From contig JABDLD010000027.1 in the NCBI GenBank assembly GCA_013001885.1, positions 49,455 to 113,454 on the forward strand: 64,000 nucleotides of DNA. Direction: 5' to 3'. Of the stretch, positions 1 to 64,000 are shown one piece after another. The position numbers and the translations under genes were made by a program. The notes beneath the pieces are model-generated. The model was not told the origin of the DNA. It did no database searches and saw only the letters and a program-made list of their open reading frames with translations. How positions within the stretch are numbered: position 1 is the stretch's first letter; each line of letters starts with the position of its first letter. Source of the DNA: Lysobacterales bacterium. GTDB lineage: Bacteria; Pseudomonadota; Gammaproteobacteria; Xanthomonadales; SZUA-36.

Positions 1-686
1 TGGTCGGTCAGCAGCATCGTCACGGCGCCGGCCAGCACCGGCATGACCGCGATAAGCAGGAATGCAGTAATCAGCCAGGTCCACACGAACAACGGCATTT
101 TAAGCAAGGTCATGCCGGGTGCGCGCATATTCAGAATGGTGGCAATGACGTTGATTGATCCCATGATGGAGGAGATGCCCATCATGTGAACGGCGAACAC
201 CACGAAGGCGAAACTCTGGCCGCCCTGGAGGCTGAGCGGCGGGTAGAGCGTCCAGCCGGCAGCCGGTCCGCCCGAATCCATGAACAATGTGCTGAGCAGC
301 ATCGTAAAGGCGAACGGCAGAATCCAGAAACTCCAGTTGTTCATCCGGGGCAGCGCCATATCGGGCGCGCCAATCATCATCGGGATCATCCAGTTGGCAA
401 ATCCAACCCAGGCCGGCATAACGGCGCCAAAAACCATGATCAGCGCATGCATGGTGGTCATCTGGTTGAAAAACTCAGGGGCGACCAGCTGCAGCCCGGG
501 CATGAAAAGCTCAGCGCGGATGATCATCGCCATGCTTCCGCCGATGAAAAACATCAGCAGTGAAAACACCAGGTACAGCGTGCCGATATCCTTGTGATTG
601 GTGGTAAACAGCCACCGGTTCAGGAATCCGCTGGGCTTGTGATCGTGGTGATCGTCGTGTGCTACTTCGTGACTCTCAATGCTCAT
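1..686 (-). CDS. ctaD: cytochrome c oxidase subunit I (C-terminus outside window)
   Basis: Catalytic subunit of the aa3/caa3-type terminal oxidase in the inner membrane; it carries haem a and the haem a3-CuB centre. About 228 N-terminal residues are visible on the minus strand from the ATG at 684-686. After a His-rich start they show the family signature WLFTTNHKDIGTLYL and several hydrophobic helices, with an early haem-ligand His in the TTMHALIM segment. The rest, including CuB ligands, runs off the left edge. It lies 21 bp downstream of ctaC on the same strand, so the two are very likely cotranscribed. Confidence 0.96.
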   Translation of the reverse strand, partial: MSIESHEVAHDDHHDHKPSGFLNRWLFTTNHKDIGTLYLVFSLLMFFIGGSMAMIIRAELFMPGLQLVAPEFFNQMTTMHALIMVFGAVMPAWVGFANWMIPMMIGAPDMALPRMNNWSFWILPFAFTMLLSTLFMDSGGPAAGWTLYPPLSLQGGQSFAFVVFAVHMMGISSIMGSINVIATILNMRAPGMTLLKMPLFVWTWLITAFLLIAVMPVLAGAVTMLLTD

Positions 687-707
687 ACTCGTAAATTCCT
701 GTATTCG

Positions 708-1868
708 TTATCCGTTTTTGATTCGGGCGATGGTTTGCGGCTGTACGGTATCGCCCGTGTCATTGCCAAATGCATTGCGTGTGTAGGTAAGGGCTGCAGC
801 GATATCGGAATCCGACAGCATGCCTGCCCATCCCGGCATGGCAGTTCCTGCGCGCCCGTGCAGAACGATCGCGATGTTTTCGTCCAGCGGGCCATTCGCT
901 ACCTTGCTCCCCGCCAGTGCGGGAAATGCGGGCGCGAGCCCCTGGCCGTCTGCCTGGTGGCAGGTCGCGCATTGTGCGGCGTAGACGCCCTGGCCGTGGT
1001 CCATCAATTCGTCTCGCGTCCAGAGCCGTTCAACCTCCGCAGCCACCTGCGCCATGTCTTCGTTTTGTTGCGCCACCCAGGCTCGGTAATCATCTTTCGG
1101 CAATACATTCAAAACGATGGGCATGAACCCGTGATCCTTGCCGCAGAGTTCCGCACACTGCCCCCGGTAAATGCCCGGTTCCATCACTTCGGTCCAGGCC
1201 TCGTTGATAAAGCCGGGCACGGCGTCGCGTTTCCAGCCCAGTGCCGGAACCCACCAGGAGTGGATCACGTCATCGGCTGTAATCAGAAACTTGATCTTGG
1301 TGTTGGCCGGTATCACCAGCGGCTTGTCCACGTTCAGCAAATAGTCGGGGACGCTGGCCGGATCGGTGCCCGAATCCAGCATGCGGGTAGCGTTTGAAGC
1401 CGCGTCGAGCGAGGAAATGAATTCAATGCCGTCTTCAACGTATTCATACTTCCAGCGCCACTGAAAACCGGTGATCTTGATCGTCATCTCGGTTTCCGGC
1501 GCCACCTCCATATGAACCAGAGCCGTGGTCGCCGGCACTGCCATTACGACCAGGATGACCACCGGAATAATGGTCCAGACGACCTCCGCTTTTGTGCTGT
1601 GCGTGAACTGTGCGGCGTCGTGCCCCCGGGATTTCCGATGCAGTACGATCGACACCAACATGGCGCTGAAAACGATCACCCCGATAACCACGCAGATCCA
1701 GAGAATGACCATGTGCAGCTTATAAGCGATCGCGGACTGGGAGGTCACGCCACGCGGCAGGTTGATTTCGTTGCCGGTAAAAGCGGGTGCGGCCAGAAGT
1801 AACCAGAAGGCTGCAATGACTGCCGCGGTGACTGCCGCTGCAACAATAAACGTATTTTGTTTCTTCAT
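708..1868 (-). CDS. ctaC: cytochrome c oxidase subunit II with fused cytochrome c domain
   Basis: Electron-entry subunit of the oxidase, 386 aa. It has an N-terminal signal-like helix, a two-helix hairpin (about residues 48-115), and a periplasmic cupredoxin domain with the CuA ligands His203, Cys238, Cys242, His246 and Met249. A C-terminal class I cytochrome c domain has the haem motif CATCH at 300-304. The fused cytochrome c is the feature of caa3-type oxidases, which receive electrons directly from the bc1 complex or small c-type cytochromes. It sits between the DUF2244 gene (14 bp upstream) and ctaD. Confidence 0.96.
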   Translation of the reverse strand: MKKQNTFIVAAAVTAAVIAAFWLLLAAPAFTGNEINLPRGVTSQSAIAYKLHMVILWICVVIGVIVFSAMLVSIVLHRKSRGHDAAQFTHSTKAEVVWTIIPVVILVVMAVPATTALVHMEVAPETEMTIKITGFQWRWKYEYVEDGIEFISSLDAASNATRMLDSGTDPASVPDYLLNVDKPLVIPANTKIKFLITADDVIHSWWVPALGWKRDAVPGFINEAWTEVMEPGIYRGQCAELCGKDHGFMPIVLNVLPKDDYRAWVAQQNEDMAQVAAEVERLWTRDELMDHGQGVYAAQCATCHQADGQGLAPAFPALAGSKVANGPLDENIAIVLHGRAGTAMPGWAGMLSDSDIAAALTYTRNAFGNDTGDTVQPQTIARIKNG

Positions 1869-1882
1869 CGGGATTTAAAGCC

Positions 1883-2410
1883 TCAAGAAATAATTGCGCC
1901 TTTCATGGCGCTGTGTTTTTCGACTGCACTCTGCAGGCATTTCGCCAACTGGTGCTTTTCGCTGCCGGTAAGAAATGATCCCAGTTCCACCACCTGCGCC
2001 CGGGACCTCAACTGCATCCGCGGTTCGTACCAGGCAACCTCAGGCTGTTTCCATTCGATTACCGCCCAGGCAGTCTCGAACTCATAGAGACGTTTCTGCT
2101 TATGCCGTTGGTGCGTGACTCTGATTTTATCTTCAGTTATTTCAATAACTTCTGATACCCAGGCCTGTTCCCAGGCTCGAATCAGGATCCAGCACACCAA
2201 CACCAGCTGGACTCCGGCAATCAATAGAATCGGCCAGTAGCCCTGCAGCGTCAGCAGGCCCGCCAGGAGCAAGCTGACCGCCGCCAAAGCCAGCAGCAGG
2301 TTGACCATGCCACTGGCGTCCAGGGAAAAATTCCCCCTGGCCAGAATATTCGCTTTCGAGCTGTCAGAACTCTGCCATGAAACAATCATGGAATGCCTCT
2401 GTCTCGCCAA
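1883..2410 (-). CDS. DUF2244 family membrane protein
   Basis: A 175-aa protein of unknown biochemical role with two central hydrophobic segments (about residues 33-75) followed by a soluble part containing EVIEITEDKIRV and a Trp-rich VIEWKQPEVAWYEPR stretch, which I recognise as DUF2244. In proteobacteria this family is commonly next to cytochrome oxidase genes, as here, where it is first in the run leading into ctaC and ctaD. A role in oxidase assembly is inference. An internal ATG at codon 8 (2389) is an alternative start. It is divergent from putA. Confidence 0.8.
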   Translation of the reverse strand: MARQRHSMIVSWQSSDSSKANILARGNFSLDASGMVNLLLALAAVSLLLAGLLTLQGYWPILLIAGVQLVLVCWILIRAWEQAWVSEVIEITEDKIRVTHQRHKQKRLYEFETAWAVIEWKQPEVAWYEPRMQLRSRAQVVELGSFLTGSEKHQLAKCLQSAVEKHSAMKGAIIS

Positions 2411-2502
2411 GCGGGTAATTGTATCCGCGCACCTGAGCTGTGGGCAAGAAAAGCTTGATATTTTAGGGCCTGTGTTTTCATCAAGGGGCGCGGGGAGTAA
2501 AC

Positions 2503-5500
2503 TTGAAGTTGCTTCCTAACGCCAATGGAGAACCTGGAGTGAACGATTCCCGGGCCTGCGATTTTCTGATTTCCTGTGTCGAAGATTCTGATCCGCTGCG
2601 AGAGGCTGTTGATCGCGCGTATCACCTTGATGAGGCTGAAGCTGTCGATCAGCTGCTGAAGGCCGCGCATCTCGATGCAGAGACTCAGGAACGCATCAAC
2701 CTGAGGGCGCAGGGCCTGGTCCGCAGCGTCCGCCAACTGAGAGAAAAGCGGGGGTTGCTGGATGCCTTCATGCAGGAGTATGACCTTTCCTCGGAAGAAG
2801 GCATCATCCTGATGTGCCTGGCCGAAGCGCTGCTGCGCATCCCCGATGATGAAACCGCGGAAAAGCTGATCGCCGACAAACTGGGCGACGCCAACTGGGA
2901 GTCCCACCTGGGCAAGAGTTCCTCGGTAATGGTCAATGCTTCAACCTGGGGTCTGATGCTGACCGGAAAGCTGGTAGCCCTGTCAGAGGCCACCCAGTCG
3001 AATTTCAAGACGGTGATCAAGCGGTTGGTCAACCGCAGCGGCGAGCCTGTGGTTCGAACCGCTATTCGCCAGGCCATGCGCATTATGGGTCACCAGTACG
3101 TGATGGGCCGTACCATCGATGAAGCCCTGGACCGGTCGTATCAGAAGAAGAACCAGAAATACCGGCATTCTTTCGACATGCTCGGCGAGGCCGCCCTGAC
3201 CAGCAAGGATTCCGAGCGGTACATGGAGTCTTATCGCTCCGGGATCAGGTCGATTGGCGCGCGCAAGAGACCGGATGACATATTCGCGGCGCCGAGCATT
3301 TCGGTGAAACTTTCTGCGCTGCATCCGCGCTTCGAGTTTGCCCAGCGCGACCGGGTCCTCAGGGAGCTCTCACCACGTTTGCTTGAGTTGGCGCAACTGG
3401 CCATGTCGAACCACATGGCGTTGACCGTTGATACCGAGGAAGCAGATCGCCTTACGCTCACGCTGGATGTATTTGCCGCAGTCCTGCAGGACCCGTCACT
3501 GGCCGGTTGGAATGGGCTGGGCCTGGCGCTCCAGACCTACCAGAAACGGGCGCCGGCAGTCATCGATTTATTGGCCGACCTGTCCTCGAAAACCGGCCAG
3601 CGCATCCCCATACGCCTGGTGAAGGGCGCCTACTGGGATGCCGAGATCAAGCACGCGCAAGTGGAGGGTTTCCAGGATTACCCCGTTTTTACACGCAAGG
3701 CGAACACCGACGTCTCGTATATCGCCTGCGCAAGGCAGGTGCTGACCCGGCGGGAGGCCTTTTACCCGCAATTCGCCACGCATAATGCGCACACCATTGC
3801 CGCGGTGACCGAGCTGGCCGGAGACCGGCTGGACTATGAATTCCAGCGCCTGCACGGCATGGGTGAAGATCTTTACGGGATCGTGATGAATGAAAAAGGC
3901 TTCCATCATGCCTGCCGGGTTTATGCCCCCGTCGGAAGCCACAAGGACCTGCTGCCTTACCTGGTCAGGCGCTTGCTTGAAAACGGTTCGAACACGTCGT
4001 TCGTGAACCGAATAGTGGACGAATCGCTGCCGGTGGAAAAAGTAGCCGAGAATCCGGTTCAGAAAGTCACCGGCACCAAGCCGGTCTCGCATCCCGCCAT
4101 TCCTCTACCGCGCAATCTGTACGGCGAAGACCGGATAAATTCCAGCGGGGTCAACCTGGCAAACCGATTTGACGTGATCGACCTGGCGAAGCGCATGCAG
4201 CCGTTTGCCGATGTCCGTTGGGATGTCACACCGATCCTGGCCAACGATTTGGCCAGTGATGGCGGCGCTTCGAAAGAGAACATCAACCCGGGGCGTCTCA
4301 ATGACCTCATCGGCACGGTTCGCCAGATCAGTATTGATGAACTGCAGGGGGCCATCGAAGTCGCCAGCGCTTTTACGACCGAATGGGACCGCGTTCCCGG
4401 CAGCAAGCGGGCAGAAATGCTGGAAGGTGCGGCGGACCTTATGGAAGCAAGCTTCGCTGAGTTCATGGCCCTGGCCACGAGGGAGGCGGGCAAGACGGCA
4501 CATGACGCGGTTTCAGAAATCAGGGAAGCGGTCGATTTCCTCAGATATTATGCAATGCAGGCCAGGAAAAGCTTTGACCAGCCAATCGTATTACCGGGGC
4601 CCACCGGGGAAAGCAATGAACTCAGCCTGCACGGAAAAGGTGTCTTCGCCTGCATCAGCCCCTGGAATTTTCCTTTGGCTATTTTCACCGGGCAGGTCAG
4701 TGCAGCCCTGGCGGCGGGCAACACGGTGTTGGCGAAACCCGCCGATCAGACGCCGGCAATCGCTGCGCTCGCCGTTCGTATCATGCACCAGGCCGGTATT
4801 CCGAGACAGGCACTGCAATTCGTGCCGGGTAGAGGTTCCGTTATCGGCCCTGTCCTGACTTCGGATGCGCGGATCGACGGCGTAGCCCTGACGGGATCCA
4901 TGGATACGGCAAAGATGATCAACAGGAGTCTCGCCGGGCGCGATGCGCCGCTGGCCGCGATGATTGCTGAGACCGGCGGCCAGAACGCGATGCTGGTGGA
5001 CAGTTCCGCGCTGCCCGAGCAGGTCGTGGAAGACGTGATTCGAAGTGCGTTCCATAGCGCCGGCCAACGCTGTTCAGCATTGCGCGTGCTGTTCCTGCAG
5101 TCGGACGTCGCTGATCGTATTATGGGGCTGCTGGCCGGGGCCATGCAGGAACTGGTCATAGGCAACCCGGCGTCGCTGATAACGGATGTCGGGCCGGTCA
5201 TAGACGGCGCAGCCTTGAGGGAACTGCAGGCGCACGCAGATAAAATGGAGCGGGATTTCAGGTTGATCGCCAGGGCACCAATGAGCACGGATCTGGCGGG
5301 CCACTATATGGCGCCCTGCGCATTCGAGATCGACTCGATCAATACCCTGGAGGAGGAAGTTTTCGGCCCGGTCCTGCACGTGGTACGGTATCCGAACAGG
5401 GAGCTCGACCGGGTCATTGATGAAATTAACGGCACTGGTTATGGTCTTACATTGGGTGTGCACAGCCGGATCGACCGCACTCAGCGGCACATCGCAAAGC

Positions 5501-5706
5501 GGGTGAAGGCGGGAAATTGTTACATCAACCGGAATATGATCGGAGCCGTGGTCGGCGTACAGCCATTCGGTGGCGAGCGGCTCTCGGGAACCGGACCAAA
5601 AGCTGGTGGTCCACACTACATGCTCCGTTTTGCCACGGAAAGGACACTGACCGTGAACACAGCCGCGGTTGGGGGAAACGCCCTCCTGCTCGAGCTGGAC
5701 GATTGA
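2503..5706 (+). CDS. putA: bifunctional proline dehydrogenase / glutamate-semialdehyde dehydrogenase
   Basis: Oxidises proline to glutamate in two steps, passing electrons to FAD/quinone and NAD. From the TTG at 2503 the protein has 1067 aa. The proline dehydrogenase barrel is around residues 180-480 (RLVKGAYWDAEIK near 370). The aldehyde dehydrogenase domain follows from about 550, with ETGGQNAM and the catalytic Cys857 in GQRCSA. It lacks the N-terminal ribbon-helix-helix DNA-binding domain of the 1320-residue E. coli PutA, so it should be a plain enzyme and not its own repressor. The start is uncertain: a GTG at 2539 with GGAG eight bases upstream is equally good. Confidence 0.96.
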   Translation: MKLLPNANGEPGVNDSRACDFLISCVEDSDPLREAVDRAYHLDEAEAVDQLLKAAHLDAETQERINLRAQGLVRSVRQLREKRGLLDAFMQEYDLSSEEGIILMCLAEALLRIPDDETAEKLIADKLGDANWESHLGKSSSVMVNASTWGLMLTGKLVALSEATQSNFKTVIKRLVNRSGEPVVRTAIRQAMRIMGHQYVMGRTIDEALDRSYQKKNQKYRHSFDMLGEAALTSKDSERYMESYRSGIRSIGARKRPDDIFAAPSISVKLSALHPRFEFAQRDRVLRELSPRLLELAQLAMSNHMALTVDTEEADRLTLTLDVFAAVLQDPSLAGWNGLGLALQTYQKRAPAVIDLLADLSSKTGQRIPIRLVKGAYWDAEIKHAQVEGFQDYPVFTRKANTDVSYIACARQVLTRREAFYPQFATHNAHTIAAVTELAGDRLDYEFQRLHGMGEDLYGIVMNEKGFHHACRVYAPVGSHKDLLPYLVRRLLENGSNTSFVNRIVDESLPVEKVAENPVQKVTGTKPVSHPAIPLPRNLYGEDRINSSGVNLANRFDVIDLAKRMQPFADVRWDVTPILANDLASDGGASKENINPGRLNDLIGTVRQISIDELQGAIEVASAFTTEWDRVPGSKRAEMLEGAADLMEASFAEFMALATREAGKTAHDAVSEIREAVDFLRYYAMQARKSFDQPIVLPGPTGESNELSLHGKGVFACISPWNFPLAIFTGQVSAALAAGNTVLAKPADQTPAIAALAVRIMHQAGIPRQALQFVPGRGSVIGPVLTSDARIDGVALTGSMDTAKMINRSLAGRDAPLAAMIAETGGQNAMLVDSSALPEQVVEDVIRSAFHSAGQRCSALRVLFLQSDVADRIMGLLAGAMQELVIGNPASLITDVGPVIDGAALRELQAHADKMERDFRLIARAPMSTDLAGHYMAPCAFEIDSINTLEEEVFGPVLHVVRYPNRELDRVIDEINGTGYGLTLGVHSRIDRTQRHIAKRVKAGNCYINRNMIGAVVGVQPFGGERLSGTGPKAGGPHYMLRFATERTLTVNTAAVGGNALLLELDD

Positions 5707-5718
5707 TGAGAGAATGAT

Positions 5719-7410
5719 TTGTATCTGCAGTTTTTCGGACTAAGCGAAGCACCGTTTTCGATTACACCGGATCCGGCGTTTGTCTACCTGAGCGCGGCTC
5801 ACCGTGACGCGCTTGCACACCTGTTGTACGGGGTTGGTCAGGGTGGTTCAGGGGGGTTCGTTCAGCTGACGGGCGAGGTGGGTACCGGCAAAACCACGCT
5901 TTGCCGCTGTTTGCTGGAACAGGTGCCTGACGATACGAAAGTCGCCCTGGTGCTCAACTCACTGGTGACGCCCCAGGAATTACTCGCGACTGTTTGCGAA
6001 GAACTGGGAATCGATACCGGGGCGATAGCGGACAGCAACAAGCTGATGGTCGATGCCCTCAGTAGTTACCTGCTGGACCAGCATGGTAAAGGCCGTCGGG
6101 TCGTGGTCGTCATTGACGAAGCGCAGAACCTGAGCCCGGAGGCCCTTGAGCAGGTGAGGCTTCTGACTAATCTCGAAACTTCGAAAGACAAACTGCTGCA
6201 AATGGTGTTGCTGGGACAGCCCGAACTGCGGCAGCTCCTGCAAAGATCAGACCTCAGGCAGCTGTCACAGCGGATTACGGCCCGTTATCACCTCACTCCG
6301 CTCAACCATCAAGAAACCAGGGCTTATGTGAAGCACCGGATGCAGGTTGCGGGCGCGCAGCGGAATCCGTTTCGCCGCTCCGCCATCAGAACCCTGTATG
6401 CGAGATCGGGAGGCGTACCCCGGTTGATCAACATCATCGCAGACCGGGCTCTTTCCAGCGCGTATGCGAAGGAATCCGGCAGCGTTACTTCAGCTTTCGT
6501 GAACGCGGCGGCCAATGAGGTTCAGCCGAGTGAAGCGCAGATGCATCCCAATCGCTGGCCAGTGGCCGTCGCCACGGCTTCAGTAGCGGCGCTGGTAGCG
6601 GTCAGCTTCTTCACCTGGGGCTTTGCGCCGTTTAAGGCCCTGATTCCGTCATCCCCGCCGGTGCAGCAACCCGTCGTTCAGTCTGAACTGCTGAGCCGGC
6701 CTGCAGAGCCCATGACAGAGCCAGTGACGCATGACGTTGTGAGCGACACTGAATGGCCGGTCGGCGCCAGCGTCAGCGCCCCGGTCCCGGAGTCGGCGCC
6801 ACCTTTGCAGCTTGAAGGGGCCTGGCTGAACGAGCAGCACCGATTGGCCTGGCGGACCATGGCCGAGTTGTGGCAGGACGGGCAAAGCGCCCCTGCGATT
6901 GCCTCGGCATGTGATGGAGTTCCCGGCAACGGGTATTCCTGCCTCCGCGACCAGGGCAACTGGTCGCGGATCCAGAAACTCGGGCTGCCGGTCATACTGA
7001 TTCTTCATGACGAAAGCCCAAAACACCTGGTGTTGAGGGGGTTTGCACCGGATGGTCTGCTGCTGGGGGCGGGTGACGGCATGACGACTATGCCACGCGA
7101 GGCAATCGAGCAGCTTTGGCTGGGTGAGTACATGGTCACCTGGCCGCAGGCACCGGATTGGCCATTGCAAATCAGTCGCGGACAGTCCGGCGCTGCTGTT
7201 GACATCGTTTTGGAAATGGCGGGTTTTGCCGAGCAGGCATGGACCGGAAGCGGTGATTTCGATGCCGGTTTCGAGTCCTGGCTGATGGGTTTCCAGCGGC
7301 GCCACGGCCTGCGTGCAGACGGCATCGTTGGCCCCCGGACCCTGATTTACCTGATGGCCCCGACCATCGTTCAGCCGCGCCTCATTCTGCCAAAAGACAA
7401 GAGATCATAA
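5719..7410 (+). CDS. gspA: GspA/ExeA-type ATPase with peptidoglycan-binding domain
   Basis: Inner-membrane ATPase which, with GspB, helps insert the type II secretion secretin through peptidoglycan. It has 563 aa. The N-terminal AAA domain has Walker A GEVGTGKTT near residues 52-60 and Walker B VVVIDEAQNL. One membrane helix lies around 275-300. A C39-like domain follows, then a C-terminal peptidoglycan-binding repeat (FQRRHGLRADGIVGPRT). The TTG start at 5719 gives the usual MYLxFFGL beginning. gspB follows after 2 bp. No other type II secretion gene is in the window. Confidence 0.92.
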   Translation: MYLQFFGLSEAPFSITPDPAFVYLSAAHRDALAHLLYGVGQGGSGGFVQLTGEVGTGKTTLCRCLLEQVPDDTKVALVLNSLVTPQELLATVCEELGIDTGAIADSNKLMVDALSSYLLDQHGKGRRVVVVIDEAQNLSPEALEQVRLLTNLETSKDKLLQMVLLGQPELRQLLQRSDLRQLSQRITARYHLTPLNHQETRAYVKHRMQVAGAQRNPFRRSAIRTLYARSGGVPRLINIIADRALSSAYAKESGSVTSAFVNAAANEVQPSEAQMHPNRWPVAVATASVAALVAVSFFTWGFAPFKALIPSSPPVQQPVVQSELLSRPAEPMTEPVTHDVVSDTEWPVGASVSAPVPESAPPLQLEGAWLNEQHRLAWRTMAELWQDGQSAPAIASACDGVPGNGYSCLRDQGNWSRIQKLGLPVILILHDESPKHLVLRGFAPDGLLLGAGDGMTTMPREAIEQLWLGEYMVTWPQAPDWPLQISRGQSGAAVDIVLEMAGFAEQAWTGSGDFDAGFESWLMGFQRRHGLRADGIVGPRTLIYLMAPTIVQPRLILPKDKRS

Positions 7411-7412
7411 CC

Positions 7413-8180
7413 ATGTCGATTCTGCTCGATGCGCTGAAAAAATCTGAACAACAGCGACAGCTGGGCCAGACTCCGACGCTGCAAACCAACCTGCCTGACC
7501 AGGATTCGGATAACGGCGTATTCGGTCACTGGATTCCGTTGTCCCTCGTCGGATTGAGCGTTATTGTCATGGCCTGGTTCGGCTGGCAGCAACTGCGCGC
7601 TCCGGCCGTTTTGGACAACATTTCTGAGCCGGTGGTTGCGGTTCAGCCCGAGGAGGCGCAAGCAGCGCCCGCGGAGCGGACGGACCGGGCCCGCACCATG
7701 ACCGAATCGTTAGAAGACCGTGCCGGGGCTGGAAGCGCCATCAGCGATAATGACCGCTCGCGTCTGAGCCGTTCTGTCAGCCAATTCAAGGCGGAAGACA
7801 ACCAGCCGGAACCCGGGCCATCAGAAAATGAAGCTCCGTTGACGGCTGCAGCCGGAACCCCGTCAGCTGAGGCCCCAACCAGAGCCGCCCCGGATACTTC
7901 GCCCAAACGCCCGCCGGCGTCCAGGCGCTCGGCGCTGGAACCGCATGTGGCTGAACCCATCAGCTACTGGGAGCTGCCGCAGGGGATCAGGGACAATCTC
8001 CCGGAAATCCAGATATCCGTGTTGGTGTACTCGGAGCGGCCGGCAGACCGGTTCGTGCTTGGGAACGGGCAGCGGCTGACTGAACAGGATGAGCTCCAGT
8101 CCGGCCTGGTGCTGGATGAAATAAGGCGCGATGGCGCCGTCTTCCTCTATAGGAATTATCGTTTTCTGGTAAGAAACTGA
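7413..8180 (+). CDS. gspB: general secretion pathway protein B
   Basis: Partner of GspA in secretin assembly. It has 255 aa. The conserved start MSILLDALKKSEQQRQ is typical of GspB. It is followed by a single membrane helix (about 35-55), a long Pro/Ala/Glu-rich disordered linker across the periplasm, and a C-terminal domain with the GspB pattern (ELPQGIRDNLPEIQISVLVYS, then GQRLTEQDEL). It starts 2 bp after gspA and ends 4 bp before the rhomboid gene. Confidence 0.9.
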   Translation: MSILLDALKKSEQQRQLGQTPTLQTNLPDQDSDNGVFGHWIPLSLVGLSVIVMAWFGWQQLRAPAVLDNISEPVVAVQPEEAQAAPAERTDRARTMTESLEDRAGAGSAISDNDRSRLSRSVSQFKAEDNQPEPGPSENEAPLTAAAGTPSAEAPTRAAPDTSPKRPPASRRSALEPHVAEPISYWELPQGIRDNLPEIQISVLVYSERPADRFVLGNGQRLTEQDELQSGLVLDEIRRDGAVFLYRNYRFLVRN

Positions 8181-8184
8181 GCAC

Positions 8185-8871
8185 GTGAGCAACGGAGTTG
8201 TCACCAACTGGTCGGAATCCGCACCGCCGCCTCCCTACGTTACCGTTGCCTTCAGTCTGATCTGCATTTTCTCACTGCTGCTTTACAGCGCAATCAACCC
8301 GCTGATGCAGCAGGCGTTGATCGATACCGTTGGCATGCGCCCCTCTGCGCTCTCTGCTGTTTTCGAAGAACGGCCTGCTGCGTGGTGGCAGCCGTCCGCT
8401 GTGACGCTGCTGAGCGCGCTTTTTGTCCACGCCAACTGGCTGCACCTGCTGGGTAACCTGGCTTACCTCTGGGTATTTGGCATCAAGGTCGAGCAACGGA
8501 TCGGGCCGGCGGGGATGATGTTCGTTTTTCTCCTGGGTGGCGCCCTGGCGAATGTCATTGTCGCCCTGCGGCTACCCCAACTTGATACGCCGATCATTGG
8601 CGCCAGCGGCGCGATCTCCGCCGTGGTTGGTGCGTATCTTGGTCTGTTTCCCAGCCGTAGAATTGGGTTATTTCTGCCGCTCGGGCTGTATCTCCAGTTT
8701 GCGCGGGTGCCTGCCTTGCTGGTCATCGGTTCGTGGTTTACGCTGCAGTTGCTTTACACCGTGTTCGGCCCCATTAATGGGGCTGTAGCCTGGTGGACGC
8801 ACCTGGCGGGTTTTGCTCTCGGCCTGAGTTTTGCCCTGATCGCCCGGGCCTTGACTTTAATCAGATTGTGA
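8185..8871 (+). CDS. rhomboid family intramembrane serine protease
   Basis: A 228-aa polytopic membrane protein with about six or seven helices. It carries the rhomboid catalytic dyad: Ser in GASGAIS and His in WWTHLAGFALG of a later helix. The HANWLHLLGN segment matches the conserved His/Asn helix of the family. It should cleave membrane proteins inside the bilayer; the substrate is unknown. The start is GTG at 8185, four bases after gspB, suggesting cotranscription. Human-mitochondrial-like long loops are absent, so this is the compact bacterial form. Confidence 0.9.
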   Translation: MSNGVVTNWSESAPPPPYVTVAFSLICIFSLLLYSAINPLMQQALIDTVGMRPSALSAVFEERPAAWWQPSAVTLLSALFVHANWLHLLGNLAYLWVFGIKVEQRIGPAGMMFVFLLGGALANVIVALRLPQLDTPIIGASGAISAVVGAYLGLFPSRRIGLFLPLGLYLQFARVPALLVIGSWFTLQLLYTVFGPINGAVAWWTHLAGFALGLSFALIARALTLIRL

Positions 8872-8886
8872 TGAATTCGGAACGCC

Positions 8887-9231
8887 ATGAAAAAAGACAA
8901 GACGGATAAGCGGCTGTACAAGATCATTTTTCTGAACAGTGGAAAAGTTTATGAACTGTTCAGTGAAGGTGTCACCTCCAGTGGTTTGTGGGGGTTCATC
9001 GAAGTATCGGACCTCGTGTTCACCAACACGGAAGGCCTGGTGGTGGATCCCACCGAGGAAAAAATGCGTGAAGAGTTCAAGGACGCGCATGTGCTGCATC
9101 TGCCGATCCAGAGCGTTCTGCGAATCGAGGAAGTGGAAAAGCGCGGCCAATGCCTGATTCGCGACCGCGAATCAGGGGAAAAAATCACGCCGTTTCCGGT
9201 TCAGCCCCAGGGACGTTCGGCCTCGGATTAG
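8887..9231 (+). CDS. DUF1820 family protein
   Basis: A small soluble protein of 114 aa matching the DUF1820 family of gammaproteobacteria: LYKIIFLNSGKVYELF at the start, GLWGFIEVSDLVF in the middle and a Val-Leu-Arg-rich beta segment. No catalytic motif is visible and the function is unknown. Its last 4 bp overlap the convergent ctpA gene. Confidence 0.8.
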   Translation: MKKDKTDKRLYKIIFLNSGKVYELFSEGVTSSGLWGFIEVSDLVFTNTEGLVVDPTEEKMREEFKDAHVLHLPIQSVLRIEEVEKRGQCLIRDRESGEKITPFPVQPQGRSASD

Positions 9232-10514
9232 TCGGGAATGGCCTCCGCTTCCCGCAGTGCGTTCAGCACGTCCTGTAGCGGAAGTTCATCCAAACCGTAA
9301 TCCGCAGAGGTAACACCAGCAGTCCCTGGCCCCGATTCGACCGCGAGATGCCGCTCAAGATCGATTTCGCGCAGTTTCCCATCGTCTTCGGAGCCTTCGC
9401 TTTCCCATACGATCACCACATCAGGTTCAATCCCCTCGGCCTGGATAGAACGGCCCGAGGGCGTGTAGTAACGTGCCGTTGTCAGCTTGATACCGGCGCC
9501 GTTTCGCAGAGGCAGCACTGACTGTACCGAGCCCTTTCCAAACGTTCGCTCGCCAACAATCAGTGCCCTGCGCTGGTCCTGAAGCGCTCCAGCCAGAACC
9601 TCCGAAGCCGAGGCCGTGCCGTAATCCACCAGAATCATCAACGGCACTCCGGGAAGCCATTGACCCGGTTCAGCATTGAACTCCAGCTGCATGGTTGCAT
9701 TGCGACCACGCGTGGAGACAATGTTGCCAGAATCAAGAAAGCCGTCGGCGATAGCCACGGCCTGGCGTAACACGCCGCCCGGGTTGCCTCTGAGGTCAAG
9801 AATCAGGGCTTTCATGACGATTCCGTCATTTTTGATGCTGTCCAGTGACGACTCGAGATCTGCCGAGCTGGACTGGTGGAACTGACTCATCTTGAAGTAC
9901 CCGAAAGTGTCGTCGAGCAGTTGGAAACTCAGGGTCGGTATCTGAATGTACCGCCGGGTGATCGATATCTCCCGCTCTCCTTCACCCGGCGACAGGACCT
10001 TCAGAACGACTTCGGTATCCGGCTCGCCCGTCAGTTCATCCATGGCTTCGGGCAACGGCCGGCCCCGGACCGGACGGCCGTCGATTGAAGTGATGATGTC
10101 TCCGGGGTTCATGCCCGCCCGGTCTGCCGGGCTGTCGTTGATGAGGGCTTTCACTTCAATTCGTCCCTCGACCGCCTGGACGTCTATCCCGACTCCGCTG
10201 TAGCGGCCAAGCGACGCATCATTCAGATCTTCCAGCTCATTCGCCGGTAAGAAGCTGGAGTGGGGATCCAGTTCCATCAGCATTCCGCGAATAGCGGCAT
10301 CCAACAGGGTTTTGTCGTCTACCTCTTCCACGTAATTTTTGCGTGCCTGGTTGAACACATCGGTAAAAGTGCGCAGGTCGTCCAGCGTCAGTTGAGCACT
10401 TCGGCCGGCCCGTTCATCCGGCTCCGTGGCTTGCTGTTGCTGGCCGAAAACCAGCGGGATACAGGCAATCGAAGCCAGGATCGCGTAAGTGGTGCTTATC
10501 AGGTGTTTTTTCAT
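9228..10514 (-). CDS. ctpA: S41 family carboxy-terminal processing protease
   Basis: Periplasmic PDZ protease that trims C-termini of envelope proteins, in Pseudomonas including peptidoglycan hydrolases. It has 428 aa: a signal peptide (about 1-25), a PDZ domain (GVGIDVQAVEGRIEV onward) and an S41 catalytic core with nucleophile Ser in GTASASEVLAGAL and Lys in GERTFGKGSVQS. It is the last gene of a gpmI-envC-ctpA run, 28 bp after envC. The order matches Pseudomonas and links it to cell-wall remodelling. Confidence 0.94.
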   Translation of the reverse strand: MKKHLISTTYAILASIACIPLVFGQQQQATEPDERAGRSAQLTLDDLRTFTDVFNQARKNYVEEVDDKTLLDAAIRGMLMELDPHSSFLPANELEDLNDASLGRYSGVGIDVQAVEGRIEVKALINDSPADRAGMNPGDIITSIDGRPVRGRPLPEAMDELTGEPDTEVVLKVLSPGEGEREISITRRYIQIPTLSFQLLDDTFGYFKMSQFHQSSSADLESSLDSIKNDGIVMKALILDLRGNPGGVLRQAVAIADGFLDSGNIVSTRGRNATMQLEFNAEPGQWLPGVPLMILVDYGTASASEVLAGALQDQRRALIVGERTFGKGSVQSVLPLRNGAGIKLTTARYYTPSGRSIQAEGIEPDVVIVWESEGSEDDGKLREIDLERHLAVESGPGTAGVTSADYGLDELPLQDVLNALREAEAIPD

Positions 10515-10542
10515 CGTGTTTGCTATTGCCTGTCTGTTTGGT

Positions 10543-11721
10543 TTATCGGCGCAGCCATGCAGCTGGATCCATGGCTTTTCCGTCTTTTCTCAATTCAAAA
10601 TAAAGACCCTGGTCGCTGCCGGGATTGCTGCCCACTATACCGATGATCTCGCCGGGTTCCACCCAGGTGCCGGCCTCGTGCAACAGGCTTTCGTTATGGC
10701 CGTAGAGGCTCAGGTATCCCTGGCCGTGGTCAATGATGAGCATTAATCCATACCCGCGGAGCCAGTCGGCGAAAGCGACGCGGCCATAGGCAACCGCGCC
10801 GACTTCCAATCCGGGCTCGGAGCCGATCAACCAGCCCTGCCAGTGCAGGCCACCGACTCGGGGCTGCCCGAATGCGTGTTTGACCGGCCCTTTCAGAGGC
10901 ATGGGAAGTTTTCCTTTTTGCTGCGCAACGCCGGCGCGGCTGCCGAGGTCAGCCGGGATGTCGGCCAGTACATCGGTCAGGCGTTCAAGCAGTGCTTCCA
11001 GGTCTTTCCGGTTCTGCTCCAGTTCACGCAGACGCAATTCCTCACTGTTTACCCGGTCGGATAACTGGCTCAGCAAGACGGCCCTCTCTTCTCTCTGCGC
11101 GCTCAGTTCATTCAAAACAGCGCGCTGTTCGTTTTGAACCGTTTCAATTCTCATAAGTTCCCGGTCGACCGATTGCTGAAGCTCGTCGAGCGTCGTCAGT
11201 GCGTCCTTCAGGCCCGAGATTTCCCGGACCTGTGCCCGGTTCAGATAATCGTAGTAGGCAAGCATGCGGCCCACGCGCCCCGGGTTGTCCTGGTTCAGCA
11301 CCAGCTTCATGCGTGATTGTCCCCGCATCCGGTAAGACGTTCTCAATTGCTCTGCCAGTTGATCCAACCGCTCGTCGAGGCTGTCCAAAAAATCATCCCG
11401 TTGTTGTTTGAGCTCAGCCAGTTCAGCGCGGTGTTCGTCCGCCTGAATCTCCAGGGATCTGAAAGTCTGGTTGGTGCGCTGTATGGTGAGGTCGACTTCC
11501 CGGATGCGGGACAGCTCCTCGCGGTGGTCTGCTCTGGACGCTTCAAGCTTATTCTTGAGCTTGCCAATCTCGAACGTGACCTGGTCGAGCCTGGATTCCG
11601 CCTCTGACCGGTTCGGGCGCTGCTCGGTCAGGCCGGTGCAAGGAAGCCCGAGCACGAACGCCAGCGTCGCGCTGACGGCTACATGCCGGGTGATGAGTTG
11701 CAGACGCTCAGGCCGACCCAC
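10543..11721 (-). CDS. envC: EnvC-type murein hydrolase activator
   Basis: Periplasmic activator of amidases that split septal peptidoglycan. It has a signal peptide, a long coiled coil (about residues 40-260) and a C-terminal LytM/M23 domain. The metal-site motifs are degenerate: the first His segment reads HWQGWL without the family Asp, and the second reads YGHN. This agrees with a non-enzymatic activator role as in E. coli EnvC. I chose the GTG at 11721, with GGAAG just upstream, giving 392 aa and a 14-bp overlap with gpmI; the longer open frame to 11805 reads through gpmI and is unlikely. Confidence 0.88.
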   Translation of the reverse strand: MGRPERLQLITRHVAVSATLAFVLGLPCTGLTEQRPNRSEAESRLDQVTFEIGKLKNKLEASRADHREELSRIREVDLTIQRTNQTFRSLEIQADEHRAELAELKQQRDDFLDSLDERLDQLAEQLRTSYRMRGQSRMKLVLNQDNPGRVGRMLAYYDYLNRAQVREISGLKDALTTLDELQQSVDRELMRIETVQNEQRAVLNELSAQREERAVLLSQLSDRVNSEELRLRELEQNRKDLEALLERLTDVLADIPADLGSRAGVAQQKGKLPMPLKGPVKHAFGQPRVGGLHWQGWLIGSEPGLEVGAVAYGRVAFADWLRGYGLMLIIDHGQGYLSLYGHNESLLHEAGTWVEPGEIIGIVGSNPGSDQGLYFELRKDGKAMDPAAWLRR

Positions 11722-13255
11722 CTTCAACTTCCAGCAGTGATTGCCCCGACATTTCTGCCGGTTTGGGAAGACCCAGAAGAGAGAGCATGGTGGGCGCGAT
11801 ATCACGCAGCGAGCCGCCGCTTCGCAGTTGCCCCGACCGGCCGTGAAAAAGGAGCGGAACCATGTGAGTCGTATGCGCGGTGTGGCTCTGACCGCTGACC
11901 GGGTCCACCATCAGTTCAATGTTGCCATGATCGGCCGTGATCAGCATTTCTCCGCCGACCTCGTCAATCGCCTCACGGACACTGGCCAGACACCGGTCAA
12001 CCGCCATCACGGCCTTGATGGCTGCGTCGAGTTTTCCCGTGTGCCCGACCATGTCCGGGTTGGCGACATTGCAGATGATCACGTCATAATCGCGGGATTT
12101 GATCGCCTGCACCAGTTTTTCCGTGAGTTCCGGTACGCTCATTTCGGGTTGTAAATCGTAGGTGGCTACGTCAGGGGAGGGGATCAAGGTTCGGTGCTCA
12201 TGCGGGTACGGAGTTTCGTTGCCGCCGTTGAAGAAAAAGGTAACGTGCGCGTACTTCTCTGTTTCCGCGATTCTGAGCTGCTTGAGACCGGCATCAGCCA
12301 GTTCCCCTCCCAGCAATCGCGGCAGTGTGGTTGGCGGAAAGGCTACTGAAACCGGCAGCCCAGCCATGTATTCGGTCATGCACACGAAGTCTGAGAGCTC
12401 GATTTTGCGCCGCTCGAATCCGTCAAACGGCTCATTGACGAAGGCCATTGTGATCTCGCGCGCGCGGTCGGCCCGAAAATTGACAAAAATAATGCTGTCG
12501 CCGTCTTTAACGCCGGACGCGGAACCGATCACCGTAGGCTGCACAAACTCGTCATTTTCATCCCTGCCGTAAGCGGCGTGCAGGGCGGCGATTGCGGAAG
12601 GCTGATTCAGATCTGACTCGGCCAGCGCAATCGCGCGGTAGGCGCGCTCAACGCGATTCCAGCGCTTGTCCCGGTCCATTGCGTAATAACGCCCGCTGAT
12701 GGAGTTGAAATTGGCGCCCGGTATGCCGTCGAGTAATTCCTGCATGCGCAGGATCGAAGGTTCAGCGCTGCGCGGTGGTGTATCCCGGCCGTCCAGAAAG
12801 CCATGGACCGCGATCGAGGGTGCGCCTCTTTTTGCAGCCAGTTCGACAGTGGCAATAAAGTGATCGTCATGGCTGTGCACGCCCCCGGGGGACAGCAATC
12901 CCATGATGTGTAGTGTGCCTCCGTTGTCAGTTGCCGCATCGATGGCTGCACACAGTTGCGCATTGTCAGCAAAACTGCCGTCCTGAATTGCCTTGGTGAT
13001 ACGACTGAAATCCTGGTACACAATGCGTCCAGCCCCGATGTTCATGTGGCCGACTTCCGAATTGCCCATCTGGCCGTGTGGCAAACCGACAGCCTCTCCC
13101 GACGTTTCAATCAGCGTATGGGGATCATTACGCCGTAAATCGTCCCAGCAAGGCGTTTCCGCGAGTGCAATGGCGTTATTTTCAGTCTCTTCGCGGAAGC
13201 CCCAGCCATCGAGGATCATCAGCAGAAGCGGTCCGTGCGGTTTCCGGTCATTCAT
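11708..13255 (-). CDS. gpmI: 2,3-bisphosphoglycerate-independent phosphoglycerate mutase
   Basis: Interconverts 3- and 2-phosphoglycerate in glycolysis and gluconeogenesis, using two manganese ions and a phosphoserine intermediate. It has 515 aa, the normal length. Visible motifs are LLLMILDGWG at the N-terminus, catalytic Ser in GQMGNSEVGHMNIG, the HSHDDHF segment and the late metal site ITADHGNIE. It is the first gene of the gpmI-envC-ctpA operon, the same association as in E. coli and Pseudomonas, and is divergent from the rhodanese gene. Confidence 0.97.
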   Translation of the reverse strand: MNDRKPHGPLLLMILDGWGFREETENNAIALAETPCWDDLRRNDPHTLIETSGEAVGLPHGQMGNSEVGHMNIGAGRIVYQDFSRITKAIQDGSFADNAQLCAAIDAATDNGGTLHIMGLLSPGGVHSHDDHFIATVELAAKRGAPSIAVHGFLDGRDTPPRSAEPSILRMQELLDGIPGANFNSISGRYYAMDRDKRWNRVERAYRAIALAESDLNQPSAIAALHAAYGRDENDEFVQPTVIGSASGVKDGDSIIFVNFRADRAREITMAFVNEPFDGFERRKIELSDFVCMTEYMAGLPVSVAFPPTTLPRLLGGELADAGLKQLRIAETEKYAHVTFFFNGGNETPYPHEHRTLIPSPDVATYDLQPEMSVPELTEKLVQAIKSRDYDVIICNVANPDMVGHTGKLDAAIKAVMAVDRCLASVREAIDEVGGEMLITADHGNIELMVDPVSGQSHTAHTTHMVPLLFHGRSGQLRSGGSLRDIAPTMLSLLGLPKPAEMSGQSLLEVEGGSA

Positions 13256-13393
13256 TTTTGTTACCTACTTGCAATTTAACCCTGCCGACTCCAAATGTGA
13301 CAGGCCCACAGGTGAATGAACAGCTGAAAAGCTTCGCCCGTTCATCCAGCGGCTGTGGGATTATCAATATTATTTCATAAAAGAGATTGAAGG

Positions 13394-13819
13394 ATGGAGC
13401 AGGTATTCGAATTTGCAGGTAATAATATACTTCTGGTGGGCGGCTTCGTCGCGGTCCTGGGTCTATTGGTCTGGACTGAAGTCATGCGAAAGGTCCAGGG
13501 GCTGATTGAATTGACACCGGTGCAGGCGGTTCCATGGATCAACGATCCGAATGCAGTGATTATCGATATATCCCCGGTTGCCGAATTCAATAAAGGTCAC
13601 ATTGTCAGCGCACGAAATCTGCAGGCTTCGAGGCTCGCCAAACCCGATGCCGAAATTGAAAAACTCAAAGACAGCAAACTGTTGGTCGTGTGCAAATCTG
13701 GCCAGTCAGCCGTTGCCGCTGCCGGGAGCCTGAAGAAAATGGGAGCGGAGCAGGTGGCTGTTCTCAAGGGCGGTATGGCCCAGTGGCGCAGCGAGCAGTT
13801 TCCGGTCACCACCAAATAA
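13394..13819 (+). CDS. membrane-anchored rhodanese-like protein (YibN type)
   Basis: A 141-aa protein with one N-terminal membrane helix (about residues 10-28) and a rhodanese domain with the active-site Cys loop VVCKSGQSA. It probably carries out sulfur transfer at the membrane, but its partner is unknown. It corresponds in position to yibN of E. coli, which is divergent from gpmI and upstream of secB. The glutaredoxin gene grxC, which usually lies between the two, is missing here: only 63 bp separate it from secB. Confidence 0.88.
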   Translation: MEQVFEFAGNNILLVGGFVAVLGLLVWTEVMRKVQGLIELTPVQAVPWINDPNAVIIDISPVAEFNKGHIVSARNLQASRLAKPDAEIEKLKDSKLLVVCKSGQSAVAAAGSLKKMGAEQVAVLKGGMAQWRSEQFPVTTK

Positions 13820-13882
13820 TGAGATAATTTCTTTTTTTATGCCCGCCGCTCAGGCCGGGCCAAACCCAAGAGTGAATGAACC

Positions 13883-14416
13883 ATGGCAGAAGAACAGAAT
13901 CAGGATCCGGTAGCGCAGCCGGGACAGGAATCGACGGCGCAATTTCAAATGCAGAAGCTGTACACGAAAGACGTCTCTTTCGAGGTTCCTAATGCACCCC
14001 AGATTTTTCAGGACACCGGTCAGGCCGACGTGAAAATGAGCCTTGCCCAGCGCGTCACGGAGCTTGAAGAAAACACGCACGAAGTTGTCCTGACGGTCAC
14101 GGTGACCGCGACCATCGGCGAGAAGACGGCTTACCTGGTTGAAGTGGCGCACGCAGGCATCTTCACGATTACCGGATTCCAGGAGCAGGCCGCCCACGCG
14201 GTCATGAACACGCTGTGCCCCAACACACTGTTTCCGTATTCGCGTCAGTTGATCTCCACGCTCGTTGCCGAAGGCGGATTTCCGCCGCTGGTGCTGCAGC
14301 CGGTGAACTTCGATCAGCTGTACGCGCAACGGATGCAGCAAATGATGCAGGAACAGAACCAGCAGTCCGCAGGTGACGGCAACGGCGCTGAATCGGCCTT
14401 GCCAACCAACGATTGA
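13883..14416 (+). CDS. secB: protein-export chaperone SecB
   Basis: Tetrameric cytoplasmic chaperone that keeps preproteins unfolded and delivers them to SecA. It has 177 aa, slightly longer than E. coli (155) because of both tails. Family signatures are QKLYTKDVSFEVPNAP, the beta-strand ENTHEVVLTVTVTA and SRQLISTLVAEGGFPPLVLQPVNF. Its stop overlaps the TTG start proposed for gpsA, and the two genes are adjacent in many gammaproteobacteria. Confidence 0.97.
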   Translation: MAEEQNQDPVAQPGQESTAQFQMQKLYTKDVSFEVPNAPQIFQDTGQADVKMSLAQRVTELEENTHEVVLTVTVTATIGEKTAYLVEVAHAGIFTITGFQEQAAHAVMNTLCPNTLFPYSRQLISTLVAEGGFPPLVLQPVNFDQLYAQRMQQMMQEQNQQSAGDGNGAESALPTND

Positions 14417-15465
14417 ATGTAAGCACCTTGGTCACCGAACCGCAGCCGGTTGCGCGCGAAAACGGAAAACCCGTGTTTGCCGTGTTGGGCGCCGGGTCGT
14501 GGGGAACGGCACTATCCATGCAGTTGATGCGCGCCGGCAACGACGTGGTGCTGTGGGATTGGGATCGGGAGCATATCGCCTCGATCGGGGCGATCCGGTG
14601 TAATGAAAAATTTCTGCCCGACTTTCCGCTGGACGACGGTTTGCGGGCGGAGCCGGATTTGCAGGCGGCGGTTTCCGGCGCGAATGAAATCCTGGTGGTC
14701 GTACCGTCTCACGCCTTCGTCGGTGTTCTTGAGCAGATCAAACCGTGGTTGAGACCTGGACAGGGAATAGCGTGGGCCTGTAAGGGGCTGGAACCCGGCA
14801 CCGGCCAATTCCTGCACGAACCGGCGATGAGACTGTTTGGCGAGGAGCGCCCGCTCGCGGTGGTGACCGGCCCGTCTTTTGCGCGTGAAGTGGCTGCGAA
14901 CCTGCCCACGGCCATCACGGTCGCGGGAACCGAGTCCGGCTATTGTGAGCGGATCGCCAGAGCGCTTCATGGCGGCAACTTCCGGGCTTACACCAGTGAC
15001 GATATCCTCGGGGCCGAACTCGGCGGTTCGGTAAAAAACGTATTGGCGGTAGCGACCGGAATTTGTGACGGAATGGGTCTGGGCAATAACGCCCGGGCCG
15101 CACTCATCACGCGCGGGCTGGTGGAAATGATGCGCCTGGGCCGGGTGCTCGGCGCCCGCGACCAGACGCTGACCGGCCTGACCGGAATGGGTGATCTCGT
15201 GCTTACATGCACCGGGGATTTGTCACGCAACCGCCGGTTGGGGTTGGCGCTGGGCGCGGGCCAGGCGGTGGACGAGGCGGTAGCGGAAATCGGCCAGGTC
15301 GTTGAGGGCGTGAAAACCGCGCTGGAAGTGCGGAGGCTCGCCCGGCGGCACAAGGTTGAAATGCCGATTGCAGAGGAAGTCTACAGCGTATTGCACGAAG
15401 GCAGGGATCCCTACGAGAGCGTCAGGGACCTGCTGTCGCGGGAACAGAAGCAGGAAGCTGTCTAG
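14413..15465 (+). CDS. gpsA: NAD(P)-dependent glycerol-3-phosphate dehydrogenase
   Basis: Makes sn-glycerol 3-phosphate from dihydroxyacetone phosphate for phospholipid synthesis. It has 350 aa from the TTG at 14413 (a second TTG at 14428 is possible). The Rossmann motif VLGAGSWGTAL is followed by GPSFAREVA and the substrate-site segment ELGGSVKNVLAVATGICDG with catalytic Lys. KGLEPGTG and LTGMGDLVLTC are also typical. It overlaps the secB stop, so translation may be coupled, and it converges on trmL. Confidence 0.95.
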   Translation: MNVSTLVTEPQPVARENGKPVFAVLGAGSWGTALSMQLMRAGNDVVLWDWDREHIASIGAIRCNEKFLPDFPLDDGLRAEPDLQAAVSGANEILVVVPSHAFVGVLEQIKPWLRPGQGIAWACKGLEPGTGQFLHEPAMRLFGEERPLAVVTGPSFAREVAANLPTAITVAGTESGYCERIARALHGGNFRAYTSDDILGAELGGSVKNVLAVATGICDGMGLGNNARAALITRGLVEMMRLGRVLGARDQTLTGLTGMGDLVLTCTGDLSRNRRLGLALGAGQAVDEAVAEIGQVVEGVKTALEVRRLARRHKVEMPIAEEVYSVLHEGRDPYESVRDLLSREQKQEAV

Positions 15466-15475
15466 CGGCAGTTCA

Positions 15476-15940
15476 TCATTCCAATCCGTGAAATCCTTGC
15501 TGCCGCAGCGCTTCGTAGAGGGCGATGGCGACCGTGTTTGAGAGGTTCAGGCTTCGGCTGCCTTCCTGCATCGGGATGCGGCAGACACGTTCCTGGCCGA
15601 TTCGATCCAGCAGGTTTTTCGGCAGGCCGCGCGATTCCGGGCCGAAAAGCAGCCCGTCATTATCGGTGAACGCGGCTTCGGTGTGCATCTTTGAACCCCG
15701 GGTCGAATATGCCCAGATGCGGATTTCGGGATTGTCCTCTTTGAAGGCTTGCCAGTTTACGTGCTCCCGCACTTCAGTTAGTTCGTCGTAGTCCAATCCT
15801 GCGCGCCTCAGTTTGGCGTCGTCCAAAACGAAACCCAGGGGTCCGACCAGGTGCAGACGGGCGCCGGCATTGGCGCAAAGGCGAATGATGTTGCCCGTGT
15901 TTGGCGGTATCTCTGGCTGGTACAAAATCACCTGTAGCAT
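15476..15940 (-). CDS. trmL: tRNA (cytidine/uridine-34 2'-O)-methyltransferase
   Basis: SPOUT methyltransferase that methylates the wobble base of leucine tRNAs. I start it at the ATG at 15940 (154 aa), because MLQVILYQPEIPPNTGNIIR is the usual N-terminus; an upstream ATG at 15961 would add seven residues. The trefoil-knot motifs LLFGPESRGLP and CRIPMQEGSRSLNLSNTVAIALYE are present. It lies convergent to gpsA with a 10-bp gap; in E. coli trmL is also near secB-gpsA. Confidence 0.94.
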   Translation of the reverse strand: MLQVILYQPEIPPNTGNIIRLCANAGARLHLVGPLGFVLDDAKLRRAGLDYDELTEVREHVNWQAFKEDNPEIRIWAYSTRGSKMHTEAAFTDNDGLLFGPESRGLPKNLLDRIGQERVCRIPMQEGSRSLNLSNTVAIALYEALRQQGFHGLE

Positions 15941-16152
15941 TTGGCTTCCCCGCGGCTGCAATTGCGTCTATTTCAGCAGGCCGGGTTGTTCCGGAGGCAG
16001 ATTTGCGACGAAACGAATCGCCGTTACAGCAGGGGTTTCAGCCGGACCGCTTGGCGAGTTGTCAGCCCACGTCGCGCTGAATGCCTCATATCATGCTGTT
16101 TTTAATATATAAATTGTTTTTACCAATTAAAATCGCCGCTCCGTTTGGTCAT

Positions 16153-16181
16153 TTGACAGGACGGATTCAGGGGCGTATCTT
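16153..16181 (+). promoter_or_regulatory. sigma-70 promoter of nrdJa
   Basis: A perfect -35 box TTGACA (16153-16158), a 17-bp spacer and a -10 box TATCTT (16176-16181, four of six to consensus). Transcription would begin near 16188, just before the two palindromes at 16195-16240. The gap between trmL and nrdJa (15941-16281) otherwise shows only AT-rich sequence, with no cobalamin-riboswitch-like conserved B12-box that I can see. Confidence 0.6.
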
Positions 16182-16193
16182 TTATCTCCGCTG

Positions 16194-16241
16194 GCACAAC
16201 ATCTTGTGTCATAAAAAAAAATAGCGCACAATAAGTTGTGC
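16194..16241. promoter_or_regulatory. tandem NrdR-type operator boxes
   Basis: Two palindromes of the same 5-4-5 form, CACAA-N4-TTGTG: one at 16195-16208 and one at 16227-16240. Their starts are 32 bp apart, three helical turns. This matches the known NrdR box pair, two sites about 31-32 bp apart in front of ribonucleotide reductase genes. They lie between the predicted transcription start and nrdJa, so bound NrdR would block transcription. nrdR itself is not in the window. Confidence 0.82.
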
Positions 16242-16281
16242 CCATAATTTAATAAAACCAACTAATTACACGGAAGATTTA

Positions 16282-18429
16282 ATGAGCAGCGTGCAGGTTG
16301 AGGCCATTGGCACTGATTCCAAAGACATTCCTTTCCAGGCCGCGTCCCTGGATATATGGGACAAAAAATACAGACTGAAGTCTAAAACAGGGGACATTAT
16401 CGATGAGAGCATGGATGACACGTACAAGCGTGTCGCCCGGGCTGTGTCCGAAGTTGAAGAAACCCCGAAGAAGCAGGAGTACTGGTACGAAAAGTTTCTC
16501 TGGGCTTTGCGCCGAGGCGCCATTCCGGCCGGCCGAATTATCAGCAACGCCGGGGCGCGCGAACACAAGCCGGCCACCTCCACGATTAACTGCACCGTGT
16601 CGGGCACGATCACTGATTCGATGGACGGCATCCTGGAGAAAGTGCACGAGGCCGGATTGACCCTCAAAGCGGGTTGCGGGATCGGTTACGAGTTCTCAAC
16701 GTTGCGGCCGAAAGGCGCATACGTGTCCGGCGCCGGAGCATACACTTCGGGTCCGCTGAGCTTCATGGATATCTACGACAAGATGTGCTTCACCGTGTCG
16801 TCGGCGGGCGGCCGCCGCGGAGCGCAGATGGCCACCTTCGAAGTCGGGCATCCGGATGCGATGGATTTCATTCGGGCAAAACGCGAAGACGGCCGGTTGC
16901 GGCAATTCAATTGCTCCTTGTTGGTTACGGATGAGTTCATGCAGGCGGTGGAAAAGAATGACAGCTGGGCGCTGGCGTTCCCGATCAACCAGCATGAGAC
17001 TGATGCGATAGACCTGGACGACGAGTCAGAAGTCATCTGGCGCGAATGGCCGCAAACCAAAGGTTATATCCAGCGCGAGGACGGACTCGTTGCCTGCCGC
17101 ATTTACAAAACCGTCCCCGCCCGCAGGATGTGGGACATGATCATGTCTTCCACCTACGATTTTGCGGAACCCGGATTCATCATGATCGACCGGATAAACG
17201 AGATGAACAACAACTGGTTCTGCGAGAATATCCGGGCAACCAACCCGTGCGGGGAGCAACCCCTGCCGCCCTATGGGGCCTGTCTTCTCGGTTCGGTTAA
17301 TCTGACCCGTTTCGTTGAGAACCCGTTTACCGCAGATGCTGCCTTCAACTGGGAAGAGTATCGGGAAGTGGTCAGGGTATTTACCCGTATGCTCGATAAC
17401 GTGGTGGAAATCAACGGCCTGCCTCTTGGCAAACAACGCGACGAAATTGCGCGCAAACGCCGTCACGGTATGGGCTTCCTGGGGCTGGGTTCAACCCTGA
17501 CCATGCTGGGAATGAAGTACGGCAAAGAGGATTCTCTTGGGTTTACCGAACAGGTCGCACGCGAAATGGCCGTGGCCGGTTGGGAAGAGTCCCTGGAACT
17601 GGCTCGGGAGAAAGGAGCCGCGCCCATCATGGAGGAACAGTTCGAAGTAACGGGCGACATGCTGCGGCGGCGGCCGGAGATGCAGCAGGACGGTTACAAA
17701 GTGGGCGACAAGGTTGCAGGCAAAGTGCTGATGGCGAAATACAGCCGCTACATGCAGAGGATTGCTGAACAGGCGCCGGAGTTGGTGGAGTCGCTGGCGG
17801 AGCAGGGTGGGCGGTTCACCCACCACACGTCGATTGCGCCCACCGGGACGATTTCCCTGTCGCTGGCCAATAATGTGTCCAACGGAATCGAGCCGAGTTT
17901 TGCTCACCACTACAGCCGAAACGTGATCCGGGAAGGCCGCAAGTCCAAGGAAAAAGTCGAGGTTTACAGCTACGAGCTGCTGGCCTATCGCGAACTGGTC
18001 AACCCAAACGCGATGCCCTATGCGCAGGACGATGCGTCCCGTTTGCCCGAGTGCTTCGTGACAGCGGAAGAAGTACTGCCGGCGGAACATGTGGATATCC
18101 AGGCCGCAGCCCAGAAGTGGATCGACTCCTCTATTTCCAAGACGGCCAACGTGCCGACGGATTTTCCCTACGAGGACTTCAAGGACATCTACACCTACGC
18201 GCACGCGAAGCTGTTGAAAGGGTGCACGACCTTCCGTTTCAATCCGGAAGCGTTCCAGGGCGTACTGGTCAAGGACAAGGACCTGGAAAGCACGACTTAC
18301 CGCTTCGTGCTGGACGACGGTGAAGTAGTGGAAGTAGCGGGCAATGAAGAGATCGAATACGACGGTGAATTACATACCGCAGCGAATCTCTTCGATGCGC
18401 TGAAAGAAGGTTATTACGGAAAGTTTTAA
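16282..18429 (+). CDS. nrdJa: cobalamin-dependent (class II) ribonucleotide reductase, large part
   Basis: Reduces ribonucleotides using adenosylcobalamin to generate the active-site thiyl radical, so it works with or without oxygen. It has 715 aa. The catalytic loop is Asn321-Pro-Cys323-Gly-Glu325. Redox Cys is in TINCTVSGT, the partner Cys region is FNCSLLV, and LTLKAGCGIGYEFS is typical of class II enzymes. The protein ends at ALKEGYYGKF and lacks the C-terminal Cys-rich tail found in one-piece NrdJ; the tail is encoded separately by nrdJb, as in Pseudomonas aeruginosa NrdJab. The upstream region has NrdR boxes. Confidence 0.94.
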   Translation: MSSVQVEAIGTDSKDIPFQAASLDIWDKKYRLKSKTGDIIDESMDDTYKRVARAVSEVEETPKKQEYWYEKFLWALRRGAIPAGRIISNAGAREHKPATSTINCTVSGTITDSMDGILEKVHEAGLTLKAGCGIGYEFSTLRPKGAYVSGAGAYTSGPLSFMDIYDKMCFTVSSAGGRRGAQMATFEVGHPDAMDFIRAKREDGRLRQFNCSLLVTDEFMQAVEKNDSWALAFPINQHETDAIDLDDESEVIWREWPQTKGYIQREDGLVACRIYKTVPARRMWDMIMSSTYDFAEPGFIMIDRINEMNNNWFCENIRATNPCGEQPLPPYGACLLGSVNLTRFVENPFTADAAFNWEEYREVVRVFTRMLDNVVEINGLPLGKQRDEIARKRRHGMGFLGLGSTLTMLGMKYGKEDSLGFTEQVAREMAVAGWEESLELAREKGAAPIMEEQFEVTGDMLRRRPEMQQDGYKVGDKVAGKVLMAKYSRYMQRIAEQAPELVESLAEQGGRFTHHTSIAPTGTISLSLANNVSNGIEPSFAHHYSRNVIREGRKSKEKVEVYSYELLAYRELVNPNAMPYAQDDASRLPECFVTAEEVLPAEHVDIQAAAQKWIDSSISKTANVPTDFPYEDFKDIYTYAHAKLLKGCTTFRFNPEAFQGVLVKDKDLESTTYRFVLDDGEVVEVAGNEEIEYDGELHTAANLFDALKEGYYGKF

Positions 18430-18491
18430 CCTGAAGAACGAGCCGGTACAGGGATGGCTTGAATGGGATCGTGGTCGGAGAGGACAAGGAA

Positions 18492-18508
18492 GAAGGCATA
18501 TTGCCTTC
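18492..18508 (+). other. short perfect hairpin after nrdJa
   Basis: GAAGGCA (18492-18498) and TGCCTTC (18502-18508) pair perfectly around a 3-base loop. No T-run follows, so it is not a standard terminator; it could stabilise the nrdJa 3' end. It lies in the 277-bp gap between nrdJa and nrdJb, which otherwise holds no supported gene (only an 18-codon frame at 18541). Confidence 0.4.
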
Positions 18509-18633
18509 GAAATGGAAGCAGCAGGAATTGTTTCCGGGACATGGAGGTGTCAAAAAAATACACGGACGTTGATAACAATAAAACAAGGATACAGTGACGG
18601 CTAGGGAAGTGTTGGGTACCGTCAGACCTTACG

Positions 18634-18667
18634 GAGGTGTTGCGTACAAGGACGTACACCTCTTTTC
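18634..18667 (+). terminator. terminator-like hairpin between nrdJa and nrdJb
   Basis: GAGGTGT (18634-18640) pairs with ACACCTC (18656-18662), with further GTAC complementarity inside the loop, and is followed by TTTTC. This resembles a weak intrinsic terminator or attenuator placed 40 bp ahead of nrdJb, and could set the ratio of the two RNR parts. Confidence 0.4.
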
Positions 18668-18706
18668 TGCCCCTAAAAAATAGAGATTGAGTGAAGGACT
18701 GGAATA

Positions 18707-19426
18707 ATGAGTATCAAGATTGCAAATAAGATCGTAGGCTACGAGGTTGTAAAAGAAGAAGAGCCGGCGCCCAGGGAGGAAGCAGCGAACGACGGCCAGG
18801 GTCGGCAGAAAGCAACCATCATCCGGATGACCGAGCGGGTTGCGCGGCCGGAAGGCATGGAGGCGCTCGAGGGCTCGACTTACAAAATCAAGACGCCGCT
18901 CGACGACCACGCCATGTACGTGACAATCAATGATATCGTGCTGAACGGCGGCACCGAACACGAGCAGCGCCGGCCCTTCGAGATTTTTATCAACTCGAAA
19001 AACATGGATCACTTCCAGTGGATTGTCGCGCTGACCCGGCTGATGTCGGCGGTCTTCCGGAAGGGCGGTGACGTGACTTTCCTGGCCGAAGAGCTGCAGG
19101 CCGTGTTCGATCCGCGCGGCGGTTATTTCAAGCCCGGCGGAAAATTCATGCCGTCAATCATCGCCGACATTGGCGCAGTCATCGAGCATCATCTGCAAAA
19201 AATCGGGTTGATGGAAAAGGAAGAGTTGTCGCAGCAGCAGCAGCTTATGCTGGATCAGAAGCGCGCCGAAGCGGTAGCGTCCGATGAAAAAAGAAATGCA
19301 GAGGCGGACGCGGACGCCAGCTATCCCGCTTCTGCCACGCTCTGTTTCAAGTGCCACACCAAGGCCGTGATTATCATGGACAACTGCGCCACCTGCCTTT
19401 CTTGCGGCTATTCCAAATGCGGTTAG
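18707..19426 (+). CDS. nrdJb: class II ribonucleotide reductase C-terminal part (NrdJb type, TSCPD domain)
   Basis: A 239-aa protein corresponding to the detached C-terminal portion of a class II RNR. The TSCPD-type domain is seen as YVTINDIVLNGGTEHEQRRPFEIFINSKN. The C-terminus has a Cys-rich tail: CFKCH, then CATCLSCGYSKCG. The final Cys pair is the likely shuttle that passes electrons from thioredoxin to the NrdJa active site, and the other cysteines could bind zinc. In P. aeruginosa NrdJb is needed for full activity. Here 277 bp separate it from nrdJa, far more than the tight spacing known in Pseudomonas. Confidence 0.87.
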   Translation: MSIKIANKIVGYEVVKEEEPAPREEAANDGQGRQKATIIRMTERVARPEGMEALEGSTYKIKTPLDDHAMYVTINDIVLNGGTEHEQRRPFEIFINSKNMDHFQWIVALTRLMSAVFRKGGDVTFLAEELQAVFDPRGGYFKPGGKFMPSIIADIGAVIEHHLQKIGLMEKEELSQQQQLMLDQKRAEAVASDEKRNAEADADASYPASATLCFKCHTKAVIIMDNCATCLSCGYSKCG

Positions 19427-19454
19427 CAGCGGCCGGTTAGCCTGACCAAGACTG

Positions 19455-20339
19455 ATGATCCATGCCTTCTGGATTATTCCGCTCGTTTTATTGATTACCT
19501 TTCTTGCATCGCCCCGGTTCAGGGGTGATATCGCCGAAACACGGGTCCGGCGAATACTCGCCGGAAAGCTTGAGAAGAACCGCTACACCATCCTCAATAA
19601 TGTGACGTTGCCGTCGGGCGGGGGCACAGTGCATATTGATCACCTGGTGGTCTCGCGGCTCGGCGTATTCGTGATCGAAAGCCAATACGCCCGCGGCTGG
19701 GTTTCAGGCGGTGAATTTCAGGAGCGCTGGAAACAGAAAAAAGCGGGCGGGACCGTTCTGTTCGATAATCCCGCTCACCGCAACGCGCTCCAGGTCCAGG
19801 CGCTATCGGGCTTTCTGAACGCACCGTCGAGCGTGTTTCATCCCATCGTTGTGCTGGTAGGCCAGAAAGGGTTTAAGACCCCAATGCCCGGGCATGTCAT
19901 CCCGCCTGAAAAACTTACGGACGTCATCCGTAGAAAGGCGCAACCGCTGCTGGAAGCGGATCAGGCAGATCGAATTTTAATGTCCATCGACTCGGGCCGA
20001 ATCCGGACCGGAAGCTGGGGGCAGGCCGTCAAACTCAACATCGTCCGCGCTGTGTTGTTCACCCTTCTTGTGGCGGGGCTTTTCTTCGCGTTTCGCGAAC
20101 CCGTTACCGAGTTGCTTCACTCGATGCAGGAAGGCACTCAAAGGGCGACGGCCCCGGAACAGTATCGGGCTGACGGAACACCCAAATCCGAACAGGAACT
20201 ATGGGAAGACTCGCTCATCTGCGCTTATTCAGTCGATACCGGGCGCTGCGCCTGTTACGAGCCGGATGGCTCCCCGGTCAAACTCGACACCGCCAAATGC
20301 CGATCGTTGGCCGAACGCGGCTCTATCCTGAAGCAATAA
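19455..20339 (+). CDS. NERD domain membrane protein
   Basis: A 294-aa protein with an N-terminal membrane helix (about 3-18), a NERD (nuclease-related) domain at about 27-150, and a second membrane helix near 197-215, followed by a short tail with a few cysteines. NERD signatures are GGGTVHIDHLVVSRLG and RWKQKKAGG with FDNPAHRN. Asp62 and Glu75 of the putative nuclease site are present, but the usual Lys of the ExK motif is Gln77 (Glu-Ser-Gln), so nuclease activity is doubtful. The role is unknown. It is 28 bp after nrdJb and may be cotranscribed. Confidence 0.85.
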   Translation: MIHAFWIIPLVLLITFLASPRFRGDIAETRVRRILAGKLEKNRYTILNNVTLPSGGGTVHIDHLVVSRLGVFVIESQYARGWVSGGEFQERWKQKKAGGTVLFDNPAHRNALQVQALSGFLNAPSSVFHPIVVLVGQKGFKTPMPGHVIPPEKLTDVIRRKAQPLLEADQADRILMSIDSGRIRTGSWGQAVKLNIVRAVLFTLLVAGLFFAFREPVTELLHSMQEGTQRATAPEQYRADGTPKSEQELWEDSLICAYSVDTGRCACYEPDGSPVKLDTAKCRSLAERGSILKQ

Positions 20340-20344
20340 ATGAC

Positions 20345-21004
20345 CTAGCCGTATTTCTTCGCCTTGATGGCGCCAACGAGGCTTGCAACGATTACGGCGA
20401 GATAGAACATGCCGGTGATCGCTTCAAGAATCACCAGGGTTCGGGCGATGGGCGATACCGGGGTGATATCGCCATACCCCAGCGTGGTGAGCGTGACGAA
20501 ACTGAAGTAAGTGGTCAGCGTCATGTTGTCATCCCAGGGGCCTGAACCGATTCCCGCCAGGGCGCCGGGGGAAAACTGGAGCAAAATGATATAGAAGATC
20601 GACCAGGTCAAGCCGATCAGTAAATACAAGGCCACAGAACCCACGACGATGTTCAGGTCTACCTCGCCGGTCAACAGAACCTGTCTCCCAACAGTCCAGG
20701 CCGCGGATATGTAAAAAACCAGCAACAGCCCCAGGTAGGCAAATTCAGAGTATCGAACCGTCATCGTGTCGCGCAGAATGACAACGATCAGCAGTACGCC
20801 GATAATGACCACGAAGACTCTGCTCCACAGCGGACTGCCCCTCAGGCTGAGCAGCGACAGAAAAAGCAGCGCCACGCTTATATACTCGACGATTTCAATC
20901 GTCAGATTAGCAGACAGCTCATTTGAAAAAGCGCTGGTGAACATCAAGCCAATCAGGGCCAGGGTAAGCCAGATAAAGTGGTTTTTTTTGATCGGACCGT
21001 TCAT
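20345..21004 (-). CDS. potassium-channel-like ion channel protein
   Basis: A 219-aa integral membrane protein with about six helices. Near the C-terminus it has a pore loop with the selectivity-filter sequence TLTTLGYGD followed by ITPVSPIART and a last helix, typical of the two-TM ion-channel family. No RCK or cyclic-nucleotide domain follows, so gating is not evident. I use the ATG at 21004 (MNGPIKKNHF) instead of the longer frame to 21058, because the extra 18 residues are charged and unlike the family. Confidence 0.82.
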   Translation of the reverse strand: MNGPIKKNHFIWLTLALIGLMFTSAFSNELSANLTIEIVEYISVALLFLSLLSLRGSPLWSRVFVVIIGVLLIVVILRDTMTVRYSEFAYLGLLLVFYISAAWTVGRQVLLTGEVDLNIVVGSVALYLLIGLTWSIFYIILLQFSPGALAGIGSGPWDDNMTLTTYFSFVTLTTLGYGDITPVSPIARTLVILEAITGMFYLAVIVASLVGAIKAKKYG

Positions 21005-21111
21005 TATTCCTGTAATCTTTTGGCTTTCATGGCCGCGGCGGAAACGATGGAAACCCATGATAAATCAGACTGTATCAAAATGGGGAAATTAGCAAACCGT
21101 TAGGATATTTT

Positions 21112-22449
21112 ATGCAGCTGGCCCAGGAACTCATTCTCAAAAAGCGTGACGGACTGCCTCTGAGTAAAGAGGAAATCGAGTCATTTGTGCACGGTGTGGT
21201 CAGTCATGACGTGTCCGATGCGCAGATTGCCGCATTTGCGATGGCTACCTGGTTCAGGGGAATGGGCCTTGACGAACAGATGGCCCTGACGCTGGCCATG
21301 CGGGACAGCGGATCGGTGCTTGAATGGAGCAGTCTTGACGGCCCGGTTCTGGACAAGCACTCGACCGGCGGCGTGGGCGACATGGTCAGCTTGTTGCTGG
21401 GTCCGATTGTCGCTTCGTGCGGGGCTTACGTGCCGATGATTTCGGGACGGGGGCTGGGACACACGGGCGGCACGCTGGATAAACTGGAAAGCATTCCCGG
21501 CTTTAACACCCAGGCCGGTATACAAAAATTTCAACAGCTCGTGCGGCAACATCGCATTGCGATCGTAGGGCAAACAGACGAGCTGGCCCGCGCGGACCGA
21601 AGAATCTATGCGGTGCGGGACGTGACTGCCACGGTCGCTTCAACGCCATTGATCATTTCCTCCATCCTGTCGAAGAAATTGGCCGAGGGACTGGACGCCC
21701 TGGTCCTGGACATCAAGTCAGGTTCCGGCGCTTTCACACCAGCAATGGACGATGCTGTGAGGTTGGCGCGGGAAATATCGGCAGTTGCGCGGCAATCGGG
21801 CCTGCCGTGTCACGCCCTGGTGACCGACATGAGTCAGCCATTGGCCTGGTCCGCGGGAAATGCGCTCGAGGTGCTGGAAACCGTCCGCTTTCTGCGCGGT
21901 GATCCACGCCATCCTCGGCTCGAAGCCGTGGTCATCGCATTGTCGGCTGAACTTTTACAACTCGGCGAACTGGCGGATGATTCAGACACGGCAACAGCAA
22001 TGGCCTTCTCGGCGTTGCGATCGGGCCGCGCCGCTGAGCAGTTTGCGGCGATGGTGACCGCGCAGGGCGGGCCGTCCATGCTGCTGGAGAAGCCTGAGCT
22101 TTACCTCCCGGTGGCCGGCTACAGCCAACCCGTTTTTTGCAGGCACAGCGGATACATTCAGGAAATGGACATGAAAGCCGTGGGCTCTGCAGTGGTTCTG
22201 CTCGGCGGCGGACGGCGGCGAGCAGAAGACTCGATTGACCACTCAGTGGGTATTTCCGACATTTCAGGCGTCGGGCAGCGGGTTGATCAGGACACGCCCC
22301 TGGCCATCGTCCACGCGCAAAACAAAAACGACTGGGAGCGGGCTGCCGAGCGGCTCATCGCGGCAGTCGTGGTGGGTCCCGATGAGGTGAACGAAATTCC
22401 GGTCGTCAATGCGAGAGTTGGAGGAGAACCGCCGAATGCGGAAGATTGA
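21112..22449 (+). CDS. deoA: thymidine phosphorylase
   Basis: Splits thymidine to thymine and deoxyribose 1-phosphate in nucleoside salvage. It has 445 aa, the usual size. It shows the pyrimidine phosphorylase signature: KHSTGGVGDMVSLLLGPIVA, SGRGLGHTGGTLDKLES and the LVLDIKSGSGAF phosphate/substrate region. The next gene, cdd, overlaps its end by 14 bp, giving a pyrimidine nucleoside salvage pair. Confidence 0.95.
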   Translation: MQLAQELILKKRDGLPLSKEEIESFVHGVVSHDVSDAQIAAFAMATWFRGMGLDEQMALTLAMRDSGSVLEWSSLDGPVLDKHSTGGVGDMVSLLLGPIVASCGAYVPMISGRGLGHTGGTLDKLESIPGFNTQAGIQKFQQLVRQHRIAIVGQTDELARADRRIYAVRDVTATVASTPLIISSILSKKLAEGLDALVLDIKSGSGAFTPAMDDAVRLAREISAVARQSGLPCHALVTDMSQPLAWSAGNALEVLETVRFLRGDPRHPRLEAVVIALSAELLQLGELADDSDTATAMAFSALRSGRAAEQFAAMVTAQGGPSMLLEKPELYLPVAGYSQPVFCRHSGYIQEMDMKAVGSAVVLLGGGRRRAEDSIDHSVGISDISGVGQRVDQDTPLAIVHAQNKNDWERAAERLIAAVVVGPDEVNEIPVVNARVGGEPPNAED

Positions 22450-22855
22450 TGCCACGATAGCGCAGCTCAAGAGGCCTGCCTCAGAAGCGGCGGCAAATTC
22501 CTATTCGCCTTACAGCCACTTTCCGGTTGGCGTGGCGGTGGTCAGCGAGAGCGGGGAAATTTATCGCGGCTGCAATGTGGAAAACGCATCGTTTGGATTG
22601 ACTCAATGTGCCGAGCGCGCCGCGTTGGCATCGGCCATAGCGGCCGGCGTGACGCCCGGTAAGCTGACGGCCCTGGTGATTTACACGCCCGGAAAAACGG
22701 CCCACACGCCGTGCGGAGCCTGCCGGCAGGTGATGCACGAATTGATGTCAACCGATTCACTGGTCGTTTCCTGCTGCGATGGCAAAGAAACAAAAGCCTG
22801 GACCCGGGATGAATATTTACCGGATCCTTTCGTGCCGGACTCTCTGCTTAAATGA
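22436..22855 (+). CDS. cdd: cytidine deaminase
   Basis: Deaminates cytidine and deoxycytidine. I start at the ATG at 22436 (139 aa), which has GAGGAG nine bases upstream inside deoA; the longer frame from 22409 adds non-family residues. The zinc site is complete: CNVENASFGLTQCAERAAL supplies the first Cys and the catalytic Glu, and TPCGACRQVMHE the second and third Cys. AYSPYSHFPVG-like N-terminus is also typical. It is translationally coupled to deoA and to the DUF2288 gene that follows. Confidence 0.94.
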   Translation: MRKIDATIAQLKRPASEAAANSYSPYSHFPVGVAVVSESGEIYRGCNVENASFGLTQCAERAALASAIAAGVTPGKLTALVIYTPGKTAHTPCGACRQVMHELMSTDSLVVSCCDGKETKAWTRDEYLPDPFVPDSLLK

Positions 22856-23163
22856 ACAGGCCCGGAGCTGACCTTCATGACTTGTTGAACGCCCAGACCG
22901 GCAGAGTCCGCTGGCCTGAGCTGGCCAGGCATTTCGCAAGAGGCGTGGTCATTTGCGTCAGCAGCGAGAAGGATCTGGTCAAAATGGCGGAGAACCTGGT
23001 TCAGGACCAGGCGGGCGAAATAGGCCGGTTGGTTGAAGAGGGCGCATTGCACCGGGCACAGGACCACGACGCAACGCGGTGGCAACAGAATAATACTGAA
23101 TTTTGGGCGGTCGTGGTCGCGCCCTGGGTTCTGGTGCAGGAAGTGGAAAGGTTCAGCTTATGA
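22852..23163 (+). CDS. DUF2288 family protein
   Basis: A 103-aa soluble protein of the DUF2288 family: TGRVRWPELARHFARGVVICV near the start and the conserved end FWAVVVAPWVLVQEV. Function unknown; no catalytic residues are obvious. Its ATG overlaps the cdd stop and its stop overlaps the amidase ATG, so it is embedded in one transcription unit from deoA to the amidase gene. Confidence 0.83.
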   Translation: MNRPGADLHDLLNAQTGRVRWPELARHFARGVVICVSSEKDLVKMAENLVQDQAGEIGRLVEEGALHRAQDHDATRWQQNNTEFWAVVVAPWVLVQEVERFSL

Positions 23164-24818
23164 ATTCAACGGTTTCAAATTTATTTTCTCTGCTCTGTTT
23201 TGCGCTGGTCATCGGTCTTTGCGGTGGGCCGGCCCTGGCCGACGAGGGCCCGTCTCAGCAGTTGGCGCAAACCACTCTGACACGAATCGAGCAATGGAAC
23301 GACCAGATTAAAGCCGTGATCTCGGTCCATCCGGGATTAATGAACCATGCGGCTCAGTTGGACCGGGAGCGCCGGTCCGGCGAAATTCGTGGCGCTCTGC
23401 ACGGTGTTCCGATTCTGATCAAAGATAACATCGAGTCGAACGGTTTACCCACGACAGCGGGTTCACTGGCGCTGGCCGGTAATGAAACCGGGCGCGACGC
23501 ATTCCTGGTCGAGCACCTGCGTAACTCGGGCCTGTTGGTGGTGGGTAAGGCAAACCTCAGCGAGTGGGCCAATTTCCGTTCTGAGCGCTCCTCCAGCGGC
23601 TGGAGCGGAGTAGGGGGGCAGGCCCGCAACCCATACGACATCAACCGTTCACCGTGCGGTTCCAGTTCAGGGTCGGCCGTTGCGGTAGCGGCAGGGATGG
23701 TCCCGCTGGCGGTGGGCACCGAGACCAACGGCTCGATCATTTGCCCGTCTGCGGCGAACGGGATCGTTGGAATCAAACCAACGGTGGGACTGGTCAGCCG
23801 CCGCGGTATTGTTCCCATTTCACACACCCAGGACACCGCGGGTCCGATGGCCGCCAATGTGCGGGACGCAGCCTTCCTGCTCAATGCCATGACAGTTTTC
23901 GATCCGCTGGATTCAGCCAGTCCGAAAAACCAGCTGGTTTTTGAGCGGGATTACACCACGGCGCTGAAAAGCAAGGGCCTGCAGGGCAAGAGAATTGGAG
24001 TGGTGCGTTCACTCACGGGATTTCATGAGGGAGTGGATGAGCGATTCAGCCAGGCTGTAGCTGACCTGGCAGAGGCGGGGGCTGAAATCGTTGACGACCT
24101 CTCACTGCCGCAGTATCCCGATGGGTTTCAGGCAGCCGCCTACGACGTGCTGTTGTTTGAATTCAAACACGACCTGAACGGATACCTGGCCGATTTGCCG
24201 GGGGCCGCGAGTGCATTGACACTGGAAAAACTGATTGAATTCAACCGTCAGTATGCGGATACGGAACTGCGCTGGTTTCAACAGGAAGTATTCGTAAAAT
24301 CGCAGGCCAAAGACGGTCTCGAGTCTGCTGATTATCAAAAGGCTGTAGAGTGGGTTCAGTCTTTCAGCCGGGCGGGGATCGACGATCTGCTGAAGGAGCA
24401 CGGGCTCGATTTGCTGGTTTCACCCAGCAATGGGCCGGCCTGGTCGATCGACCTGGTGACGGGAGACAAGTTCCTGGGCGGCAGCAGTTCTTTTCCGGCT
24501 CGTGCGGGCTACCCGCACATCACGGTTCCCATGGGATTTGTTCACGGGTTGCCCGTTGGGCTGTCGTTTTACGGCGCAGCGCTTTCAGAGCTTGTCCTGA
24601 TCGAAGCAGCCTACGGTTACGAGCAGGCGACCCGGCACGCCCGTCCGCCGGCGGATTTCGGACCCTGGCTGCCCGCGGTATCAGAATACGCCTGGAACCA
24701 GGATTCTCCTGTCGGCGGGGTAATCAGCAAAGTGCTCGCGGTACCAACGATGGTTGGAAATGGCGCGCGGTGCGAGGTTGCAGAGAGTGAAGAGGGCGAA
24801 AGCGGCGCCTGCCAGTGA
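23160..24818 (+). CDS. secreted amidase-signature family hydrolase
   Basis: A 552-aa amidase. The ATG at 23160, overlapping the DUF2288 stop, gives a clean signal peptide with cleavage expected after PALA, so the enzyme should be periplasmic. The Ser-Ser-Lys triad is visible: Lys in VPILIKDNIES, cis-Ser in GSSSGSAVAVAAG, nucleophile Ser in GTETNGSIICPSA. The substrate cannot be told; peptide or aryl amides are possible. The last 46 codons overlap the convergent steroid-reductase-like gene by 138 bp, which is unusual; the conserved amidase fold ends before or near the start of that overlap. Confidence 0.9.
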   Translation: MNSTVSNLFSLLCFALVIGLCGGPALADEGPSQQLAQTTLTRIEQWNDQIKAVISVHPGLMNHAAQLDRERRSGEIRGALHGVPILIKDNIESNGLPTTAGSLALAGNETGRDAFLVEHLRNSGLLVVGKANLSEWANFRSERSSSGWSGVGGQARNPYDINRSPCGSSSGSAVAVAAGMVPLAVGTETNGSIICPSAANGIVGIKPTVGLVSRRGIVPISHTQDTAGPMAANVRDAAFLLNAMTVFDPLDSASPKNQLVFERDYTTALKSKGLQGKRIGVVRSLTGFHEGVDERFSQAVADLAEAGAEIVDDLSLPQYPDGFQAAAYDVLLFEFKHDLNGYLADLPGAASALTLEKLIEFNRQYADTELRWFQQEVFVKSQAKDGLESADYQKAVEWVQSFSRAGIDDLLKEHGLDLLVSPSNGPAWSIDLVTGDKFLGGSSSFPARAGYPHITVPMGFVHGLPVGLSFYGAALSELVLIEAAYGYEQATRHARPPADFGPWLPAVSEYAWNQDSPVGGVISKVLAVPTMVGNGARCEVAESEEGESGACQ

Positions 24819-25418
24819 CCAGGTCATGACGGCCCAGCCGATCCATTGAATTATTTCTCCCAGGTAGTTGGGAGAACTGACCCAGCGAAACAACCCTCCG
24901 CTTGGGACGTGGTATCCCCTGTCGCCGGGTTGCCGCAGGTTGCGAATGGTCCTGTCCGCCTGAAAGTGCACCGCAAATCCTCCGATGAAAATCACCGAGC
25001 CCGCCAGAAAGTGAGCTGAAAGAAGCGGCACACCCTGTTCGCCGGCGTCGATCAGCGCAGCAGCGTTGTTGTATCCGTTCAGGGCATTGAAGGCAACAGC
25101 AAAAACAACAAGCAGGGCCGGGAAGGTCCGATCCGACGGTTGCATCAGGATCGGAAACACGAACGTGCGATATGCGTAGTGAAAGATCCAGAAACACAGC
25201 GGCAGCCATGCCTGGGGCTGATTGCCGGCCGGGCTCAAAAGCACCAGCACCGTGATGACCAGCAAAGCGGGCAGTTCCATCAATATCCATGCCACCCGGT
25301 TCGGTAAATTGGGCCCCCACCCGGTTTTGTGATGGCGCCCATAGGGTGCGGTTACGAGAAGGAGAGCGGCCAATACGACCGGGCACAACAGAAACTGAAT
25401 CAGCAACGGTAAGGTCAT
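24681..25418 (-). CDS. steroid 5-alpha-reductase-like membrane protein
   Basis: A polytopic membrane protein of about 245 aa resembling the SRD5A (3-oxo-5-alpha-steroid 4-dehydrogenase) family: MELPALLVI, FWIFHYAYRTFVFP, FNALNGYNN, ADRTIRNLRQPGDRGY, PSGGLFRWVSSPNYLGEI and the C-terminal NHRWYREHFADYP ending in VPGVF. Such enzymes use NADPH to reduce enone double bonds; the bacterial substrate is unknown. I use the ATG at 25418, where alignment to the family begins; an ATG at 25448 is also possible. It is divergent from the PepSY gene and convergent, with overlap, on the amidase. Confidence 0.85.
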   Translation of the reverse strand: MTLPLLIQFLLCPVVLAALLLVTAPYGRHHKTGWGPNLPNRVAWILMELPALLVITVLVLLSPAGNQPQAWLPLCFWIFHYAYRTFVFPILMQPSDRTFPALLVVFAVAFNALNGYNNAAALIDAGEQGVPLLSAHFLAGSVIFIGGFAVHFQADRTIRNLRQPGDRGYHVPSGGLFRWVSSPNYLGEIIQWIGWAVMTWSLAGAAFALFTLCNLAPRAISNHRWYREHFADYPADRRILVPGVF

Positions 25419-25454
25419 CAGCGTATCTTGCCAGAATTTCGGTATCATGCGGAA

Positions 25455-26210
25455 ATGAGAGTTTTTATCAGAAAAATTCATCGCTGGCTTGGCTTGCTTA
25501 TGGCTTTGCAAATTCTGGCGTGGATGGCCAGCGGCCTTTATTTCAGCCTGATTCCCATTGCGGAAATTCGGGGCGAACACCTGACGAAACCGGCGGAGAG
25601 TCCTGCCCCGGCACAGCTGGAGTCAATGGTTACACCCACCGTGGTCGCAGGTTTGATCCGGCGGGATATCGGTGACGGCTGGACTCTGTCCCGCATGGAG
25701 CTGATCAGCGTGGAGGGGCAGGGTTACTGGCGCGTCGAAGGAAAACACGCTGGCCATGTCTTTACTCGCCTGGTCAATGCCGACGGTAGCGGATTCGTTC
25801 CCCGCCTCTCTGAAGAGGAGGCGCAGGCTAGGGCGGTTCAATGGCTCAGAGAACCTGCAGAACCACGATCAGCCGAGTGGGTGGAACAGCTTGCGGCCGG
25901 ATCAGAGTTTCGCGGCCGCGCGCTTCCCGTCTGGAAAGTAACGTTTTTGGAACCCGAAGCCGTGAGTCTGTATCTGCATCCCTGGACGGGTGAGTTGCTG
26001 GCGCGACGCACCGACCGCTGGCGTATTTTTGATTTCCTCTGGATGCTGCACATTATGGATTTCAGCGAACGCGACGATTTTAATCACCCGCTATTGCAGG
26101 TCGCGGCTGCGCTCGGGCTGCTTATCGTTCTCAGCGGAGTCGCTTACTGGGTGATGTCGACGCGGTTATTTCGCCGCCGGGTTCGCAGGATTACGGATTA
26201 CCCGCTGTAA
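25455..26210 (+). CDS. PepSY domain membrane protein
   Basis: A 251-aa protein with an N-terminal helix (FIRKIHRWLGLLMALQ, about 3-27), a periplasmic part with PepSY-like modules (GWTLSRMELISVEGQGYWRV and VSLYLHPWTGELLARRTDRW) and a C-terminal helix near 215-235. HRWLG plus the later DFLWMLHIMDF segment is typical of PepSY-associated TM proteins, some of which act in iron uptake or flavin-linked electron transfer. Function here is not determined. The ATG at 25455 is preferred over 25428. Its end overlaps the convergent alcohol dehydrogenase gene by 20 bp. Confidence 0.8.
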   Translation: MRVFIRKIHRWLGLLMALQILAWMASGLYFSLIPIAEIRGEHLTKPAESPAPAQLESMVTPTVVAGLIRRDIGDGWTLSRMELISVEGQGYWRVEGKHAGHVFTRLVNADGSGFVPRLSEEEAQARAVQWLREPAEPRSAEWVEQLAAGSEFRGRALPVWKVTFLEPEAVSLYLHPWTGELLARRTDRWRIFDFLWMLHIMDFSERDDFNHPLLQVAAALGLLIVLSGVAYWVMSTRLFRRRVRRITDYPL

Positions 26211-27249
26211 CGCTCAGTGCTTTGGCGCCGCGAATGTGACCCTGCTTGAGTTCCAGCAGCGCCTGGTTGGCCTCTTCCAGCCCGTAGGCTGTCACCCGCG
26301 GCTGCAAAGGTATCTCGCTCGCCAGCCGCAGGCATTCGCTCACATCCCGGCGCGTCACGTTTGCCACCGTGCTGAGTGATTTTTCCCGCCACAGGTGGCG
26401 GTCGTAATCGAGGGTTGCCATCAAATTCTGATCGCCGGATTCTTTTTGAATGGCGTTGATCACGAGGTGTCCGCCGGGTAAAAGAGCCTCCATCGCAGAG
26501 AGAACCGGCAGCCAGGCAGGCGTTGTGTCGATGATCGCATCGAGCCCTGTAACGGGTTTGTCAATGGTGTCTCCCGCCCAGCTTGCGCCCAATGTCATGG
26601 CGAAATCCCGTTCTTTTTCACTGCGGGCGAACACGAAAACCGGTGAATCCGGGTACAGGTGCCTGGCCATCTGCAGCACCAGGTGGCCGGAGGCTCCGAA
26701 TCCGGTCAGCCCCAGTTTCTGTCCATTTTCAAGCCGGCAGAGACTGAGCGCCCGATAGCCGACGGCGCCGGCGCATAGGAGCGGTGTCGCTTCCAGGTCA
26801 CCCAGTTGATCAGGAATCGGATAGGCGAATGCCTCGGGTACCACCATGAACTCGGCGTAACCGCCGGGCGCGTCCCGTCCGCATGCGATGAAATCGGGGC
26901 ACAAATTTTCTCTGCCGCTCAAGCACCAGGAACACTTGCCGCAGGCGGAGTGTATCCAGGCGACCCCGACGCGCTGCCCCAGAAGCCCCAAACGGCACGC
27001 GGCTCCCTGGTCCTCTACCGTGCCGATCACTTGGTGCCCCGGGATCATGGGTAACTTCGGTGGCGGCGTGCGCCCCTCGATTTCGTCAAGTTCGGTGTGG
27101 CAAACACCGCAGGCCCGGACACGGATCAGCAGATCGGAGTCTCCCGGTACCGGAATCGGCACGCGGTCAGCTTCAAGCGGACGGGAGCCGGGACTGACGG
27201 AGCCCAGGCGGTGGATTCGCATGGCTCGCATGGCAGGCGTTTGGACCAT
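26191..27249 (-). CDS. zinc-dependent alcohol dehydrogenase family protein
   Basis: A medium-chain dehydrogenase of 352 aa. The catalytic zinc site is seen as CGVCHTELD and GHQVIGTVE, and the structural zinc site as CGKCSWCLSGRENLC. The cofactor fold has GLTGFGASGHLVLQMA. It resembles AdhA-type NAD-dependent alcohol dehydrogenases; the exact substrate is not clear. ATG at 27249 or 27231 could be the start. It is monocistronic and divergent from the universal stress gene. Confidence 0.88.
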   Translation of the reverse strand: MVQTPAMRAMRIHRLGSVSPGSRPLEADRVPIPVPGDSDLLIRVRACGVCHTELDEIEGRTPPPKLPMIPGHQVIGTVEDQGAACRLGLLGQRVGVAWIHSACGKCSWCLSGRENLCPDFIACGRDAPGGYAEFMVVPEAFAYPIPDQLGDLEATPLLCAGAVGYRALSLCRLENGQKLGLTGFGASGHLVLQMARHLYPDSPVFVFARSEKERDFAMTLGASWAGDTIDKPVTGLDAIIDTTPAWLPVLSAMEALLPGGHLVINAIQKESGDQNLMATLDYDRHLWREKSLSTVANVTRRDVSECLRLASEIPLQPRVTAYGLEEANQALLELKQGHIRGAKALSVTAGNP

Positions 27250-27360
27250 ACCCCAAATGATAATTTACGCCATTGACGAAACCATTGACGCCCGTCATTC
27301 ATTTTGTTGCCGCCTGACTTAAAATAGAGATTGGGGAACCCTGCTTTAATGGAGATGAAA

Positions 27361-27813
27361 ATGTCCGGGTACAAGAAAATTGCTGTTGCGATTGATCTGA
27401 GTAGCGAATCCGCTGCCATCATGAAACGCGCGCTGGCTGTGGCTGCACCGGATAGCGAGATTCACCTGATGTACGTACAGGAGCCCATGGATTCGGTTTA
27501 CATGGGAGTGGTCCCTTACGGCCCGGTCTTTGTCGGCATGGATGAAGTCGAGGAAAATCTGCGTTCCGAGTTAAGGCAGAAGCTCGATGATATTGGCGAG
27601 AAAGCCGGAGTTCCCGAATCAGCGCGTCATTTTCTCAACGGGACGCCCGCACGTGAAATCCGCCGGTTTGCCGAGGAGAATGACATGGACCTTATCGTCC
27701 TGGGCACCCATGGCCAGAAAGGCGTTCAGTTATTGCTTGGCGCAACGGCCAACTCGGTGCTCCATGGCTCCGCCTGTGATGTGCTTGCTGTCCGGGTTTA
27801 CGAAGCCGAATAA
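27361..27813 (+). CDS. universal stress protein (UspA family)
   Basis: A 150-aa single-domain Usp protein. The ATG at 27361 has GGAG six bases upstream; upstream ATGs at 27349 and 27355 lie within that ribosome site and are less likely. The ATP-binding type motif is present near the C-terminus: GTHGQKG followed by GATANSVLHGSACDVLAV. It probably responds to stress; no partner is indicated. The DUF2238 gene starts right at its stop codon. Confidence 0.9.
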   Translation: MSGYKKIAVAIDLSSESAAIMKRALAVAAPDSEIHLMYVQEPMDSVYMGVVPYGPVFVGMDEVEENLRSELRQKLDDIGEKAGVPESARHFLNGTPAREIRRFAEENDMDLIVLGTHGQKGVQLLLGATANSVLHGSACDVLAVRVYEAE

Positions 27814-28413
27814 TTGAAGTACCTGTGGCTGGCAGTCTTCTTTCTGGTCCTGTGCTGGTCAGGGTGGAAGCCGCATGACTATCCAACGTGGTGGCTGGAG
27901 GTCGCCCCTGCACTCATTGCGTTGATTGTGCTGGCCGCCACCCGGCAACGATTTCCGCTGACCTCACTGGCTTACGCCCTGATCCTGCTGCACGCGCTGG
28001 TCCTGATGGTCGGCGGGCATTACACCTATGCCGAAGTCCCGGCCGGTGACTGGGTGAGAGACTGGGTTGGCGGGGAGCGCAACAACTACGACAAGCTGGG
28101 GCATCTCGCCCAGGGCTTTATTCCCGCTATCGTAATCCGCGAGATCCTCATTCGAAATCTCGTGGTCGCCGGAAAAAGCTGGCTGGCTCTGATCGTGATC
28201 AGTATCTGCCTGGCCATTAGCGCATTTTACGAGCTGATCGAGTGGTGGGTTGCGCTGTTGAGCGAGGAAGCCGCTGACTCGTTTCTGGGCACGCAGGGCT
28301 ATATCTGGGACACCCAATCCGACATGTTTCTGGCCTTGCTGGGCGCCGGGCTGGCATTGTTGATGCTCAGCAATGTGCATGATCGCCAAATCAGGGCCCT
28401 CGCGGGAAACTGA
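27814..28413 (+). CDS. DUF2238 (YjdF-type) membrane protein
   Basis: A 199-aa membrane protein with about six hydrophobic helices. It carries the DUF2238 pattern: GGHYTYAEVP, NNYDKLGHLAQGF, FYELIEWW and GTQGYIWDTQSDM, with conserved acidic and His residues. Function unknown. The start is TTG at 27814, immediately after the universal stress gene; alkB-like follows after 2 bp, so the three are likely one operon. Confidence 0.83.
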   Translation: MKYLWLAVFFLVLCWSGWKPHDYPTWWLEVAPALIALIVLAATRQRFPLTSLAYALILLHALVLMVGGHYTYAEVPAGDWVRDWVGGERNNYDKLGHLAQGFIPAIVIREILIRNLVVAGKSWLALIVISICLAISAFYELIEWWVALLSEEAADSFLGTQGYIWDTQSDMFLALLGAGLALLMLSNVHDRQIRALAGN

Positions 28414-28415
28414 TC

Positions 28416-29015
28416 ATGCCGCCACTGCAAGAAAGCCCGTTCCTGGTCGACGATTGTCTGGAGTATCATCCTGCGTTCCTTGGGCAAAAGGAGTCTGGTC
28501 ACTTGCTTGACCGGTTCTGGAGCGAACTGGAATGGGAGCAGGAAGATATCACGATCTTTGGGCGAACGGTCAGGCAGCCCCGCCTGATCAGTTGGTACGG
28601 GGACCCCGGGGCGCGATATGCCTACAGTGGCCTGGTTCTCGAACCGCGTTCCTGGCATCCGGCACTGCTGAAACTCAAGCGCCAGATTGAGTCGTTTACC
28701 CGCCATCGCTTCAATTCCGTACTGGCGAACGCCTATCGCGACGGCAGCGACAGCATGGGTTGGCATAGCGACGATGAAAAAGAGCTGGGTCCAAAGCCAT
28801 TCATCGCTTCTCTCAGTCTCGGCGAAGAGCGCCGGTTCCTGTTGCGCCAAAAAGGCCGGAAATCGTCCGGTCTGCTACTTGAACACGGCAGTTTGCTGCT
28901 GATGAAAGGCGACTGTCAGCAGCGGTTCCAGCACGCATTGCCAAAAACCCGGCGAAAGATCGGCTTGAGAATCAACCTGACATTCCGGGAAATAAGGTAT
29001 CAGGCTCCGGTTTGA
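28416..29015 (+). CDS. AlkB-like 2-oxoglutarate/Fe(II)-dependent dioxygenase
   Basis: A 199-aa protein of the AlkB family, which oxidatively removes alkyl groups from nucleic acid bases. Iron ligands are visible in WHSDDE (His and Asp) and FQHALP (second His), and the 2-oxoglutarate-binding Arg in [18 protein letters not shown] and [14 protein letters not shown] also fit. It looks more like the ALKBH2/3-type bacterial group than E. coli AlkB. Its end overlaps the convergent dxs by 16 bp. Confidence 0.9.
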
Positions 29016-30913
29016 CGCATGCCGCTGTCCGGCACCGGGCGGTGCTTCGAGGCGCCAAATCGCCTGACGATCCTGGCCAGGATTCCCTCGCTGTCTAGAC
29101 CTGCCTGGTGCAGGCATTCCTCCCGCGTGCCGTGCTGGATGTAATTGTCCTCGAGGCCGATGTTCAGAATTTCGGCCTTCAGGCCCTCGGAGGCCAGCAG
29201 CTCATTCACGCCGCTTCCGGCTCCTCCGGCAATCGCGTTTTCCTCGACCGTTACCAAATGAGGATGCTTTGCAGCGGCGGCAATGATGGCTTCCCGGTCC
29301 AGCGGCTTCACAAAACGCATATTGATGAGCGTGGCGTTCAGTTGCCCGGCGACTTTGCTGCAGGTCTCAACCATGCTGCCAAAAGCGAGAATGGCTATTT
29401 CATTGCCGTGCGCGACGGTCACGCTTTTTCCAAGGGGCAATTCAGTCATTTTCTTCTGAACTTCGACGCCAGGACCGCGGCCGCGAGGATATCGCACCGC
29501 GGCAGGCCCGTCGTAGCAAAAACCGGTGTAAAGCATCTGACGGCACTCATTTTCGTCCGCCGGAGCCATGATCACCATTCCCGGAATGCATCGCATGAAA
29601 CTGAGATCAAAACTTCCAGCATGGGTTGGGCCGTCCGGCCCCACCAGTCCGGCGCGGTCGATAGCGAACAGCACCGGCAGATCCTGCAAGGCCACATCGT
29701 GGATCATCTGGTCGTATGCGCGTTGCAGGAAGGTTGAGTAGATCGCCACTACCGGGTGCGCGTTTTCGCACGCCATGCCGGCAGCCAGAGTCACGCTGTG
29801 CTGCTCCGCTATGCCCACGTCAAAGTAGCGCTCCGGAAACCGGCGGTGAAATTCCACCAGGCCGGAGCCTTCACGCATAGCCGGCGTGATGGCGAGCAGG
29901 CGTTTGTCCTGCTCCGCCATGTCGCACACCCATTCTCCGAATATCTCGGTATAGGTGGGACCTGTTTTCTCCTTGACGGCTTTCGGGACGACTCCGGTTT
30001 CAGGGTTGAACGGCCCCACCGCATGGTATTTAACCGGATCCTTCTCGGCCGGCTCATAGCCCTTTCCTTTCTCTGTGATGATATGCAGCAGGTTGGGGCC
30101 GTGTACATCACGAGCCGTGCGAATGGTTCTGACCAGTGTCGGTATGTCGTGCCCGTCGATTGGGCCGAGGTAGTTGAATCCGAGTTCTTCGAACAGGGTG
30201 CTTGGCATCACCATGCCCTTGATGTGTTCTTCCCAGCGGCTCATGAAACGCCAGGTGCGCGAATTGCGGTGCATCAGGCTCTTGCCGCGTTCCCGGATGC
30301 CGGTAACGGTCGGGCCGCTCATCAGCCGGCCCAGCATCTTGGTCATGGCCCCGACGTTGGGCGAGATCGACATCTGGTTTTCATTCAGCACAACCAGCAG
30401 GTCATGATCAAGGTCACCGCCGTGATTCAGGGCCTCGTAGGCCATGCCGGCTGTCATGGCGCCGTCGCCGATGATGGCAACGCATTTGCGGTCGACGTCC
30501 TGCAAATCCGAGGCGGCGGCCATGCCCAGGGCAGCGCTGATCGAAGTCGAAGAGTGTCCGGTGCCGAATGTGTCGTATTCGCTTTCCGAACGCTTGGGAA
30601 AAGGCGCAAGACCGAGCTTTTGCTTGATCGTCGTAATGCTTCCCGCCCGCTCACACAGGATCTTGTGGGGGTAGGCCTGGTGCCCCACATCCCACACAAT
30701 TCGATCATCAGGTGTTTCGTACAGGAAATGCAGCGCGACGGTGAGTTCGACGCAACCCAGGCCAGCCCCGAAGTGTCCGCCGCTGGCCGCGACCGATTCA
30801 ATCAGGTAGCGACGCAGTTCGTCTGCAACCTGCGGCAAAAGCTCTTCATCGAGCTCCCGCAGGTCGGCTGGAGACTCGATGGAACTCAGTAATGGGTAAT
30901 GCTGTTCGTTCAT
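29000..30913 (-). CDS. dxs: 1-deoxy-D-xylulose-5-phosphate synthase
   Basis: First enzyme of the DXP isoprenoid pathway; condenses pyruvate and glyceraldehyde 3-phosphate with thiamine diphosphate. It has 637 aa. Motifs include [10 protein letters not shown], the thiamine-site [16 protein letters not shown] with [10 protein letters not shown], and the transketolase Pyr domain [17 protein letters not shown]. It is downstream of ispA (33 bp), in an xseB-ispA-dxs cluster as in E. coli. Confidence 0.97.
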
Positions 30914-30946
30914 GCCGTGTATTTTATCCCTGCTGCGGCCGCGAAG

Positions 30947-31864
30947 CTATCGATCTCGGCTGATTACATAATCGGCGAGCCATTCCAGGCCCTGAGTGTC
31001 GCCATCGATATGTTCGATCTGAAAGATGGCCTCGCTACGCAATTCGTGCGCCTTTTTGCGGGAATTTGCCATGCCGAGTATGGAGGGGAAGGTTGGTTTG
31101 TTCAACGCGACGTCGGCCAGTGTGCTTTTGCCTGTCAACTCGCTGTTTCCGGTCACATCCAGAATATCATCGTGCACCTGAAAAGCCAGGCCAATGTGTT
31201 CCCCATAGGAGGCCAAACGTTCCAGCGTGTCGGCGTTCGCACCCGCCAGGATGCCCGGAATCGTGACCGATGCGGTGATCAGCGCACCGGTTTTGAGGCG
31301 GTGCATCCTGGTCAGCGCCTGCTCGCTGATCGCGCGCCCGACCGCATCGAGGTCCAGTGCCTGGCCTCCGGCCATTCCAACGGACCCGCAGGCTTGTGCC
31401 AGTGCGCGGATCGCGGCCATGCTTCGCGGGGAACCCGGCGGCAACTCTCTTGCCAGTATTTCAAAAGCCAGTGCCTGCAGGGCGTCGCCCGCCAAAATGG
31501 CAGTGGCCTCATCAAAAGCTCTGTGGCAAGTGGGCCTTCCGCGCCGGAGATCGTCGTCGTCCATGGCGGGAAGATCATCATGAATCAGAGAGTAAGCATG
31601 AACAAATTCGATCGCTGCCGCGACTGCGTCCCGCAGCCTCTGATCAAGCCCCAGCGCTTTACCGGCTGTATAAACCAGCACCGGTCGAAAGCGTTTGCCG
31701 CCCCCAAGCGAAGCATAGCGCATGGCGCGGTGCAGCCGGACCGGGTCCTGTGTCTCGGGCGGCAGCCAGCGCTCCAGGACAGATTCAATACGCTGTTGCC
31801 ACAGCGCAATTTCCGCGGCTGGGTCAGTCACTGGTATCAAGCGGGGCTGCGGATGATTCATCAT
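30947..31864 (-). CDS. ispA: farnesyl diphosphate synthase (polyprenyl synthetase)
   Basis: Condenses isopentenyl and allyl diphosphates to the C15 precursor. It has 305 aa with the first Asp-rich motif DDLPAMDDDDLRRG and the second DDILD; GGKRFRPVLVY is also typical. From the ATG at 31864 it overlaps xseB by 41 bp; a GTG at 31831 would cut the overlap to 8 bp and is a credible alternative. It feeds the quinone and undecaprenyl pathways together with dxs. Confidence 0.94.
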   Translation of the reverse strand: MMNHPQPRLIPVTDPAAEIALWQQRIESVLERWLPPETQDPVRLHRAMRYASLGGGKRFRPVLVYTAGKALGLDQRLRDAVAAAIEFVHAYSLIHDDLPAMDDDDLRRGRPTCHRAFDEATAILAGDALQALAFEILARELPPGSPRSMAAIRALAQACGSVGMAGGQALDLDAVGRAISEQALTRMHRLKTGALITASVTIPGILAGANADTLERLASYGEHIGLAFQVHDDILDVTGNSELTGKSTLADVALNKPTFPSILGMANSRKKAHELRSEAIFQIEHIDGDTQGLEWLADYVISRDR

Positions 31865-32066
31865 CGATGTCGATCAGGCGCTGCACCGTTTGTTGCGCCT
31901 CATCCAGCACACCCTGGCAGTGCCGCGTCAGCTCGACGCCGCGCTTGAACTGTTTGAGCGAATCGTCGAGGCTGAGATCCCCCGATTCCAGTTTTTCTAC
32001 CAGGGACTCGAGTTCTTCGAGCGCTTTTTCAAAATCAGGTAACTTGGCGGTTTTCTCTTTCATCAT
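31824..32066 (-). CDS. xseB: exodeoxyribonuclease VII small subunit
   Basis: An 80-aa helical subunit of exonuclease VII. The family signature FEKALEELESLVEKLESGDLS and LDDSLKQFKRGVELTRHCQ is complete, with an acidic C-terminal tail. xseA is not in the window. It precedes and overlaps ispA, and follows tilS by 7 bp on the same strand. Confidence 0.93.
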   Translation of the reverse strand: MMKEKTAKLPDFEKALEELESLVEKLESGDLSLDDSLKQFKRGVELTRHCQGVLDEAQQTVQRLIDIDDESSAAPLDTSD

Positions 32067-32073
32067 ATGCTTC

Positions 32074-33429
32074 TCAACGTTGACTATCGGTTCGAACCCG
32101 GTTGAGGACTGGATCGGAAGGGCGCCATTGATAGGTCAGGTTATTTTCGAATAACCAGCTTTGCAGGCGATGTCCGATCACCCAGTCGCCCAGCGCCACG
32201 GGTTCCCCATCCCATTCAAGCACCGGGATGCCCGGTCGTAGCCAGGGCGGTATCAGGGCGGACTGAAATAACTGTTTGAGCTTGCGGCTGGGACCGTCCG
32301 GAACGGTTCGAATCCGGTCTCCGGGTTTCCGTGCCCTGACTTTCCAGGCGTCGGGGATGTTGGTGTTTTTGCCGGATAACCGTAACCAGCCGGTATCCGG
32401 GCCCAGCTCCAGTTTCATGCCGCTCTTCCATTTCATTTTGGGGCAGGCGATGAAAGGACTGCGCCGGTGCAGCCATAATTCGTGCTTGTACCTTTTGATC
32501 ATCCAGTCTTCCCACTGAACTTCCGCCTGACTCTCAACGCGCGTGCCTGAGAGTTGGTCAAGGAACTCCCGTAACCGGGCTTCCGGCAACACGGGTACTT
32601 CGTGTCTGCGCAGCCACTGGCGCAGGATCAGAGTCTGCATCTCGGGATCGAGTTCCAGCAGCTTTTGCAACGGCATTTTCAACCGGTCACGAATCAGGTC
32701 GCCGGACTGGCTCTCGATGAACATGGCCATCGCGCCCGCCGTGATACGCGCATTTCTCGCGGTGCGTGCAAGCCGGTTGGTGAGGCCGGGCCAACGTGTT
32801 TCCAGCTGCGGAAAGAGATCCCTTCGCAGGTAGTTGCGGTCGAAAGACGTGTCGGCGTTGGAAGGGTCTGTCAGCCAGGGGATGTCCCGTGATTCAAGAA
32901 ATCGTTCCAACTCCGGGCGGGTGCAGTCCAGCAGGGGGCGAGCGACCCAACCCGCCTCGAGGTTGCGCAACACGGGAATGCCGGCCAGGCCCTCGACACC
33001 GCTGCCGCGCATCAGGTTAAGAAAAAGCGTTTCAGCCTGATCCCCCGAATGATGTGCGGTCAGGTACATTTCCCTTTCACCCAGTATGCCGGCTACCGCG
33101 CGATAGCGGGAATTTCGAGCCTCCTCTTCGGGGCTGCCGCGCGCCGAAGTGTCGATTTCCAACCGTTCGGAGTGGAACGGAATTTCTCGCGCCGTGCAAA
33201 AACTGCGGCAGTGGTCAAGCCAGCTATCCGCGTCGGCCTGGAGGCCATGGTGGAAGTGAGCGGCGTGTATCGGAACCGCCAGGTCTTTCCGGCATTCGCA
33301 CATGGCCTGGAGCAGGGCCGTGGAGTCGGCGCCGCCGCTGAAACCAATCCAGTACTTTCTGGGGGATGGCAGCCGCGCCAGTCTGTCCAGCAAATGCCGG
33401 CTGTTGAAGGTGGAATCTTCGGTTCTCAC
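32074..33429 (-). CDS. tilS: tRNA(Ile)-lysidine synthetase
   Basis: Attaches lysine to the wobble cytidine of tRNA-Ile (CAU anticodon), changing both its codon and amino-acid identity; essential. It has 451 aa. The ATP pyrophosphatase loop is SGGADSTALLQAM, followed by HFHHGLQADADSW and AHHSGDQAETLFLNL. The C-terminal domain contains KPGDRIRTVPDGPSRKLKQLFQ. It lies 16 bp after accA. Confidence 0.95.
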   Translation of the reverse strand: MRTEDSTFNSRHLLDRLARLPSPRKYWIGFSGGADSTALLQAMCECRKDLAVPIHAAHFHHGLQADADSWLDHCRSFCTAREIPFHSERLEIDTSARGSPEEEARNSRYRAVAGILGEREMYLTAHHSGDQAETLFLNLMRGSGVEGLAGIPVLRNLEAGWVARPLLDCTRPELERFLESRDIPWLTDPSNADTSFDRNYLRRDLFPQLETRWPGLTNRLARTARNARITAGAMAMFIESQSGDLIRDRLKMPLQKLLELDPEMQTLILRQWLRRHEVPVLPEARLREFLDQLSGTRVESQAEVQWEDWMIKRYKHELWLHRRSPFIACPKMKWKSGMKLELGPDTGWLRLSGKNTNIPDAWKVRARKPGDRIRTVPDGPSRKLKQLFQSALIPPWLRPGIPVLEWDGEPVALGDWVIGHRLQSWLFENNLTYQWRPSDPVLNRVRTDSQR

Positions 33430-33445
33430 GATATCTCAGTCTGAA

Positions 33446-34402
33446 TTATTCCTGGAACTCTCCAAAGGCCAGCAGGCGGCGGTAACGTTCCTCCACGAGC
33501 TGTTCAGTCGTTTTCTTCTCCAGTTCGTTCAGCTGTTTTTCAATGCAGTCTGCGATACCTTTGGCCACCTCATCCGGTTCCTTGTGAGCGCCTCCCAACG
33601 GCTCGGCGATGATCTCGTCAACCAGTCCAAGGCTTTTCAGGCGGCCTGAAGTGATGCCCAGGGCAGTTGCCGCATCTTCCGCGTTGGCGGCGTCTTTCCA
33701 CAGAATGGAGGCGCAGCCTTCCGGTGAAATTACCGAATACGTGCTGTATTCGAGGATATTCACGCGGTCTCCCACGCCGATGGCGAGAGCTCCGCCGGAT
33801 CCCCCTTCACCGATAATTGTGCAGACGATCGGTACCGGTAGCCTCGACATAACCTGCAGGTTTTTTGCAATGGCCTCTGATTGGCCTCGTTCCTCGGCTC
33901 CCACGCCAGGGTAGGCGCCCGGTGTATCGATGAAAGTAACCAGCGGAAGGTGAAAACGAGCGGCCATGTTCATCAGACGCAACGCCTTGCGGTAGCCTTC
34001 GGGCCGTGGCATGCCGAAATTGCGAAACACCTTGGCCTTGGTATCACGCCCCTTTTGCTGCCCTATGAACATGACTGCGCGGTCCCGGAAGCGGGCCAGC
34101 CCGCCAACGATCGCGTGATCATCGGCAAAGGCACGATCCCCATGAAGTTCGTGAAATTCATCGAAGATTTTTTCTATGTAATCGAGTGTGTAAGGCCTCA
34201 GAGGGTGCCGGCTCAACTGCGAAATCTGCCAGGGTGTGAGGTCCTTGAAAATGCCTTTTATCTTCTGGCGCATCTTGGACTGGAGGCGCTGGATTTCCTC
34301 GTCCAGATTGATGGCATTGTCTGAGCCCACATTCCTCAATTCGTCGATCTTGGCCTGCAATTCGGCGATGGGCTGCTCGAAGTCTAGGTAATTGGAATTC
34401 AT
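33446..34402 (-). CDS. accA: acetyl-CoA carboxylase carboxyltransferase subunit alpha
   Basis: Alpha subunit of the carboxyltransferase that makes malonyl-CoA for fatty acid synthesis. It has 318 aa, the usual length. It begins [19 protein letters not shown] and contains [23 protein letters not shown] and [15 protein letters not shown] (oxyanion/CoA site), with [15 protein letters not shown] further on. It precedes tilS on the minus strand, a common gammaproteobacterial order. Confidence 0.97.
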
Positions 34403-34430
34403 TGGCGTTGCTCACACGGATGAATGGCCA

Positions 34431-35285
34431 TTATAGCGTGATTGTGATTCGGGGAATCCTCGAGAGTTGCCAATGATCCAGGGCCCACCGCCAGAGGTTC
34501 TGCAGACACATTCCCTCGGGGGCCGGTTGGCCGAGAAACCGGAGAGCTTGCTCCAGCGCCTGTTCCGGCGGGTGGGTTGCGACCGGGTCTGCCGCGTGTC
34601 GCTTACTCAGCTTTTTCTGATCATTCCCGGTCGCTACCGGGTGATGCGCATAGAGCGGTGTGTCCAGTCCGAGGCAGCCCTGCAAATGGATTTGGCGGGC
34701 GGTTGAATCAAGCAGGTCTGCCCCACGCACGATTTCAGTTACTTGCTGAAACGCATCATCGACGACAACGGCCAGCTGGTAGGCAGCGAGGCCGTCCGCC
34801 CGCCGTATGACGAAGTCGCCAACGGTTTCCTCAAGGTTTTCCCTGATCAGCCCCTGTACCTCGTCCTGGAAAACGATCGGCTGGGCCGGAACCCTGAGTC
34901 GAATCGAGCGTGGAGATTTTCCTGCAGGCAGGCCTCGGCTACAAGTCCCGGGGTAGACGCCAGAGGCGGGCATTTCAGAGCGACTGCAGCCGCACCAGTA
35001 GGCGTCACCACCGTCAAGGAGACGCGTGATGGCCTGTTCATAGGCTGCAGTTCTCTGGCTTTGATATAGAACGGGCCGGTCAGAGACCATGCCAAAGCGC
35101 TGAAGATCTGCCAATATGCGTTGAGCACTGCCGGGCACTTCCCTTGGGCGATCAACGTCTTCGATCCGGACCAACCAGGTTCCACCCTTGGATTTCGCCT
35201 GCAAAAAACTGGCGACGGCCGCAATCAGCGACCCAAAATGTAAATCTCCTGTGGGGGAGGGGGCAAACCTGCCTGTCCGACTCAT
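34431..35285 (-). CDS. gluQ: glutamyl-Q tRNA(Asp) synthetase
   Basis: A 284-aa paralogue of the glutamyl-tRNA synthetase catalytic core, which attaches glutamate to the queuosine base of tRNA-Asp. It has FAPSPTGDLHFGSLIAA (the HIGH-like motif), a zinc site with CGCSR and a later Cys, and KLSKRH in place of KMSKS. No anticodon-binding domain follows, which separates it from GltX. It lies between the FimX-like gene and accA on the same strand. Confidence 0.94.
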   Translation of the reverse strand: MSRTGRFAPSPTGDLHFGSLIAAVASFLQAKSKGGTWLVRIEDVDRPREVPGSAQRILADLQRFGMVSDRPVLYQSQRTAAYEQAITRLLDGGDAYWCGCSRSEMPASGVYPGTCSRGLPAGKSPRSIRLRVPAQPIVFQDEVQGLIRENLEETVGDFVIRRADGLAAYQLAVVVDDAFQQVTEIVRGADLLDSTARQIHLQGCLGLDTPLYAHHPVATGNDQKKLSKRHAADPVATHPPEQALEQALRFLGQPAPEGMCLQNLWRWALDHWQLSRIPRITITL

Positions 35286-35306
35286 GGGACAGAGTTTATC
35301 GCCAAA

Positions 35307-37331
35307 TTATTGTGCCAGCACCTGCGACGATTCTTTCAAAAACGTGCCGGCGATCAATTTGACACCGCATTGCCAAAGCACGGCAAGGCTGGAAGTGTCC
35401 GTTACTTCATCGGCGATCACTGATACGTCATGCGCCTCGGCGGCTTCGACAACCTTTCTCACGGCTTCCTGGTTCTTTGTATTGGCGGTGAGGTCCTCGG
35501 TCAGGGACGTCATGATCTTGACGAATGAAATATCGAGATGCTCCAGCAGCTGGAAAGACCGTCTTTCGGTGTCGAACCTGCTGACGGCGAGCTGACAACC
35601 CAACGGTTTAAGCTCCTTCATCAGCCGCTGGGCCGGGCGCAGGTTCGTATGCGCCGCATTGGCGGCGATCTGGAGAATGATGCGGTTGCCGTCGACGCAG
35701 GAGGCTTTCAGTTGCTCGGCGAACCAGCCCGGAAATCCGTAATCCAGTATCGAATTGTTGCTCAGGCTGATGATCTGCCGCTCTTCGCTGTCGACGAACG
35801 TTTTGAGCAGTCCTGGGATGACTTGGCGGTCGATAGCGCCTGCCAGGTCATTGCGCTCAGCGATTCTTTGAAATTCTTTGGCTGGAAAGTCCCCGGATTC
35901 ACCACGCATGAACGTGGTGTTCTCCATCATCTGTTCGCCGTCTCCATCCAGATCGACGATGGACTGCTGAACACTGTAATAATCAAGGTTGCTCAGGGCC
36001 ATCCGGATTCTTTCCACCCAATCGTGCTCGCCGGCGATGGTCGCCACCGCGGTCAACTGCGGCCGATAAACGACCATCTGGTCACCCTGTTCGGATGCCT
36101 CCGCCTGCGCCTTGCGGGCATTGGCGATGATTTCAGGTGAGTTGACCGTCAGCCTTCCAACGCTGGCCATGCCGATGCTGCAGGAGGCCGACAACGCCCG
36201 GTCGCTGATTTCGATAATGTGGCTGCGGTAGGCGGTAAGCAGGTCGTTTCCTACTTTTTCCAATTGCGAATTCGTTGGCCGACCGACCAAAACGGCAAAA
36301 CCGTGGTCGCTGATACGGGCGGCGACGTCGCCGTCCTCCAGGTTGTTTTTGATGATATTTGCCAGGTCGGAAATGAACGCATCCATCGCCTCTACCGACA
36401 ACTCCTCCTGCAGGGTCTCAATATCGTCGGTCTCGATATAGAGCACGGCCAATGCGTCGTTGTCCGATCCGGCCTGGATGCAGGAATCCAGCGCTTCCGA
36501 AAAGGCGTTGCGGTTGAGCAGCCGGGTCAGCGGATCGGTCATTCTGACCCGTTCCAGTTCCGCGGCCAGTTCGTTCGCGGCATCCTGGCGCTGTACCATC
36601 ATCTGTATGCACTCTTCCCCGTCAAAGCGTGCAGGCGAAAACATCAGGTTGGCTTCGAATGTCGTGGCATCCGGCCGTTTAACCTTTACCGGCAGCGCCT
36701 TGTCGGGAAACTGCCCCTTGGAAAGCCCTTTGAGCAGTTGTTTGAGATTGGTTTCACCCGCATCGAGAATTTCCAGCAGCGACAGACCCGCTATCTCCGA
36801 ATGATCGGCAACCCCAAGCGCGTCGAGGTAGGCCCGGTTGCTGTATACGTGCAGCCCTTCGTGCACGTAGGCAATAGCGTCCCGCGAGCTGTCCAGCAGC
36901 AGGTTATAACGATGCTCGAGTTCCTCCACGAACTGTTGTTGTTTCTCGTGATCGTGCTCGTTTTCGCTGGTCTTGATCAGCTGACTTACCGCCTCGGTGA
37001 AAAGATTTTCATCATTTGAATTGATCACGTAGCACGCTGTGGTCGCCAGCAACCTGGACAGCCGCGCCGAGTCATCCATGGATGTGAATAGCGCCAGTGG
37101 GATATTGAAGGCGGCTGCCAACTCGCCAATTTCTTCGAGCGGAGCGTCAGATTCGTCAGGCTCCGCATAAAGGATCAGTGCAGGGGAGTCATGGTCCAGC
37201 GCACGCTTCACGTCAGAACTGGTCTGTGTGTGGATTACATGAATTTTAATTCCGGAATTGCGAAGCAGTGAATTGATTTGCTCAGCGGACTCAGGTGATT
37301 GGTCTATAACTAGTAGATTGACGCTGTGCAT
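35307..37331 (-). CDS. FimX-like protein with degenerate REC, PAS, GGDEF and EAL domains
   Basis: A 674-aa signalling protein. Order: receiver-like domain (1-125) with Ala at the usual phospho-Asp site (ALILYAEPDE), a PAS domain (140-250), a GGDEF domain (about 260-425) in which the active motif reads SDHGF at 341-345, and an EAL domain (about 435-674) with no EAL motif (region 465-475). All catalytic sites appear lost, so it is more likely a c-di-GMP receptor than an enzyme. Layout and the ending GVKLIAGTFL resemble Pseudomonas FimX, which controls type IV pili. Start ATG has GGAGG ten bases upstream. Confidence 0.85.
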   Translation of the reverse strand: MHSVNLLVIDQSPESAEQINSLLRNSGIKIHVIHTQTSSDVKRALDHDSPALILYAEPDESDAPLEEIGELAAAFNIPLALFTSMDDSARLSRLLATTACYVINSNDENLFTEAVSQLIKTSENEHDHEKQQQFVEELEHRYNLLLDSSRDAIAYVHEGLHVYSNRAYLDALGVADHSEIAGLSLLEILDAGETNLKQLLKGLSKGQFPDKALPVKVKRPDATTFEANLMFSPARFDGEECIQMMVQRQDAANELAAELERVRMTDPLTRLLNRNAFSEALDSCIQAGSDNDALAVLYIETDDIETLQEELSVEAMDAFISDLANIIKNNLEDGDVAARISDHGFAVLVGRPTNSQLEKVGNDLLTAYRSHIIEISDRALSASCSIGMASVGRLTVNSPEIIANARKAQAEASEQGDQMVVYRPQLTAVATIAGEHDWVERIRMALSNLDYYSVQQSIVDLDGDGEQMMENTTFMRGESGDFPAKEFQRIAERNDLAGAIDRQVIPGLLKTFVDSEERQIISLSNNSILDYGFPGWFAEQLKASCVDGNRIILQIAANAAHTNLRPAQRLMKELKPLGCQLAVSRFDTERRSFQLLEHLDISFVKIMTSLTEDLTANTKNQEAVRKVVEAAEAHDVSVIADEVTDTSSLAVLWQCGVKLIAGTFLKESSQVLAQ

Positions 37332-37557
37332 TCGTAAATGGCCTCCATGCCCCTTACATTATTTACTACTTTTAACACGTTTATCTATCTTGAATCAATA
37401 AATTACAAACGTTTCTAAATCTTGATTCCCAGATAGCATCAATATCCAATGTGCTTTGATTATGGCTGAATCCGGCATGAATTGACAGTCTGTTGGTCGG
37501 CGCATGGTGTCACACTCCGGTTCGCGCTATCATTCCCGTTTTGAACTGGAGGCCGTA

Positions 37558-38127
37558 ATGGCGACGTACAGCACCAACGAATTCAAGAGCGGTCTGAAGA
37601 TAATCCTGGACGGTGATCCCTATAATATTGTTGAAAACGAATTTGTAAAACCCGGAAAAGGGCAGGCTTTCAATCGCGTTCGGGTCAGGAATCTCAAAAC
37701 CGGCCGCGTGATCGAGCGAACCTTTCGCTCCGGTGAGTCCGTCGAAGCCGCTGATGTGTTCGAGATGGAGATGCAGTACCTCTACAACGACGGCGAATTC
37801 TGGCATTTCATGGATCCCGGTACCTTTGAACAGCATGCATGTTCTCAGGAAGGCATGGGTGACGCCGCAAAATGGCTGAAAGAGGAAGACATGTGCCAGA
37901 TGGTGTTGTACAACGGCGAACCGCTGACGGTCACCCCTCCCAACTTCACTGAGCTTAAAATCGTGGAAACGGACCCCGGCTTGAGAGGCGATACTTCCGG
38001 TGGCGGCGGCAAACCCGCGACTCTGGAGACTGGTGCCGTCGTAAGGGTCCCGCTGTTCGTTAATAATGAGGAAGTCATCCGGGTCGACACCCGCACCGGA
38101 GAGTACGTCTCACGGGTCAAGGAATAA
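37558..38127 (+). CDS. efp: translation elongation factor P
   Basis: Relieves ribosome stalling at polyproline stretches. It has 189 aa from the ATG at 37558, with GGAGG five bases upstream; the longer frame from 37504 is not family-like. It is close to E. coli EF-P over its length, and the loop VKPGKGQAF places the modification site at Lys34, so beta-lysylation by EpmA/EpmB (not in the window) is expected. The 226-bp gap upstream holds a TTGACA at 37482 but no clear -10 box. It is followed by mtaD after 10 bp. Confidence 0.96.
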
Positions 38128-38137
38128 TAAGAGCAAC

Positions 38138-39499
38138 ATGAGTTCGCCAGTTGCGATTAAGCTGATCCACGCTCTCTATACCGTTCCGGTCAGGCCGCGG
38201 GGCGCGGTCTATCGGGACTATTGCGTGGCGGTTGCCGATGACCGGGTCGTCGACATCCTGCCGTTGGCCGATGCGCTGCAAAAATGGCCGGATGCTGAAA
38301 TGACCGATTTGCCGGAGCACGTATTGCTGCCCGGCCTGATCAACGCACACACCCATTCGCCGATGACCCTGCTTAGGGGCTTCGCCGACGACACGGAACT
38401 GCATGTCTGGCTGAAACAGCATATTTGGCCGGCCGAGCGGGAGTTTGTCGGTCCTGAATTCGTTGCTGACGGCACACGGCTTGCGGTTGCAGAGATGATC
38501 CGGGCCGGTACGACCTGTTTCAACGATATGTATTTTTTTCCCGACGCCACGATCGAGGTGTGCGTGGAAACCGGCATTCGTGCAAGCATCGGAATCACCA
38601 TTATTGAAATTGAGTCGGCCTGGGCCAGCGATGTCGACGATTACATAGATAAAGGCCTGCAGCTGGCTGACAAATGGCAATCCGAGCCCTTGATCAGTTT
38701 TACGCTGTCGCCGCATGCCCCTTATACGGTGTCTGATGAAACCCTGGTGCGGGTTGCACAGCTTTCGAAGGAGCGGGGTTTTCCGGTTCACATACATCTG
38801 CTTGAAACCGAGTGGGAGGTCAAGCAGTCGTATCAGCAGCACGATCTGCATCCGCTCAACAGGCTGGAGTCCAGCGGACTGCTTGACGAAAACCTGCAGG
38901 CGGTCCACATGGCGCAGCTATCGTCCGATGATATTGACCGCCTGGCGGCGCTGGGGGTGAACGTTATTCATTGTCCGCAGTCGAATCTCAAGCTCGCGAG
39001 CGGTATCTGCCCTTTGACTGCGTTACTGGGCGCGGGCGTTAATGTGGCGCTGGGAACCGACGGCGCGGCGGCTAATAACGATCTTGACCTGCTGGCCGAA
39101 GCGCAAACGGCTGCTCTGCTGGCGAAAGGAATTTCCGGAGACGCAAAATCAGTCGACGCATTCCAGGCCCTGGAGATGATGACGATTAACGGAGCACATG
39201 CCCTGGGCCTGGAACAGGTTACCGGCAGCATCGAAATCGGCAAGCAAGCTGATTTTTGTGCGCTTGATCTCAGCGCACCTGAAACACAACCTCTTTATAA
39301 TGTAGTTTCGCAAGTCATTTACGCAGCATCACGAAGGCAGTTCACGGACGTGTGGGTTGCCGGAAAAAGGCTGCTCTATGGCGGTGAACTAACCACTATT
39401 GATCTTGACGACGTGATCTGTTCAGCCGGCAAGTGGCAAACACGGCTCGCCGGACTCGAGGCCGGAATGATGGCCACAGCAAGGAAATCAGACCTGTGA
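38138..39499 (+). CDS. mtaD: 5-methylthioadenosine/S-adenosylhomocysteine deaminase
   Basis: An amidohydrolase of 453 aa that deaminates MTA or SAH, or a close relative of the TRZ/ATZ group. Metal ligands are seen in PGLINAHTHSPM, FPVHIHLLETEWE and GTDGAAANND, with the HCPQSNLKLASG segment between. The ATG at 38138 is preferred over an upstream one inside efp. It is directly followed by ubiG with overlapping stop/start, the same gene order as in Pseudomonas (mtaD-ubiG-mupP). Confidence 0.9.
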   Translation: MSSPVAIKLIHALYTVPVRPRGAVYRDYCVAVADDRVVDILPLADALQKWPDAEMTDLPEHVLLPGLINAHTHSPMTLLRGFADDTELHVWLKQHIWPAEREFVGPEFVADGTRLAVAEMIRAGTTCFNDMYFFPDATIEVCVETGIRASIGITIIEIESAWASDVDDYIDKGLQLADKWQSEPLISFTLSPHAPYTVSDETLVRVAQLSKERGFPVHIHLLETEWEVKQSYQQHDLHPLNRLESSGLLDENLQAVHMAQLSSDDIDRLAALGVNVIHCPQSNLKLASGICPLTALLGAGVNVALGTDGAAANNDLDLLAEAQTAALLAKGISGDAKSVDAFQALEMMTINGAHALGLEQVTGSIEIGKQADFCALDLSAPETQPLYNVVSQVIYAASRRQFTDVWVAGKRLLYGGELTTIDLDDVICSAGKWQTRLAGLEAGMMATARKSDL

Positions 39500-40212
39500 C
39501 TGCTGAAACAATCCAGAATATCGATAACACGGAACGCGATAAGTTTGACGCTATTGCGTCGGGCTGGTGGGATCCGGAAGGACCGTTTCGCCCGCTTCAT
39601 GAATTGAATCCGGCACGCCTGAAGTTTGTTGCTGAGCGCGCCGGGCTTGCCGATGCACTGGTGCTCGACGTGGGTTGCGGCGGCGGTATCCTGGCCGAAT
39701 CGCTGGCGCGGAAAGGCGCCCTGGTTACCGCCATAGATGTGGCGCCGCGGGTGCTGGCGACGGCAAAACTGCATTTGCACGAATCGGGGCTGGACGTCAA
39801 TTACCAGGAGATTACGGTTGAAGATCAGGCTAAGGCTTCACCGGAAGCATTCGATGTGGTTACCTGCATGGAGATGCTGGAACACGTGCCCGATCCCGCC
39901 TCGATCATTCGCTCGATCCATGATTTGCTGAAACCGGGCGGGCATGGCTTTTTTTCCACGTTGAATCGCACCCCCCTTGCATTCGCGCTTGGAATCGTGG
40001 GCGCCGAGCACATTGCCAGGCTGCTGCCACGGGGCACGCATCGCTATGACCGGTTCATTCGGCCATCGGAACTCAGCGCATGGTTGCGCGAGGCCGGCAT
40101 GGTAGTGAGGGATATTGTCGGGCTGCATTACAACCCCGTCACCCGCAGCGTGATGCTGGGCGGCAACGTGAAGGTCAACTACCTCGTGCATGCATCAAAA
40201 CCGGCTGAATGA
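39496..40212 (+). CDS. ubiG: ubiquinone biosynthesis O-methyltransferase
   Basis: Carries out both O-methylations of ubiquinone synthesis. It has 238 aa from the GTG at 39496, which overlaps the mtaD stop. Family features are DKFDAIASGWWDPEGPFRPLH, the AdoMet motif VLDVGCGGGILAESLA and FDVVTCMEMLEHVPDP. Its stop overlaps the start of the phosphatase gene, so three genes from mtaD are translationally coupled. Confidence 0.95.
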   Translation: MTAETIQNIDNTERDKFDAIASGWWDPEGPFRPLHELNPARLKFVAERAGLADALVLDVGCGGGILAESLARKGALVTAIDVAPRVLATAKLHLHESGLDVNYQEITVEDQAKASPEAFDVVTCMEMLEHVPDPASIIRSIHDLLKPGGHGFFSTLNRTPLAFALGIVGAEHIARLLPRGTHRYDRFIRPSELSAWLREAGMVVRDIVGLHYNPVTRSVMLGGNVKVNYLVHASKPAE

Positions 40213-40871
40213 ACCGGATCAAAGCAGTACTTTTCGATTTGGACGGCACCCTGCTGGATTCCGCTCCGGACCTGGTTGGCTCCCTTAACTGGGTTCGGGA
40301 AACCGAGGGTCTGCCGCCTTTGCCGGTCTCCGAAATGAGTCCGTTTGCGTCAAAAGGCGCGGTCGGTTTGCTCAAAGCCGGCATGCCGGAAACTACGGAA
40401 AATCAGCTGGAATCCTGGCGCCTGAGGTTCCTGGAGCACTATGCCGAAAACAGCTATCGGCACTCAACGCTGTACCAGGGTGTCCCCGAGTTACTCGATT
40501 TCCTGGGGCAGGAAAACATTCCCTGGGGCATCGTTACGAACAAGATCGAGTCTCTTACCTTTCCCATTGTGGAGGCCGCGGAGCTGCAGGATGCAATTTC
40601 CTGCGTCGTTTGCGGCGATACACTCAACGAGAGCAAGCCGCACCCGGCTCCGGTCACACTGGCCTGCGGTATTCTGCAGGTCAGCCCGGAGGAGACTTTA
40701 TTTGCCGGAGATGATATCCGGGACATCCAGGCGGGCAAGGCCGCGGGCACGCAAACCGCCGCGGTCTTTTACGGATATGGTTCCCATGAGTTGACCGGTG
40801 AAGATGTTGCGGCCAGCCTGCCGGTTCATCACCCTGCGGATATCAGCAGGGCAGTGCAGTCGAAACCGTGA
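40209..40871 (+). CDS. mupP: HAD phosphatase, phosphoglycolate phosphatase / MupP type
   Basis: A 220-aa HAD hydrolase with nucleophile motif VLFDLDGTLLDSAPD, motif II IVTNK, and the late acidic motif FAGDDIRDIQAG. By sequence it could be called Gph. In Pseudomonas the gene right after ubiG is mupP, which dephosphorylates N-acetylmuramic acid 6-phosphate in peptidoglycan recycling, and the same position here favours that role. Other recycling genes (amgK, murU) are not in the window, so the assignment stays inferential. Confidence 0.75.
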   Translation: MNRIKAVLFDLDGTLLDSAPDLVGSLNWVRETEGLPPLPVSEMSPFASKGAVGLLKAGMPETTENQLESWRLRFLEHYAENSYRHSTLYQGVPELLDFLGQENIPWGIVTNKIESLTFPIVEAAELQDAISCVVCGDTLNESKPHPAPVTLACGILQVSPEETLFAGDDIRDIQAGKAAGTQTAAVFYGYGSHELTGEDVAASLPVHHPADISRAVQSKP

Positions 40872-40883
40872 ACAAACCATTGA

Positions 40884-41750
40884 GTGAATCAGCTGATGAG
40901 CGGCCAGAGTAACGATCGTCTGTTTTGCTGGGAGCAGATTGCGGCGACCAACCGGCTTTTTCGCGTTTCCCGGGTATTCGCTCCAGCCAATTGCGCTGAT
41001 AAATTGTTGCCGCTTTATGCGCTTTTTTCAGCCATCGAGCAAATTGGTTCGACCCTGTCGGATCCCGACGTGGCCAACGGCAAATTGAACTGGTGGCGCC
41101 AGGAATGCCTGCACCGGGACCTGGCTGACAGCCAGCATCCTGTTTTAAAAGAGCTGCACCGAACCGGCGCCGCCGGGGACCTAAGGCCGGATACCGTCGG
41201 TGATTTGCTCGACGGAGCGGCAGCAAGACTGTCTGCCCGGGCGCCAGCCGATGTCGAAGCCCTGAAAAAGATCTGCATAGAGCTTTTTCGCCCACAACTG
41301 CAGCTGGAACTGAGCGTGAGTGGATTGTCTGAGCCAATGCCGGGGATCAGCGCGGCTCTGATGGCGCGCAATGGCATGCTTCAACTTCTGCGGGAGAGCG
41401 GACGTAAAACGGAGCAGGGCGGCTACTGGTGGGTGCCGCTCAATATGATGGCCAGGCACGGCGTTGGCAGGGAGGAGATCATTCGAGAACCGGAGTCCAA
41501 GGCGGTAAATCGTCTGTTCAGCGACATTCTTGGCGACGACTTCTTGTGGATCAGCACAACAGATGACCCTGCAATGTTATCTAAAACCGAGCTCACGCAC
41601 GCGCGTCATTTGTTCTCGATAAGCGGACTTTACGAGAGAAAACTCGGGCGCCTGAGAGACTCGGTACCGGCCGGATTAGATAGAGAGCTGAACCGCATAG
41701 GGCCGTCCGATGTGCTGGCCGCCTGGAACGGTGCGCGAAAATCGGGGTAG
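40884..41750 (+). CDS. squalene/phytoene synthase-like protein
   Basis: A 288-aa all-helical protein of the squalene/phytoene synthase fold: LPLYALFSAIEQIGSTLSDP and KLNWWRQECLHRD match the family region, but the Asp-rich DxxxD metal motifs needed for prenyl transfer are not visible. It may thus be a non-catalytic relative, as the mitochondrial NDUFAF6 group is. It follows mupP by 12 bp on the same strand and may be part of the same operon as ubiG. Function unknown. Confidence 0.72.
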   Translation: MNQLMSGQSNDRLFCWEQIAATNRLFRVSRVFAPANCADKLLPLYALFSAIEQIGSTLSDPDVANGKLNWWRQECLHRDLADSQHPVLKELHRTGAAGDLRPDTVGDLLDGAAARLSARAPADVEALKKICIELFRPQLQLELSVSGLSEPMPGISAALMARNGMLQLLRESGRKTEQGGYWWVPLNMMARHGVGREEIIREPESKAVNRLFSDILGDDFLWISTTDDPAMLSKTELTHARHLFSISGLYERKLGRLRDSVPAGLDRELNRIGPSDVLAAWNGARKSG

Positions 41751-41758
41751 CGCAGGCC

Positions 41759-42040
41759 TCAGTTATCGCTGATCACGTCAGGCCCTTTACCGGCCGTTTT
41801 CTCGTAGACGCCCTTGCCGGCTTTCTTGTACTGCGTGAATCCATGTTTTTCGATGTTATCCGAGTCCAGTGACGGGCCTTTGCCGCCGATATTGGGGGCC
41901 GAGATTTTTCGCTCAACCGGCGCAGCGCATTCCGGGCACTGAGCCAACTCCGGATCACTGATTTTTCTCAGCAACTCGAAGCCGCACTCGCAGTAATTGC
42001 AGTGCTGATCTGTACTGGTTTGATACTCATAAATGGGCAT
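41759..42040 (-). CDS. FmdB family zinc-ribbon protein
   Basis: A 93-aa protein that begins MPIYEYQ and has a zinc ribbon formed by CNYC/CECGFE and CPECAAPVERKIS, the pattern of the FmdB/CxxC_CxxC_SSSS family. The first knuckle is unusual in having three cysteines close together. The C-terminal half is Lys/Gly-rich. Function unknown, possibly regulatory. It is divergent from the SDR gene. Confidence 0.85.
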   Translation of the reverse strand: MPIYEYQTSTDQHCNYCECGFELLRKISDPELAQCPECAAPVERKISAPNIGGKGPSLDSDNIEKHGFTQYKKAGKGVYEKTAGKGPDVISDN

Positions 42041-42109
42041 TCTTTCAACTCACCTGTCAAAACGTTAAACTCTCGCGGCATCCGGCCAGCATAACATCAG
42101 GAGTCAGCC

Positions 42110-42820
42110 TTGAGCACAACCACAGTAATGATAACAGGGGCCGCCGGAGGGCTGGGCTTTGCGTTGTCCGCGGCGTGTGCCCGCAAAGGCTTTAACACGG
42201 TGATGATCGACTGTGACCGGCGCGGACTGGAAAATGCTCACGACCGGATTGCCGAAAAGGGCTTGCCCGAACCAGTGCTCCACCCGATGGATCTGTCCGG
42301 TGCGGGCCCCGACGATTTTGACGATCTGTTGGCCGGAATAACCAACGAATTTGGCGGGTTGGATGCCGTTGTGCATTGCGCGGCCCGCTTTGAGGGATTG
42401 ACACCCCTTGAGCAGATCGCGCCACAGGAGTGGTTGACCGCGATCCAGGTGAATCTGAATGCCGCCTGGTTGCTCAGCGCGCGCAGCCTGCCGTTGTTGA
42501 GGAACGCCGAGCCGGGGCGACTGTATTTCTTGCTCGAGAATCTGCCGCGGATGGAGGGCCCGTACTGGGGGGGCTATGGCGTAGCCAAGCATGCCCTCAG
42601 AGCGCTGGCCAAGCAGTTCGCAGCCGAATGCGGGACATCCGGAATTCAGGTGCTGGGCATCAATCCGGGGCCAATGCGGTCAGCCTTGCGTTCCCGGGCC
42701 TATCACGCCGAGAACCCGGCTTTACAGCCTGACCCGGACACCGCGGCCAATCGGATTATGGATTTTCTGACCGGAGCCAGCGTACCGGAAAACACTATTG
42801 TCGATCTAGAGTCCGCATGA
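42110..42820 (+). CDS. short-chain dehydrogenase/reductase family protein lacking the catalytic serine
   Basis: A 236-aa SDR fold protein resembling E. coli YciK. The nucleotide motif is TGAAGGLG (9-16) and the YxxxK pair is Tyr156/Lys160 in YGVAK. The residue 13 before Tyr, normally Ser, lies in LLEN and is Glu143, so normal SDR chemistry is doubtful. The TTG start at 42110 has CAGGAG six bases upstream. Its end overlaps the convergent Ada-like gene by 15 bp. Confidence 0.82.
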   Translation: MSTTTVMITGAAGGLGFALSAACARKGFNTVMIDCDRRGLENAHDRIAEKGLPEPVLHPMDLSGAGPDDFDDLLAGITNEFGGLDAVVHCAARFEGLTPLEQIAPQEWLTAIQVNLNAAWLLSARSLPLLRNAEPGRLYFLLENLPRMEGPYWGGYGVAKHALRALAKQFAAECGTSGIQVLGINPGPMRSALRSRAYHAENPALQPDPDTAANRIMDFLTGASVPENTIVDLESA

Positions 42821-43639
42821 AGCGGCTTCACGGCCGATGATGGCTTTTTTCGTGTGCTCTCCCCAACGGTAACCGCCGAGTTCACCCGCCTGCCTGATTA
42901 CACGATGACAGGGAATGACGAATGACAGCGGGTTGCTGCCCACGGCCGTTCCAACCGCCCTCGCTGCCCCCGGTTTGCCGACGCTCCGAGCCAGTTGCCC
43001 ATACGTGCGGTGCGATCCTTCCGGAATTGCCAACAGCGCTTCCCAGACCTTGAGTTGAAAGGGGCTGCCCCGGAGCCAGACAGCGACAGGTTTATCGTCA
43101 GAGCCCTGAAAAACCTGGTCCAGCCTGGTTTGAGCCGTGGTGACATTCTCGTTAAGTGCGGCGTCGATCCACTGCTTGCGTAATCCCGCCAACGCATGGG
43201 CGCGGCCTTTTTCCTCGCAGAACCCCAGAAAACTCAGACCGCGAGTATTCCATGCGACCAGTGCGGTCCCAAAAGGAGTCTGGCCAAAACCGTATTCGAG
43301 CCGTACTCCCCCGCCGCGCCTTCTGATTTCGCCTGGCGTCAGAGAGTCTGTCGAGATCAACAAATCATGCAGTCTGCCCGGTCCGGACAAACCCGAGTCC
43401 AGAGCGCTGTCCAGAACGGAAACACCAGCGGCGAGTCGCTCAAGAGCTGCCTTTCGGGTCAATGATTTCAGAAATTGTTTCGGACTGACGCCCGCCCAGT
43501 CCTGAAAAGTTCTTTGAAGATGATACGGGCTGACCTTCAAGGCCGCCGAAAGCTCTGAAAGTCCGGGTTGTTCAGCCTGGTGTTCCGTCATCCAACGGAT
43601 CGCCTGTGAGATGAGTTGATACTGGTGAATTGACTGCAT
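42806..43639 (-). CDS. Ada-like AraC domain fused to O6-methylguanine-DNA methyltransferase
   Basis: A 277-aa fusion: an AraC-type helix-turn-helix domain (about 8-105; LSAALKVSPYHLQRTFQDWAG) and a methylguanine methyltransferase domain (about 110-270) with acceptor Cys in IPCHRV and RTYGQLA before it. The N-terminal Ada zinc domain, which senses methyl phosphotriesters, is missing, so methyl-triggered activation as in E. coli Ada should not occur by that route. It likely repairs DNA directly and may regulate in another way. Confidence 0.9.
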   Translation of the reverse strand: MQSIHQYQLISQAIRWMTEHQAEQPGLSELSAALKVSPYHLQRTFQDWAGVSPKQFLKSLTRKAALERLAAGVSVLDSALDSGLSGPGRLHDLLISTDSLTPGEIRRRGGGVRLEYGFGQTPFGTALVAWNTRGLSFLGFCEEKGRAHALAGLRKQWIDAALNENVTTAQTRLDQVFQGSDDKPVAVWLRGSPFQLKVWEALLAIPEGSHRTYGQLARSVGKPGAARAVGTAVGSNPLSFVIPCHRVIRQAGELGGYRWGEHTKKAIIGREAASCGL

Positions 43640-43740
43640 AAGGCCATTTTAGGCTCAGCGCGTAATTACGCCACCCGTTTCTTGCGGTCGGGGGGACGGT
43701 TGAACCATACTTGATGAATCACATGACCCAGGAGGCCATC

Positions 43741-44085
43741 ATGGCGGACGATCTGTTTCTGAAAATAATAAATCGGGAAATTCCGGCCGACATCATCTAC
43801 GAAACTGACAGCATCCTCGCGTTTCGCGACATCAACCCGCAAGCACCGTATCACGTGCTCATCATTCCGAAAGAGCACATCAGCACGATGAACGATATTG
43901 AGCCGCATCATGCAGAACTGATTGGAAAAATGTTTATGGTCGCAGCTGAACTCGCCGATCAGGAAGGCATAGCAGAAGATGGTTACCGCGTGGTTATGAA
44001 TTGCAATGCGGCAGGAGGGCAGGCCGTGTACCACATCCACCTGCACCTGCTGGGTGGCAGACAGATGATCTGGCCTCCGGGTTAG
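43741..44085 (+). CDS. hinT: HIT family nucleoside phosphoramidase
   Basis: A 114-aa histidine-triad protein. The ATG at 43741 has AGGAGG about seven bases upstream and yields MADDLFLKIINREIPADIIY, the usual HinT start; an earlier ATG at 43711 is less likely. The active site is HIHLHLLGGR. It hydrolyses AMP-lysine-type phosphoramidates. It is the last housekeeping gene before the repeat-rich region. Confidence 0.94.
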   Translation: MADDLFLKIINREIPADIIYETDSILAFRDINPQAPYHVLIIPKEHISTMNDIEPHHAELIGKMFMVAAELADQEGIAEDGYRVVMNCNAAGGQAVYHIHLHLLGGRQMIWPPG

Positions 44086-44116
44086 AGGAGTTTGGACTCT
44101 CTAATTTACTAATTTT

Positions 44117-44189
44117 TCGACAAGATGGCCCCTGCTGAAAGCAGGGGCTAATTTCGCTCGTTGGAATACGCGATTATCTATCTTGTCGA
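44117..44189. repeat. nested inverted repeat with GC-rich hairpin
   Basis: An outer perfect 10-bp inverted repeat, TCGACAAGAT (44117-44126) and ATCTTGTCGA (44180-44189), encloses an inner perfect 8-bp hairpin GCCCCTGC/GCAGGGGC (44128-44135, 44141-44148) with a 5-base loop. It lies in the 117-bp gap between convergent hinT and the repeat protein gene. The inner hairpin could terminate transcription in both directions although the T-runs are weak; the outer repeat is not needed for that. Confidence 0.6.
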
Positions 44190-44202
44190 CTCCCAAAAAA
44201 AC

Positions 44203-45027
44203 TCAATTTCGGGCTCTAAAGTCTAGCCCAGGATTGTTTCGGAAATCTGCTCCAAATCCTCCAATCGCACCACTATTGCAGTTGGCTGAGCGTCCAATCA
44301 CGCTGACATTGTTGAACGCAACAATGGGGGCGGAAAACTCATCAACAATTGTCACTGTGGCAAGCCCGCATCCCACCTCGACTTCCATTGACATTCCTGT
44401 GCCATTGGGCAGGGTAATCGTGATTGCGTCAGTCCCTGTTCCACCACCCGTTATCAGGATTGTTGAACCAGTGCCGCCACCAGTGATTTCGGTATTGGAG
44501 CCAGTACCACCACCTGTGATTTGGGTGCTAGAACCTGTGCCACCACCGGTTATTTGGGTACTGGAACCCGTGCCACCGCCAGTGATTTTTGTACTGGAAC
44601 CCGTGCCACCACCAGTGATTTCGGTGTTGGAACCTGTGCCGCCACCAGTGATTTCAACCCCATTGCCTGAGTTACTCAAAGCAACCTCAGTCAACATAAG
44701 GTTTGCGTAAGATCCGCTCAGCGATGAAACGCCGGAGAACACACTGCCGCCGATAATCCACGAAACAGCTACCTTGTCGTTATTCACGACAATCTGCAGC
44801 GATCCTGCGGGGTCAACAGTTCCCGCCTGTACACTTCCTGCGCACGTCAGGGCAGCCAGCGTGCAGGCTAACAGCCCGCGCCGGATACCGGTTCCTGCTT
44901 TCTCGATTCCGGTTCCTGATTTCTCGATACCCGTACCGGATTTTTCAATTCCAGTTCCGGATTTTTCGATACCAGTGCCGGCCTTCTCAATCCCTGTGCC
45001 GCTCTTTTCTATCATCCAACGAGACAT
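44203..45027 (-). CDS. exported double-repeat protein (EKxGTGI and ITGGGTGSxT repeats), function unknown
   Basis: A 274-aa protein I do not recognise. Residues 7-48 are six tandem copies of a 7-residue unit EK(S/A)GTGI. Then comes a signal-peptide-like stretch, RRGLLACTLAALTCAGSVQA (49-68), so the repeats precede the export signal. A small mature domain (69-124) follows, then seven Gly/Thr-rich repeats of 11 residues (ITGGGTGS, 125-200), and a C-terminal domain with two cysteines (220, 250). Start ATG at 45027 has AGAGGAG seven bases upstream. It is 111 bp downstream of the DUF6502 gene, likely in one operon. Confidence 0.8.
   Translation of the reverse strand: MSRWMIEKSGTGIEKAGTGIEKSGTGIEKSGTGIEKSGTGIEKAGTGIRRGLLACTLAALTCAGSVQAGTVDPAGSLQIVVNNDKVAVSWIIGGSVFSGVSSLSGSYANLMLTEVALSNSGNGVEITGGGTGSNTEITGGGTGSSTKITGGGTGSSTQITGGGTGSSTQITGGGTGSNTEITGGGTGSTILITGGGTGTDAITITLPNGTGMSMEVEVGCGLATVTIVDEFSAPIVAFNNVSVIGRSANCNSGAIGGFGADFRNNPGLDFRARN
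44431..44655 (-). repeat. seven coding repeats of about 33 bp (ITGGGTGS unit)
   Basis: Seven in-frame tandem units encode residues 125-199 of the repeat protein. Units differ from one another at many third codon positions while the peptide stays nearly constant; the sixth unit is one codon shorter. The Gly-Gly-Gly-Thr-Gly core suggests a regular beta-structure. Confidence 0.9.
44884..45009 (-). repeat. six coding repeats of 21 bp (EK(S/A)GTGI unit)
   Basis: Six in-frame tandem 21-bp units encode residues 7-48, ahead of the signal peptide. Synonymous codons vary widely (for example GGC, GGA and GGT for the first Gly) but the peptide changes only Ser to Ala, which points to selection on the peptide and not to recent DNA duplication. 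Confidence 0.92.
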
Positions 45028-45138
45028 TACATTTCTCCTCTTTCTTCAAGTTCAGGCCGTGTGCGGGTAATTAATACCTTCTGCATTTGGCCAGGCTGCT
45101 AAACAACACCTGAGAAAGGTTGAGTACTTTCGTCCCCT

Positions 45139-45996
45139 TTACTCTTCCTCCTCTTCAGGTTCATGGTCACTCCATTGGTACCAACCGATACCGACGGTGA
45201 TTTGACCAGGTTCTTTTGCCGCTTCCTCGAATTCCTCGAGTAACGATTCCCCTTCTTTAATCTGCCTTCCCAAGAGTTCCCTAACTCTCTTGCGAAATTC
45301 TTTGTAATTTTCCGGATCGAGCCGGTAGGTCCAGCGCCCCTGTTGCGGGACCCGGACTTTCGGATCAGAGCTCATATTATGGATGACAGCACTCAGGACT
45401 CTCGACGCCTCAATAAGCCCTACCTCAGTCTGTTTCGCTCTATCTGTTGAGACTGGGGAGTAAAAAATTGAAATGAGCTCAACTTCCTCGACATCAGCGC
45501 GGATCACTTTGATGTTCCCCGATGCCTGCAGGCGACTTATTACAGTCTTGACCGTGATGTTTCTGCCTATTGCTCTGAGTACGAGGGTTTGAAAAGTGCG
45601 GCCTCTCCCAACTATGGGCAGTCGGGCCGGTTTTCCTGTTTTCGGATCGTGGAAAAAAGGGTCACTGTTCCACATGTCAATCAAAGTGTTTTCTGGATTA
45701 ATGCTTTGACTCTGAATGGTCGTGTCTAAGCTCTGTGCTGTCAGAGATGAGACTACCCTTGTGTCCAAACCAGTCATTAAAGCTATGGCGCTTTTGGTAG
45801 GTTTGGAGCCTTCGCGGATGAGCTTTCTCTCGGCTTCTTCGACGTAGATGGCTTTGAGGATTTCTGTCAGAGCGGGCAGGGACACAGAGCCGATCACAAG
45901 GCGGACAACCTTGCGAAAAACACGACTCAAAATATGCGTGATGGCCTTCGCATCATCTTGATGATTTAGATCATTCTGCATAACAACGCCCGGCAT
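45139..45996 (-). CDS. DUF6502 family protein (putative DNA-binding)
   Basis: A 285-aa protein that I match to DUF6502: ITHILSRVFRKVVRLVI, YVEEAERKLIREG, KPTKSAIALMTGLDTRVV (helix-turn-helix-like) and LIDMWNSDPFFHDPKTG with GRTFQTLVLRAIG. Family function is unknown; the HTH-like part suggests regulation. The C-terminus is very acidic (EPEEEEE). The ATG at 45996 has CAGGAG nine bases upstream; a second ATG at codon 6 is possible. It precedes the repeat protein gene on the same strand, and codon use is more AT-rich than in neighbouring housekeeping genes. Confidence 0.75.
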   Translation of the reverse strand: MPGVVMQNDLNHQDDAKAITHILSRVFRKVVRLVIGSVSLPALTEILKAIYVEEAERKLIREGSKPTKSAIALMTGLDTRVVSSLTAQSLDTTIQSQSINPENTLIDMWNSDPFFHDPKTGKPARLPIVGRGRTFQTLVLRAIGRNITVKTVISRLQASGNIKVIRADVEEVELISIFYSPVSTDRAKQTEVGLIEASRVLSAVIHNMSSDPKVRVPQQGRWTYRLDPENYKEFRKRVRELLGRQIKEGESLLEEFEEAAKEPGQITVGIGWYQWSDHEPEEEEE

Positions 45997-46051
45997 TATT
46001 CAGTCTCCTGAAAATCCCCTAAAGTTGTCTTAGAAGTCCATCTCGTGAATC

Positions 46052-46073
46052 CCTGTTCGTGCCCTCGAACAGG
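46052..46073. promoter_or_regulatory. palindromic operator-like site upstream of DUF6502 gene
   Basis: CCTGTTCG (46052-46059) and CGAACAGG (46066-46073) form a perfect 8-bp inverted repeat with a 6-bp centre. It lies between the proposed promoter and the DUF6502 ATG, either as a dimer-binding operator or as a hairpin in the 5' leader. Confidence 0.5.
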
Positions 46074-46093
46074 TCAAAGTGCGCATTACTGGC

Positions 46094-46124
46094 ACTATAG
46101 CGCATAGGATAGTCCCTTTTTCAA
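46094..46124 (-). promoter_or_regulatory. possible promoter of the DUF6502 gene
   Basis: On the minus strand, TTGAAA (46119-46124) is followed after 19 bp by TATAGT (46094-46099). Both boxes match well but the spacer is long. A TGCGC/GCGCA inverted repeat flanks the -10 box. From 46125 to 46374 I see no gene; a 67-codon frame at 46129 has no supporting feature. Confidence 0.35.
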
Positions 46125-46374
46125 CGACTTGCCACGTTTTTTTAAACTCTTACGCGTAGTGAAAAAGAGTGCTAAACGGTTCCTTTACTGCGCCACGCAC
46201 ATTCTGTTTACCACCAGGCAACCACAATCCATGTGGAAGCCTGATGTTAACTCGCCGTTGAGCGCCGTGGAACGTCCTTGTTCCTTTCGTGGAATTCCAT
46301 TCCACCCCTGGTGTTCAAATTACTATAGCTGATTTAGATTCCTTCTATATCAGCCTGATTTCCCTATCAATTTA

Positions 46375-46395
46375 CAAAAGCAATCCTTGCTTTTG
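46375..46395 (-). terminator. hairpin downstream of the small unknown gene
   Basis: CAAAAGCAA (46375-46383) and TTGCTTTTG (46387-46395) form a perfect 9-bp stem with a 3-base loop, 17 bp beyond the stop of the minus-strand gene at 46412. The stem itself ends in a T-rich arm but no long T-run follows, so it may be a terminator or a 3'-end stabiliser. Confidence 0.45.
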
Positions 46396-46411
46396 GTCGT
46401 GCCACTTACCC

Positions 46412-46699
46412 TTAGTGAATCGAAGGCATCATGCCTTTCAAGCGAGGACGTACTCCGTCCAAATCACAATCCAGGTAATTTTCAATGTCATCGGTGGCGG
46501 TCTTTCTGAAATTCGCCATGATGCTCATAATGGGTTGGCACCCGCTGGCCTCCCTGGCCTTGATTCCGGTGCCACCTTTTTCTACAAGTTCGCTATCTCT
46601 CGAAAATTCCGTTTCAGAAACTGAAATCAACCGGCTTTGTGTCCCCAGCTGACGCGTACCCCATTTAATAACGTCGTTCTTGTTTTCGGCCTTTAGCAT
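46412..46699 (-). CDS. small unknown protein with one EKGGTGI motif
   Basis: A 95-aa protein from the ATG at 46699, which has AAGG seven bases upstream; a longer frame begins at 46735 but would be nearly leaderless given the promoter at 46743-46771. It has no signal peptide or recognised domain. The segment LVEKGGTGIKAR contains one copy of the EKxGTGI unit that is repeated six times at the start of the exported protein 1.4 kb away. Two cysteines are present. It could be a genuine small gene or a gene remnant. Confidence 0.5.
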   Translation of the reverse strand: MLKAENKNDVIKWGTRQLGTQSRLISVSETEFSRDSELVEKGGTGIKAREASGCQPIMSIMANFRKTATDDIENYLDCDLDGVRPRLKGMMPSIH

Positions 46700-46742
46700 A
46701 AGAGCGCCTTTTGAATGGTGGAGTATGTACAACATGGTGCTT

Positions 46743-46771
46743 AAGTTAATCTATTTAGCCAATATTGTCAA
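46743..46771 (-). promoter_or_regulatory. sigma-70 promoter of the small unknown gene
   Basis: On the minus strand a perfect TTGACA (46766-46771) and TAACTT (46743-46748) are separated by 17 bp. Transcription would start near 46736, giving a leader of about 37 bases before the ATG at 46699. The -35 box lies inside the first of the 16-bp direct repeats. Confidence 0.55.
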
Positions 46772-46835
46772 TAGCCAAAAACGAGTTTAGACAAATTTAC
46801 AAATAGACACTTGCGTCTATAGACAAATGTGGCTA
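46756..46835. repeat. five direct repeats at exact 16-bp period (TAGMCA sites)
   Basis: Units begin at 46756, 46772, 46788, 46804 and 46820 with TAGCCAATA, TAGCCAAAA, TAGACAAAT, TAGACACTT and TAGACAAAT; the remaining bases of each 16-bp unit vary. They run from the -35 box of the minus-strand promoter outward, as an array of protein-binding sites would. The unit at 46804 also forms ATAGAC/GTCTAT with its neighbour (46803-46820). The rest of the gap to asnS (46836-47026) shows no supported gene. Confidence 0.7.
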
Positions 46836-47026
46836 TACTGTGTCTCAACAAGGTTGGAAAAGGCAAGGATCGCCGGCTCCATAGCAGAAGGAATTGCACA
46901 CCTTGTGATGCATGGATGCACTTTGCGGGTGGCGAGACGTCCGCACGACGGCCAGGAACAACACGGATGATGTTTCTGGTCGTTTTTTTTTGCGCGAACG
47001 AAAATCGCGGTGACGGTGAACCCGTC

Positions 47027-48427
47027 CTAGAAGTCTGCTTTGCCGGGAACCCGGGGGTAGGGGATAACGTCCCTGATATTAGTCATCCCCGTGATGTAAT
47101 TGACCAACCTTTCAAACCCGAGACCGAACCCCGCATGAGGAACCGTGCCGTAGCGCCGCAGGTCAAGGTACCAATTGTAGTGTTCCTTATCGAGGCCGAG
47201 TTCATCCATCCGGCGCTCGATCACATCAAGTCTCTCTTCGCGTTGCGATCCGCCAATGATTTCTCCAATTCCGGGAGCCAGCACGTCAAGCGCAGCCACC
47301 GTTCGCTCGTCATCGCTCAGGCGCATGTAGAACGCCTTGATCTCGGTTGGATAGTTCATCACGACCACCGGGGCATTGAAGTGCTTTTCCGTGAGATACC
47401 GTTCATGCTCTGTCTGCAGGTCTAGTCCCCATTCGGCCGGATACTCGAATTTCACATCCGCTTTTTTCAGAATCTCGATCGCTTCCTCGTAGTCGAGTCG
47501 AACGAACGGGGTGTCAATCAGCGTGGTTAACCGTGTGATGGCTTCAGGTTCAATCTGCTTTTCAAAGAAGGCCATGTCGTCGGGGCATTCTTCCAGCACG
47601 GCAGAAAATATGTATTTGAGAAAATCCTCAGCGACATCAGCGAGGTCGTCGAGGTCGGCGAAGGCGATTTCCGGCTCAACCATCCAGAATTCCGCCAGAT
47701 GGCGGGACGTGTTGGAGTTTTCAGCCCGGAATGTCGGACCAAACGTATAGACGTTGGTCAACGCGAGGCAATATCCCTCGACATTGAGTTGCCCCGAAAC
47801 CGTGAGAAAGGTCTCTCTGCCGAAAAAATCCTGACCGAAGTCAATCGCGCCGCTTTCCGTCCGGGGCAGGTTGGTGAGATCAAGTGTGCTAACGCGGAAC
47901 ATGTCGCCGGCGCCTTCCGCGTCAGAGGCAGTGATGATCGGTGTGTTGATCCAGTAGTAGCCGCGTTCGTGAAAGAACCGGTGTATCGCCTGTGCCGCGA
48001 CATGCCTGACGCGGGTGATTGCGCCAAAGGTATTGGTTCGGGGCCGCAGATGTGCGACCTCGCGCAGAAATTCAAAAGTGTGGCGTTTGGGTTGAATCGG
48101 GTAGGTTTCCGGATCGTCTACCCATCCGATGACGCCAACTGTCGATGCCTGTATCTCGAACTTCTGGCCGCGGCCCGCCGATTCGACCAGCGTGCCTGTG
48201 CATTCGATGGCGCATCCTGCAGTCAGTTTCTGGACTTCGGACGCATAGTTTGCAAGTTCGCCGGGCGCAACAACCTGTATCGGGTCAAAACAGGAGCCGT
48301 CATGCACGTTGATGAAGGAAAATCCTGCCTTTGAATCGCGCCGGGTTCTGACCCAGCCCTTGATCGTGATTTCAGAGCCGATGGCCGGTTTGCCGGCAAG
48401 GGCTTCTTTAATTCTGAAGAATGACAT
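47027..48427 (-). CDS. asnS: asparaginyl-tRNA synthetase
   Basis: Charges tRNA-Asn. It has 466 aa: an N-terminal OB-fold ([25 protein letters not shown]) and a class II catalytic domain with [17 protein letters not shown] (motif 2 region) and [15 protein letters not shown] (motif 3). The ending [15 protein letters not shown] is typical of AsnRS. It is divergent from iscA and monocistronic. Confidence 0.97.
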
Positions 48428-48437
48428 AATGATTGAG

Positions 48438-48467
48438 TTGATCCGGAGTCAGGAAACCCCAGATAAT
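48438..48467 (+). promoter_or_regulatory. possible promoter of iscA-like gene
   Basis: TTGATC (48438-48443) and GATAAT (48462-48467) are separated by 18 bp in the 110-bp gap between divergent asnS and the IscA-like gene. The -10 box matches five of six positions. Confidence 0.4.
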
Positions 48468-48537
48468 AAAGCACCTTCGACGGAACCAAAACCCCGTAGA
48501 AGGATCAATCAGACATTCAAGGATAAAAGTTTAGGCC

Positions 48538-48861
48538 ATGGCGATTAAATTGACACCGACTGCCGCGGAGCGGGTAAAGAGCTTTCTGCAAAGGGACGGG
48601 GGCATCGGCCTGCGCCTGGGAGTGAAAAAGACCGGTTGCTCCGGCTGGGCCTATACCGTTGAACTGGCTGAAGATGTGCAGTCCGGGGACACCGTGTTCG
48701 AGCAGGATGACGTCAAGATTGTAGTGACGCATGACAGCCTGGCTTTTCTTGACGGATCCACTATCGACTTTGCCGCCGAAGGTCTCGGATACGCATTCCG
48801 CTTCAACAACCCCAATGTTACGGACGAATGCGGGTGCGGCGAGAGTTTCACGATCGGTTAA
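48538..48861 (+). CDS. iscA: IscA-type iron-sulfur cluster assembly protein
   Basis: A 107-aa A-type carrier that binds iron or an Fe-S cluster through three conserved cysteines: Cys in KKTGCSGWAY and two in DECGCGESF at the C-terminus. It is close to E. coli IscA in sequence but stands alone, with no iscR, iscS, iscU, hscA or fdx next to it. It may serve as a stand-alone carrier. Confidence 0.9.
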   Translation: MAIKLTPTAAERVKSFLQRDGGIGLRLGVKKTGCSGWAYTVELAEDVQSGDTVFEQDDVKIVVTHDSLAFLDGSTIDFAAEGLGYAFRFNNPNVTDECGCGESFTIG

Positions 48862-48868
48862 TCCTTGC

Positions 48869-48997
48869 TATAATCCGCCGGCTTCGCTGACGGAAACAGT
48901 TTCCCGGCGAAAATCCTTGCTTCACTTCGCGAATAATTCGACGAAGGAGGCTTTGATAGTGCGTTCCAACGCACTGACAAATCCATAAGGAGTCACA
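48869..48997 (+). promoter_or_regulatory. promoter and leader of the rpsF operon
   Basis: A perfect -10 box TATAAT is at 48869-48874, with a poor -35 region. The leader of about 115 bases contains the perfect hairpin AGTGCGTT/AACGCACT (48958-48965, 48968-48975) just before the ribosome site AAGGAG. In many bacteria the rpsF leader binds S6:S18 for autoregulation; whether this hairpin is that motif cannot be decided here. Confidence 0.5.
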
Positions 48998-49555
48998 ATG
49001 AGACACTACGAAATATGTTTTCTGGTCCACCCGGATCAGAGCGAGCAGGTTCCTGCCATGCTGGAACGTTACCGTGCCCTGATCGAGGGCAACAACGGAG
49101 CGATCCATCGCCTGGAAGACTGGGGCCGTCGTCAATTGGCGTTTCCCATAGCCAAGCTGCACAAAGCGCACTACGTTCTGATGAACATCGAATGTGACGG
49201 CGCGACGCTGGCAGAACTCGAAGGCATCTTCCGCTTCAATGATGCCGTATTACGGCATTTGACCGTGAACCGACAGGCCGCAATCGCTGAGCAGTCACTG
49301 ATGATGAAGGCGAAGGAAGAGAAAGATCGTTCGAGCCGCAGCTATGAAGAGCGCAAGTCTGCTGAATCAAAAAGAGATTCCGGACCAAAGAAAGATTCTG
49401 AAGACAAGAAAGCCAGCGCTGACGACTCAGCGGAAGCCAAGGCTGAAACCGCGCCATCCGACGATGATAAAGATGCAGAAAAGGCAGCCCCGGCCGAACT
49501 GGCTACGGACGAATCAAGCAAAAAGGCCGCAGACGCAGAAAGCGCTGACGCCTGA
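48998..49555 (+). CDS. rpsF: 30S ribosomal protein S6 with long acidic/charged tail
   Basis: Binds 16S rRNA as a pair with S18. The first 105 or so residues are normal S6: [39 protein letters not shown] and HYVLMNIE. The protein is 185 aa against 131 in E. coli because of a C-terminal tail of about 70 residues made almost only of Lys, Asp, Glu, Ser and Ala, likely disordered. It opens the rpsF-rpsR-rplI-dnaB cluster. Confidence 0.96.
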
Positions 49556-49575
49556 ACAGGAACAGGAGAAATATC

Positions 49576-49800
49576 ATGGCACGTCAATTCAGACGTAGAA
49601 AATTCTGCCGCTTTACCGCGGAGGGAATTACCGAGATAGATTACAAAGACATCAACATGCTCAAGCAGTACATCGGTGAATCCGGCAAAATCGTTCCGAG
49701 CCGCATTACCGGCACCAAGGCGCGGTACCAGCGCCAGCTTGCCAAGGCTATAAAGCATGCGCGCTATCTGTCGCTCCTGCCTTATACCGACAACCATTGA
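49576..49800 (+). CDS. rpsR: 30S ribosomal protein S18
   Basis: A 74-aa protein of the small subunit: [14 protein letters not shown] at the start, [19 protein letters not shown] and [22 protein letters not shown]. It partners S6, encoded just upstream (20-bp gap). A single Cys is present in the N-terminal segment. Confidence 0.98.
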
Positions 49801-49826
49801 TCTGCTGATCGATCAGGAGAACCGAA

Positions 49827-50273
49827 ATGGAAGTGATACTGCTTGAAAAAGTACTTAATCTGGGCGATCTGGGCGACAAGGTAAATGTCAAGCCGGGCTA
49901 CGGACGCAATTACCTCGTGCCTTCAGGCAAAGCTATGCGCGCGAACAAGGCCAATGTTGCCGAGTTCGAAGCGCGCCGTGAGGAGCTGGAGAAGTTGGCA
50001 CTGCAGAAACTGTCTTCGGCTGAAGACAGGGTTTCGGCACTTGACGGTTTCGAAGTTATACTGACCGCAAATGCCAGTGAAGAAGGCAAGCTCTACGGTT
50101 CAATTGGCCCGCGCGAAATCGCTGATGCGGTGACTGAGAAAGGCCTCGAGCTCTTGAAAGCCGAAGTGATTATGGGCGAAGGTCCGATCCGCTTCACCGG
50201 AGAGCACGACGTACTGGTGCACCTGCACGCGGACGTTGAAACCCAAATCAAGGTTACTGTAAACGCGGAATAA
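49827..50273 (+). CDS. rplI: 50S ribosomal protein L9
   Basis: A 148-aa two-domain protein of the large subunit. The N-terminal domain has [20 protein letters not shown] and [13 protein letters not shown], followed by the long connecting helix and the C-terminal rRNA-binding domain ([12 protein letters not shown]). Last ribosomal gene of the cluster, 9 bp ahead of dnaB. Confidence 0.98.
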
Positions 50274-50282
50274 TTACAGGGA

Positions 50283-51662
50283 ATGCCAGCCCCCAAAATC
50301 GCTACCGTCGAAAATCTGAAGGTTCCACCTCACTCTCTTGAGGGCGAACAGGCGGTACTTGGGGGGCTGTTATTGTCCCCCCGGGCGTTTGACCAGGTCG
50401 CGGACATCATCACCGAGACAGATTTCTATCGCGAAGATCACCGTCTCATTTACCGCGCGATTCATGAACTGAGCAACAAGGGGCGGCCCTGCGACGCAGT
50501 GACCGTCACCGAATGGTTTGAGTCCCATGGAAAAGTCGATCAGGTGGATGGCGGCGGATACATCAGCCAACTCGCCTCGAGCACGCCCAGTGCGGCCAAC
50601 GTTAAAGCCTATGCTGAGATTGTTCGCGAAAAGTCCATTCTTCGCCAGTTGATCGACGTCGGCGCCGAGATCACGACCAGCGCTTTTTCTTCCGATGGCC
50701 GCGACAGCCGTGAGCTGCTGGAAGAGGCAGAGCGCAACGTCTTCGCGATCGCCGATCAGGGCATGCGCACTTCGTCTGGGTTCGTCAGCGTGCAGGACAC
50801 CATCAAGGAAGCGATCGAAAAGATCCAGGAACTGCACGAGTTTGAAGGTGAAATCACCGGGACACCCACGGGTTTCAAGGACTTCGACAAGCTGACGGCC
50901 GGGCTGCAGGATTCAGACCTGGTGATCGTTGCCGGCCGGCCGGCCATGGGCAAGACCACGCTGGCCATGAACATCGCCGAGAACGCTGCCATCAAACACA
51001 ATGTGCCGGTAGCCATTTTCAGCATGGAAATGTCTTCCCTGCAGTTGGTTATGAGGCTGTTTTCTTCCCTGGGCCAGATCGATCAGACACGTTTACGCAC
51101 GGGCAATCTCGATGAACTGGACTGGCCGAAACTGACCTCGGCGATGAACCTGCTGCATAAAAGCCACATTTTCATTGACGAAACCCCGTCGCTTTCCCCT
51201 TCAGAACTCCGGGCCCGCGCCCGCAGACTCAAGCGGGAACACAATATCGGCATGATCGTCGTGGATTATCTGCAGCTGATGTCGGTGCCCGGCTCCAATG
51301 AAAACCGGGCCACGGAAATCGCGGAAATTTCCCGCTCGCTCAAAGCCATTGCGAAGGAGTTGCACCTGCCGGTAGTGGCGCTGTCACAGCTGAACCGTGC
51401 GCTGGAGCAACGTCCCAACAAACGTCCGGTGATGGCTGATTTGCGCGAATCGGGCGCAATCGAGCAGGATGCCGATCTGATCGTGTTTATTTATCGTGAC
51501 GAGGTGTACAACGAAGACACTCCGGAAAAAGGCAAGGCTGAGATCATTATCGGCAAACACCGCAACGGCCCGACCGATACGGTGGCGCTGAGTTTCCAGG
51601 GCCAGTGGTTGCGGTTCGTGAATTACGCGCCGGAGTACGCTTACGCCCAAAACCGCGACTGA
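50283..51662 (+). CDS. dnaB: replicative DNA helicase
   Basis: Hexameric 5'-3' helicase at the replication fork. It has 459 aa: N-terminal collar domain (PPHSLEGEQAVLGGLLL) and RecA-like motor with Walker A GRPAMGKTTLAMN, Walker B IVVDYLQLM and the loop LSQLNRALEQRPNKRPVMAD. No intein is present. Ends 2 bp from the convergent pspF-like gene. Confidence 0.97.
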   Translation: MPAPKIATVENLKVPPHSLEGEQAVLGGLLLSPRAFDQVADIITETDFYREDHRLIYRAIHELSNKGRPCDAVTVTEWFESHGKVDQVDGGGYISQLASSTPSAANVKAYAEIVREKSILRQLIDVGAEITTSAFSSDGRDSRELLEEAERNVFAIADQGMRTSSGFVSVQDTIKEAIEKIQELHEFEGEITGTPTGFKDFDKLTAGLQDSDLVIVAGRPAMGKTTLAMNIAENAAIKHNVPVAIFSMEMSSLQLVMRLFSSLGQIDQTRLRTGNLDELDWPKLTSAMNLLHKSHIFIDETPSLSPSELRARARRLKREHNIGMIVVDYLQLMSVPGSNENRATEIAEISRSLKAIAKELHLPVVALSQLNRALEQRPNKRPVMADLRESGAIEQDADLIVFIYRDEVYNEDTPEKGKAEIIIGKHRNGPTDTVALSFQGQWLRFVNYAPEYAYAQNRD

Positions 51663-51664
51663 TC

Positions 51665-52675
51665 TCAGTCCTCTTCAGAATCGGTCAATTCGTATTTTCT
51701 CAAGTACCCGCGCAGCTGGTGGTAGGTCATTCCGAGAAACTCGGCGGTTTTCTTCTGGTTGAAGCGGCAACGTTGCAGCGCGGCCTGCAGCAATTCAATT
51801 TCCATTTCCTGGATGTATTCCTTGAATCCATAGGGCTCCTGCGGGGAGCGGTCGGTTAAGCTGATTTCTGCGGCTTCCGGGGCATTTCCTGGGCGCCAGG
51901 GGGAATCAAACGGGTCGAAATTGATTTCCGAGATCGGGTCGTCTTCCCCCAGTGATGTATATACGGCCCTCTCGACCACGTTTTTCAATTCGCGCACGTT
52001 CCCGGGCCAGGCGTACTCCAGCAGCAAATCGCGAGCCGATTCACTGAATCCGGCGAATAGCTCCAGTCCCAGTTCCCCCGACATTTTGACGGCAAAATGT
52101 TCGGCCAGCGGCAGGATGTCCTCCTGGCGCTCCCGCAACGGGGGCAGGGTAATGACGTCGAACGCGAGCCGGTCCAGCAAGTCAGCCCGAAACCGACCCT
52201 GCTCGGCCAGTGCCGGCAAGTCCTCGTTGGTGGCGCCAATAATTCGGACATCCGTGCGGATGGTATCGTTTCCGCCCACCCGTTCGAGTTCGCCGTATTC
52301 GATGACCCGCAGGACTTTCTCCTGAACCCGGTCGGACGTATTCGCCAGCTCATCCAGGAACAGGCTGCCCTCGTTGGCCAGTTCAAAGCGGCCGAGGCGC
52401 CTTCGTGTCGCGCCGGTGAAAGAGCCTGCTTCGTGGCCGAACAGCTCGGTTTCCAGCAGAGATTCGGCCAGCGCCGCGCAATTGAGCTTGACAAAAGGGC
52501 GGTCCCAACGGGGCGACAGGTAATGGATGCGGGCCGCAATGAGCTCCTTGCCGGTGCCGCGTTCGCCGATAATCAGCACGGGCCGGTTCAGTTGCGCCAC
52601 GCGCGAGACTCGCTCGAGAATCTCGAGAAAAACAGGCGCCTCACCGATCAGTGGCTGTTCCTGTTGGCGGTCCAT
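51665..52675 (-). CDS. pspF: PspF-type sigma-54 activator
   Basis: A sigma-54 enhancer-binding ATPase without an N-terminal sensory domain, as in PspF. I use the ATG at 52675 (336 aa) with GAGG five bases upstream; the frame is open to 52750. The AAA domain has Walker A GERGTGKE and the sigma-54 contact loop reads GSFTGA in place of the usual GAFTGA; LFLDELAN and GNVRELKNVVERA follow. A Fis-type HTH closes the protein (FNQKKTAEFLGMTYHQLRGYL). The psp operon it would control is not in the window. Confidence 0.85.
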   Translation of the reverse strand: MDRQQEQPLIGEAPVFLEILERVSRVAQLNRPVLIIGERGTGKELIAARIHYLSPRWDRPFVKLNCAALAESLLETELFGHEAGSFTGATRRRLGRFELANEGSLFLDELANTSDRVQEKVLRVIEYGELERVGGNDTIRTDVRIIGATNEDLPALAEQGRFRADLLDRLAFDVITLPPLRERQEDILPLAEHFAVKMSGELGLELFAGFSESARDLLLEYAWPGNVRELKNVVERAVYTSLGEDDPISEINFDPFDSPWRPGNAPEAAEISLTDRSPQEPYGFKEYIQEMEIELLQAALQRCRFNQKKTAEFLGMTYHQLRGYLRKYELTDSEED

Positions 52676-52793
52676 CTGGTCCTCTGCATTAGCCTGTCCA
52701 GCAGCCATTGTAAGAAAAACAGCCTGATTGTGATATGGGCTGGAGGTCACGGGCCTGATCTGTTACAAGAACAGCTGGGTTCAGGGCACATCA

Positions 52794-54152
52794 ATGGCAA
52801 AGAACAAGAACAGTTATCAATGCGAGAATTGCGGCCTGCAATTGACCAAGTGGGCGGGGCAGTGCCCCGAGTGCCGTGAATGGAACAGTATCGTTGAATC
52901 CGTTGCCGTTGCCCGTCCGCCGGGCCGTTTTGGCGGCTATGCGGGGCAACTCAGCAATGAGGTCAAAAGCCTTGCGGCCATCGGGCGGGCGAAAGTAGAC
53001 CGGATGGCCGTGGGTGTCGGCGAGATTGACCGGGTGCTGGGCGGAGGCATCGTGCCCGGATCCGTGATTTTGCTCGGCGGTGATCCGGGAATCGGTAAAT
53101 CGACCCTTCTGATCCAGTTGGTCTCGGCCCTGGCGGGCCGGTTTCCAAGCCTTTACATCACCGGTGAGGAGTCACTGGAGCAATTGGGAATGCGGGCGCG
53201 GCGTCTGGAGCTGACGCTGGACGGAATCCGCTGCCTGACCGAAACATCGGTCGAACAGATTCTTGGGCATGCCGAAAGTGAAAAACCCAGCCTGATGATC
53301 ATCGACTCGATTCAAACGGTGTACACCGAGGGGCTCGCGTCTGCACCCGGTTCCGTGGCCCAGATCAGGGAGTCGGCTGCGGCGCTGGTTCGATGGGCCA
53401 AGGAACGGCACTGTTGCGTGATCCTGGTCGGGCACGTGACCAAGGAGGGTGCGCTGGCCGGCCCACGCGTGCTCGAGCACATGGTAGACGCCGTGCTTTA
53501 TTTTGAGAGTGACGGGGGAAGCCGGTTCCGCGTGATTCGCGCGATCAAGAACCGTTTTGGTGCAGTCAACGAGCTCGGCATGTTTGCGATGACGGGCAAA
53601 GGGCTGAAGGAAGTGAAAAATCCTTCCGCGATTTTTTTATCCGGGCATGACCAGCCGGTCGCCGGCAGCGCGATCACCGTGGTACGGGAAGGCACCCGGC
53701 CGATCCTGCTGGAAGTGCAGGCCCTGGTCGATCTCAGTCATCTGAACAACCCACGCAGGGTTGCGCTCGGTCTCGAACACAACCGGTTGGCCATGATGCT
53801 GGCCGTTATGCATCGGCACGGGGGCGTGGCGCTGGCTGACCACGATGTGTTCATAAACGTCGTCGGCGGCATGCGGATCACCGAGACCGCCGCCGACCTG
53901 CCCATGTTGCTGGCTCTCCATTCGAGTTTTCGGGACCGCCCGCTCAGGGAAAAGATGATTTGCTTCGGTGAGGTGGGTTTGTCCGGTGAGATCCGCCCGG
54001 TTCCGGACGGTGAGCAGCGCCTAAAAGAAGCAGCAGGTCATGGGTTCAAGACAGCGCTGGTCCCGGTAGCCAATGCGCCACGAAAAACGGTCGCCGGTCT
54101 GAATATCATGGCCCTGCGAAACGTCGCCGAAGCCCTCGAGAAGCTGAACTGA
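52794..54152 (+). CDS. radA: DNA repair protein RadA
   Basis: Branch-migration helicase acting in recombination. It has 452 aa: a zinc finger YQCENCGLQLTKWAGQCPEC, the RecA-like core with Walker A GDPGIGKSTLLIQ, the RadA motif KNRFGAVNELG, and a C-terminal Lon-like domain (RVALGLEHNRLAMMLAVM onward). It is monocistronic, divergent from pspF and convergent with an acyltransferase gene. Confidence 0.96.
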   Translation: MAKNKNSYQCENCGLQLTKWAGQCPECREWNSIVESVAVARPPGRFGGYAGQLSNEVKSLAAIGRAKVDRMAVGVGEIDRVLGGGIVPGSVILLGGDPGIGKSTLLIQLVSALAGRFPSLYITGEESLEQLGMRARRLELTLDGIRCLTETSVEQILGHAESEKPSLMIIDSIQTVYTEGLASAPGSVAQIRESAAALVRWAKERHCCVILVGHVTKEGALAGPRVLEHMVDAVLYFESDGGSRFRVIRAIKNRFGAVNELGMFAMTGKGLKEVKNPSAIFLSGHDQPVAGSAITVVREGTRPILLEVQALVDLSHLNNPRRVALGLEHNRLAMMLAVMHRHGGVALADHDVFINVVGGMRITETAADLPMLLALHSSFRDRPLREKMICFGEVGLSGEIRPVPDGEQRLKEAAGHGFKTALVPVANAPRKTVAGLNIMALRNVAEALEKLN

Positions 54153-54158
54153 CTGGCC

Positions 54159-55256
54159 TCAATCGTTCGCTGGTGGGCGCTTTATCCGTAACGCGCGTTT
54201 GAAAACGGCGAGCAGCGGCCGCTCGACCAGGCGGTACCAGCCAATGCTGAAAGCAACGATCAAAGCGCAATAGAAGCCGAAAATCAGCTGCACCACGAAA
54301 TCAGGCAAGCCTTCCAGGGCGACATTGAATCCCAATTTCATCGTGGCAACGAGGAAAATCGTGTGGCTCAGGTAGATCGCGTACGAGGCTCCGCCGGCGT
54401 AGAGGCTGAATTTTCGCGGTGCGACCGCTCCGTCTCTCTCTAGTTGAACCAGTCCCAGCAGAATCAGCCCCGAGGGTATGCCGAATAGCAGCACCCGGGG
54501 AACGACGTAATAGCCCTGCTCGATTTTTCCGTCATACCCCAGTGCATTGGCCAGGCCGGCGCCGGCGAACAGGGCCATGCCGCCGAGCAGAAGCGCCCAG
54601 CCTGAACCGAAACTTTTTCGGCCAGCCACGGCAGCGATTACAGCGCCGGCAAAAAACTCGAGCAGGAAAGGGGAGGTCAGAAACTGGCTGCTGAAGCTGT
54701 GGTTGTAAATATTCTCCGGCGAGAAATCATGCAGGACAAAGTGCCGGTAAAGGTTGTAGGCGAACATGCCCGCCAGCGCGAAGATGATTAACTGCCAGCG
54801 CAACCTCGCTCCGGTCAGGACCAGCGCAGTGAACAGCAGGTAGAAGTACATTTCGTAGGTCAAAGTCCAAGACACGTCGAGCAACACGTGGTTCAACGGC
54901 ATTGGCCAGAGCGCTGCCGAACTCAACAGGCCGGCTTCCGCGAAATGGTCCGGCCGTGCCCACGCGAATACAAGGGCGGCGAAGATGAAAAAAGGCCAGT
55001 AACCGCTGTATATTCTCGCCACCCTCCGTTTAAGAAAATCAACAGAAGAGGCGCCGCCGCTGGAACCCTCCGTGGTGTAGAACATGATGAATCCGCTGAT
55101 CACGAAAAACACATCGACGCCGGCGAATCCTGCGGCTTCTCCTGCGCTGAAGAAAAACCCCTGGTCTGCGCCGGACATGGCAACATGCTTGCTGGCATGG
55201 TAAATCACCACGGCCAGTGCCGCGGCGAAGCGCAGGAATTGGATATTGATCAGCAT
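54159..55256 (-). CDS. acyltransferase family 3 membrane protein
   Basis: A 365-aa integral membrane protein with about ten helices. The family pattern is clear: LRFAAALAVVIYHAS with the catalytic His, GVDVFFVISGFIM, and SYAIYLSHTIFL near the C-terminus. Such enzymes O-acetylate surface sugars or lipids; the acceptor is unknown. No polysaccharide genes are nearby. It converges on radA and lies downstream of the CorC family gene with a 22-bp gap. Confidence 0.9.
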   Translation of the reverse strand: MLINIQFLRFAAALAVVIYHASKHVAMSGADQGFFFSAGEAAGFAGVDVFFVISGFIMFYTTEGSSGGASSVDFLKRRVARIYSGYWPFFIFAALVFAWARPDHFAEAGLLSSAALWPMPLNHVLLDVSWTLTYEMYFYLLFTALVLTGARLRWQLIIFALAGMFAYNLYRHFVLHDFSPENIYNHSFSSQFLTSPFLLEFFAGAVIAAVAGRKSFGSGWALLLGGMALFAGAGLANALGYDGKIEQGYYVVPRVLLFGIPSGLILLGLVQLERDGAVAPRKFSLYAGGASYAIYLSHTIFLVATMKLGFNVALEGLPDFVVQLIFGFYCALIVAFSIGWYRLVERPLLAVFKRALRIKRPPAND

Positions 55257-55278
55257 GGGTCGGCTGGTAGACGGCCGG

Positions 55279-56541
55279 CTAGGGTGTCCAGTCTGGTTTG
55301 ATCAGGACTTTACCGATCACATTCCCCTGAATTTCCAGGATGGTCATGACGTGCGGGCCTACCTTCAGACTGGTTTTACCGTACGGGATTTCACCCAGCT
55401 CCTCGAGCATCAGACCGTTGATGGTGCTGGCGTCTTCTTCCGGCAGGTCCCAGTCCATGGTGCGGTTCAGCGTGCGAACGGTAACCGTTCCCTGCACCAC
55501 GTAGTTGCCATCATCCAGCTGCCGGATTTCGCGGGATTTCGCCCGGCTTTCGGTTGTGTACTCACCGACGATTTCTTCCAGGATGTCGTCCAGCGTCACC
55601 AGCCCCTGGATGTCCCCGTATTCATCAACCACCAGGCCCATTCGCCTTTCACGGCGCTGGAATTCGAGCAGTTGCTGGGTCAGGGCTGTGCCTTCCGGAA
55701 TGAAGTACGGACGACGCACAGAGCGCTTGAGTTCGTCAAAAGTCAGCGCGCCGTGGGCCAGTTTTGCGATGACTGTCCGGATATGCAGCAGACCTTCCAC
55801 GTGGTCGATGCTTTCCCGAAATACCGGCATGCGCGTAAAGACGGTTTGCGTCAGTTGCAGCAGGATTTCGTCCCAGTCGTCATTCAGGTCAATGCCCACG
55901 ATCTCCTGGCGCGGAATCATTACGTCCTCGACCGTTGCCTGTTCCAGATCCAGGATGTTGACCAGCATGCGCTGATGGTCGTCCGGAATCCGCTCGCCGC
56001 CTTCCTTGACCAGGGTCCGCAGTTCCTCCCGGTTCAGGTGTTCCATCAGGTCTGCATTGGTGGTGACTTTGAAAGGCTTGAGCACCAGGTTGGCCAGCCC
56101 GTTAACCAGCCATACCACCGGGTAAAGAATCTTGAGCAGGACGAACAGCACATAGGAGGCGGGGTAGGCGATCCGCTCCGGATTCACGGCGGCCACCGTT
56201 TTTGGAGCGACCTCCGAGAAAATAAGAATCACGACGGTCAGGGCCAGTGAAGCGATCCAGACACCGTTGGCGCCGAACAGCCGGATACCGATAACCGTGG
56301 CGATGGAAGCCGCCATGATATTGACCAGGTTATTGCCCAGCAGAATCAGGCCGATCAGGCGGTCCGGCTTGCGCAGTAGCTTCTGCGCCAGTTTGGCGCC
56401 GCGATGGCCCTTATTGGCCAGATGCCGCAGGCGATACTTGTTTATCGCCATCAAACCGGTTTCTGAACTGGAAAAGAACCCTGACAGCAGGATCAGGATA
56501 AATAGAAAAATATACAGGCTGCTCAGTGCGATTTCTTCCAT
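55279..56541 (-). CDS. HlyC/CorC family transporter (CNNM/DUF21, CBS pair)
   Basis: A 420-aa protein with an N-terminal DUF21/CNNM membrane domain (LSGFFSSSETGLMAINKYRL), a CBS pair (from EDVMIPRQEIVGID, later MGLVVDEYGDIQGLVTLDDILEEIVGE) and a C-terminal CorC_HlyC domain. The family is linked to magnesium/cobalt efflux or homeostasis. It corresponds to yfjD/corB, which lies beside ypjD and ffh in E. coli, the same order as here. Confidence 0.93.
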   Translation of the reverse strand: MEEIALSSLYIFLFILILLSGFFSSSETGLMAINKYRLRHLANKGHRGAKLAQKLLRKPDRLIGLILLGNNLVNIMAASIATVIGIRLFGANGVWIASLALTVVILIFSEVAPKTVAAVNPERIAYPASYVLFVLLKILYPVVWLVNGLANLVLKPFKVTTNADLMEHLNREELRTLVKEGGERIPDDHQRMLVNILDLEQATVEDVMIPRQEIVGIDLNDDWDEILLQLTQTVFTRMPVFRESIDHVEGLLHIRTVIAKLAHGALTFDELKRSVRRPYFIPEGTALTQQLLEFQRRERRMGLVVDEYGDIQGLVTLDDILEEIVGEYTTESRAKSREIRQLDDGNYVVQGTVTVRTLNRTMDWDLPEEDASTINGLMLEELGEIPYGKTSLKVGPHVMTILEIQGNVIGKVLIKPDWTP

Positions 56542-56544
56542 GAA

Positions 56545-57360
56545 TCAGGATTGCCAACTGGTGCCGAGAATCACTTCCAGAACCAGCTTGCTGCCAAAAT
56601 ACGACAACACGAGCAGAACCATGCCGGCCAGTGTCAGGCGCACGGCCACGCTGCCGCGCCAGCCATACCGCCAGCGCCCCCACAACATGATGCCGAAAAC
56701 CAGCCAGGCCAGGATGGACAGGATCGTCTTGTGGACCAGGTGCTGGGCAAAGATATCGTTGATGAACATGATGCCGGAGGCCAGCGAGACGGTCAGCAGC
56801 ACGAATCCGGCTGCGATGGTCTTGAACAACAGGTCCTCCATCACTTCCAGCGGAGGCAGGGACCGGATCAGCGGGTTCAGATTGTGGCGCCTGAGGAAGT
56901 GGTCAATGATAAAGACGAACAGGGCGTACAGGCCGGCGATGCTGAGCAAGCCGAATGCCAACACCGAGCTGACCATGTGAATCGCTATCCCTGCCGAGGT
57001 TTCTCCAAGCGGCAAGGGAGCGTGTGGAAGCACCCATTCGAGCAACATGATGCCAGCCGCAATCGGCAGCGCCACGATTCCCGCCGAAAAAAGAGCAGGC
57101 CGGCTCAGCGTCGATGTAACCAGCAGCAGCATCACGGTCAGCGCACATAGCGACAACAGGTGCAGCAGGCCCACATCCGGTTCGGCGTGGCCAAACCAAT
57201 GGCTGTATTGAGCGCCTGCATGGATCAGCGTCCCGATGACCGCAAGCCCAAAGGACACATTGCGCCAACTCTCGGACCGCTTCCGGATAGAGAGATAAAG
57301 CAGGGCGGCTGCGGCCAGATAAAAAGCGGCAATCAGGATCAGAGGAAATTGGTGACTCAT
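56545..57360 (-). CDS. ypjD: CcsA-family inner membrane protein YpjD
   Basis: A 271-aa protein with about eight helices. The CcsA/CcmC-like part shows HMVSSVLAFGLLSIAGLYALF, and HKTILSILAWLVFGIMLWGRWRYGWRG. It resembles haem-handling cytochrome c assembly proteins, but YpjD itself is not proven to act there. It is divergent from ffh and 3 bp ahead of the CorC family gene. A TATAAT in the divergent gap (57391-57396) probably serves ffh. Confidence 0.9.
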   Translation of the reverse strand: MSHQFPLILIAAFYLAAAALLYLSIRKRSESWRNVSFGLAVIGTLIHAGAQYSHWFGHAEPDVGLLHLLSLCALTVMLLLVTSTLSRPALFSAGIVALPIAAGIMLLEWVLPHAPLPLGETSAGIAIHMVSSVLAFGLLSIAGLYALFVFIIDHFLRRHNLNPLIRSLPPLEVMEDLLFKTIAAGFVLLTVSLASGIMFINDIFAQHLVHKTILSILAWLVFGIMLWGRWRYGWRGSVAVRLTLAGMVLLVLSYFGSKLVLEVILGTSWQS

Positions 57361-57467
57361 TTCGTTCCGATTATCGATAAAATCTGAGGGTATAATACCT
57401 GAGTAATCAAGAGCTGGTTACAATACGTATCAATAGATTTGAAACTCTTCAGTTTCCGGAGTGATCC

Positions 57468-58853
57468 ATGTTTGAGAATTTGACCGAGCGCCTGTCGCGG
57501 ACGGTAACGCAGCTGCGGAGTAAAGGCCGGCTGACCGAGGACGGAATACGGGCGACCCTGAGGGAAGTCCGTATCGCATTGCTGGAGGCGGACGTGGCCT
57601 TGCCGGTGGTCCAGACTTTTGTCAGGGAAGTGCGCGAGAAGGCCGTCGGCCAGGAAATTCTGAAAAGCCTGACGCCCGGCCAGGCCATGGTGAAACTGGT
57701 TCATGACGAACTGGTTCAAATCATGGGCGTTGAGAATGAGGCACTGGACTTAAGGGCTCAGCCCCCGGTGCCGGTGCTGATGGCGGGTTTGCAGGGTTCC
57801 GGCAAAACCACCACCACCGCCAAACTCGCGCGCCTGCTGATCGAGCAGGAAAAGAAACGCGTGATGGTCGTTAGCTGTGACGTTTACCGCCCGGCGGCGA
57901 TCGAACAGCTCAAGACGCTGGCCGGCCAGGTGGGCGCAGTCTTTCAGCCCTCATCGGTAAACCAGAAACCCGCCGAGATTGCCGCAGAAGCCATGGCGGA
58001 AGCCCGCCGGCAAATGTGTGACGTATTGCTGGTCGATACCGCCGGCCGGCTGCATATCGATGAAGACATGATGGCGGAAATACGCCAGATTCACGCCGCC
58101 GTAGAGCCACACGAGACGTTGTTTGTCGTTGACGCGATGACGGGCCAGGACGCGGCAAATACGGCGGCGGCATTCAATGACGCGTTGCCGCTAACCGGAA
58201 TCGTGTTGACCAAGACCGACGGTGACGCCCGCGGTGGCGCCGCGCTGTCGGTCCGTCACATTACGGGTAAACCGATCAAGTTCCTGGGTTCAGGCGAGAA
58301 AACCGAAGCACTTCAGCCCTTTCACCCGGAACGCCTCGCATCCCGAATCCTCGGAATGGGCGATGTGCTCTCGCTGGTCGAAGAGGTGCACCGCAAGGTG
58401 GACCAGCAGGAAGCGGAAAAACTGGTCAAGAAGATCCGCCGCGGAAAAGGCTTCGACCTGGAGGACTTCAGGTCCCAACTCGAGCAGATGCAGAGTATGG
58501 GCGGCTTGGGCGGCCTGGTGGACAAGCTTCCCGGCATGAGCAATTTACCGGACAACGTCAAATCACAGGTCGATGACCGCCAGACGCAGCAGATGGTCGC
58601 CATCATCAATTCAATGACGCCCCACGAACGCCGCTTTCCCGATGTGATCAGGGGTTCGCGCAAGAAACGGATCGCAATGGGGTCCGGCACCCAGATTCAG
58701 GCCGTCAACCGTCTGCTCAAGCAACATGCGCAGATGCAGAAGATGATGAAGAAAATGGGTAAGGGCGGCATGGCCAGGATGATGCGCAAGGTCGGTAAGC
58801 TCGGCGGGCAGATGCCGCCGGGTAAATTTCCGGGCGGCAAGATGCCGTTCTGA
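57468..58853 (+). CDS. ffh: signal recognition particle protein Ffh
   Basis: GTPase of the SRP, which delivers membrane proteins to SecYEG with 4.5S RNA. It has 461 aa: N domain with FENLTERLSRTVTQLRSKG, G domain with GLQGSGKTTTTAKLA, DTAGRL and TKTDGDARGG, and a Met-rich M domain ending in a Gly/Met/Pro-rich tail. The SRP RNA gene is not in the window. Confidence 0.97.
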   Translation: MFENLTERLSRTVTQLRSKGRLTEDGIRATLREVRIALLEADVALPVVQTFVREVREKAVGQEILKSLTPGQAMVKLVHDELVQIMGVENEALDLRAQPPVPVLMAGLQGSGKTTTTAKLARLLIEQEKKRVMVVSCDVYRPAAIEQLKTLAGQVGAVFQPSSVNQKPAEIAAEAMAEARRQMCDVLLVDTAGRLHIDEDMMAEIRQIHAAVEPHETLFVVDAMTGQDAANTAAAFNDALPLTGIVLTKTDGDARGGAALSVRHITGKPIKFLGSGEKTEALQPFHPERLASRILGMGDVLSLVEEVHRKVDQQEAEKLVKKIRRGKGFDLEDFRSQLEQMQSMGGLGGLVDKLPGMSNLPDNVKSQVDDRQTQQMVAIINSMTPHERRFPDVIRGSRKKRIAMGSGTQIQAVNRLLKQHAQMQKMMKKMGKGGMARMMRKVGKLGGQMPPGKFPGGKMPF

Positions 58854-58862
58854 GGTTTTTCA

Positions 58863-60281
58863 ATGGCGGATCGCTCCAGAAGGCAGTTTCTTAAAGCCAG
58901 CCTGCTTGGCGCCGGGGGGATCAGTATCGGCCTGATCGCGTTCTCCCGATATTATCCGGCGGGAAAACCGCTTGCGATCAGTGAACCCATGGGCCCGCTG
59001 CGCGTGGTCAACGATGAAACCACCGGTCTGCCGCTGTTGCGTCTGCCGGAAGGTTTTCGCTACAAATCATTGTCCTGGGCCGGAGCCCGGCTTCACGATG
59101 GCAATGCAGTTCCCGGTTCCGCCGACGGCATGGGCGTTGTGCGGCATGAGGGCAGCCGCGTCACTTTGGTGCGTAACCACGAATTACAGGGTGCAGGCGG
59201 GCCGATCGGCGAACCGGAAAAAGCTTATGACGCGACCCCTGGCGGCACAACCACATTGGTTTTTGACACGCAAAAAGAGGCGCTTATTGACTCCTGGGTC
59301 AGTCTCGGCGGCACGCTTTACAACTGCGCGGGCGGTGTCACCCCTTGGGGCACCTGGCTGAGCTGTGAAGAATCTACTTTTTCGCCCGCAATGGCGCACC
59401 TGTCGCCGCCAACGAAGCAGCGCTACTGGAACGTGGAAAATGCGCGCCGGCCGCATGGCTTTGTGTTTGAAGTGCCCGCAGACGGCATCGCTGAACCCGA
59501 ACCCATCGAGGCCATGGGCCAGTTTTTTCACGAAGCCGTTGCCATCGATCCGGACACGGGCATCGCCTACATGACCGAGGACACAGGGCCGAACGCCGGC
59601 TTTTATCGGTATATTCCTGACGTGCCGGGCAAGCTGGCGCGCGGCGGGCGTCTGCAAATGATGAAAGTCGTCGACCGGCCGAACATGAAGGACTACCTGA
59701 TTCTTGGTGAAGAGATGGATGTGGAGTGGGTCGATGTTCCTGACCCCGCCGCTGGCCTGGTTCAGGCTCATCCCAACGGTGACGGCGTGGTCAGCCAGGG
59801 TATCGCCGCCGGTGGATCGGCTTTTGTCGCTCTGGAAGGCTGCGCCTACTCGGAAGGCCGGGTTTATTTCACTTCAAAGCTGGGCGGCCGCGCGGTGTCT
59901 GGTTACGTGCTCGAATACCACCCGGCGAGGGAGAAAATCTGGATGGTGTTCCAGTCAGAGGGACACCACCATTTTTCGGGGCCCGACAACATCATCATGA
60001 GTCCGCGCGGCAGTCTGGTGATCTGCGAGGATCGCCTGAATTTGAACAAGAAGGCCCAGAATATTGCCGGGCTGACCCGTGACGGGGAATTGTTCAGGTT
60101 CTGCCAGGTCAACCCAAAACTCAGGGGGCAGTTTGGCGGCCATGATCTGGCTGCAACAGCCCTGAACAGTGAATGGGCGGGGGCTACCTTCTCCCGCGAC
60201 GGCAACTGGCTGTTTCTCAATATCTACAATCCCGGCCTGACACTGGCGATCACGGGCCCTTGGCAGGATGGCTATCTCTGA
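58863..60281 (+). CDS. PhoX-like (DUF839) Tat-exported protein
   Basis: A 472-aa protein with a twin-arginine signal (RSRRQFLKASLLG) and the PhoX/DUF839 beta-propeller-like body: GTWLSCEES, FFHEAVAIDPDTGIAYMTEDTG, ALEGCAYSEGRVYFTS and GPDNIIMSPRGSLVICED. Related PhoX enzymes are calcium- and iron-dependent alkaline phosphatases. Whether this one is a phosphatase is not proven; it may lack some ligand. It follows ffh by 9 bp. Confidence 0.85.
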   Translation: MADRSRRQFLKASLLGAGGISIGLIAFSRYYPAGKPLAISEPMGPLRVVNDETTGLPLLRLPEGFRYKSLSWAGARLHDGNAVPGSADGMGVVRHEGSRVTLVRNHELQGAGGPIGEPEKAYDATPGGTTTLVFDTQKEALIDSWVSLGGTLYNCAGGVTPWGTWLSCEESTFSPAMAHLSPPTKQRYWNVENARRPHGFVFEVPADGIAEPEPIEAMGQFFHEAVAIDPDTGIAYMTEDTGPNAGFYRYIPDVPGKLARGGRLQMMKVVDRPNMKDYLILGEEMDVEWVDVPDPAAGLVQAHPNGDGVVSQGIAAGGSAFVALEGCAYSEGRVYFTSKLGGRAVSGYVLEYHPAREKIWMVFQSEGHHHFSGPDNIIMSPRGSLVICEDRLNLNKKAQNIAGLTRDGELFRFCQVNPKLRGQFGGHDLAATALNSEWAGATFSRDGNWLFLNIYNPGLTLAITGPWQDGYL

Positions 60282-60301
60282 CTGCAGAAAAGGAAATATT
60301 G

Positions 60302-60330
60302 TTTTCTTTTGCCGGAAATAGGGGTAAAAT
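60302..60330 (+). promoter_or_regulatory. possible promoter of the rpsP operon
   Basis: TTTTCT (60302-60307) and TAAAAT (60325-60330) with a 17-bp spacer sit in the 85-bp gap between the PhoX-like gene and rpsP. The -10 box is good, the -35 box weak. Confidence 0.4.
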
Positions 60331-60366
60331 GTGCGGTTTGCTGGGATTCAATTGGAATCAACAACG

Positions 60367-60618
60367 ATGGTTAAAATCAGATTGTCGCGCGGCGGCGCGA
60401 AAAAGAAGCCTTTCTACCACATAGTCGTGGCGGATAGCCGTAAAGCACGCGATGGCCGCAACATTGAGCGGCTCGGTTTTTTCAATCCGGTAGCGCGTGG
60501 GCAGGAAGAGCGTTTGCGCCTTGACCTGGAACGTGTTGACTACTGGCAGGGCGTTGGTGCCCAGATCAGCGACCGGGTGAAATCGCTGGTGTCCGAGGCG
60601 CGCAAGGCAGCTGCCTGA
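60367..60618 (+). CDS. rpsP: 30S ribosomal protein S16
   Basis: An 83-aa small-subunit protein starting [20 protein letters not shown], followed by [21 protein letters not shown]. The ATG at 60367 is chosen, since the frame upstream to 60331 is not family-like. First gene of the conserved rpsP-rimM-trmD-rplS operon. Confidence 0.97.
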
Positions 60619-60637
60619 GCCGTCAGGCGGCGCTGCC

Positions 60638-61153
60638 ATGAACGGCCAGCCCGGTGACGAACGTAAAACCGTTCTGATCGGACACATTTCGGGCGTTCAC
60701 GGCGTCAAAGGCTGGGTCAAGATACATTCCCTGACCGAGCCCAAAGAAGCAATATTTGAATATCAACCCTGGCAGGTAGGCGAAGCCCGAGAGGCAGTCC
60801 GAATCCTGAAGGGAGTAAAGCACGGCAAACACCTGATTGCCCAGCTGAAAAATATAGAAAATCGCGATCAGGCGGAAAGCCTGGTCAACCAGTCAATCGC
60901 TGTGTATCGCGACCAGTTCCCGGACTTGCCGGCCGAGGAATATTACTGGACAGATCTGGAAGGCCTCTCAGTGAAACTCGAGGACGAGACGGAACTGGGA
61001 AGGGTTGAGCGGATGCTCGCCACCGGCGCAAACGACGTGATGGTGGTGAGGGGCGAAAAGGAGCGGTTGATTCCTTTTGTCCAGGGGCAGTACGTGAAAA
61101 AAGTGAATCTGGACGACGGTGAAATCATTGTCGACTGGGATCCGGACTTCTGA
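60638..61153 (+). CDS. rimM: ribosome maturation factor RimM
   Basis: A 171-aa assembly factor for the head of the 30S subunit, binding S19. N-terminal domain: VLIGHISGVHGVKGWVKIHSLTEPKE; C-terminal PRC-barrel: EEYYWTDLEGLSVKLED and LIPFVQGQYVKKVNLD. It lies 19 bp after rpsP, and its stop abuts trmD. Confidence 0.96.
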   Translation: MNGQPGDERKTVLIGHISGVHGVKGWVKIHSLTEPKEAIFEYQPWQVGEAREAVRILKGVKHGKHLIAQLKNIENRDQAESLVNQSIAVYRDQFPDLPAEEYYWTDLEGLSVKLEDETELGRVERMLATGANDVMVVRGEKERLIPFVQGQYVKKVNLDDGEIIVDWDPDF

Positions 61154-61156
61154 GTG

Positions 61157-61915
61157 ATGAAAATCAAGGTTATCACGCTGTTTCCGGAAGAGTTCACACC
61201 GCTGGTCAGTCTCGGAGTGACGGGGCGCGGCATCGAATCGGGTGTGGTCGGCCTGGAATTGCTTAATCCCAGGGACTTTGCCGAAGACCGTCACCGAACG
61301 GTTGACGACCGTCCGTACGGCGGCGGACCGGGAATGGTAATGGCCGTTGAGCCGTTGCGCCGCACGATACAGGCAGCGAAAGGCAGCCCGTCAGAGGACG
61401 GAGCAGAAAGGCCAAAGGTCAGCTTGCTCAGCCCGCAGGGCCGCTTGCTGGACCAGGATGGAGTTCGTGAGTTGGCCGCACGCGAGGAACTGATCCTGGT
61501 TTGCGGGCGCTACGAAGGTATCGATGAGCGCCTGATCGAACTGGAAGTCGACGAGGAGTGGTCCATCGGGGACTATGTTCTCAGCGGCGGTGAACTGGCC
61601 GCTGCAGTCGTGATCGACGCGGTAATCCGGTTGTTGCCCGGGGTGCTTGGAGACGAGCAATCGGCACAACAGGACTCGTTTATGGACGGATTGCTGGATT
61701 GCCAGCATTACACGCGTCCGGAAGAAGTTGAGGGCCTGACCGTGCCGCCGGTGTTATTATCCGGAGATCACGGAGCCATCAGGAGATGGCGCAGGAAGCA
61801 GTCGCTGGGCAGGACCTGGCTGCGAAGGCCGGAGTGGCTGGAAAAGCTCGCTCTGGATGCGGAATCGAAAGCGTTGCTCGATGAGTTTATCGACGAGCAC
61901 GAACGAGAGATTTGA
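61157..61915 (+). CDS. trmD: tRNA (guanine-37 N1)-methyltransferase
   Basis: Methylates G37 next to the anticodon, preventing frameshifts. It has 252 aa from the ATG at 61157; a GTG directly before it is possible. SPOUT features are [47 protein letters not shown] and [14 protein letters not shown]. Third gene of the operon. Confidence 0.97.
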
Positions 61916-61930
61916 TTAAGGATTGGGAAA

Positions 61931-62278
61931 ATGACGAACATCATCGACGAAATCAATGCGGAACAGTTGAACACCAGTATTCCCCAGTTTGCACCGGGCG
62001 ACACGATTGTGGTCAACGTTAAAGTTAAGGAAGGTGACCGCGAGCGTCTGCAGGCGTTTGAAGGCGTCTGCATCGCAATTCGCAATCGCGGTCTGAATTC
62101 GGCCTTTACCGTGCGAAAAATTTCTCATGGCACCGGCGTGGAGCGCGTATTCCAGACCCACAGCCCGCTGATCGATTCGATCAAGGTCAAGCGGCGCGGT
62201 GACGTCCGGCGCGCCAAACTCTATTACCTGAGAGAGCGCGAAGGCAAGTCCGCCAGGATTAAAGAGAAATTGAGCTGA
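61931..62278 (+). CDS. rplS: 50S ribosomal protein L19
   Basis: A 115-aa large-subunit protein located near the subunit interface: [26 protein letters not shown], then [35 protein letters not shown]. Last gene of the operon, followed by a strong terminator. Confidence 0.98.
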
Positions 62279-62297
62279 ACTCAATTCGGCAACACAG

Positions 62298-62325
62298 AAA
62301 ACCCGCCAACCGGCGGGTTTTTTTT
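62298..62325 (+). terminator. rho-independent terminator after rplS
   Basis: AAAACCCGCC (62298-62307), loop AACC, GGCGGGTTTT (62312-62321) and a run of T to 62325. A classical intrinsic terminator closing the rpsP-rimM-trmD-rplS operon. Confidence 0.92.
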
Positions 62326-62329
62326 ATGC

Positions 62330-62356
62330 CTTGATTACTCTGTAGCAACCCTTATC
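62330..62356 (+). promoter_or_regulatory. possible sigma-32 heat-shock promoter of htpG
   Basis: CTTGATT (62330-62336) and CCCTTAT (62349-62355) are 12 bp apart, close to the known sigma-32 pattern CTTGAAA-N11-16-CCCCATNT. Position just after the terminator and before the heat-shock gene htpG fits. Confidence 0.45.
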
Positions 62357-62391
62357 TAGAAGGGCATCCAGTTAACAGGTTATTCAGACAA

Positions 62392-64000
62392 ATGAGCGAA
62401 ACAACGACCATAGAAACCCATGCGTTCCAGGCGGAAACCCGCCAGGTTCTGCGCTTGATGATCCACTCACTGTATTCCAACAAGGAAATTTTCCTCAGGG
62501 AACTGATTTCCAACGCATCTGATGCCCTGGACCGTCTGCGCTTTACTGCGATCGGCGATGACGCCGCCTATGAGGGCGATGGTGACCTGAGGATCGAAAT
62601 TGAAGTCGACGAAGCGGCCGGCACGCTGGCCGTTCGGGATAACGGGATCGGCATGACCCGTGAAGACGTGATGGAGAATATCGGGACTATTGCCAAATCC
62701 GGCACCAAGGCTTTTCTGGATCGGCTGAGCGGAGATGAAAAACTCGATGCGCATTTGATCGGCCAGTTCGGCGTGGGCTTTTATTCCTCCTTCATCGTTG
62801 CCGACAAAGTGACGGTAAATACCCGCAAAGCCGGCGACCCGGCCGATCAAGGTGTGCGGTGGGAGTCCGATGGCGGCGGCGAGTATTCAATTGAGGAAAT
62901 CGGCAGGGAAACGCACGGCACGGAGGTGATTCTCCACCTGAAAGAGGCGGAAAAAGACTTTTTGAATGCCTGGACGATCAAGTCGCTGATCAGCCGATAT
63001 TCCGATCACATCGGATTTCCGATCAGGATGCAGGAGAAGGACGAGGACGACAAGGTTGAGTGGAAGGACGTAAACAAGGCCTCGGCACTGTGGACGCTGC
63101 CAAAGTCAGAAATCAGCGACGAGGAATACCAGTCGTTCTACAAATACCTGACGCATGATTTTGACGATGCGATGTGTTGGGCTCACAACAGGGTGGAGGG
63201 CAGCCAAAGCTACACCACGTTATTGTATGTTCCGGGTTCCGCGCCTATGGACCTGATGCTGCAGCGTGACGAGCGCACCGGACTGCGGTTGTATGTCAAC
63301 CGCGTGTTCATCATGGACGCCGCGCAGCAGCTGTTACCTCATTATCTGCGTTTCATCCGGGGCGTCGTCGATTCAGCCGACTTGCCGCTCAACGTTTCGC
63401 GCGAGCTTTTGCAGGAAAACGAACTGTCCGGAAAAATTCGCTCTGCAGTCATTCGCCGCAGCCTGGACCTGATCGGAAAAATCGCCAAAGACGATCCTGA
63501 TCAGTACCAAAAATTCTGGACTGAATTTGGCGCCACCATCAAGGAAGGCGTGGTTGAAGACATTTCCAACCGGGATCGCATTTCAGCGTTGTTGCGTTTT
63601 GCTTCGACCATGGGTGAAGGTGACAGGCAGGTGGTGGACCTGACCGGCTACGTCGAACGCATGCCGGAGGGGCAGGACGCGATTTACTACATCACTGCTG
63701 AAAATCACCGGGCGGCGTCGCACAGCCCGCACCTGGAAGTGTTTCGTAAAAAGGGCATTGAAGTTTTGCTTATGTCGGACCGGGTGGACGAATGGATGAT
63801 GGCCTATTTCACCGAGTTCGACGGAAAGCCTTTCAAGTCCGTCGCCAAGGGAGATATTGATCTGAACCGGGTGGCAAAGGACAGTACGGAAGAAAAGGCG
63901 GATGACCAGCCCGATCAGACCGAGGCGCTTGATGCCGACTTGTTGAAGAAAGTGACCGAAGCGCTCGGAGAGCGGGTAAGCGAAGTGCGCAGCAGCCAGC
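62392..64000 (+). CDS. htpG: molecular chaperone HtpG (Hsp90), C-terminus outside window
   Basis: ATP-dependent chaperone. 536 residues are visible from the ATG at 62392; the frame is open at the window end, so about 90 residues are missing compared with E. coli (624 aa). The ATPase domain shows ETHAFQAETRQVLRLMIHSL, NKEIFLRELISNASDALDR, DNGIGMTREDV, GTIAKSGTKAF and GQFGVGFYSSF. The middle domain has LYVNRVFIMD and DLPLNVSRELLQEN. Its start codon follows a putative heat-shock promoter. Confidence 0.97.
   Translation, partial: MSETTTIETHAFQAETRQVLRLMIHSLYSNKEIFLRELISNASDALDRLRFTAIGDDAAYEGDGDLRIEIEVDEAAGTLAVRDNGIGMTREDVMENIGTIAKSGTKAFLDRLSGDEKLDAHLIGQFGVGFYSSFIVADKVTVNTRKAGDPADQGVRWESDGGGEYSIEEIGRETHGTEVILHLKEAEKDFLNAWTIKSLISRYSDHIGFPIRMQEKDEDDKVEWKDVNKASALWTLPKSEISDEEYQSFYKYLTHDFDDAMCWAHNRVEGSQSYTTLLYVPGSAPMDLMLQRDERTGLRLYVNRVFIMDAAQQLLPHYLRFIRGVVDSADLPLNVSRELLQENELSGKIRSAVIRRSLDLIGKIAKDDPDQYQKFWTEFGATIKEGVVEDISNRDRISALLRFASTMGEGDRQVVDLTGYVERMPEGQDAIYYITAENHRAASHSPHLEVFRKKGIEVLLMSDRVDEWMMAYFTEFDGKPFKSVAKGDIDLNRVAKDSTEEKADDQPDQTEALDADLLKKVTEALGERVSEVRSSQ

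What the first reader, a model, noticed from the sequence alone, without database searches (positions are those of the whole stretch)
44203..45027. Exported protein with a repeat block in front of its signal peptide
Six EK(S/A)GTGI units (residues 7-48) precede a normal-looking export signal (49-68), and seven ITGGGTGSxT units follow in the mature part. Repeats before a signal peptide are odd: the block would stay in the cytoplasm or delay targeting. Two different Gly-Thr-Gly repeats in one protein suggest a structural or binding role. I know no described family with this layout.
Basis: partly seen in the sequence, partly recalled or inferred. Interest (0 to 1): 0.72.

Follow-up and report, generated by a model that had tools for sequence, protein, structure and literature searches.

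The report
Regulator-binding repeats before export signal
A bacterial protein carries six copies of a short motif in front of its predicted export signal, and because the core of that motif recurs in the proteins encoded beside one family of predicted DNA-binding regulators, the copies likely switch that regulator, much as short peptides do in the cyanobacteria that space out nitrogen-fixing cells.

Summary
In detail: six EK[S/A]GTGI units (residues 7-48), a signal-like segment (49-68) and seven ITGGGTG units in one gene. Codon choice inside the repeats varies freely while the peptide is kept, so selection acts on the peptide. The protein belongs to an unnamed family (248 relatives at E<=0.01) with a fixed layout.

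The key is next door. A DUF6502 gene lies directly upstream in 23 of 23 family loci from named genomes. Elsewhere in the class and phylum, DUF6502 is followed by predicted exported proteins, mostly DUF5666 lipoproteins, with a GxGTGI-type motif just AFTER the signal; DUF5666-like lipoproteins not directly behind DUF6502 mostly lack it (GTG in 26/29 versus 2/15). In the window's close relatives a small protein upstream of DUF6502 also keeps one E[KR]xGTGI.

A predicted DUF6502 model matches HetR best in the PDB (Foldseek E 1.7e-5; the first seven hits are HetR). HetR is inhibited by RG[ST]GR peptides, one of them (PatX) exported. Best reading: DUF6502 is a HetR-like regulator and the GTG array its ligand, here on the cytosolic side. 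The motif link is strong; HetR kinship is moderate (HetR Pfam models do not match); binding is untested.

The parts
44203..45027 (-). GTG-array protein (274 aa), the finding's ORF
   Evidence: family
45035..45039 (-). AGGAG ribosome-binding-like site, 7 nt before the ATG
   Evidence: sequence
44884..45009 (-). six EK[S/A]GTGI units, residues 7-48, before the signal; disordered in the model (pLDDT about 44)
44824..44883 (-). signal-peptide-like segment RRGLLACTLAALTCAGSVQA, residues 49-68 (inferred from hydropathy and the nearly invariant A68; no signal predictor was run)
44671..44805 (-). first half of the predicted mature beta domain, residues 75-119
44422..44652 (-). seven ITGGGTG units, residues 126-202, mostly a disordered loop in the model
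44293..44430 (-). second half of the predicted beta domain, residues 200-245, with invariant C220 (nearly invariant C250 just after)
45139..45996 (-). DUF6502 gene (PF20112), predicted HetR-like DNA-binding regulator, 111 nt before the array gene, same strand
45172..45441 (-). DUF6502 C-terminal part (residues 186-275), helix-extended-helix-extended order as in the HetR hood domain
   Evidence: inference
46126..46138 (-). imperfect palindrome AACGTGGCAAGTC overlapping a -35-like position (by eye), conserved before DUF6502 in close relatives; candidate operator
46412..46735 (-). small protein (107 aa) with one VEKGGTGI; VE[KR]xGTGI is kept in 4 relatives while its flanks vary
46562..46582 (-). 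EKGGTGI motif (residues 52-58) of the small protein

Best explanation
The six EK[S/A]GTGI repeats carry the same GTG-centred motif that recurs in predicted exported proteins encoded beside DUF6502 genes, and they likely act as a multi-copy cytosolic ligand for the neighbouring DUF6502 protein, a predicted HetR-like DNA-binding regulator, in the way PatS and PatX peptides act on HetR. Shown here: the repeats, their protein-level conservation, the fixed layout, the DUF6502 neighbourhood, the motif's association with DUF6502 adjacency, and the single motif copy in the small upstream protein. Predicted: export of the mature part, disorder of both repeat blocks, and the HetR-like fold. Inferred: direct binding of motif to DUF6502, probably in its hood-like C-terminal part; release of DUF6502 from DNA on binding; feedback on its own operon through the conserved promoter palindrome. 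In the other DUF6502 partners read the motif lies after the signal, so it leaves the cytosol with the protein unless it is seen before export or returned. In this family the array lies before the signal, so it should stay on the cytosolic side and report synthesis of the exported protein directly; the ITGGGTG loop would be the exported counterpart.
Confidence: 0.55

Rival explanations
1. The repeat block is an extended signal-peptide region that tunes targeting, like the ESPR of autotransporters, and has nothing to do with DUF6502.
For: It lies directly before the signal: the hydrophobic segment starts 1-4 residues after the block in 115 of 118 proteins.
Against: No Pfam match to the protein at E<=1 (that ESPR is a Pfam family is recalled). 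The GTG motif occurs after the signal in other DUF6502 partners and in a small protein without an obvious signal (by eye), so position relative to the signal is not what is conserved.
Confidence: 0.12
2. DUF6502 is an escort or chaperone that grips the GTG motif of its exported partner during translation and export, rather than a transcription regulator.
For: The two genes often overlap by 4 nt (15 of 30 class loci; 12 of 17 phylum loci, one of them L130, whose overlapping ORF is not the GTG protein), which suggests coupled translation; the motif sits near the signal in the partner types read.
Against: The best PDB matches of the DUF6502 model are DNA-binding proteins: HetR over the full length, sigma-factor and MarR-type parts locally.
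Confidence: 0.2
3. The blocks are ordinary low-complexity Gly/Thr surface or adhesin repeats that expand by slippage.
For: The count of G(x)G[TS]G in the rest of the protein varies widely, 2-15; UniRef names one relative an auto-transporter adhesin head.
Against: Third codon positions between N-terminal units agree 35% here and 48% on average over 27 genes (31-83%) while residues agree about 93%; the pre-signal block stays at 5-7 copies in 109 of 118; the motif tracks DUF6502 adjacency.
Confidence: 0.08
4. Translation starts after the repeats, so the block is not made.
For: None found.
Against: No ATG/GTG/TTG between codons 5 and 81; a ribosome site before the first ATG; peptide-level conservation in 118 of 121 proteins.
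Confidence: 0.02

Closest known systems
HetR with PatX (filamentous cyanobacteria)
   Same: A DNA-binding regulator paired with an exported protein that carries a G[ST]G-centred peptide (PatX HRGTGR), per passages of PMC12756182 and PMC7761841; predicted HetR-like fold of DUF6502.
   Different: DUF6502 is not matched by the HetR Pfam models; the motif is E[KR]xGTGI or GIGGTGI, not RG[ST]GR; it is repeated, placed before the signal here, and encoded next to the regulator.
HetR with PatS/HetN
   Same: A short motif, (E)RGSGR, inside otherwise different proteins acts on one regulator (PMC4649674 section 6, PMC7761841 passages); compare the small VEKGGTGI protein and the array protein here.
   Different: Same differences in sequence and family; no cell differentiation is implied here.
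DUF6502-DUF5666 gene pairs (Pfam PF20112, PF18914)
   Same: Same regulator family directly upstream of a predicted exported protein with a GxGTG motif.
   Different: The window's partner is not DUF5666, and its array sits before the signal.
ESPR-type extended signal peptides (recalled)
   Same: Extra conserved sequence before a Sec signal.
   Different: Here heptad GTG repeats, no Pfam match, tied to DUF6502.

Membership tests
DUF6502 (PF20112), for the upstream gene | Pfam score over the cut-off (27 bits) | tested here: met
   59.7 bits, E 2.6e-16
HetR, for the DUF6502 protein | Sequence match to HetR Pfam models (PF03574, PF18460) | tested here: not met
   neither is among the 25 families listed for 50 DUF6502 members, of which 49 match PF20112; HetR_C hits no DUF6502 locus in 30 genomes
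HetR, for the DUF6502 protein | Fold: DNA-binding part, flap and hood in this order | tested here: inconclusive
HetR, for the DUF6502 protein | Acidic residue at the PatS-contact position E253 | tested here: not met
   W222 by the alignment, Y224 if shifted by a short gap; canonical DUF6502 rows have D at 224 in 15 of 20, so the register matters
HetR, for the DUF6502 protein | Specific DNA binding released by the peptide | not testable with these tools
   needs EMSA or ITC
PatX/PatS-type ligand | RG[ST]GR pentapeptide | tested here: not met
   only the G[ST]G core is shared; units are EK[S/A]GTGI
PatX/PatS-type ligand | Sec-type signal on the ligand protein (PatX) | tested here: inconclusive
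   hydrophobic segment and A-x-A seen; no signal-peptide predictor was run
ESPR extended signal peptide | Pfam match | tested here: not met
   0 Pfam families at E<=1; that ESPR is a Pfam family is recalled
DUF5666 (PF18914), for the array protein | Pfam match | tested here: not met
   no match in the own genome at E<=0.001
Curli CsgB | NCBIfam score over the cut-off | tested here: not met
   12.8 bits against 165
CsoS2 M-region (PF12288) | Pfam match | tested here: not met
   no match for the window protein; 4 of 120 listed relatives carry the label, probably through VTG-rich repeats

The most novel reading that the evidence does not exclude
HetR/PatX-style ligand switching is not a cyanobacterial speciality: DUF6502 and its GTG-motif neighbours form a widespread regulator-ligand module of Pseudomonadota, and this clade has built a protein with ligand arrays on both sides of the inner membrane, six copies kept in the cytosol in front of the signal peptide and seven exported, so that the regulator reads both synthesis and export of one protein.
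Probability: 0.4. Interest if true: 0.92.

Novelty: new variant of a known kind. Interest (0 to 1): 0.8.

Why it matters
DUF6502 was found in 75 of 274 sampled genomes of the class, yet no held paper mentions it. If it is a HetR-like switch governed by a short motif in its neighbour, a large set of unexplained gene pairs gains a function that defined peptides can test, and the origin of the peptide control behind heterocyst patterning becomes open to comparison outside cyanobacteria. The pre-signal array would also be a new way to keep a regulatory ligand in the cytosol while its carrier is exported.

Tried and rejected
Wrong start codon: rejected. DNA- or RNA-level repeat: disfavoured by third-position divergence, though a few relatives have more alike repeats (up to 83%). 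In one search the hits in families f2 and f182 (and weak ones in f173, f178, f181) overlap in several frames at one place or are short; I take them as 7-nt-period DNA repeats read as 7-residue repeats and did not count them. L057 (Streptomyces) and L002: chance hits without DUF6502. Mature domain: no PDB fold match at E<=0.001. PDB by sequence: none for the array protein, only a short match to a small regulator (E 0.67) for DUF6502. HetR on plasmids, in the hope of a more varied HetR profile: no match. HetR_C model against 30 DUF6502 genomes: no DUF6502 locus hit. Charge covariation between motif type and DUF6502 hood residues: suggestive but confounded, with counter-examples; dropped as evidence. 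Palindrome before DUF6502: aligned in 6 loci plus a weaker one in L038, not found at that place in the other 17 of 24; in the window alone 2 matches against 1.5 expected. Defence-system models: one weak Cas12a match (10.7 bits, E 0.024) to DUF6502, none to the array protein; taken as chance. In one search a non-overlapping pattern missed three GTG motifs (L082, L141, L142); one search replaced it. DUF5666-like proteins were found by a core pattern, not by Pfam; one row (upstream copy in L065, without GTG) was left out of the count for lack of upstream sequence, and one linker counted twice (L064 = L088) was removed. Loci there share genera, so p-values overstate independence.

Full report
1. 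The observation. ORF 44203-45027 on the minus strand encodes 274 residues. Six EK[S/A]GTGI units fill residues 7-48, a hydrophobic segment follows and ends in VQA (66-68), and seven ITGGGTG units start at residues 126 to 192. AGGAG stands 7 nt before the ATG, and no ATG, GTG or TTG occurs between codon 5 and codon 81. Between units, residues agree 92% and third codon positions 35% (15 pairs); for the seven ITGGGTG cores 100% and 46% (21 pairs). Over 27 genes of relatives the means are 93% and 48%, with third positions from 31% to 83%. The peptide, not the DNA, appears to be under selection.

2. The family. A search of 5.8 billion proteins gave 248 relatives at E<=0.01, 120 of them listed (only the 7995 candidates sharing most words were scored). 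Of the 121 sequences read (window included), 118 carry the block: 6 copies in 76, 7 in 17, 5 in 16, 4 in 8, 2 in 1; three begin inside or after the signal. The hydrophobic segment starts 1-4 residues after the block in 115 of 118. My pattern fixed the two glycines and allowed T, S, F or A between them; at other positions E is found in 678 of 689 units and I in 653, and T stands between the glycines in 679. G(x)G[TS]G counts in the rest of the protein vary from 2 to 15. Own genome: one copy. Of 398 genomes of the order, 70 have a hit at E<=0.001; I take as true members those in the window's family f1 (25 of its 39 genomes listed) and in f179, the rest as chance repeats. A scan of named genomes gives MAGs titled Lysobacterales, Xanthomonadales, Gammaproteobacteria and the like, and Wenzhouxiangella. 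No Pfam family, no NCBIfam model over its cut-off.

3. Predicted structure. The model (60 sequences, mean pLDDT 58) shows both repeat blocks as disordered, a helix at 49-62, and a beta domain at 75-119 and 200-245 (most ten-residue blocks at pLDDT 72-93) into which the ITGGGTG loop is inserted. No solved fold matches at E<=0.001.

4. The neighbour. The gene 111 nt upstream is DUF6502. In the named-genome scan 23 of 24 loci are real; in all 23 DUF6502 ends within about 140 nt of the repeat gene on the same strand, also in Wenzhouxiangella, where the other window neighbours tested were not found. In L055 and L056 only residues 1-43 still align (81%); the L056 protein has GSGSG-rich repeats in its mature part. 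So the pre-signal block can outlast the rest of the protein.

5. The motif follows DUF6502. In a sample of 274 genomes of the class, 75 have DUF6502 at E<=1e-10; the 30 best-scoring loci were fetched. L069 ends too early and L079 has genes that look like thiS/thiG downstream; 28 have an exported-looking neighbour, 26 with GTG and two (L072, L075) with GSG. In L059 the neighbour reads as frameshifted near the motif. In 17 further loci from a phylum sample (15 of 349 genomes, own included), 16 neighbours show GTG by script; for L130 the script took a wrong ORF, and a lipoprotein one ORF further on has GTG, read by eye. Of the nine partners from outside the window's family given to Pfam, seven are DUF5666; L086 and L144 match nothing at E<=0.01. 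The usual form is GGIGGTGI just after the lipobox or signal; L131-L138 repeat it two to five times, e.g. ERGMGGTGM or DRGIGGTGI. Control: DUF5666-like lipoproteins not directly behind DUF6502 have GTG in the linker in 2 of 15 cases against 26 of 29 directly behind it (Fisher 9e-7, with one duplicate removed and one unjudgeable row left out). Of 59 genomes with DUF5666 (of 229), 51 are also in the DUF6502 list by my comparison of the two lists. Background: 25 of 386 six-frame ORFs of at least 180 aa in the window and L034-L056 have GTG in the first 140 residues.

6. A third gene. Upstream of DUF6502, 46412-46735 (-) encodes a 107-residue protein with one VEKGGTGI. L035, L036, L037 and L041 keep VE[KR]xGTGI at this place while flanks vary. 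This is 5 of 24 loci; codon-shuffled regions give 0.004 matches each (the pattern was fixed).

8. How it likely works. PatS6 (ERGSGR) binds the HetR hood and releases HetR from DNA (PMC4649674, abstract and section 6). PatX is exported, cut outside the cytosol, and its HRGTGR peptide binds HetR and abolishes its DNA binding (PMC12756182, passages); the RG(S/T)GR motif is the only feature common to PatS, PatX and HetN (PMC7761841, passages). The parallel here is a predicted HetR-like protein with G[ST]G-bearing neighbours, one exported and, in this clade, one small and without an obvious signal. I therefore infer that the GTG motif is the ligand of DUF6502. In the other pairs read it lies after the signal. 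Here it lies before the signal, so it should stay in the cytosol, and its six copies should raise avidity. The conserved palindrome before DUF6502 (46126-46138) is a candidate operator for feedback. None of the binding steps is tested.

9. Literature. No held paper contains DUF6502, EKSGTGI, GIGGTGI or 'HetR-like'; DUF5666 occurs in four papers, seen only in the listing. Two searches for HetR relatives in Proteobacteria gave two papers and none; of the two, one has Proteobacteria only in a reference title and the other was seen only in the listing. Subscription papers are mostly not held, so this is not proof of absence.

10. Verdict. Observation confirmed. The link between GTG motif and DUF6502 is strong; the HetR-like switch is the best-supported mechanism at about 0.55. 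Interest 0.8.

Noticed in passing
window 46412-46735 (-): Small 107-aa protein with one conserved VEKGGTGI motif upstream of DUF6502, a possible single-copy counterpart of the array; relatives in L035, L036, L037, L041.
   Followed up: partly
window 46126-46138: Palindrome (AACTTGGCAAGTT in L035 and L036) overlapping a -35-like position before DUF6502 in close relatives.
   Followed up: partly
L131:2302-3780, L138:2316-3788, L135:2-1135: DUF5666 proteins behind DUF6502 with 3-5 [DE]xGxGGTG or NGIGGTG repeats after the signal.
   Followed up: partly
L060/L111, L064/L088, L065: DUF5666 - DUF6502 - DUF5666 gene order in which the upstream copy lacks GTG in its linker and the downstream copy has it.
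   Followed up: partly
L035:11670-12530 and L038:14359-15231: Second DUF6502 copies near the module without a GTG partner behind them.
   Followed up: no
L130:2325-2717: ORF overlapping the end of DUF6502 that looks by eye like the second half of another DUF6502, ahead of the GTG lipoprotein.
   Followed up: no
P0003, P0004, P0038, P0068: Relatives labelled CsoS2_M (PF12288), probably through VTG-rich repeats.
   Followed up: no
family loci L037, L041, L046, L047: The match reaches within about 30 bases of the contig end, so the GTG repeats probably break draft assemblies and array lengths there are cut short.
   Followed up: no
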